DNA from: an uncultured Luminiphilus sp.
GTDB taxonomy: Bacteria; Pseudomonadota; Gammaproteobacteria; Pseudomonadales; Halieaceae
DNA: 36,153 nt
Assembly: GCA_938091485.1 (NCBI GenBank)
Contig: CALKMV010000049.1
Location: 1 to 36,153 of the forward strand
Direction of reading: 5' to 3'
A model generated the notes under the pieces. The model had not been told where the DNA came from. It saw only the letters and a list, made by a program, of their open reading frames with translations, and made no database searches. Made by a program: the position numbers and the translations under genes. Positions 1 to 36,153 of the stretch are shown here, one piece after another (within the stretch, counting starts at the first letter, position 1; every line of letters starts with the position of its first letter).

Positions 1-153
1 TCCTCGGGTACCGATGCGGACTCTAGCAAGGTGAACGCTGACGATAAGCAATACGATAAGCGCAGTGGCATGGCGACATTTACCATTGCCAAGGGTGGTC
101 TGATGTACGAAGCCACCTTGGGTGGACAGAAGTTTAAGTACGAGCCCCTCTAA
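1..153 (+). CDS. 3' end of a truncated CDS; C-terminus ...SGMATFTIAKGGLMYEATLGGQKFKYEPL, possibly YSC84/SYLF-like lipid-binding protein
   Basis: Open frame 1 from the window edge to TAA at 151-153, followed directly by a terminator; family call is only by resemblance of the tail. Confidence 0.5.
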   Translation, partial: SSGTDADSSKVNADDKQYDKRSGMATFTIAKGGLMYEATLGGQKFKYEPL

Positions 154-175
154 AAGCGGGCAGTGGCTATAGACG

Positions 176-198
176 AGCCGCCTTCGGGCGGCTTTTTA
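176..198 (+). terminator. Rho-independent terminator
   Basis: GCCGCC-TTCG-GGCGGC stem-loop followed by TTTTTATT. Confidence 0.85.
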
Positions 199-344
199 TT
201 GCGTCGCGCTCGGTCACTACGAAAACGCATTGGTCTACATAGCCTGAACCTAGCATGGGCTTCTGTGGGCCACGTTATCTTTCACTGAGGTGAGTCAGCG
301 TAGCTAAGCTGTGATCCGGTTTCGCCTCAGATACTGATTCAAGA

Positions 345-1538
345 TCAGGGTTCCACCACTGAGAAATGTATGTCGACACTGGGTAAGCGGTGAAGCAGGG
401 CGTCCCCCATTGCGCTAGCGGGCGTCCAGATGCCGCCCCCCACAGACAGCTCGTCCTGCGTGAGACACAGACCGGCTTGCGCCAACATCCGAGAGGTTGC
501 GCCGTAGCCAGGGTCGCGTTGGCCCGTCACTTTCACTTTTAGATTGTTGTCGCCGTCAGTGCCATGCGCCCAGAATTCAAAAAAGCCGTTGTTACGGGTT
601 TCCTCACTAGGCCCTTCGCCTGGGTCGGGCAGCACTTTTTTCAGCAGTGCCCGGGTAGGGGAGAAAAAGGTGCCGGCCATGACGGCACCCAGTCCGCCTG
701 CGCTCAGCAGTGCCTTGGTGCGGCTAGCGCAGAGCTGTGATTCGTCGTAGCGAAAGTCGGCGCCATAGGGAAGTCCCGCGAGCGCATGGGACCTTCTGAC
801 CACTTTAGTGTTGATCGCCGCCATCACGAATGGGCCGGTCCAAGATTCAAAGTTATCGTCCCAGGCGATTCCGGCCTGATCCGGGCCATCCAGGCCTTTG
901 GCTGTGCCCGCTGGATAGAGCGCGTAGGGGTCCATGATGCGCTCTTTAATGTCAGGGTCTTTCGAGGCTTGTTCCGCCACGTACATAAGACTCGCCACGG
1001 TCCCGCCACTGACCCCACCCGCTGCGCGACCCATGCGGCCAGCAATCTGCTTGGCGTAGTGTCCATAACGCTCTATGAACTGCTTCTGAAGAAAGTACAC
1101 CGAAAGATCTGAGGGGATGGAGTCAAAGCCGCAGCAGTGAACCAGTCGTGCGCCGCTTGCTTTGGCGATGGGGTCGATACGCTCATACACCTCGGCCATC
1201 CACTGTGCTTCACCCGTTAGGTCGCAGTAGTGGGTTCCTTCGCGGGCGCAGGCTTCCAGCACGGGCGTGCCGAACTTTGCGTAGGGTCCGACGGTACTGA
1301 TAAGTGTCGTGGTCTTCGCGGCCATCGCCGCGAGTGAGGCGGAGTCAGCGCTGTCGGCGATAACAATCGATAGTTCCGGTTGATTCAGTTCGCGGCGCAA
1401 AGCCTCGAGTTTTTGCTGATTACGCCCTGCGATGGCCCACGTCACATCCGGGTGCGCTTCAATCAGATAGGCCGCGACCAGCTTTCCGGTAAACCCTGAC
1501 GCGCCGTAAAGCACGATATCAAACTGCCGATCAGCCAT
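345..1538 (-). CDS. Saccharopine dehydrogenase NADP-binding family / trans-acting enoyl reductase-like protein
   Basis: 397 aa; N-terminal Rossmann motif DIVLYGASGFTGKLVAAYL and HCCGFDSIPSDL motif typical of the family. Confidence 0.85.
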   Translation of the reverse strand: MADRQFDIVLYGASGFTGKLVAAYLIEAHPDVTWAIAGRNQQKLEALRRELNQPELSIVIADSADSASLAAMAAKTTTLISTVGPYAKFGTPVLEACAREGTHYCDLTGEAQWMAEVYERIDPIAKASGARLVHCCGFDSIPSDLSVYFLQKQFIERYGHYAKQIAGRMGRAAGGVSGGTVASLMYVAEQASKDPDIKERIMDPYALYPAGTAKGLDGPDQAGIAWDDNFESWTGPFVMAAINTKVVRRSHALAGLPYGADFRYDESQLCASRTKALLSAGGLGAVMAGTFFSPTRALLKKVLPDPGEGPSEETRNNGFFEFWAHGTDGDNNLKVKVTGQRDPGYGATSRMLAQAGLCLTQDELSVGGGIWTPASAMGDALLHRLPSVDIHFSVVEP

Positions 1539-1954
1539 GGTTGTTCCTTAATTTGTGCGACTCAGAAGGGTAGCAAGTCTATACAGCTATCCGAGGTATT
1601 GAGGCTGGTACTTCTTTGCACATCATTGATTTTGACCCGGTGCTGTCCACCGCGAGGTCTCTCGCTTCAACCCCTGAATGGCAATACTGCGAGACACGAC
1701 ACCTCTGATTATTCTGGCCCTGCGATGATGTCGAATTGGCGGTTTGGGCGCCGACTTTAAGAACCGTTTACGTTGTCAGTGGGTATACCCGTGAGCAGAT
1801 TGCAAAGTTCCGCAGATCAAATGCGACTTATCCCCATGGAGTGGGGGTATCTCTCGCGGTACTATGCGCGGCTTCGAGATTGTCCGCCATGGAAGGTAGT
1901 TGCGACAGCTGTGACGACCGAATACGTTGCTGTCACCGGATCAGGGAGACGAAG

Positions 1955-3163
1955 ATGATTGCCAAATTGCGGCGCGCCGCCACGCCCATTGGAGTAGGAC
2001 TGGCCGGTCTCGCCATCTACGTGCTGTTGCAGGTGACCAAGCCGCAGCCCACCCCCAATATTGAGGCCCCTCGGCCTGTTAGTGTGGAGGTTGCCCCGGC
2101 CATACGCGCCGCCTCTCGGCCAACTGTGGTTGTTTACGGAGAGGTGCGTCCGGCGGTGCGGACTCAACTGGTGGCGCAGGTTGGCGGCAAGATCACGTCG
2201 ATCGCTCCCGACTTCATCGAGGGTGGTCAATTCGGCCCCGGTGATGTCTTGCTGAGCATAGAAGATACTGATTACCGAGCCGCGGTTGATGAGCGGCGTG
2301 CCCGGGTGGCTGCCGCCCAGGTAGATCTTGAGCAGGCGCTGGCTGACGCTGACGTGGCACGCAAGCAACTCGCGGGGCAAAGCAACCCGTCGCCCTTGGC
2401 GCTGAAAAAACCTCAGGTAGCGAGAGCCGAATCTGCTCTGAAGGCGGCACAAACCGCGCTTTCTCTGGCCATGACAAACCTTGAGCGCACGCAAATCAGC
2501 TTGCCATTCACCGGTCGCGTAGAGAGCCAGGCAGCCGATCTCGGCCAATACGTGAATCCCGGTAAGGTGCTGGGTAGCGTATTTGGAACGGATGCTGCGG
2601 AAGTCAGGGTGGCGTTAACGACAAACCAGCTCTCTGCGCTGGGGGTGCCGGTTGGATATATCAGTGGAGAGACCGGCGGTCTGGTGACGACGTTGTCTGC
2701 GTTAATCGGTGGCAGGGTGCATCGTTGGGAGGGACGTCTGACGGGCCTAGATGCCGGGATCGAGGCCGCAACTCGCAGCGTTTATGGCACGGTCAGAATT
2801 GAAGATCCGTATGGCAAGACACACACCGATAGCAGTATGCCGCTCGCGGTGGGTCTTTACGTCGATGCTGAAATTCAGGGGCGGACGATTGTCGATGCCA
2901 TCCAAATTGCTGCTGATGGCCTTCGTGCCGGGGACGAAGTCTTCGTCGTAGACGGAGAGGGCCTGTTGGATGTTCGTCAGGTCGATGTAATCCATCGAAA
3001 TCGCGACATGGTGATGCTGGCCTCCGGGGTCGAAGCCGGAGAGCGAGTGATAGTGTCCGCCATTCGCAACCCCGTTCGTGGCATGCGTCTGGAGGCTGTC
3101 GACAATGGAACCATTGCCGACAGCGTCGGTGATGAAGTGACACCGACCAATAACGAAGCCTGA
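1955..3163 (+). CDS. RND efflux transporter periplasmic adaptor (MFP) subunit
   Basis: MIAKLRR... membrane anchor, biotinyl-lipoyl-like and alpha-hairpin regions; sits 10 bp before an RND permease. ORF track opens at 1736, but ATG at 1955 is the plausible start. Confidence 0.85.
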   Translation: MIAKLRRAATPIGVGLAGLAIYVLLQVTKPQPTPNIEAPRPVSVEVAPAIRAASRPTVVVYGEVRPAVRTQLVAQVGGKITSIAPDFIEGGQFGPGDVLLSIEDTDYRAAVDERRARVAAAQVDLEQALADADVARKQLAGQSNPSPLALKKPQVARAESALKAAQTALSLAMTNLERTQISLPFTGRVESQAADLGQYVNPGKVLGSVFGTDAAEVRVALTTNQLSALGVPVGYISGETGGLVTTLSALIGGRVHRWEGRLTGLDAGIEAATRSVYGTVRIEDPYGKTHTDSSMPLAVGLYVDAEIQGRTIVDAIQIAADGLRAGDEVFVVDGEGLLDVRQVDVIHRNRDMVMLASGVEAGERVIVSAIRNPVRGMRLEAVDNGTIADSVGDEVTPTNNEA

Positions 3164-3173
3164 GACTCGAGAC

Positions 3174-6100
3174 ATGGAAAGTCTGATTCGATGGTGGGTG
3201 CGCAATCCGGTTGCCGCCAACCTCTTGATGTTCATTATTGTCACGGCCGGTTGGCTGGGCCTGCGCGACATTGAAAAAGAAGCGTTTCCTTCCGTCCAGC
3301 CAGACATTGTTCAGGTCGAAGTGATCTGGCCCGGTGCGTCTCCTAAAGAGATGGAGCAGCAGGTTGTACAGCGGGTTGAGGAGGCGCTGAAAAATGTCTC
3401 CAACGTTTACCGTGTCACTTCTCAATCGCGCGAGAGCTTTGGCTCTTTGACTGTTGAGACATACCCAGCGGTTAACCTGAATTCGTTTTTAAACGATGTG
3501 AAAAATGCGGTCGATTCGGTCACATCGTTTCCTCGTGATATCGAAAACCCGCGAGTCAGGCGCTTTGAGTGGCGCCAGGAAATGATTCGCGTTGCCGTCG
3601 CTGGAGAGGTGGGAGAAAAGGCGCTTACCCGGCTGGCAAACAAGCTGCGCAATGAGATGGCAGGGTTGCCCTATATCTCGCAGGTCGATGTGTTTGGCTC
3701 GCGTCGTGAAGAGGTGACGATAGAACTTTCAGAGCGCGGGTTGAGGAATTACGGGCTAAGCTTCTCGGATGTGGCGGCTGCCATTCGTCGAGACTCCATG
3801 AATGTCTCGGTTGGTGAGGTGCGAACCCGGACAGGGGACGTGCAGCTCCGGGCCCAAAACCTTGCTGATAATCAAACGGACTTTGAGCAAATTGTCATCC
3901 GCCAAACGGCAGACGGAGGAACAGTGCGTGTCGCAGACGTGGCGACCGTGATCGATGGCTTTGAGCAAAACGAAATTCTGGCGACTTTGAATGGCAAGCC
4001 AGCTGTGCTGCTGCAGGCGATGTCGACAGATGATATGCAGGTGGTTAAGTCCAGTCAGGCCGTGAGCCAATGGATTGAGCGTACGCAGCCGACGCTGCCT
4101 GTCGGAGTGGAACTCGAGCTGTGGTCTGATATGGCCGACATCTACGAGAACCGCATGGATCTGATTGCCAACTCCTCCATTCTGGGGCTGGTCCTCGTGT
4201 TTATCATCCTGATAGTGACGCTCGAGCCAAAGGTAGCCTTATGGGTTACGGTGGGAATTGGGGTGAGCTTTCTGGGCGCATTTGCCTTACTGCCCGCGAA
4301 TGATGTTTCGCTGAACCTGTTATCGACGTTTGCTTTTCTTCTTGTCCTCGGAATTGTCGTCGATGATGCGATCGTGGTTGGAGAAAGCATTCACCACCAT
4401 GTCCACCAGCGCGGATTGAAGGCTGAAGAGGCCGCTATCGCTGGCGCCTTCGCCGTGAGTCGTCCGGTAATTTTCGCAGTGCTTACAACGATCGTTGCCT
4501 TTGCGCCTTGGCTTTTTCTGTCAGGGGTCACAGCCCAATTCACCCGCCAGCTTTCAGTGGTGATCTCATTGGCGTTGTTGTTCTCGCTGATCGAAGCCTT
4601 TCTGATCCTGCCGGCGCACCTGCGCAACTTGAAGACCTCGCCGCCAGACTCCAAGTGGATGATTCGTCAGAAGCGGATAGCGGATAGCATCGTGCATTTT
4701 GCAGAGCGCCGGTACCGGCCCTTCCTCGAGCGCTGTTTAAAGCATCGATACACGACCGCAATGGTGTTTTTCTCGCTATTTGTGGTGTCGCTGGGCCTTT
4801 TTACCAGCGGTTGGGTGAAGTTCTTCTTCTCGCCTCAGGTCGAAAGCGAAGAGGTCTATATCAATGTGAGCTTGCCGCCGGGAACGCCTTATAGCCGTTC
4901 GATGGAGGTTTTGGCACAGCTACAGACCGCAGAAAAACAGCTGGCTGAAGAAATTAACGCTGAGGCAAAAGCGGGCCGCGGATCTGGGAAGTTGATAGAG
5001 AGCTGGTATACCCGGGCCCGACGCGGTGATGTGATCGCTATCGTCCAATTGGCACCACCGGATCAGAGAGCGCTCAGTGCCCGAGAGACTGCGGAGCGTT
5101 TTTCTGATCTGGTCGGGGATATTCCTGATGCAGATGAGGTGAAGGTCAACTACAGCTTCAGCGATGGTGAGGCGAGTATCACTTTCCTGTTAAAACACGA
5201 GGACCTCGACACCCTGAACGCGGCGAGCCTTGCTCTTCAGGAGCATCTTGCGAGCTACGATAAAACCTATTTTATTCGCGACGATCAGTTGGGTGCGCTG
5301 CCGGAATTGCGCTTTTATCTGCTGCCGGGCGCAGAGAAATTGGGAATCAGTCTCGGCGATGTATCGAGTCAGGTGCGGCAGGCTTTCTACGGGGAAGAGG
5401 TGCAGCGTCTCCCTCGAGAGAATGGCGATGTCCGCGTGATGGTTCGTTACCCACAGGAAGAGCGGGAGTCGCTGGCAACCTTTGAGGATGTTCGTATACG
5501 TACTCTGGACGGCAGACTCGTTCCGCTGTTGGAGGTCGCTGAGGTGGAAGTGGGGCAGGCGACCAGAAGGATTACACGCCGAAACGGGGATCGCGTCGTG
5601 ACGGTGAACGCCACTGTGGAGCCAGAGTCTCTCGGCGAGATCAATCGTGCGGTGAAGCAGGATTACCTGCCTGAACTGCTCGCCATGTATCCGGGTCTAA
5701 AAGTGCTCAAGGGCGGGTCACAGGAGGCAGAGGCGGAATTCTTCAGTGAAATCGTGGCGCTCTATACCATCGCACTGTTCGTGATCTATGCCCTGATTGC
5801 AGTCGCTTTCCGCTCCTACAGTTTGCCGCTACTCATTATGACCGCCATGCCATTTGGTTTTATGGGGGCTGTTTTTGGTCATTTGATCTTTAATCTGCCA
5901 ATGGCGCTCTTTTCCTACTTTGGCATCGGCGCGGCGGCAGGTGTGGTGGTGAACGATAATCTGGTGCTGATTGATTACGTGCGACGGCTTGAGAGAGAGG
6001 GCATGTCGCCTCCCAAGGCGCTGGTCGCCTCTGCGGTGAGTCGTTTTAGACCGATCTTCTTGACCACCCTCACCACGTTTGTCGGATTGATACCCATCAT

Positions 6101-6305
6101 GGCCGAGCAATCTACCAGCGCTCAATTTCTGAAGCCTGCTGTTCTGTCACTGGCCTTTGGCGTGTTCTTCGCGCTTTTTGTCAGCCTGCTGCTGGTGCCT
6201 GCCATGTATCTTATTGGCTTCGATTGGCGGCAGCGACGTTTGGCTAAAAAGGCGAGAAAGGCAGGTAAAGAATTGGACAGCGGAATGGCGTCTGCGTCCG
6301 CCTGA
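3174..6305 (+). CDS. RND efflux transporter permease (AcrB-family)
   Basis: 1043 aa; WWVRNPVAANLLM N-terminus, GASPKEMEQQV, two TM blocks, FSYFGIGAAAGVVVNDNLVLIDY. Confidence 0.95.
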   Translation: MESLIRWWVRNPVAANLLMFIIVTAGWLGLRDIEKEAFPSVQPDIVQVEVIWPGASPKEMEQQVVQRVEEALKNVSNVYRVTSQSRESFGSLTVETYPAVNLNSFLNDVKNAVDSVTSFPRDIENPRVRRFEWRQEMIRVAVAGEVGEKALTRLANKLRNEMAGLPYISQVDVFGSRREEVTIELSERGLRNYGLSFSDVAAAIRRDSMNVSVGEVRTRTGDVQLRAQNLADNQTDFEQIVIRQTADGGTVRVADVATVIDGFEQNEILATLNGKPAVLLQAMSTDDMQVVKSSQAVSQWIERTQPTLPVGVELELWSDMADIYENRMDLIANSSILGLVLVFIILIVTLEPKVALWVTVGIGVSFLGAFALLPANDVSLNLLSTFAFLLVLGIVVDDAIVVGESIHHHVHQRGLKAEEAAIAGAFAVSRPVIFAVLTTIVAFAPWLFLSGVTAQFTRQLSVVISLALLFSLIEAFLILPAHLRNLKTSPPDSKWMIRQKRIADSIVHFAERRYRPFLERCLKHRYTTAMVFFSLFVVSLGLFTSGWVKFFFSPQVESEEVYINVSLPPGTPYSRSMEVLAQLQTAEKQLAEEINAEAKAGRGSGKLIESWYTRARRGDVIAIVQLAPPDQRALSARETAERFSDLVGDIPDADEVKVNYSFSDGEASITFLLKHEDLDTLNAASLALQEHLASYDKTYFIRDDQLGALPELRFYLLPGAEKLGISLGDVSSQVRQAFYGEEVQRLPRENGDVRVMVRYPQEERESLATFEDVRIRTLDGRLVPLLEVAEVEVGQATRRITRRNGDRVVTVNATVEPESLGEINRAVKQDYLPELLAMYPGLKVLKGGSQEAEAEFFSEIVALYTIALFVIYALIAVAFRSYSLPLLIMTAMPFGFMGAVFGHLIFNLPMALFSYFGIGAAAGVVVNDNLVLIDYVRRLEREGMSPPKALVASAVSRFRPIFLTTLTTFVGLIPIMAEQSTSAQFLKPAVLSLAFGVFFALFVSLLLVPAMYLIGFDWRQRRLAKKARKAGKELDSGMASASA

Positions 6306-6306
6306 T

Positions 6307-7848
6307 CTACTTCACACCGTGCGTCATTCGCTTTAAGACGGGTGCCAGTAGAAACAGTACTGCACCTCCCCCTAGGCCAATGTAGAGCAACTGACTGAAT
6401 AGCGTTGTGTAGCCAGCGAGTGCCTCGACAAGATTCAGGCCGTTTTGGTCAGCGGGCTGTGCGGCGATGGTGGCAATTTGAGCGGCGACATACGAGGAGT
6501 AGGCCGACGCCAGAAACCAGGTGCCCATCATGACTCCGACCACCGATGGCACAGCCAACTTGGTGACTGCTGACAGGCCCACCGGACTCAGGCAAAGCTC
6601 ACCGGTTGTGTGCAGCAGGTAGGCAAGAATCAGCCACCAGGCGGATATCAAGCCGGCCTGATCGGGGAACTGAGCCCCGTATACCAACACGCCAAAGCCC
6701 AGTCCGGCCTGGGCAATCCCTAGAGAAAATTTGACCGTGGTGCTGGGTTCCCATCCTTTTTGGCTCAGCCACACCCATAGTGCGGCGAATAGCGGGGCCA
6801 GACAGAAAATGAAGAAGGAGTTTGCCGCCCCGAACTGGGCCGCTGTCAGCGGAATACCCAACAGGGCCTTGTCGGTGACTCGGTCTGTGTAGAGTGTCAT
6901 CGACCCTGCGCCCTGCTCGAAGAGCGCCCAAAAGATGACGGTGGATAGTGTCAGCACGATGAGCACGAACATGCGGTCTCGTTCCACTTTGCTGCAACGA
7001 AACATCAGAAACCAGCCGAGTCCCGCCAGCACAGACAGTGACAGCACATCAAGCAACGTGCCGACGGCCTCGGTGAGTTGGACTAGCTGCCACACCACGG
7101 CCACCATCGCGAAGCTGCCCAAATAAATGCTGCGCTCAATGGTGAGCCCGGGTACCCCAACTGATCGCGCTAGCTGATCTTGGTTAGCGGGCTCTCCGTG
7201 ACCCAGCAGATATTTTTGCCCCCATTGAAAAACAATCAGGCCCAGAAACATGCCGACACCCGCTGCCCCGAAGCCCCAGGACCAACCGTAGACCTCTCCC
7301 AGCCAGCCGCAGAGTAGGGTGGCACTGAAAGCGCCTATATTGATCCCCATGTAAAAGATGGTGAAGCCCGCGTCACGGCGCGGGTCTCCCTCGGGATAGA
7401 GCTTGCCCACCACCGTGGAGATATTGGGCTTAAGAAATCCGACGCCGACAACAATCAGTGCCAGAGAAAGATAGAAAATAGACAGCGCCTGTTCATCTCT
7501 GAGGATGCCATCACTGGTCTGGCGGGCAGCTTCACCCTCAAAGGCCATCCCCAGGTGGCCGGCTACCAGCAGCAGCCCACCAAAGGTAACGGCTTTGCGC
7601 ATACCAATGAACCGGTCAGCGATAAGCCCGCCTAGAACGGGCATCGCATATACCAGCGATGCATAGCTGCCCAGCACGCCGAGGCCGGCGGTATCGGAAA
7701 ACAGGTGGTATTTGGTGAGATACAGCAGCAGCAGATATTTCATGCCGTAAAAAGAGAATCGCTCCCAGAGCTCTGTGGCAAAGCAGATATAGAGCCCCTT
7801 GGGGTGACCCCATAGATCTCCTGTGACGTCGGCCGGCAGCCTGCTCAT
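6307..7848 (-). CDS. POT/PTR-family proton-dependent peptide MFS transporter
   Basis: LWGHPKGLYICFATELWERFSFYGMKYLLLLYL N-terminal signature of POT family; start chosen at MSRLPAD (ORF extends to 7893). Confidence 0.93.
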   Translation of the reverse strand: MSRLPADVTGDLWGHPKGLYICFATELWERFSFYGMKYLLLLYLTKYHLFSDTAGLGVLGSYASLVYAMPVLGGLIADRFIGMRKAVTFGGLLLVAGHLGMAFEGEAARQTSDGILRDEQALSIFYLSLALIVVGVGFLKPNISTVVGKLYPEGDPRRDAGFTIFYMGINIGAFSATLLCGWLGEVYGWSWGFGAAGVGMFLGLIVFQWGQKYLLGHGEPANQDQLARSVGVPGLTIERSIYLGSFAMVAVVWQLVQLTEAVGTLLDVLSLSVLAGLGWFLMFRCSKVERDRMFVLIVLTLSTVIFWALFEQGAGSMTLYTDRVTDKALLGIPLTAAQFGAANSFFIFCLAPLFAALWVWLSQKGWEPSTTVKFSLGIAQAGLGFGVLVYGAQFPDQAGLISAWWLILAYLLHTTGELCLSPVGLSAVTKLAVPSVVGVMMGTWFLASAYSSYVAAQIATIAAQPADQNGLNLVEALAGYTTLFSQLLYIGLGGGAVLFLLAPVLKRMTHGVK

Positions 7849-7952
7849 GTCAATGTCCTTTTTGGCGTTAGTCGGGGGGATGCAAGCGGACAACTGAGAC
7901 GTGGTCGGTGGCGATTCATCGGCTCATTCCATCCGCGAGGAGCTGGCTCACG

Positions 7953-8942
7953 TCAGGCGGCTCGGGCCAAGTCCAGCTCGCCAAGGAGCGCAGTCTCCAT
8001 CTCTCCGGGGGCGGTGATGCGCTTGACGCGGTTGAAGAGTGCCGCGGCTTGCGGGTAGTAAACTTTGAGATAAACCAACCATTGTTTGACGGGGTTTACA
8101 GCGTATCGAGCGTCATACAGCTCGCGGTTGCGGTGCAAAAATGCCAGCAGCAGCTCTCGCGTTTCATGCCAGCCGAAGGCGGGTGCGTCTCTCCCTGTGT
8201 AATGAGCGTGAACCGCCGCCCCAAGATCTGGTCGACACAGTGCGCCGCGGGCGAGCATGAAAGCATTGCAGCCGCTGACGGTGCTGCACCGGGAGATATC
8301 GGAGGGGCTCCACAGCTCTCCATTGGCAATGACAGGGTAGGGCAAGCTGTCTCGGGCTCGCCTCAATTGGTGCCAGTGTGCCGGAGGCCGATAGCCCTGT
8401 TGTTTGGTGCGGGCATGGATGGTGATTTCAGTCAGAGCGACGCTCGACAGTGCGTCAAGAATCTCTTGAAACTGTTCATCGCTGTCGTAGCCCAAACGGA
8501 TCTTAGCCGTGACCGGTATTTCGGCGGGGACGCAGTCTCGAACCCGCTGACAAATCGATCTGATCAATGAAGGGGATCGTAACAATGCTGCACCACCTTG
8601 TGACCGGTTGACGGTCTTGGCGGGGCAGCCAAAGTTCAGGTCGATACCCGGCGAGCCCAATTTAGCGGCGCGCAAAGCGTTGGCAGCCATCAGCTCGGGA
8701 TCAGAGCCAAGTAGCTGCAGGTAAACTGGCACACCGGACGGTGTCAGGCCACCCTGTCTCAATTCGGGAGCGTAACGATAAAACACTCGGTTGGGGAGAA
8801 GAGTTTGAGACACGCGCACGAATTCGGTCACGCAGCGCTCGTAGCCTCCGATGGCGGTCAATTGCTCGCGCATAATGGCGTCGACGACGCCTTCCATGGG
8901 CGCGAGGATGAGGCGTGGTTTGCTCTGCTCCGGAGTAATCAT
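7953..8942 (-). CDS. dusC: tRNA-dihydrouridine synthase, DusC type
   Basis: LAPMEGVVDAIMREQLT, GIDLNFGCPAKTVNRSQGGAALL, VTAKIRLGYD motifs. Confidence 0.92.
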   Translation of the reverse strand: MITPEQSKPRLILAPMEGVVDAIMREQLTAIGGYERCVTEFVRVSQTLLPNRVFYRYAPELRQGGLTPSGVPVYLQLLGSDPELMAANALRAAKLGSPGIDLNFGCPAKTVNRSQGGAALLRSPSLIRSICQRVRDCVPAEIPVTAKIRLGYDSDEQFQEILDALSSVALTEITIHARTKQQGYRPPAHWHQLRRARDSLPYPVIANGELWSPSDISRCSTVSGCNAFMLARGALCRPDLGAAVHAHYTGRDAPAFGWHETRELLLAFLHRNRELYDARYAVNPVKQWLVYLKVYYPQAAALFNRVKRITAPGEMETALLGELDLARAA

Positions 8943-9075
8943 GGGCGGCAGGGTACCCAGATACCCGACTTTTTAACAGTGGGGGTGTGAACAGTGGGCG
9001 TGACGGATCAGGCTTCCCTTTGTAGACTCAGGTGCTTCTATCACCTCGCCACACCGAGTTGGTTGGCCTAATCAT

Positions 9076-10023
9076 ATGAATCCAAATTACCTAGACTTTG
9101 AGCAGCCCATCGCTGAGCTCGAGATGAAAATTGAAGAGCTGCAGGGAGTGGGTGAGGGTGCCGATCTGAACTTGGGTGACGAGATTGGTCGCCTGCGCGA
9201 GAAATCCACTGCGCTGACAGAAAAGATTTATGCGGATCTGAGCGCTTGGGACATTGTGCGTGTGGCGCGCCACCCGCAACGGCCGTATTCCCTAGACTAC
9301 ATCCCTGAAATCTTTACTGAATTCGATGAACTGCACGGTGATCGCCATTTTGCAGACGACAAAGCGATCGTGGGCGGCGTCGCGCGCCTCGATGGGCGCC
9401 CAGTGATGGTGATTGGTCAGGAGAAGGGCCGCGCGGTCAAAGACAAGGTGTACCGGAATTTTGGGATGCCAAAACCCGAGGGATATCGCAAGGCGATGCG
9501 TTTGATGGAAATGGCCGAGCGTTTCAAAATACCGGTGATCACGCTCATCGATACGCCCGGGGCGTATCCTGGGATCGATTCGGAAGAGCGCGGCATTTCA
9601 GAGGCGATTGCGCAAAATCTGGCGGTGATGTCCCGGCTCAAAACGCCGATGGTTTGTATTGTCATCGGTGAGGGATCCTCAGGCGGCGCGCTGGGCATTG
9701 GCGTGGGAGATCATTTGGCGATGTTGCAATACGCCACCTATTTTGTGATCTCCCCCGAGGGTTGCGCCAACATTATCTGGAAGAGCTCGGAGTTCGCGCC
9801 TGACGCGGCAGCGGCTATGGGTGTCACATCTTCCAAGCTGGAGGAGCTTGGCATCGTGGATGCTACGATCCCCGAGCCACTTGGTGGCGCGCACCGCGAT
9901 CCAGTAGAGATGGCCAGTCGGTTGAAGGCTCACCTGTTGGACCAAGTGGAGCGGCTCGCTGCGATGGATACGGATACCATGCTTGAGGCGCGCTACCGAA
10001 GGCTGATGTCCTACGGCAACTGA
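9076..10023 (+). CDS. accA: Acetyl-CoA carboxylase carboxyltransferase subunit alpha
   Basis: Full-length Acc[23 protein letters not shown]..., [16 protein letters not shown]. Confidence 0.98.
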
Positions 10024-10040
10024 GATTCGGTGCACGCGTT

Positions 10041-11345
10041 GTGCGCGACATCCTGACCCCCTTACCTGACTCACTGTTGATGGCGCGACGCTGGTGGGTG
10101 GCGCTGTCCGGCGGTGCGGACAGCGTTGCGCTCCTCTATGCGCTGGCCGCTTACCGAGATAACTCCCCAGCACCACCCATTCACGCGATACACGTTAACC
10201 ATGGCTTGCATCCTGCCGCGGGAGAGTGGAGTGCACTCTGTCAGCGTCATGCCGACACACTGAACATCCCATTACATATCAGCGTTTGCAGCATCGAGCC
10301 CAGTGGTCGTGGGGTGGAGGCCGATGCGCGTCGTGAACGTTACCGGGCCTTCGAGAGCGTGTTGGTTGAGGGGGATATTCTGTTCACGGCGCATCATGCA
10401 GACGACATGGTGGAGACAGTGTTACTCCGTCTACTGCGTGGAGCAGGTCCTCGCGGCTTGTCGGGTATTCCTCGTGAGCGGACGTGCGGAGCGGGAAGGA
10501 TCTTTAGACCCTTGCTCAATACAACGGCGGAGTCGCTTCGCAATGCAGTCGAGGCCGGGGGGCTCGAATATGTAACTGATCCCTCCAATTTAGAAACGGA
10601 GCAGGATCGCAATTATCTGCGACAGATCGTTTTACCTGCTGTGGCAGAGCGTTGGCCGGGTTATCGGGAGACCATACAGCGAGCGGCAGGCCTGCAGGCC
10701 ATGGCGCAGCAGCGGCTGAGTCAACTGCCGCTGCCCAGAGCCGAGACAGCGACGGGCGAGGCGGCATTGGTGATCGATCCGACAGCGGACGTTGCGGAGC
10801 TAGCGGCGCAGATCCACCAATGGTTGGGGGAGTCTGAGCTCGATTCACCAGACCGACGTCGGCTAGTGGAGCTTGCACGGCAAGCCCTCGATGCGGGTCA
10901 GGACCGTCTGCCCGAATTGCGCTGGGGCGACGCCTGCCTTCGGGTCTGGAATGGATGGGTGGTCAGGGCGAATGAGCCTAGGCAGGGCATCCTCTTGCCG
11001 GACGAGGTAATTGTCGGTGAGGGGATGGAAGGTGTTTGGGGGCATCTCGGCTGGGAGCCCGCTCAGGACGGCCCTGCTTTTTCGATGGGCACGCGTCTCA
11101 GCTGCGCAGTCAGCGGCGAGTTAGATAGTCTGGCCCCTCTCAATCGACCTAAAAAGCCGACCAAAAAATGGCTTCAGGAGCTGAGAATTCCCCCGTGGTG
11201 GCGACGCCATCTGCCTGTTTTATGGTCAGAAAATCATCCCGTTTGGTTGCTGCCGGTGGGCCCTCTGTCGGCCATCGAACACGGTGCTGAGCAGTCTGCT
11301 TCCCCTGGGCTGCGACCGGTTTGGCGTCCTTTAACGACAGTTTGA
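10041..11345 (+). CDS. tilS: tRNA(Ile)-lysidine synthetase
   Basis: PP-loop SGGADSVALLYAL; HHADDMVETVLLRLLRGAGPRGLSG; position after accA. Confidence 0.96.
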   Translation: MRDILTPLPDSLLMARRWWVALSGGADSVALLYALAAYRDNSPAPPIHAIHVNHGLHPAAGEWSALCQRHADTLNIPLHISVCSIEPSGRGVEADARRERYRAFESVLVEGDILFTAHHADDMVETVLLRLLRGAGPRGLSGIPRERTCGAGRIFRPLLNTTAESLRNAVEAGGLEYVTDPSNLETEQDRNYLRQIVLPAVAERWPGYRETIQRAAGLQAMAQQRLSQLPLPRAETATGEAALVIDPTADVAELAAQIHQWLGESELDSPDRRRLVELARQALDAGQDRLPELRWGDACLRVWNGWVVRANEPRQGILLPDEVIVGEGMEGVWGHLGWEPAQDGPAFSMGTRLSCAVSGELDSLAPLNRPKKPTKKWLQELRIPPWWRRHLPVLWSENHPVWLLPVGPLSAIEHGAEQSASPGLRPVWRPLTTV

Positions 11346-11372
11346 ATTGAGCCTTGCAGGGCTTCCTGTTAG

Positions 11373-15262
<3,890 letters not shown>

Positions 15263-15263
<1 letters not shown>

Positions 15264-15547
15264 TGCGCTGGTTCATTGGTGGGCTTCTGGGTCTTTTCTT
15301 GTTGCTGCAGTACAGGCTGTGGTTCTCCGATGGAGGATTAGCTGAGGCCAGCCGATTGAGCGTCCAGCTTGAGGAGGCAGAAACCGAAAATGCGGCTCTA
15401 GCAGCGCGCAATGCGGTGCTGACACAAGAAGTCATGGCGTTACAGGGCGGCACTGAGGCCGTAGAAAAAAATGCGCGGGAGAACCTTGGCCTGATCAAGG
15501 AAGGAGAGGTGTACTACCAGTTTGTTGAGGAGCCAGAGGCACCGTGA
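15263..15547 (+). CDS. ftsB: Cell division protein FtsB
   Basis: MRWFIGGLLGLFLLLQYRLWFSDGG TM plus coiled coil, ARENLGLIKEGEVYYQ; TGATG overlap with eno. Confidence 0.93.
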
Positions 15548-16242
15548 ACAGCATCTGGGCAGTGGTGCCGGCGGCTGGATCGGGGCGTCGGCTGGGCGGC
15601 GAGATTCCCAAACAATATCGGGAAATCGCGGGCGCGCCACTGATGGAGCATACCCTCCGCGCGTTGTTAGAAAGCCCCGATATTCGTGGCATCGTGGTGG
15701 CGCTGGATCCGTCGGACCGCCGCGCCGACGCCATCGAGAGTCTCTCTGATGTGCGAGTGCAAACGACCCCCGGTGGCGCGGAGAGGGCTGATTCAGTGAT
15801 GGCTGGACTCGAACTGTTGGCCGCGCAGGCGACTGAAGAGGACTGGGTGCTAGTTCACGACGCCGCGCGCCCCTGTCTTCCTCTCGAGGCGTTGACCGCT
15901 TTGGTCGAGATGGCCCGACATACGCGGGAGGGTGCGATTCTCGCTGAGCCGGTCGCCGATACGCTCAAGCAGGTCGATGATGCGGGATCCGTTATGGGTA
16001 CGGTCGATCGCGCCTCACTTTGGCGCGCACAGACCCCGCAATTGTTTCCACTCTTTGCACTGCGGTCAGCACTGCAACAGTGTTTTGAGGAGGAAGTGAT
16101 TGTGACCGATGAGGCGATGGCGATGGAGCGGGCTGGCCAGCCGGTTCATGTGGTAGAAGGACCCTCTAGTAACATCAAGGTCACCGTTGAGGCCGATCTG
16201 GCTTTCGCGGACCTCGTTCTCAGAAAGAGAGGAGCTCAATGA
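15544..16242 (+). CDS. ispD: 2-C-methyl-D-erythritol 4-phosphate cytidylyltransferase
   Basis: [35 protein letters not shown] overlap with ftsB. Confidence 0.97.
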
Positions 16243-16243
16243 C

Positions 16244-16732
16244 ATGATGCGGATTGGCCACGGATATGACGTGCATGCGTTTGGCGATGGTGATCATGTT
16301 GTGCTCGGCGGCGTTCGGATCGATTGTGACCGCGGGCTGGTCGCGCACTCTGACGGGGACGTGCTGATCCACGCGCTGTGTGATGCGCTGCTGGGCGCGG
16401 CGGGTCTGGGTGACATTGGCAAACATTTCCCAGACACCGAAGATCGATTCAGTGGAGCAGACAGTAGAGACTTGCTGCGTGCCGTGGTATCCCAGCTCGA
16501 TGCCTCCGGTTGGCTTGTAGGTAACGTTGACCTGACCGTTATCGCCCAGACACCTCGACTGAGTGATCACGTCTCGGCCATGCAGATGAATCTCGCCCAT
16601 GATCTTGGCGTCGGGCGGGATTGCGTCAACGTCAAAGCTACGACTACCGAGAGCCTCGGGTTTGTCGGGCGCGAGGAGGGCATCGCCAGTCATGCGGTGG
16701 CACTTTTGACGAGTGAGGGCGCCTCTGCGTGA
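16244..16732 (+). CDS. ispF: 2-C-methyl-D-erythritol 2,4-cyclodiphosphate synthase
   Basis: [44 protein letters not shown]. Confidence 0.97.
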
Positions 16733-17382
16733 GTCGACAGGGTATCGGCATGACCTCCCAGCGTACACGGGAGCGACTCATACAGCGCCTGATGGACCAG
16801 GGCATCACTCGGTTTGAGGTGCTCGAAGCCATCCGCAGTGTGCCCCGGCACTTGTTCGTTGATGAAGCGCTGGCGCACCGATCATATGAGGATACCGCCT
16901 TGCCAATTGGCTATGGCCAAACCCTGTCGCAGCCTTATGTGGTTGCGAAAATGAGTGAGTTGGCGTTAGCACATGGGCGCCCCAAAAAAGTGTTGGAACT
17001 GGGCAGTGGCTCGGGCTATCAGACGGCGATTCTGGCGAGCCTTGTCGACGAAATCTGTGCCATCGAGCGCATCAAACCGCTTCTAGACCGCGCGAGGAGG
17101 CAGCTACGTGAGCTTCGCGTACGCAACGTGCGTCTGCGCCACGGCGATGGACTGGATGGCTGGCCAAGTGAGGCGCCTTTTGACCTGATTCTAGCGGCCG
17201 CAGCGCCGGAGCATATCCCCTCTGGTTTGCTTGAGCAGCTTGCCCCGGGCGGACGCCTGATCATGCCAGTGGGCGGCCGTCGGCAGCAGTTGACAATGGT
17301 GACGGCCTCTCCAGAGGGTTATGTCGAGGAGGTGATTGAGGAGGTCAACTTTGTTCCCATGGTTCGAGGTGTGAGGCGTTGA
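16729..17382 (+). CDS. pcm: Protein-L-isoaspartate O-methyltransferase
   Basis: [38 protein letters not shown] overlap with ispF. Confidence 0.95.
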
Positions 17383-18284
17383 GTCAGTCTTCGGGTAGCG
17401 TGTTCATCCGCGGTATGGCCATGGGGGCAGCCGATATCGTGCCGGGCGTGTCCGGAGGCACCATTGCGCTGATCACCGGGATCTACGAGCGCCTGTTAAA
17501 CGCTATCGTGGCGTTTGATAAGCACGGTCTGACTTTATTGCTTACCGGCCGTTGGGCTGCGCTATGGCATCGACTGGATGGCGGATTTATCGCGGTGCTT
17601 CTGTTGGGCATTCTTACTGCGATTTTTTCTCTGGCATCAGGCATTCACTGGCTGCTGACACACTTTCCGCAACCACTTTGGTCTTTTTTTACTGGCTTGA
17701 TACTGATCAGCGCGGTCCTGCTGCTCCGCGAAGAAGTTACATTAAATCGTCTGGGCACGTTGATCGGTTTTACGCTGGGCTGCTGTGTGGCTGTTGGCGC
17801 CGCATTCATGCCGCCTGTGCCGTTTTTAACTGGACTTCCAGGGCTATTTTGCGCCGGCGCCATCGCCATCTGCGCGATGATCTTGCCCGGCGTATCCGGC
17901 AGTTTCATGCTCGTGTTGATGGGCATGTACGAGCCGGTGCTAACAGCTATCAAATCAATAGCGTTCACTGAGTTGCTGGTCTTCGGTCTCGGCTGTGCAA
18001 CGGGCCTTGCGCTATTCGCTCGATTGCTAAAAAACGTGCTGACCCACTACCGGGTGCTTGCCATGGCTTTTTTAAGTGGCGTGCTCATGGGGTCTCTGGT
18101 GGCCGTGTGGCCCTGGCGGGCAGAGGTGCCGGTGAGTGCGGGCGATGGTATTGTCACATTACTGCGCCCGGTACTGCCCACGGCGATCAATGAGCCACAA
18201 ACCGCGCTCTGTCTGCTGAGCTTCGCTGCTGGGTTGGCCCTCGTCTGGGGCGTGCAGGCGCTCGCGGCGCGACGGGGTGCCTGA
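17379..18284 (+). CDS. DUF368 family membrane protein (PopT-type candidate undecaprenyl-phosphate transporter)
   Basis: RGMAMGAADIVPGVSGGTIALITGIYERL and MILPGVSGSFMLVLMGMYEPVL duplicated motif; TTGA overlap with pcm. Confidence 0.9.
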   Translation: MSQSSGSVFIRGMAMGAADIVPGVSGGTIALITGIYERLLNAIVAFDKHGLTLLLTGRWAALWHRLDGGFIAVLLLGILTAIFSLASGIHWLLTHFPQPLWSFFTGLILISAVLLLREEVTLNRLGTLIGFTLGCCVAVGAAFMPPVPFLTGLPGLFCAGAIAICAMILPGVSGSFMLVLMGMYEPVLTAIKSIAFTELLVFGLGCATGLALFARLLKNVLTHYRVLAMAFLSGVLMGSLVAVWPWRAEVPVSAGDGIVTLLRPVLPTAINEPQTALCLLSFAAGLALVWGVQALAARRGA

Positions 18285-19137
18285 CTTGATTGGGCGCGCG
18301 CATTTTTATGCGTTGCTGATTGGCGCGTCATTGGCGGCCGGATGTGCGGACAAGCCGCCTGTGATGATTGAGGACAGGAGCGTCCTTGCCGAGGAGGAGA
18401 TACCAGAGGTCAGGCAGGCAGCCGCCAACAGCATAGATTATGGTCCGCTGCTGGCTGCAGGGCCCGATTATGTAGTGGTGCCCGGCGACACCCTGTACGC
18501 GGTGGCTTTTCGGCTGGGGATGGATTACCGAACCCTCGCCGAACTCAACGCCATTGATCCACCCTTTATCATCAGGGTAGGCGAGACGCTGAAAACAGCG
18601 CCCGGTGTTGCGTCCAAGACCGATCCGGTTGTGTCTCAGCGTGCAGCCCCAGCGCAGGGATCGGTCGTAGCGGATAATAAACCTGCGCCTGCGCCAGTGG
18701 CTCGTGGGTCATCCTCCGCTCCGCCCTCGCATAGCCTTTCTACAGCCAAAACTGTCACGCCGAATGTCCCGGTAGATCAGTGGTCCTGGCCCGCAGAGGG
18801 GCGAGTCAGTCGAGCTTATTCGGAGGAGCGCCACAAAGGCATCGACCTTTCGGGCACCCGAGGTTCGCCCGTGAAGGCGACGGCAGCGGGTGTGGTGGTT
18901 TATGCCGGGACGGGCGTCACGGGCTACGGCGCCCTACTGATTATCAAGCACAACGACACTTATCTCAGTGCCTATGGCCACAATGACACTTTGTTGACCG
19001 CAGAAGGTCAGTCGGTGGAGGCGGGCGAGGTGATCGCGGGTATGGGTAGTACCAGTAGCGATTCAGTGAAGCTTCATTTTGAGATCCGACGCAACGGGCG
19101 CCCCATCGATCCGATGGCGCTGTTACCTCAGCGCTAG
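18277..19137 (+). CDS. nlpD: NlpD-like lipoprotein, LysM + M23 (LytM) domain
   Basis: Lipobox LAAGC, LysM YVVVPGDTLYAVAFRLGMDYRTLAELNAI, M23 HKGIDLSG...KLHFEIRRNGRPIDPMALLPQR; position after pcm. Confidence 0.92.
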   Translation: MPDLIGRAHFYALLIGASLAAGCADKPPVMIEDRSVLAEEEIPEVRQAAANSIDYGPLLAAGPDYVVVPGDTLYAVAFRLGMDYRTLAELNAIDPPFIIRVGETLKTAPGVASKTDPVVSQRAAPAQGSVVADNKPAPAPVARGSSSAPPSHSLSTAKTVTPNVPVDQWSWPAEGRVSRAYSEERHKGIDLSGTRGSPVKATAAGVVVYAGTGVTGYGALLIIKHNDTYLSAYGHNDTLLTAEGQSVEAGEVIAGMGSTSSDSVKLHFEIRRNGRPIDPMALLPQR

Positions 19138-19249
19138 CAGATTTAGCTCGAACTTCACGTAGACCGGACGCCGCAGGGTAATTCAGGACGCTTTAGTGGG
19201 GGTGGCTCAGATCGAGGTGCGCCTGCCCGGTTTAGGCAAGCATTCAACG

Positions 19250-19573
19250 CTAACGCTCGAGAAACTCCAGCTTGTTCGGCTTGCCGGCCCAGTCCTCTGC
19301 ATCAGCCGGAGGCTCTTTCCGCTCGGTGATGTTTGGCCAGATCTCGGCGAGCTCAGCATTCAATTGGAGGAAGCCTTCCTGGTCGCCGGGAAGCTCGTCT
19401 TCAGAATAGATCGCGTCCACCGGGCACTCGGGCTCGCAGAGCGCACAATCGATGCATTCATCCGGATGAATGACCAGAAAATTGGGTCCCTCATAGAAAC
19501 AGTCAACCGGGCAAACCTCAACACAGTCGGTGTGTTTGCATTTGATGCAATCTTCGCCAACAACGAACGTCAT
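19250..19573 (-). CDS. fdxA: 7Fe/4Fe-4S ferredoxin FdxA
   Basis: [55 protein letters not shown]. Confidence 0.96.
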
Positions 19574-19633
19574 ACTGATACCTCATTCATCCCACGGCGA
19601 AGGATACTGGCTAAAAAGTAGTTTGAAAACTGG

Positions 19634-22195
19634 TCAGGTTTGATCGTCAAGTTTCTGTTTCAGCTGATAGATCCAGTCGAGCGCCTCTTTGGCGCTGAGG
19701 GTATCCGGATCGAGGGAGTGGAGTGCCTCTAGCGCAGGGGAAGTGGGTTGGCTGGCGGGCAGAAACAGCTCTGCCTGTGTTGGTGAGGGCCCGGCGGAGC
19801 GGCCGCTTTCCAGTTCGTTGAGTTTGTCCTTGGCGACGCTGAGGATGCCGTCGGGCACACCGGCGAGCTTGGCCACCTGTAATCCAAAGCTGCGGTTGGC
19901 CGGACCTTCCTGAATCTGATGCAGAAAGACCACATGATCCTCGTGCTCCGTGGCGTCCAGATGCACGTTTGCCATTGCAGGGTGATGGTCAGGTAGCACC
20001 GTGAGCTCAAAATAGTGGGTGGCAAAAAAGGTCAGTGCCTGCACCTGATTTGCGAGCGCCAGGGCGGTGGCCCAGGCAATACTCAGCCCATCAAATGTGC
20101 TGGTGCCACGCCCAATCTCATCCATCAGGATCAGGCTACGTTCCGTCGCATTGTGGAGAATATTGGCGGTCTCGGTCATCTCGACCATAAACGTCGAGCG
20201 ACCACTCGCGAGATCATCAGACGAGCCAATGCGAGTGAAGATGCGATCCAGACAGGATAGTGAGACGGACTGCGCGGGGACAAATGCGCCGACATGAGCG
20301 AGCAGCGCAATCAGTGCGTTTTGGCGCATGTAGGTGGATTTGCCTCCCATATTGGGGCCGGTGATGAGCAGCATTCTTCGGTTGTGGTCTAGTAGCGTGT
20401 CGTTGGCGATAAACGGCACATCACGTGCCGCTTCCACAACCGGGTGGCGACCCCCTTCTATTTGGAGCAAGGTTTTGTCAGTAAATCGTGGCCGGCACAG
20501 GTTCAAGGCGGTGGCGCGTTCCGCAAAACAGGCTAGTACGTCGAGGTCACACAGCGCGGTGGCTGTCGCCTGCAGCGGGGCGAGACATTCCGCCACCTCT
20601 GCCACCAGCGCCTCGTAAAGATACTTTTCACGCGCCAGCGCCCGGCTCTTGCTGGACAGCGCCTTGTCTTCGAAGGTCTTGAGTTCGGGCGTGATGAATC
20701 GCTCAACATTTTTGAGTGTTTGGCGTCGCTGGTAGGTATCGGGCGCCTGCTCCGATTGAGCGCGGCTGATCTCGATGTAATAGCCGTGTACCCGGTTGTA
20801 ACCCACCTTCAGTGTCGACAGCCCGGTACTGTCGCGTTCCCGTTGCTCCAGTTCCAATAGATAAGCGCCGGCGTTCTCACTGATGCCGCGCAGCTCGTCA
20901 AGCTCCTCGTCATAGCCCGGTGCAATCACGCCGCCGTCGCGAATCAGTACCGGGGGGTTCTCAATGATGGCACGGCCAAGCAGGTCAGTGAGGGGGTCGT
21001 AATCCGGAAGTGCGGTTGCGAGGTGTTCGAGCAAGTTTGACTCTGCGGGCAGGCGGCTTCGTATCAGTGGTAATTGCATAAGGCTACTTGCGAGTCGGCT
21101 CAAATCCCGGGGGCGGGCGGAGCCGAGCGCCACTCGAGAGAGAATCCGCTCGAGATCAGCAATATCTTTAAGCGCCTCGCGCAGGGGCTCGAAGCGATAC
21201 TCCCGCACCATGGCGTCCACGGCATCGAGCCGTCGCTCGATATTGCCACGGTCGTTGATCGGGCGGTGCAGCCAGCGCCGGAGATGTCTCGCGCCCATTG
21301 CCGTGACCGTGCTGTCGTACACGGCGTAGAGGGTGTGCTCTTCACTCCCACTCAGCGTCAGGTCAATTTCGAGATTGCGACGCGTCGCGGCGTCGAGAAT
21401 GACCGCGCCGCTCTGTGATTCGAGGTGGATCGCGCGAATATGCGGCAGGTCGCTGCGTTGGGTGTCTTTGACATAGCCAAGCAGTGCGCCCGCAGCGGCG
21501 ATGGCCACCGTCAGACCTCCGCAACCGAAACCATCGAGATCCCGCGTTTGAAACTGCCGCAGCAAGTCCTCGCGCGCGCTGACTTCGTCAAAACTCCAGT
21601 CGGGTTGACGGCGAAGCGCACCGGACCAGGTTTCATCCGCCAGATGGCTGGATTCAGGCACAAGGATCTCGGCGGGTGCAAGACGTGCCACCTCTGCCTC
21701 AAGCGCTACCTCGTCCTCGACCTCCGAGACCAGAAACCGACCGCTGCTGACATCCAGCCAGGCCAGTCCGTAACCGGTGCTGCCAAGTGAGATGGCGAGG
21801 ACCAGGGCATCCTGCCGCGCCTCCAGCAGAGATTCATCGGTCAGCGTGCCCGGTGTCACAATCCGCACGACCTCTCGGTCCACGGGCCCTTTGCTGGTTG
21901 CGGGATCGCCAATCTGCTCGGCGATCGCCACCGAGCGTCCGGCTTTGACCAGCCGGGCAAGGTAGCCCTCTGCTGCGTGATACGGGACCCCTGCCATGGG
22001 GATGGCCTCTCCAGCCGATTTGCCGCGACTGGTTAGCGTGATGTCGAGCAGCTTTGAGGCGACTTCAGCGTCGTCATAGAACAGCTCATAGAAGTCGCCC
22101 ATGCGATAAAACAGCAGCTCATGCGGGTGCTCGCTTTTGATCGCGAGGTACTGCTGCATCATGGGGGTGTGCGTGGCGGGTGTGGCGTCGCTCAT
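19634..22195 (-). CDS. mutS: DNA mismatch repair protein MutS
   Basis: [32 protein letters not shown], Walker [34 protein letters not shown]; start chosen at MSDATPATH. Confidence 0.98.
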
Positions 22196-22236
22196 AGGCG
22201 AATTGTGACCTGCGCCGAGGCACAAGGAAAGGAGTC

Positions 22237-22258
22237 GAGGCGGCCTGGGGGCCGCCTC
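22237..22258 (-). terminator. Perfect 9-bp hairpin downstream of the DUF3012 gene, probable terminator
   Basis: GAGGCGGCC-TGGG-GGCCGCCTC; only weakly T-rich flank. Confidence 0.5.
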
Positions 22259-22267
22259 AGAGGATTT

Positions 22268-22573
22268 TTATTGGGTAACCTGATCTACCACGCAGTACTT
22301 GGCATAGTCAGCCACTTCCTGAGTCGTCCACTCGCCTTTTGGCGTTTCTTTCAGGTTTTCACACCAGGCCTCGCTGCCAATCGTGGTGCTCTCCAGAACA
22401 CAATGCGCGGCGTAAGTTTTGGCCTCGTCACCTGTCCATTCACTTTTGCTTTTTGCGCTCATGTCCTCGCACCAGCCTTTACTGCCCGGCTTGTCCGCGC
22501 AGGCGCTGAGTAGAGAGACCCCGGCGACCAAGGCTATTGAGATGACGATTTTTCGAGTGCTGACATGTGCCAT
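22268..22573 (-). CDS. DUF3012-type lipoprotein with two tandem repeat units
   Basis: Lipobox LLSAC; repeats GSKGWCEDMSAKSKSEWTGDEAKTYAAHCV and GSEAWCENLKETPKGEWTTQEVADYAKYCV. Confidence 0.8.
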   Translation of the reverse strand: MAHVSTRKIVISIALVAGVSLLSACADKPGSKGWCEDMSAKSKSEWTGDEAKTYAAHCVLESTTIGSEAWCENLKETPKGEWTTQEVADYAKYCVVDQVTQ

Positions 22574-22840
22574 AGGGTGGACTCCTATCGATTGTGGTTT
22601 TTGACTGTTAGGCGTGCAGGGTGTGCAGCGACTTTTACTTTAACGCACCCCGGATCAGTAAAGTGAGCAATTGGTGACAGCGAGCTCAGTGCCGCCATGA
22701 CCTGGATTGCTTTGCGGCGCGTTGGGGCGCTGGCTCACTTGTCCTGTGAAGTGTTTCCATGAGATTGTCGAGGTGTCGGGCCGCCGTTCAGTGTGCCGGG
22801 CCGCAACCAAAAATGAAGAACTCACAATGAGGGGAGTAAC

Positions 22841-23269
22841 ATGATGAAGAAAATTGCGTGGGTGCTGGCCGCAGCACTGTTTATGCCGTTCGCGGTCGCT
22901 CAGGATCTCGACTACGGTGAAGGCGAGTTCATCGCCAATTTTGAGATTGATTCTGCGCACACGACCGACGGCACTAACTATAAAATCTCAGCCTCTGGCG
23001 AGGCGGGGCCTTATGGACGCGTGTGGCTGTCTTATGAGTTTACCGACAAACTCGGGATGGGTGACTCGGGCGAGTTCACCGGATTCGCCTGGACGCAGAA
23101 TGGTGAGGAATTCGCGACTGCTACATTGCAGGGTGTTTATCGCCGCAAGGGTGCAGTTTTCCAGATGTACTCTCTCGACATGGTCTCCAATGGCGTTATC
23201 AATATTGTCTCTGGCGAGACAGATTTTGTAGCTAAAACTATGACCTTCAAGGTGTCGCCACTCAAGTAA
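22841..23269 (+). CDS. Secreted protein of unknown function
   Basis: Signal peptide MMKKIAWVLAAALFMPFAVAQ; 142 aa, no family recognised. Confidence 0.75.
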   Translation: MMKKIAWVLAAALFMPFAVAQDLDYGEGEFIANFEIDSAHTTDGTNYKISASGEAGPYGRVWLSYEFTDKLGMGDSGEFTGFAWTQNGEEFATATLQGVYRRKGAVFQMYSLDMVSNGVINIVSGETDFVAKTMTFKVSPLK

Positions 23270-23275
23270 CGGGCG

Positions 23276-23302
23276 ATAAAAAAGGGGGCTTTGAGCCCCC
23301 TC
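23276..23302 (-). terminator. Terminator of the minus-strand membrane protein gene
   Basis: GGGGGCTTTGAGCCCCC inverted repeat; on the minus strand it is followed by TTTTTTA. Confidence 0.7.
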
Positions 23303-23329
23303 GGAAGACACTGCACAGACGTCTAAATA

Positions 23330-23743
23330 TCAGCTGTTTTCCCACTGGGCAAACAGGAATACGTAGACGGTCAGGACAAGATTGATAACCACCTGTACCA
23401 GCGACAGCGCCATCATCCAGCCAGGCGGGTTGATGGTCTCTCCAATCGGCATGCCTGCCGAGGTTAGAAAGCTTGTCGCAACTTCAGAACCATTCCCCGC
23501 CATTTCGCTGAGCGTGGTAAGCATCATGAAAAAGGCATTCTGCGCACCCATCGAAAAGAAGGTGAGCATCACAACCCCAATCAAGGCGGAAACCATAGCG
23601 CCACCGCGAATGGCAGTTGAAAAGTTTCTGAAAAGGTAGGCGATGATGACCACGGCCAATGGCATTAGCACGCCGCATAAAAATAGCGTGGCGAACACTG
23701 ACCGATTCATGCCAATGAAACCGAAAACGTCGAGTTCAGACAT
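23330..23743 (-). CDS. Multi-TM membrane protein of unknown function
   Basis: 137 aa with about four hydrophobic segments; followed by terminator at 23276-23302. Confidence 0.75.
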   Translation of the reverse strand: MSELDVFGFIGMNRSVFATLFLCGVLMPLAVVIIAYLFRNFSTAIRGGAMVSALIGVVMLTFFSMGAQNAFFMMLTTLSEMAGNGSEVATSFLTSAGMPIGETINPPGWMMALSLVQVVINLVLTVYVFLFAQWENS

Positions 23744-23853
23744 CTCTTTTCCCCCAGGTATTGTTGTTATTTAGTGCGCCTAAGCGCAGTTGTAAGGTAC
23801 TCCCCCGATAACCGACATGCAAGACGCGGCGCGCGCACATTCTCTATGGGCGG

Positions 23854-24453
23854 TCAGTCGGTCAGGATCTGGTTGACCTCAAGAATGTAGCCATCCGCGT
23901 CGTAAAATTTGGATACCAGCACACGAATTTTGCCAACACCGCCGTATCCGGGGTACTCGGTCAGTTTGGGTTTGCTGATGACTTCAACGCCAGGCGCCGT
24001 CTCAATGGTGGGCCATTTCTCTTCGAGGCCATCTGTGTTGAACAGCAGTATCGCATTGCCTGGCGTAAACCCTTCGCGCCGCACGGGCTTGGTGTGGGCG
24101 GGATGGTCGGGATAGCCATACTCGTAGTCGATTAAACCAATCACGCCCACATAGTCGTGTGAGGCCTTGAGGAAAATGAGTCGGAGTCGCTGCTCGCGAT
24201 CTTCGCTGGAGTGTGGGCGATTGATTTCCTCGTCATAGATCACTTCCATGCCCAGTCCGTCGCGGTAGAGCTTCAGGGAGGCTTCGATATCACGCACGAT
24301 CAGCGTGGTGCGGCGCAGCAGTAGCGGGAATTCCGCGGCCGCGGCGATCGGATCACTGGCTTCTTCTTTTTCGTGATGCCCTGCTTGGGCCTGTGAGGAG
24401 AGCACGAGGGGCAGGATGAGCAGTAACAGTAGGTTGCTAGCTTTCAGTTTCAT
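23854..24453 (-). CDS. VOC (glyoxalase/dioxygenase fold) protein with signal peptide
   Basis: Signal LLLLLILPLVLSSQAQA; LRRTTLIVRDIEASLKLYRDGLGMEVIYD ... FYDADGYILEVNQI. Confidence 0.85.
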   Translation of the reverse strand: MKLKASNLLLLLILPLVLSSQAQAGHHEKEEASDPIAAAAEFPLLLRRTTLIVRDIEASLKLYRDGLGMEVIYDEEINRPHSSEDREQRLRLIFLKASHDYVGVIGLIDYEYGYPDHPAHTKPVRREGFTPGNAILLFNTDGLEEKWPTIETAPGVEVISKPKLTEYPGYGGVGKIRVLVSKFYDADGYILEVNQILTD

Positions 24454-24563
24454 AAGGTCATCTCCGAGGACGCTGATCAGTTTGATATAAAGTTACATCA
24501 ATATATCTTTTTAGTCCAAGTATCAGCCCATCGCACCCCTTCGGACTCCATTGCGCGTGAAAT

Positions 24564-25457
24564 TCAGTTTTGATTCAGCCATGGTCGAGCGTGAGAAGCT
24601 AACACATCAGGGGATGCGTCAAAGATGCCGTATTTCAGCTCCGGCAGCTCAATCAGCGTCGCGTTATTGATCAGGGCTGCATAGGCCCGAGAGGGCTCTT
24701 TCAGATTGCCGTGTGGGTTCAGCACTAACACCGGATGCGTCAGCTTGGGCGCGCGGTCCTCGCCGGGATACTGGAACACAGCGCCATAGATTCTGGCTTT
24801 TCCCTGCCACGCACCCGCGGACTCCAGGTAGTTGCCAAACGCACGCTCGAGCGATACCTGCTCGTTTCGCATCTCTACCGCGAAAATCCAATCCTGTGCG
24901 ACCGCCGCGAAAGATTCGGGCCAGGGTTTGACGGTGCCCAGTCGCTCGAAGCGCTCCTGTCGGCCCTCGGCATCGTAGTAGGGGATCCCCATGAGAATGA
25001 TCCGTCGGACCAGATCTGGATATTGCAGCGCCAGCTCGGTCGCTAGCATGGTACCGGTATGGTAGCCACAAAGGTCTACGGGGCCGCGACCGTCGGCTCC
25101 CCAGCCCATCGACATCAAGGTGTCAGCCATGATTTTGGCGAGCGCTGTCATATCGAGCGAGCCGGGGTAATCATCAGACTGACCAATCCCGGGGTAGTCT
25201 GGCGCAATCATGATGCGGTCGCTACCGAGTTCCTCCATGAACAGCCGGTAGTAGTTACCAGAGTAGGGGTTAGGTGCAAAGCATACCAGCGGCGTTGCTT
25301 GGGCCAGTTCAGCGGGCTTGGAAGCAAGAATGTGAACCTGTCCCCAGTCATGGCTCACGTAGCTCCGCTCAAACTGCACCTCGGGCTCGGCCGTGACGGT
25401 GGTATGCCATAAGATCAGACACAGTAGTGTCGTGAAAGTCAGAACAAAGGGTTTCAT
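24564..25457 (-). CDS. Alpha/beta hydrolase with signal peptide
   Basis: MKPFVLTFTTLLCLILWHTTVTA; PDYPGIGQSDDYPG, VDLCGYHTGTMLATELALQYPDLVRRIILMG. Confidence 0.85.
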   Translation of the reverse strand: MKPFVLTFTTLLCLILWHTTVTAEPEVQFERSYVSHDWGQVHILASKPAELAQATPLVCFAPNPYSGNYYRLFMEELGSDRIMIAPDYPGIGQSDDYPGSLDMTALAKIMADTLMSMGWGADGRGPVDLCGYHTGTMLATELALQYPDLVRRIILMGIPYYDAEGRQERFERLGTVKPWPESFAAVAQDWIFAVEMRNEQVSLERAFGNYLESAGAWQGKARIYGAVFQYPGEDRAPKLTHPVLVLNPHGNLKEPSRAYAALINNATLIELPELKYGIFDASPDVLASHARPWLNQN

Positions 25458-25507
25458 TATTGTTATCGCTCCTCATTATCTTTTGTGCAGGGGTTGAATG
25501 TGCGCGG

Positions 25508-26539
25508 TTACGAGACTCCAGGGTCGAGCATGATTTTGCAGTGCGAATTGGGCGTGCGCAGGCTCTCAAAAGCCTCGGAAAAACCCTGAAAGCCCACCGT
25601 GCCCGTGCACATATGGGTGACGTCGAGTTTGTCCATGGCGAGGAGTCCCGCGATCATGTCGAAATCCGATTTAGCCCAGGCGATCACAAAACGGACGGTG
25701 AGCTCCTTTACCATCGCGGCTGCAGGCACCATGGTATCGGGACGGGCGCAGAAGCCGACCACCATAATTTCGCCGCCGTGGCGCGCATATTCCACCGCCT
25801 CTGCGATCATGCCGGGGATGCCGACGCATTCGAACACTACATCGGGTGGGCCACCTGAGGCTTTCTCGATTTCCGGCGACACTTGGGCCGGTGCGCCTGA
25901 GGCGAGGGCTGCATCTGCACCAAACTGCAGGGCGCTCTCTCTGCGGAGCTGCTCGGGCTCGGTGACCGTGATGTGGTAGGCGCCCATGAAACGGCACCAG
26001 AACGAAACTGCCAGCCCCACAGGGCCTGCGCCCAAGATCAACACGCGCTTGCCCCGAATATCGGTACTCATGTTGACGGCATGCAGACCCACAGCGAGCG
26101 GCTCGATGAGTGCGCCCTCTACCCAGTCGACGCTGTCAGGCAGCAGGACCGAGTTATGGGTATCGAGGGTCATGTACTCCGCAAAACCGCCCGAGCGTTG
26201 CAGGCCCAGAATAATATTGCTTTCACACTGCATCGGTTTGCCTGCTTTGCATGGCAGGCAGTCGCCACAGGAGTGCGATGGCATGCCCGTCACCTTGCGG
26301 CCGGACTTCCAGTCGCTTGGGCAATTCGGGCCCACCTCGACGATCTCACCGGCAAACTCATGGCCCATCACGGTGCCGGGAACTAACAGACCATCGTGCT
26401 CTTCGGTGGCGTGCAGGTCAGTCCCGCAAATGCCGCAGCGTTTGACCGCGATGACCACTTGGCCGGCGGCGGGCGAAGGGTCGTCGACATTCTCTACCGT
26501 GAGGGGAGTGCCTGGTTCGTGGAATACAGCGGCTCGCAT
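25508..26539 (-). CDS. Zinc-binding medium-chain alcohol dehydrogenase
   Basis: CGICGTDLHATEE, GHEFAGEIVEVG, structural Zn Cys set CGDCLPCKAGKPMQC, VLILGAGPVGLAV. Confidence 0.92.
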   Translation of the reverse strand: MRAAVFHEPGTPLTVENVDDPSPAAGQVVIAVKRCGICGTDLHATEEHDGLLVPGTVMGHEFAGEIVEVGPNCPSDWKSGRKVTGMPSHSCGDCLPCKAGKPMQCESNIILGLQRSGGFAEYMTLDTHNSVLLPDSVDWVEGALIEPLAVGLHAVNMSTDIRGKRVLILGAGPVGLAVSFWCRFMGAYHITVTEPEQLRRESALQFGADAALASGAPAQVSPEIEKASGGPPDVVFECVGIPGMIAEAVEYARHGGEIMVVGFCARPDTMVPAAAMVKELTVRFVIAWAKSDFDMIAGLLAMDKLDVTHMCTGTVGFQGFSEAFESLRTPNSHCKIMLDPGVS

Positions 26540-26677
26540 GTTGAAGGCCTCTTTTCTGGCTCGGTCTATGACCTGCTTATGAATTCACAGTGTAAGGTGA
26601 ACCATCACCTCCGTCTGCCCTCTGATTTCAGCTCGTTGCGGCTGACAATGCCGCTAGGCAACATGCTTTGTGATCTT

Positions 26678-27973
26678 TCATTCTGCGCGAGCCAGTGCCC
26701 GCTGGTTAGCCTCTAAATCCCGCTTCAGGCTGCGCACCCCCATCCATAGGAAGAAGACTCCCAGCAGGCTGATGGTGAGGGTGATGACCATAGCGTAGCG
26801 GAGATTATTCTCTCCGTAGCTACTGGCAAATGCATCGCTTAGGATGCCGACGGTCAAGGGACCCAGTCCTAGGCCAATGATGTTCAGCACGAAATACAAA
26901 ATGGCAGAGGCCATGGCGCGCATGCCCGGAGAGACCAGATTGTGGCAGGTGGCGATACACGGTCCGAGATACAGCGCACCCAGAATCTGCGAGGGAATCA
27001 TGGCGGCGATAATGAGCATGGTGCTCTCCCCCAGCAGGGTGTAATACGCTGGGATCATGGCGGTCAATCCCCCGAGCATAGGGATCCACACGTACCAGCG
27101 TATATCCCGCACTCCGAGCCGATCAGCCAAAAAGCCTCCGAGGAGGGTACCCATTGCGCCCGACAGGCCCGAGATCAAACCCAGAATGGCGCCAACTTCC
27201 GCCAGAGACAGGCCATGGTTACGCATCAGGAAGGAAGGCATGAAATTGCCGTTCCCGTAGGACACGAAAGCGGTGAACGCGCAGCCCACTGAGATCCACC
27301 AGAACGTGGGCCGACCGCGCAGGCAATCCATAGTCTCGCTGAGGCTGGATTTAGGGGGCGTGCCACCCACGTCGAACTGGCCGCGCTTGGGCTCCTTGAC
27401 GACCCACAGCACCGCAAGCGCATAGAGAATGCCCGGGATGCCGATCACGAAAAAAGCATTGCGCCAGCCAAAGTTTTGGGCGATCCATCCACCGGCCGTG
27501 AAGCCGAACAGTACGCCGATGTAGATACCCATGCTGTAAAACGATAAAGCCGTGCCACGGCTGCCCGGCGGGAAGTAATCGCTGATCATGGAATGAGAGG
27601 GCGGAGAGCCCCCGGCTTCGCCCACGCCGACGCCCAATCTCGCCGCTAGCAGCTGACCAAAGTTCTGTACCAGCCCGGAGATGGCGGTCATAAGGGACCA
27701 GAACGCCAATGACACGACTACGATATTCCGCCGATTACTTCGATCAGCCAGCCAGGCGATGGGAATGCCCGCCGTGACATAAACCAGCGCAAAGCTGAAG
27801 CCAGTTAGCAAACCCAGCTGCGCATCGCTCAGGCCGAGATCTGCTTTGATCGGTTCTTGCAGGATGACCAGAATCTGACGATCAATAAAATTAAAGGTGT
27901 AAACCAGCGTCAGCATGACTAGCACTGTCCAGCGGTAACGGATGCTCTGTGCTGGAGTCTGTTCGCTGGTCAT
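26678..27973 (-). CDS. MFS transporter, spinster-like subgroup
   Basis: 431 aa; YTFNFIDRQILVILQEPIKADLGLSDAQLGLLTGFSFALVY, GEAGGSPPSHSMISDYFPPGSRGTALS. Confidence 0.92.
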   Translation of the reverse strand: MTSEQTPAQSIRYRWTVLVMLTLVYTFNFIDRQILVILQEPIKADLGLSDAQLGLLTGFSFALVYVTAGIPIAWLADRSNRRNIVVVSLAFWSLMTAISGLVQNFGQLLAARLGVGVGEAGGSPPSHSMISDYFPPGSRGTALSFYSMGIYIGVLFGFTAGGWIAQNFGWRNAFFVIGIPGILYALAVLWVVKEPKRGQFDVGGTPPKSSLSETMDCLRGRPTFWWISVGCAFTAFVSYGNGNFMPSFLMRNHGLSLAEVGAILGLISGLSGAMGTLLGGFLADRLGVRDIRWYVWIPMLGGLTAMIPAYYTLLGESTMLIIAAMIPSQILGALYLGPCIATCHNLVSPGMRAMASAILYFVLNIIGLGLGPLTVGILSDAFASSYGENNLRYAMVITLTISLLGVFFLWMGVRSLKRDLEANQRALARAE

Positions 27974-28054
27974 CTGTGTCCGAGGGGAGCGCTGTCGAGT
28001 GGCGCATCATGCCAGCTTATGCCGTTTGTCGCACCGGAGTGTTAGCATTGTCAT

Positions 28055-28552
28055 ATGCCTAAGAATTCAGATCGCCTGACGCATCTTGACGATGCGGGAC
28101 GGGCGCACATTGTGGACGTAACCGAAAAAGCGGTGACCGCGCGGGAGGCCACCGCGAGTGCCTGTGTGCGCATGCAGACGACGACCCTGGATGCCATTGT
28201 TGGTGGCGATACACCCAAAGGCGATGTTTTGGCGGTGGCGCGCATTGCCGGGATTCAGGCGGCCAAGAAGTGCTCGGAGCTGATCCCGTTGTGCCACCCG
28301 CTGCCCTTGTCTTCGGTCACGATCGATTTGGTGCCCGATACTGACCTGCCGGGTGTACGAATTGAGGTGACATGTAGGGTGACGGGCCAGACCGGTGTCG
28401 AGATGGAGGCGCTGACCGCGGCTTCCATTGCAGCGTTGACGTTGTATGACATGTGCAAAGCAATAGATCGCGGCATGACGATCGAAAGCACTCAGCTGAT
28501 CCATAAGTCAGGTGGGGCGAGTGGCGAGTGGCAGCGTGAGCATCACGATTAA
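28055..28552 (+). CDS. moaC: Cyclic pyranopterin monophosphate synthase
   Basis: [71 protein letters not shown]. Confidence 0.97.
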
Positions 28553-28805
28553 ACTGTTTTCAGCATTGCGTGAGGCATTGGGTGAAAGTGAGTTTCAGTT
28601 GAATCTCGCTGACGTCTCGGAGGCCTCATCTCAGGTCGACGTCGCCGCGATTAAAAAGCTGTTGTCGCAGCGGGGTGCGGACTGGAAAGAGGCTCTGAAT
28701 CAGCCCAATCTGGTGCATGCGCTCAACCACAAGGTCGTATTTGTCGATGCGGTGGTTTCCGAGGGCGATGAGCTCGCCTTTTTCCCGCCCATGACCGGGG
28801 GCTAG
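28536..28805 (+). CDS. moaD: Molybdopterin synthase sulfur-carrier subunit
   Basis: [15 protein letters not shown] and C-terminal [11 protein letters not shown] start chosen inside the end of moaC (ORF track opens at 28512). Confidence 0.9.
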
Positions 28806-28806
28806 C

Positions 28807-29268
28807 GTGTCAGTGGCATTGCAAAGGGAGGCGATTGACGTTGCGGCCGAGTACGCCCAACTCATTGGAGACAGTCCGGGCGCGGCGGTCGCGACCTTTA
28901 CGGGATACGTGCGTGATCACTCTGACCAGCATGCAGTGACCGAGCTGGAGCTGGAGCATTACCCGGAAATGGCACTGAAAGTACTTGAAGATCTGGGCCG
29001 ATCGGCTGGGGAGCGTTTTGGGCTCAGCAGTTGGCGAATCGCGCATCGATACGGTCGTTTGGCGGTCGGAGAGACGATCGTGTGGGTCGGAGCGGTTGCG
29101 AATCACCGGGGCGAGGCCATCAGTGCCTGCGAATTGATCATGGATACCCTGAAAACCGATGCGCCTTTCTGGAAGCGCGAGCAGGGGTCCGCGGGAGAAC
29201 GCTGGGTTGCTAGCCGCGATAAGGATGCCCAGCGCCGAGCGCGCTGGCAGTCGGAGGAGACGCCGTGA
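28807..29268 (+). CDS. moaE: Molybdopterin synthase catalytic subunit
   Basis: GAAVATFTGYVRDH, LELEHYPEMALKVLEDLG, RYGRLAVGETIVWVGAVANHRGEAISACELIMDTLKTDAPFWKRE. Confidence 0.96.
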   Translation: MSVALQREAIDVAAEYAQLIGDSPGAAVATFTGYVRDHSDQHAVTELELEHYPEMALKVLEDLGRSAGERFGLSSWRIAHRYGRLAVGETIVWVGAVANHRGEAISACELIMDTLKTDAPFWKREQGSAGERWVASRDKDAQRRARWQSEETP

Positions 29269-29804
29269 AGTTTTGTAACCTTTGTGGAGGGCCGGTTGCC
29301 CTGCAGATCCCTGAGGACGACGATCGCGAACGTCATGTCTGTCAAAACTGCGGCGCCATTCATTACATCAATCCGAAGGTCATCGTTGGCTGCCTACCCA
29401 CGGTAGGCGATCGCATCCTCTTGTGTAAGCGCGCTATCGAGCCGCGCTACGGTAAATGGACGCTGCCCGCGGGCTTTATGGAGAACGGTGAAACCTCGGC
29501 TGGAGGCGCAGCCCGCGAGACCTGGGAGGAGGCAGCGGCTAAGGCAATTGACCTTGAGCTCTATCGGATTTTTGACGTTCCCCACATCAGTCAGGTGTAT
29601 CTGTTTTATCGCTGCAACATTGAAAACGACGAGTTCGGTGTGGGACCAGAGTCGCTGGAGAGCGCGCTGTTTACGGAGCAGGAAATTCCTTGGGATGAAC
29701 TGGCTTTTCCCGTTGTAAAGGAGATGCTGCAAGAGTTTCTTGAGGATCGAAAACACGGCAATTACCCGATTCGCAACACGGTTATCGAGTATCCCCGCCG
29801 CTAG
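29265..29804 (+). CDS. NUDIX hydrolase with N-terminal zinc ribbon
   Basis: CNLCGG...CQNCGAIHYINPKVIVG zinc ribbon; Nudix box GFMENGETSAGGAARETWEEAAAKA. Confidence 0.9.
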   Translation: MKFCNLCGGPVALQIPEDDDRERHVCQNCGAIHYINPKVIVGCLPTVGDRILLCKRAIEPRYGKWTLPAGFMENGETSAGGAARETWEEAAAKAIDLELYRIFDVPHISQVYLFYRCNIENDEFGVGPESLESALFTEQEIPWDELAFPVVKEMLQEFLEDRKHGNYPIRNTVIEYPRR

Positions 29805-29891
29805 TAGCCCGGGCATAGCGGATATAGGCTGATCTTTGCGCAGCGGGTCGGCGTAACAGAATTGATTTATTTAAGTGACCCGGAGGTCGAT

Positions 29892-30371
29892 ATGGCGTTT
29901 CCCAAGGTGGGCAATCTAGCGCCCAAGTTTTCACTCTCAGATCATGAGGGAAATACTGTCTCCCTTGCAGACTTCAAGGGCAAGTCAACTGTGGTGGTGT
30001 ACTTCTACCCCAAGGCGATGACGCCAGGGTGCACGGTGCAGGCGCAGGGGCTCAGAGACTCGGCCAAGGCGCTTAAGGGTTTGAACACGGTGGTACTGGG
30101 CATCAGTCCGGACCCGATCAACAAGCTCGCCAAGTTTGTCGAGCGCGATGAGCTCAACTTCCGATTGCTCAGCGACGTGGACCATTCGACCGCCGACAAG
30201 TACGGAGCGTGGGGCCCAAAGAAGTTCATGGGGCGTGAGTTTGACGGCATTTTGCGCACGACCTTTATCGTTGGTAAGGACGGCAAACTGAAGGCGGTCA
30301 TGGATAAGTTCAAAACCAAGGATCATCACACCGAGCTGCTGGCCGCGCTGAGAGCGGCAGGGCAGGGTTAA
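29892..30371 (+). CDS. bcp: Thioredoxin-dependent peroxiredoxin, Bcp type
   Basis: VVYFYPKAMTPGCTVQAQGLRD; FMGREFDGILRTTFIVGKDGK. Confidence 0.93.
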   Translation: MAFPKVGNLAPKFSLSDHEGNTVSLADFKGKSTVVVYFYPKAMTPGCTVQAQGLRDSAKALKGLNTVVLGISPDPINKLAKFVERDELNFRLLSDVDHSTADKYGAWGPKKFMGREFDGILRTTFIVGKDGKLKAVMDKFKTKDHHTELLAALRAAGQG

Positions 30372-30543
30372 AGCGTCGTCAGAGTATCTTTCCGAGGGGG
30401 GTGGCCGGCGCATAGTCTCCAGAGCTCTCTTGACACAGCGGTCAGCCCCCGGTCGATCACATCAGCAAGCTTCCATTGGTTTGCGTCGTTTTTTAGGCGT
30501 AGACTGGTCCATCCCTGCCATAACAAACAAAAAGGGGTGTTCA

Positions 30544-31527
30544 GTGGAAGCGTTCGCTATTTTGCGCAAGTGGCACACACTTGCGACATTCGGTCAGACA
30601 ATACTCGCCACCGTCGTGATGCTGCTGATGTCGTCTATCAGCTGGGCCGACGAAGAGGCGGTACTTGAGAAATGCGATGGGCCCAAAGGCACTTTGGCCA
30701 TTTCTGAGCCGCAGGATCACATCATTCTGGCCCTCCGCGGGTATAATTTGCCACCGCCCACGCAATTGTTGCGTCAGTATGTACAGAACTCCAACTGCTT
30801 CCAGGTGGTGGAGCGGGGCACGGCGATGCGTAACATTCAGCAGGAGCGTGCTCTCGCTAATGACGGCATGTTGCAGCAGAACTCCAACATGGGTGGTAGC
30901 CAGATGGTCACCGCTGATTTCGTGATGACTGCCGATGTGCTGTTCAGCGATAAGAATGCGGGAGGCGCGGGAGTGGGCGCGGCGGTGGGGTCGCTCTTTG
31001 GTGGGCTAGGCAGCGTTGTGGGCGCAGTGGCCGGTGGTATTAAATTTCAGGAGGCATCGACTACGCTGACGCTGTCGGACGTTCGCTCGACCATCCAGGT
31101 AGCGGCTGCGTCGGGTACCTATAAAAAGTCTGACTGGGCCTTTGGTGGCGTGTTGGGTGCGGTAGGTGGTGGTGCCTATACCAGCACGGATGAGGGCAAA
31201 ATTGTGGCTGGGGCTTTGTTGGACAACTACAACAACATCGTCCGGGATATTCGTAATAACCCTTCGCTCTTGGAGTCGACCTCTGCCGTTGGCCAGCAGA
31301 ACGCGGCAGCGTCACTGCAGGCTGTTGCCTTTCAACCCGGAGCGTTGCTGAAAGCAAAGCTCGCCAACGTGAAGGTATTAGACGGGCCCGAAAGGGGAGC
31401 CGACGTCGTCGGTAAACTGCAGAAAGGTGAAGAAGTCGTATTCATGGGCGAGTCTGAGGACGGATACCTGCTGATTCAGGGGGCTGAGGCAGAGGGCTGG
31501 GTACAAGAGTTCATGCTCGACGGCTGA
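30544..31527 (+). CDS. CsgG/HfaB-family secreted protein with C-terminal SH3-like domain
   Basis: Signal segment before ADEEAVLEKC; CsgG-like RQYVQNSNCFQVVERGTAMRNIQQE...; C-terminal KLANVKVLDGPERGADVVGKLQKGEEVVFMGESEDGYLLIQGAEAEGWVQEFML. Start uncertain (ORF opens at 30430). Confidence 0.8.
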   Translation: MEAFAILRKWHTLATFGQTILATVVMLLMSSISWADEEAVLEKCDGPKGTLAISEPQDHIILALRGYNLPPPTQLLRQYVQNSNCFQVVERGTAMRNIQQERALANDGMLQQNSNMGGSQMVTADFVMTADVLFSDKNAGGAGVGAAVGSLFGGLGSVVGAVAGGIKFQEASTTLTLSDVRSTIQVAAASGTYKKSDWAFGGVLGAVGGGAYTSTDEGKIVAGALLDNYNNIVRDIRNNPSLLESTSAVGQQNAAASLQAVAFQPGALLKAKLANVKVLDGPERGADVVGKLQKGEEVVFMGESEDGYLLIQGAEAEGWVQEFMLDG

Positions 31528-31535
31528 GTGAGTCC

Positions 31536-31609
31536 GCGGGTGTAGTTCAATGGTAGAACGAAAGCTTCCCAAGCTTTAGACGTGGGTTCGATTCCCATCA
31601 CCCGCTCCA
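31536..31609 (+). tRNA. tRNA-Gly (anticodon CCC), CCA encoded
   Basis: Acceptor GCGGGTG/CACCCGC, D-arm GTTC..GAAC, anticodon arm AAAGC-TTCCCAA-GCTTT, T-arm GTGGG-TTCGATT-CCCAT. Confidence 0.95.
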
Positions 31610-31663
31610 CTCTGGGATAAGGCCTGTCCAGGCAAACAGATCGCGCACCAACATTAAGGAGAT

Positions 31664-31688
31664 CGGAGGGGTAGTGATTGCCCCTCCG
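31664..31688. terminator. Hairpin between tRNA-Gly and the minus-strand gene, possible bidirectional terminator
   Basis: CGGAGGGG-TAGTGATTG-CCCCTCCG, no strong T-tract. Confidence 0.45.
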
Positions 31689-31699
31689 CAACAACGCAA

Positions 31700-32407
31700 T
31701 CAGCTGGCGGTATAGATCACTTGGCAGTGCTCGAAATTATCGGTCACGATCTCGTCAACCAGCGTCATCGCCTCAGTCCAAATGCTGAACCAGGGGGCGC
31801 CTGAGAACGCCTCGTCAATCACCTTACCGGACTCACCATAGGTGGGGCTGACCGCTCGCAGATGGATGGTCTCATGCGCACCGCCACCCAGCGGCTGGAA
31901 AACGCCGACATTCATCTTATGACCCGCTCCGCGCAGCGCAGCTTCCAACTCCGTCATTTTTGCGACGAAGGGCACCACATTCTTCGGCGCAATATTCAAG
32001 CGCCACAGACGCTCGGAGCCGGGCTCAAGATCGAAAGGCTTCAACGGCTTGAATACGACGTTGTATTTCACCTCACGCATCGCCGCCATCTCGGCAGGCG
32101 CTTTCATTGGATCGTAGGCGTCAGTTGAGGCCATCGCCTGCTCTATTGAATCAAAGGCATTCCAGACAAACATCTGCCCCGCATAGTCCGCACCGGTTTT
32201 GGTCACACACACACCCGCCACTGAAGAGCCCAAGGCTTCAAAAGGCGCACTGTTGCCCTTCATCATGGCGATGTAGGCATCGGGATCCTTGGCCTGAACC
32301 ATCAGCGCAACGAATGCGCCGTCACCGACAGCAGGTGCCCCACCATGATCATCTGCGAACGCAATAACAGACGTGAAAAAAGACAAGATAAACGCGGCGT
32401 GCTTCAT
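31700..32407 (-). CDS. Secreted protein of unknown function, possibly two ABM-like ferredoxin-fold repeats
   Basis: Signal peptide ILSFFTSVIAFADDHG; 235 aa, internal similarity not proven. Confidence 0.7.
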   Translation of the reverse strand: MKHAAFILSFFTSVIAFADDHGGAPAVGDGAFVALMVQAKDPDAYIAMMKGNSAPFEALGSSVAGVCVTKTGADYAGQMFVWNAFDSIEQAMASTDAYDPMKAPAEMAAMREVKYNVVFKPLKPFDLEPGSERLWRLNIAPKNVVPFVAKMTELEAALRGAGHKMNVGVFQPLGGGAHETIHLRAVSPTYGESGKVIDEAFSGAPWFSIWTEAMTLVDEIVTDNFEHCQVIYTAS

Positions 32408-32621
32408 TTTTTTATTCCTTTTTGTTTTGTCCTAAGGTCAGCATAGGGAACACAAAGCAGAATGTGAATGATGCCTAGCGTTGCAAAAACGGAGTGTTTA
32501 ACCGCGAAAACGCATCGCCTGCACCAGAGGGCTTTTTAAAGTGATCAGCCCCGGACGCTTCGCGGACAAACGTGCTACCCCCGCTCAAGCAGTGAAATAA
32601 TGGCGTAACCCCATTGCTTGG

Positions 32622-32874
32622 ATGAACGAGTATATGCCCGAGGGCGCTGAAATACGGCGCGCCGCCGATAAAATCGAGTCGGTACTGAAGAACAAGACAA
32701 TCGAAAAGGTTGAGTTCAGACTCAAGCCGCTGAATAAAGTACGGGAAACCACTGGCGGGCACCAAAGTGCTTTCGCTGGAGACCCGTGGCCAGGCTTTAT
32801 TGACCCACTGCGATTCCGGCACCACGATTTACTCACACAATCAGCTCTACGGTGTGTGGCGGATTGTGAAATGA
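32622..32874 (+). pseudogene. nei: Decayed endonuclease VIII (Nei) gene remnant
   Basis: Frame 0: MPEGAEIRRAADKIESVLKNKTIEKVEFRLKPL; then +1 frame from about 32758: [38 protein letters not shown] then TGA at 32872; remainder of protein missing. Confidence 0.85.
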
Positions 32875-32970
32875 GACAAACTCCCCAAGACCAATCGTCA
32901 GCTGCGGCTCGCCTTACATTAGCTGCAGCAATCGAGGCGCTAGTAGTCATCGCTGAAGCCCCGAGCCACA

Positions 32971-33009
32971 CCTCTGATATGATCGATCGAGAGCAAATCG
33001 ACTCAGAGG
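32971..33009 (+). promoter_or_regulatory. Inverted repeat and TGATATGATCG element ahead of the NTF2-like ORF
   Basis: CCTCTGA...TCAGAGG with 25-nt spacer; first 11 nt of the downstream-repeated element (TGATATGATCG). Confidence 0.35.
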
Positions 33010-33016
33010 GGCAACG

Positions 33017-33358
33017 ATGATGAAGGCGCTTTCACCGATTGGCGAGGCCATCCGGCATTACAAACTGAATGCGAGCGGTGGTTACGAGGAGTGGTCAAAG
33101 GTTGCGCGCGCACCAGACTACCGGATGCATGTGCCGGCCATGGGTTTTGACGTAACGGGCCATGACGAGGTGAGAGACGTCATCTTTGGGTGGCTAACCG
33201 ATATTGGTGCGGAACAAGAGCTCGTAGATATCGTCGAGTTTGGCGCCTCCGTGACCTGCTATCTGCATATCAAGGATAAAGAAGGGGTGGTGCTCGATAT
33301 TGTCGAAGTGTTCCAGATCGATGAAGAAGGAAGAGTGGCTGAAATCTGGGCGCTGTAG
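33017..33358 (+). CDS. SnoaL/NTF2-like fold protein
   Basis: 113 aa; YEEWSKVARAPDYRMHVPAMGFDVTGHDEVRDVIFGWL, EVFQIDEEGRVAEIWAL. Confidence 0.7.
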   Translation: MMKALSPIGEAIRHYKLNASGGYEEWSKVARAPDYRMHVPAMGFDVTGHDEVRDVIFGWLTDIGAEQELVDIVEFGASVTCYLHIKDKEGVVLDIVEVFQIDEEGRVAEIWAL

Positions 33359-33379
33359 ACATCATGGGCCCAACGGCCC

Positions 33380-33422
33380 TGATATGGTCGGTCAGGTCTG
33401 AGATTCCAAAAGGTCGGAAATG
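33380..33422 (+). repeat. Recurring 5' module, copy E1
   Basis: TGATATGGTCGGTCAGGTCTGAGATTCC...GGAAATG ending at the start codon of the next ORF. Confidence 0.7.
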
Positions 33423-33611
33423 ATGGGAACACTGCTTACAAAGTACGGGGATGTTTTCACCATGGTCATGATGGCCGGGGTGCTATGGCTAATGTATTTG
33501 CAAGATGGTGATTGGATCGCGGCTCTGTTAGCTGCGCTGATGGCTTTCGTTGCCCTGTTGAGGATCTATTTTCAGTTCTTTCACAAGCCGAAAGAGGCCG
33601 GAGATGAATGA
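33420..33611 (+). CDS. Small two-TM membrane protein, member A1 of duplicated pair
   Basis: 63 aa; LLTKYGDVFTMVMMAGVLWLMYLQDGDWIAALLAALMAFVALLRIYFQFFHKPKEAGDE; paralogue at 35133. Confidence 0.7.
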   Translation: MMGTLLTKYGDVFTMVMMAGVLWLMYLQDGDWIAALLAALMAFVALLRIYFQFFHKPKEAGDE

Positions 33612-33817
33612 TGAGTGAGATTTGGCAATTCATTAAGAAGTACGAGTTCTGGGTTCTGATGCTTCTGGTACTTGGGATGTATGTCGGCGAACAGCAGTTG
33701 GCCTCGAGGTGGCTGGGAGAGCTAGCCTTTGTTGTCTTTCTGATCGCCATTACTCGGCTGGCGATGCATCCGATGTGGAAGAAGGAAAAAAAGGCTGAGG
33801 AAGAAGCGACTGATTGA
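33608..33817 (+). CDS. Small two-TM membrane protein, member B1 of duplicated pair
   Basis: 69 aa; IWQFIKKYEFWVLM...ITRLAMHPMWKK...EEEATD; ATGA overlap with previous ORF; paralogue at 35330. Confidence 0.75.
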   Translation: MMSEIWQFIKKYEFWVLMLLVLGMYVGEQQLASRWLGELAFVVFLIAITRLAMHPMWKKEKKAEEEATD

Positions 33818-33877
33818 TTGGGTTCCAGTCTTGATATGATCGGTCAGGTCTGAGATTTCAGAGGCTCGGAGAAGATG
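33797..33877 (+). repeat. Recurring junction module copy 2 (tail T2 + 5' module E2)
   Basis: GAGGAAGAAGCGACTGATTGATTG ... TGATATGATCGGTCAGGTCTGAGATTT; same arrangement as 34145-34220. Confidence 0.8.
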
Positions 33878-34165
33878 GCGCGCCCCCTTACAAAACTCGC
33901 GTGGCTAATTGTCGGTGGGACAATCGCGCTCGCCACAATCTGGGCTTTCAATAATGCTGAATCCGACGTTCAACTGGCTTGCAGTCAAGCCGACAGCCGC
34001 CCCAGAACCTATGAATGCGTAGACGCACAAACCGGCGAGGTTGTATTGCTAACTTGCAGCTCTGTCTCCAGTGGGAAGCCCTCAATTGGTCTGCCGAAAA
34101 AAATGAACCTGAGAGCCATACCACCCAATTGCTCAGAACAGGCCGAGGAAGAAGCGACTGATTGA
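33875..34165 (+). CDS. Single-TM exported/anchored small protein with four Cys
   Basis: 96 aa; MARPLTKLAWLIVGGTIALATIWAFNN anchor; ends EEEATD, identical tail to the unrelated ORF at 33608. Confidence 0.65.
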   Translation: MARPLTKLAWLIVGGTIALATIWAFNNAESDVQLACSQADSRPRTYECVDAQTGEVVLLTCSSVSSGKPSIGLPKKMNLRAIPPNCSEQAEEEATD

Positions 34166-34220
34166 TTGAGCTCTTGTCTTGATATGATCGGTCAGGAATG
34201 AGATTTTAGAAGTAGCGGAA
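34145..34220 (+). repeat. Recurring junction module copy 3 (tail T3 + 5' module E3)
   Basis: GAGGAAGAAGCGACTGATTGATTG ... TGATATGATCGGTCAGG. Confidence 0.8.
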
Positions 34221-34229
34221 TGATCTAAC

Positions 34230-34502
34230 GTGGATCTCATAAAACTTTGGATGGCTAACGTGAAGTGGGCCACTCCGCTTCAAAGAATCACAACGACATT
34301 ATCGTTGGCTGCCGCGGTATTTTTCGGCAGTCTCGCATTCTGGCCAGAGCAGATGGGGAAAATATTGTGGCCAGTTCTGCAGCCTATCTATTATCCCGAA
34401 GAATCCGAATTGGACTGCGATGCACAAAAGGCATCTGACGTTGGTTGCCCTGATGTGGACATCGAAGTTCAAGAGATTGAGCCTCCAATAAACAAAGAGT
34501 GA
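34230..34502 (+). CDS. Single-TM small protein of unknown function
   Basis: 90 aa; GTG start; ITTTLSLAAAVFFGSLAFW hydrophobic segment, acidic C-terminus. Confidence 0.55.
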   Translation: MDLIKLWMANVKWATPLQRITTTLSLAAAVFFGSLAFWPEQMGKILWPVLQPIYYPEESELDCDAQKASDVGCPDVDIEVQEIEPPINKE

Positions 34503-34530
34503 CCCGAACGGGTTCTTATAACGCCGACAG

Positions 34531-34553
34531 AAGCCTCCGCCCTAGGGGCTTTT
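34531..34553 (+). terminator. Rho-independent terminator
   Basis: AAGCCTC-CGCCCTA-GGGGCTT followed by TTT. Confidence 0.65.
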
Positions 34554-34636
34554 GCATTCCTGAGATGCCCGAAATGTCCGGATTTATTTGTCGACAGAAT
34601 TTTGATTAATTCTCTGTCGATGAGGGGCAGCTTGGA

Positions 34637-35083
34637 GTGGCACAGGTGAAGGAATTTTTTATTGTATTCAAGCGGTGGAGAGACTTTTCCGGACGTTCTT
34701 CTCGCAGGGAGTACTGGATGTTCTCGCTAGTATCGATGATCATGGGCTTTTTTATGCCCATGCTGGATGCTTTCATTATCGGTTTCGTGGAGGGTGTTAG
34801 AGAAGGCATGGGGCTTGCGGAGCATATTACCCCCAGCACGACGTCGCCGGCACAGCTTTTGACGCTTACTAATGCCTACTTGCTGGTGACGCTCATCCCG
34901 AGCATAAGCGTCGGCGTCCGTCGCTTACACGACATTGATAAGAGTGGCTGGTGGTTTCTTATTACCCTAACCGTTATCGGGATTTTGCTCATTATCTACT
35001 GGGCGTGTGTGGTCGGTGACGAGGATGACAACCAATACGGGCCTCCGGTGTTACCAGACTTGGGGTCGTCAAATGCAGAGTAG
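34637..35083 (+). CDS. DUF805 membrane protein
   Basis: FKRWRDFSGRSSRREYWMFSL, VGVRRLHDIDKSGWWFLI, YGPPVL. Confidence 0.88.
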   Translation: MAQVKEFFIVFKRWRDFSGRSSRREYWMFSLVSMIMGFFMPMLDAFIIGFVEGVREGMGLAEHITPSTTSPAQLLTLTNAYLLVTLIPSISVGVRRLHDIDKSGWWFLITLTVIGILLIIYWACVVGDEDDNQYGPPVLPDLGSSNAE

Positions 35084-35132
35084 CCAGTCGGGTCGTTTGG
35101 ATGGGTAACCCCAGATTCCTGCCTTGGAGGAA

Positions 35133-35333
35133 ATGGTGAAGGTTTCCTCTAGGGTGCTTGAGCACCATGGGTTCGTTATTGCACTGATGGCGTTTGCTTA
35201 CATGGCGTACTCGGATTATTCGAGAGATGGTGACCTAGTAAATCTGGCCTTCTCCGTGGTGCTAGCGGTGCTTGCCATCCTTGCCACCTACTTTTACTCC
35301 TTCCATAAAGGGAAAGAGGACGAAGACAAATGA
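35133..35333 (+). CDS. Small two-TM membrane protein, member A2 of duplicated pair
   Basis: MVKVSSRVLEHHGFVIALMAFAYMAYSDYSRDGDLVNLAFSVVLAVLAILATYFYSFHKGKEDEDK; GGAGG SD ahead of ATG 35133 (ORF track opens at TTG 35124). Confidence 0.7.
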   Translation: MVKVSSRVLEHHGFVIALMAFAYMAYSDYSRDGDLVNLAFSVVLAVLAILATYFYSFHKGKEDEDK

Positions 35334-35524
35334 TGAGCGCGATTTGGCAATCCATTGTGAAGTACGAGTTTTGGGTTCTGATGACCATTTGCGTCGGACT
35401 TTTCATCGCCGAGAGAGTCACAGAGGACGCCACATTCGCGAGCATCGCTACCTTGATTTTCATAGTCGCCACTACTCGGCTGGCCATGCATCCGATGTGG
35501 AAGAAGGACGAGCAGGGCGAGTAA
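35330..35524 (+). CDS. Small two-TM membrane protein, member B2 of duplicated pair
   Basis: IWQSIVKYEFWVLM...TRLAMHPMWKKDEQGE; ATGA overlap with A2 as in the first copy. Confidence 0.75.
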   Translation: MMSAIWQSIVKYEFWVLMTICVGLFIAERVTEDATFASIATLIFIVATTRLAMHPMWKKDEQGE

Positions 35525-35542
35525 GAAGCGACTGATTGATTG
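35519..35542 (+). repeat. Tail module copy T4
   Basis: GAGTAAGAAGCGACTGATTGATTG, one mismatch to T2/T3 over 24 nt. Confidence 0.75.
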
Positions 35543-35855
35543 GGTTCCCATAACGCCGAAAGGGAAACGTGCCTGAATGAGAGAAGCCCAGATTCTTCCT
35601 CTAGTAAGTGGGGGTGGCACTTCCCGCAAATGAACAGGCCCGACCCCCTCCCCGGGGGTGGGTGTTTCCTCAGGTGTGGGGGTATGGCATTAGATAGAGG
35701 GCTGATTGCGCTGTGCTTCCAGCATGGAGAATCAGGGTAGAAAATAAAAGAAAACAAAATCAGTGAGTTAGTGATTTTAGGCAAAAGCGGCGGCGCTCAA
35801 GTGTAGGGCAAAATGTTGACCATACACCTCTAATAATCAGTGTATAAAACGATTA

Positions 35856-35877
35856 GCGGATTCCGTCCGCTCCGCCA
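35856..35877 (+). other. tRNA 3'-end-like sequence (tRNA-Ser-like acceptor, candidate att site)
   Basis: GCGGATTCCGTCCGCTCCGCCA followed by TTTT and a terminator; no complete tRNA around it. Confidence 0.35.
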
Positions 35878-35884
35878 TTTTCCT

Positions 35885-35920
35885 AAAGGCCGCACAAATG
35901 CTTGTTTGCGGCCTTTGTTT
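35885..35920 (+). terminator. Strong intrinsic terminator-like hairpin
   Basis: AAAGGCCGCA-CAAATGCTTGTT-TGCGGCCTTT, perfect 10-bp stem, then GTTTTAC. Confidence 0.8.
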
Positions 35921-36153
35921 TACGATAAATCAGCTTTTTTTACGGCAGTTCATTGCGACATTTTCCCGTTGAGAAGGGCGCTACAGAGTGGAGTGTATTG
36001 CGAGGGTCGGGGCCCCCCAAAGTCTCACGCTGCTAACAGTGTTACTGCTGCCATACATCAGAACCCAATGTAAAAAAAGCAACTATCGCCTGCAGTAGAT
36101 ACAAGCGATGGCAAAGTAGTGCTTTAGGCGCGCACCAATGTGAACGCTCCAAT

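What the first reader, a model, noticed from the sequence alone, without database searches (positions are those of the whole stretch)
32971..35562. Array of small membrane-protein ORFs joined by recurring intergenic modules: candidate undescribed cassette locus
Within 2.6 kb, at least six small ORFs (63-148 aa), most with predicted TM segments, lie in one orientation. Several are separated by copies of the same junction sequence (tail module GAGGAAGAAGCGACTGATTGATTG and 5' module TGATATGATCGGTCAGG). The ORF bodies differ while the junctions are conserved, so genes seem to have been swapped between fixed flanks. No recombinase, integrase or transposase is visible in the window. Whether this is a functional system (envelope stress, phage defence, membrane toxin-like proteins) or just a duplication-prone locus is not decidable from sequence alone.
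Basis: partly seen in the sequence, partly recalled or inferred. Interest (0 to 1): 0.75.

Follow-up and report, generated by a model that had tools for sequence, protein, structure and literature searches.

The report
tRNA-anchored cassettes sharing one promoter-leader
In marine Luminiphilus bacteria, short islands next to tRNA genes carry small, mostly membrane-protein genes that are swapped behind one conserved 45-base promoter-and-leader sequence, as if the switch stays fixed while the gene behind it is exchanged.

Summary
Eight small co-oriented ORFs (seven with predicted TM segments) lie downstream of tRNA-Gly(CCC) in a Luminiphilus MAG (Halieaceae). The 5' module recurs three times, plus one weak copy, and the tail module three times, far above chance.

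The 5' module ("A", about 45 nt: extended -10 box TGnTAnnAT, 14-nt palindrome TCTGAGATTTCAGA, ATG) is not just a local duplication. In congeners it precedes about nine unrelated body families. Identity between copies is 0.63-0.82 inside the module and falls to background outside. The same body can carry different leaders. Eight of nine strong loci lie within 4 kb 3' of a tRNA gene. Four related cassette loci, one in the window's own genome, are bounded by duplicated tRNA 3' ends. Genomes with module A tend to have a DUF6538 tyrosine integrase whose leader contains the same palindrome; three loci hold both.

The tail module is window-specific, so it is local duplication. No attC, IntI or known defence family was found.

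Best reading: an integrase-less array of tRNA-anchored integrative micro-cassettes, expressed and probably co-regulated through a shared promoter-leader. Mobilisation in trans is inferred. It is a new variant of a known kind.

The parts
31536..31609 (+). tRNA-Gly(CCC), anchor of the variable region
   Evidence: in congeners G020, G011, G072, G073, G023, G063 and G024 the DNA 3' of the same tRNA is variable
32971..33016 (+). degenerate module A in front of O1
   Evidence: 3 mismatches in 17, same distance to the ATG as the other copies; not significant alone (nhmmer E = 5)
33017..33358 (+). O1, 113 aa, no TM; weak DUF4904 match (below cut-off)
33377..33424 (+). module A copy 1 (promoter-leader)
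   Evidence: 64.7 bits
33420..33611 (+). O2, 63 aa membrane protein; paralogue of O7; homologue in G072 (L115)
33608..33817 (+). O3, 69 aa membrane protein; paralogue of O8; homologues in own contig C39 and in G072
33800..33820 (+). tail module copy 1 (C-terminal codons EEATD* plus 3' bases)
33829..33876 (+). module A copy 2
   Evidence: 68.2 bits
33875..34165 (+). O4, 96 aa, one TM; homologue (about 60%) behind its own module A in G071 (L116)
34148..34168 (+). tail module copy 2
34177..34224 (+). module A copy 3 (diverged)
   Evidence: 55.4 bits
34230..34502 (+). O5, 90 aa, one TM, GTG start
34637..35083 (+). O6, DUF805 membrane protein with its own leader; homologue directly 3' of tRNA-Gly(CCC) in G020
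   Evidence: Pfam 5.7e-29; PHROG 'moron' class match
35111..35135 (+). leader B: resembles the 3' codons (PRILPWRK) of an MKER-type cassette gene, overlapping the next start
35136..35333 (+). O7, 65 aa membrane protein
35330..35524 (+). O8, 64 aa membrane protein
35522..35542 (+). tail module copy 3
35780..35877 (+). conserved stretch ending in GGATTCCGTCCGCTCCGCCA (tRNA-Ser-like 3' end), shared with G016, G017, G034; possible end of an older integrative element
   Evidence: no intact tRNA with this 3' end found

Best explanation
The array is an integrase-less, tRNA-Gly-anchored hypervariable island made of micro-cassettes (about 0.3-1.6 kb, one or two small genes). Shown: many cassettes start with the same 45-nt module A (extended -10 box, 14-nt palindrome, leader and ATG); the bodies behind it differ between loci and genomes; strong copies lie 3' of tRNA genes; several related units are flanked by duplicated tRNA 3' ends; a DUF6538 tyrosine-integrase family sits at such tRNA sites and has the same palindrome in its leader. 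Inferred: cassettes enter and leave at tRNA 3' ends by a tyrosine recombinase supplied in trans from related elements; homologous (or recombinase-assisted) exchange at the shared leader places new bodies behind a ready promoter; the palindrome is an operator, or a recombinase/accessory-factor site, tying cargo expression to the integrase. Products are mostly small inner-membrane proteins of unknown activity, mostly under purifying selection.
For: Module A hits in congeners at unrelated ORFs. Pairwise identity between copies is 0.63-0.82 from -22 to +24 around the palindrome and near background (0.3-0.4) outside. The invariant columns G5, T7, A8, T12 are the key bases of an extended -10 box. 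tRNA proximity: 8 of 9 strong loci, against an assumed 5% chance of lying in such a zone, P about 3e-10. tRNA 3'-end duplications (at most 5 mismatches in 24): own contig C39 (Thr 21/24), G020 (Ser 20/24, Gly 19/24), G072 (Ala 24/24 and 23/24); reversed control 0; one hit in 65 kb of control DNA. Body/leader exchange: O8-type body directly behind module A in C39 and G072 but behind O2/O7 in the window; the NTF2-like body has leader A in G020 and leader B in G023; in G028 a membrane ORF and the integrase share an identical leader through GTGATGCA. Integrase: Pfam DUF6538 + Phage_integrase; 4 of 7 module-A genomes have this family against 6 of 58 genomes overall, P = 0.001; integrase or remnant within 3 kb of module A in G026, G062 and G020. 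Hotspot at tRNA-Gly: the distance from the tRNA to the same backbone genes varies from 0.65 to 3.9 kb, with different cargo.
Against: No recombinase is present in the window or in the incomplete host MAG. No tRNA 3' repeat within 5 mismatches was found in the window itself. Module A lies about 1.8 kb from tRNA-Gly here, with another gene between. No experiment shows excision, expression or operator binding. The palindrome shows no compensatory changes, so an RNA hairpin is not supported. All sequences compared at the cassette loci come from draft assemblies, and several loci sit at contig ends. The 4 kb zone and the 5% chance level are my own choices, made after seeing the loci.
Confidence: 0.6

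Rival explanations
1. Regulon, not mobile module: module A is an ordinary promoter plus operator kept by selection in front of genes answering to one regulator; the genes happen to lie in genomic islands.
For: Invariant positions are -10 bases and parts of a palindrome; the integrase leader has the same palindrome in reverse orientation.
Against: Similarity continues past the palindrome towards the start codon (0.63 at +14 to +24), and copies are few per genome and concentrated near tRNAs, which suggests shared descent. Both may be true together.
Confidence: 0.2
2. Static local duplication with divergence: the array grew by tandem duplication of a small membrane-protein gene, and the shared flanks are leftovers.
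For: O2-O3 and O7-O8 are clearly duplicated; the tail module is found only here; O2 and O7 are paralogous.
Against: Module A occurs at other loci and in other species before unrelated bodies; O4 and DUF805 have homologues in other genomes at tRNA islands.
Confidence: 0.1
3. Integron or CALIN-type cassette array.
For: Single-orientation small genes, variable bodies, recurring junctions.
Against: No paired RYYYAAC/GTTRRRY sites in the array; the conserved part is at the 5' side with a promoter, unlike 3' attC; no integrase in the host MAG.
Confidence: 0.03
4. Decayed prophage or phage-satellite moron region: module A genes are moron-like cargo of satellites integrated at tRNAs.
For: DUF805 matches a PHROG in the moron class; single genes with their own promoter; tRNA integration with a tyrosine integrase in related elements.
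Against: No exact-pattern match for module A in viral contigs; of the other cassette ORFs scanned only O2 has a weak PHROG match, of unknown function; no packaging gene noticed near the integrase (by eye).
Confidence: 0.12

Closest known systems
Tycheposons and similar tRNA-integrated islands of marine bacteria
   Same: tRNA border, tyrosine recombinase in related copies, variable cargo in streamlined marine bacteria (definition as given in PMC10872708)
   Different: Units here are about 0.8-1.9 kb rather than 4-200 kb, often lack the recombinase, and share a promoter-leader in front of swapped bodies
CALIN (integron cassette arrays lacking an integrase, mobilised in trans; PMC11389934)
   Same: Array of small genes without a recombinase, plausibly moved in trans
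   Different: No attC or IntI; the conserved part is a 5' promoter-leader, and tRNA 3' ends flank several units
Phage morons (from own knowledge)
   Same: Single-gene insertions with their own promoter; DUF805 hits a moron-class PHROG
   Different: Chromosomal, at tRNA genes, with one shared leader for unrelated bodies
Mobile promoters / MITE-like elements (from own knowledge)
   Same: A short promoter sequence recurs before unrelated genes
   Different: 1-3 copies per genome, always next to an ORF start or its remnant and mostly in tRNA islands; no terminal inverted repeats or target duplications of its own were identified

Membership tests
Tycheposon-like tRNA-integrated element | tRNA gene at one border | tested here: met
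   8 of 9 strong module-A loci are 3' of a tRNA gene; window: tRNA-Gly(CCC), 1.8 kb away
Tycheposon-like tRNA-integrated element | duplicated tRNA 3' end at the far border | tested here: inconclusive
   Met in C39, G020 (two loci) and G072; not found in the window within 5 mismatches; 35860-35877 resembles a tRNA-Ser 3' end but no parent tRNA was found
Tycheposon-like tRNA-integrated element | tyrosine recombinase encoded in the element | tested here: not met
   None in the window or the 54.7%-complete MAG; present, whole or in part, in related elements of G028, G024, G026, G062
Tycheposon-like tRNA-integrated element | size 4-200 kb | tested here: not met
   Units bounded by tRNA repeats are about 0.8-1.6 kb
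Integron / CALIN | attC sites between cassettes | tested here: not met
   No RYYYAAC...GTTRRRY pairs; consensus test only, not a covariance model
Integron | IntI integrase | tested here: not met
   No PF00589 match in the host MAG, which is incomplete; CALIN lack it by definition
Known anti-phage defence system | match to a PADLOC model | tested here: not met
   No meaningful match for the 10 ORFs scanned
Structured RNA leader (riboswitch-like) | covarying base pairs or Rfam match | tested here: not met
   No compensatory change in 5 pairs of 9 sequences; only tRNA-Gly matched Rfam

The most novel reading that the evidence does not exclude
Module A is itself an exchange site: a cassette system in which a promoter-leader doubles as the recombination site, so incoming gene bodies are spliced at the start codon behind a fixed regulated promoter by a DUF6538 tyrosine recombinase acting in trans. 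This would be a 5'-site counterpart of the integron.
Probability: 0.15. Interest if true: 0.85.

Novelty: new variant of a known kind. Interest (0 to 1): 0.58.

Why it matters
It suggests how abundant, streamlined marine bacteria exchange single small membrane-protein genes: the promoter-leader stays, the gene behind it changes, and the exchange is concentrated at tRNA genes. It gives a 45-nt tag for finding such cargo in metagenomes, and a testable link between a tyrosine integrase and the expression of its cargo.

Tried and rejected
Integron attC sites: no paired core sites. RNA hairpin or riboswitch: no Rfam match and no compensatory changes. Defence function: nothing convincing in PADLOC. 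Plasmid origin: no plasmid match. Viral origin of module A: no exact-pattern match in IMG/VR. Tail module as a general boundary: other genus hits have 1-2 mismatches and look like background. Leader B as an independent module: it reads as the 3' codons PRILPWRK of an MKER-type gene. The 35860 sequence as a host tRNA end: no intact tRNA with that end was found. The consensus promoter scan did not report module A, because no -35 box fits, in line with an extended -10 type. A first dN/dS run on the C39 and G072 homologues was out of frame and was repeated in frame.

Full report
What is in the window. Eight small ORFs run in one orientation between 33017 and 35524: O1 113 aa, O2 63, O3 69, O4 96, O5 90, O6 148 (DUF805, Pfam 5.7e-29), O7 65, O8 64. 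All but O1 have a hydrophobic TM-like segment. The 5' module recurs at 33380, 33832 and 34180, with a weak copy at 32975; the tail module at 33800, 34148 and 35522. Shuffles do not reproduce either. The O2-O3 and O7-O8 blocks are a duplicated pair 1722 bp apart. A tRNA-Gly(CCC) lies upstream at 31536-31609. The contig ends at 36153.

Host. Exact-pattern matches to module A in 85,488 GTDB species genomes fall only in four MAGs titled Luminiphilus or Halieaceae; the one named to genus is Luminiphilus, and all four are congeners of the window's genome, so the genus is taken as Luminiphilus. The host MAG is 54.7% complete. There is no match in viral contigs or plasmids.

Module A elsewhere. A 49-position model was run on 58 genomes of the genus. 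Besides the three window copies, strong hits are G024:C31, G020:C11, G003:C40, own contig C39, G062:C52, G026:C26, G071:C57 and G062:C17; weaker ones are G072:C113 (two) and G020:C31. Across ten copies, with homologous-body pairs left out, identity is 0.63-0.82 from 22 nt before to 24 nt after the palindrome start, and close to the shuffled control outside that stretch. The invariant columns include the key bases of an extended -10 promoter, TGnTAnnAT. The bodies behind it include: O2/O7-type membrane proteins (window, G072), O4-type (window, G071), O5, O8-type (C39, G072), a 188-aa membrane protein (G020), MKER-type (G024, G062), a short lipoprotein-like ORF (G003), a secreted-looking protein (G062:C52), an NTF2-like protein and a Nif11 leader peptide (both G020:C31, degenerate modules). 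Purifying selection is seen in most homologous pairs (dN/dS about 0.11-0.5; O8 versus C39 is 0.79 and O8 versus G072 is 0.70).

Exchange of bodies and leaders. In C39 and G072 the O8-type body starts directly behind module A, while in the window O3 and O8 follow O2 and O7. The NTF2-like body (76% identical) has a degenerate leader A in G020 but leader B in G023, where it directly follows tRNA-Gly(CCC). In G028 a membrane ORF and a tyrosine integrase have identical leaders up to GTGATGCA and then differ. In G026 the homology to the integrase ends within module A, at the 3' edge of its palindrome. The 188-aa G020 protein matches MKER-type proteins only over about 31-34 residues, at its C-terminal end.

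tRNA anchoring. At eight of nine strong loci the module lies 3' of an intact tRNA gene, within 4 kb: Gly (window), Thr (C39, G026), Ser (G020), Arg (G024, G062), Ala (G071), Phe (G062:C17). With about 30 tRNA loci per 2.4 Mb and a 4-kb zone, 5% would be expected; P is about 3e-10. Zone and chance level were chosen after seeing the loci. A scan with 61 tRNA 3' ends found six extra copies near 15 cassette or integrase loci, none with reversed ends, and one in 65 kb of control DNA. Five of the six fit a unit boundary: Thr in own C39, Gly and Ser in G020, Ala twice in G072; the sixth is a weak Met-like end in G024. At the tRNA-Gly hotspot, the distance to the same backbone genes ranges from 0.65 kb (G011) to 3.9 kb (G023) with different cargo.

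Integrase link. At tRNA-Thr and tRNA-Phe of G028, G024, G062 and G026 a DUF6538 + Phage_integrase protein, or its remnant, starts about 90 nt after the tRNA. Its leader carries TCTGAAATCTCAGA, the reverse complement of the module-A palindrome. The family is found in 6 of 58 genomes, 4 of them among the 7 with strong module A (P = 0.001). In G026:C26, G062:C17 and G020:C31 an integrase or remnant lies within about 3 kb of a module A. None was found in the host MAG, which is incomplete.

Right end. A stretch of about 100 nt ending GGATTCCGTCCGCTCCGCCA at 35860-35877 is shared with G016, G017 and G034. It looks like the tRNA-Ser-like end of an integrative element, but no parent tRNA was found, so this stays open.

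Mechanism. Shown: module conservation, body exchange, tRNA anchoring, tRNA-end duplication at related loci, co-occurrence with the integrase. Inferred: mobilisation in trans, promoter activity, and the palindrome as operator or recombination site. A pure regulon reading cannot be excluded. The tail module is local duplication.

Verdict. The nearest known things are tycheposon-like tRNA islands (PMC10872708) and CALIN arrays (PMC11389934); the locus fails the size and recombinase criteria of the first and the attC criterion of the second. It is best called a new variant of tRNA-anchored integrative cassettes.

Noticed in passing
window 32622-32720: Weak match to the N-terminus of a formamidopyrimidine-DNA glycosylase (Fapy_DNA_glyco, E 0.002, below the cut-off), probably a decayed gene.
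   Followed up: no
window 35780-35877; L109, L111, L112: Conserved stretch ending in a tRNA-Ser-like 3' end, shared with three other genomes, without a parent tRNA. In G016 and G017 an ORF that looks like a GIY-YIG protein lies next to it (by eye).
   Followed up: partly
L117:2370-3788 (G062:C17): Reading frame with an integrase N-terminus (DUF6538) followed by an FkbM methyltransferase domain: chimera, frame fusion or assembly error.
   Followed up: no
L190:3753-5721 (G028:C28): 1.9-kb element with inverted ends: tyrosine integrase and a membrane ORF, convergent, each with an identical leader, beside tRNA-Thr.
   Followed up: partly
L120:8987-9229 (G020:C31): Nif11-type leader peptide (Pfam 9e-10) behind a degenerate module A: possible RiPP precursor as cargo.
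   Followed up: no
L075:3157-3710 (G023:C57): Leader B and an NTF2-like gene directly 3' of tRNA-Gly(CCC), the same tRNA as in the window.
   Followed up: yes
L115:6608-8270 (G072:C113): Two tRNA-Ala 3' ends flank an ORF that by eye looks like a hydrolase-cyclase fusion, with module-A-type cassettes outside them.
   Followed up: partly
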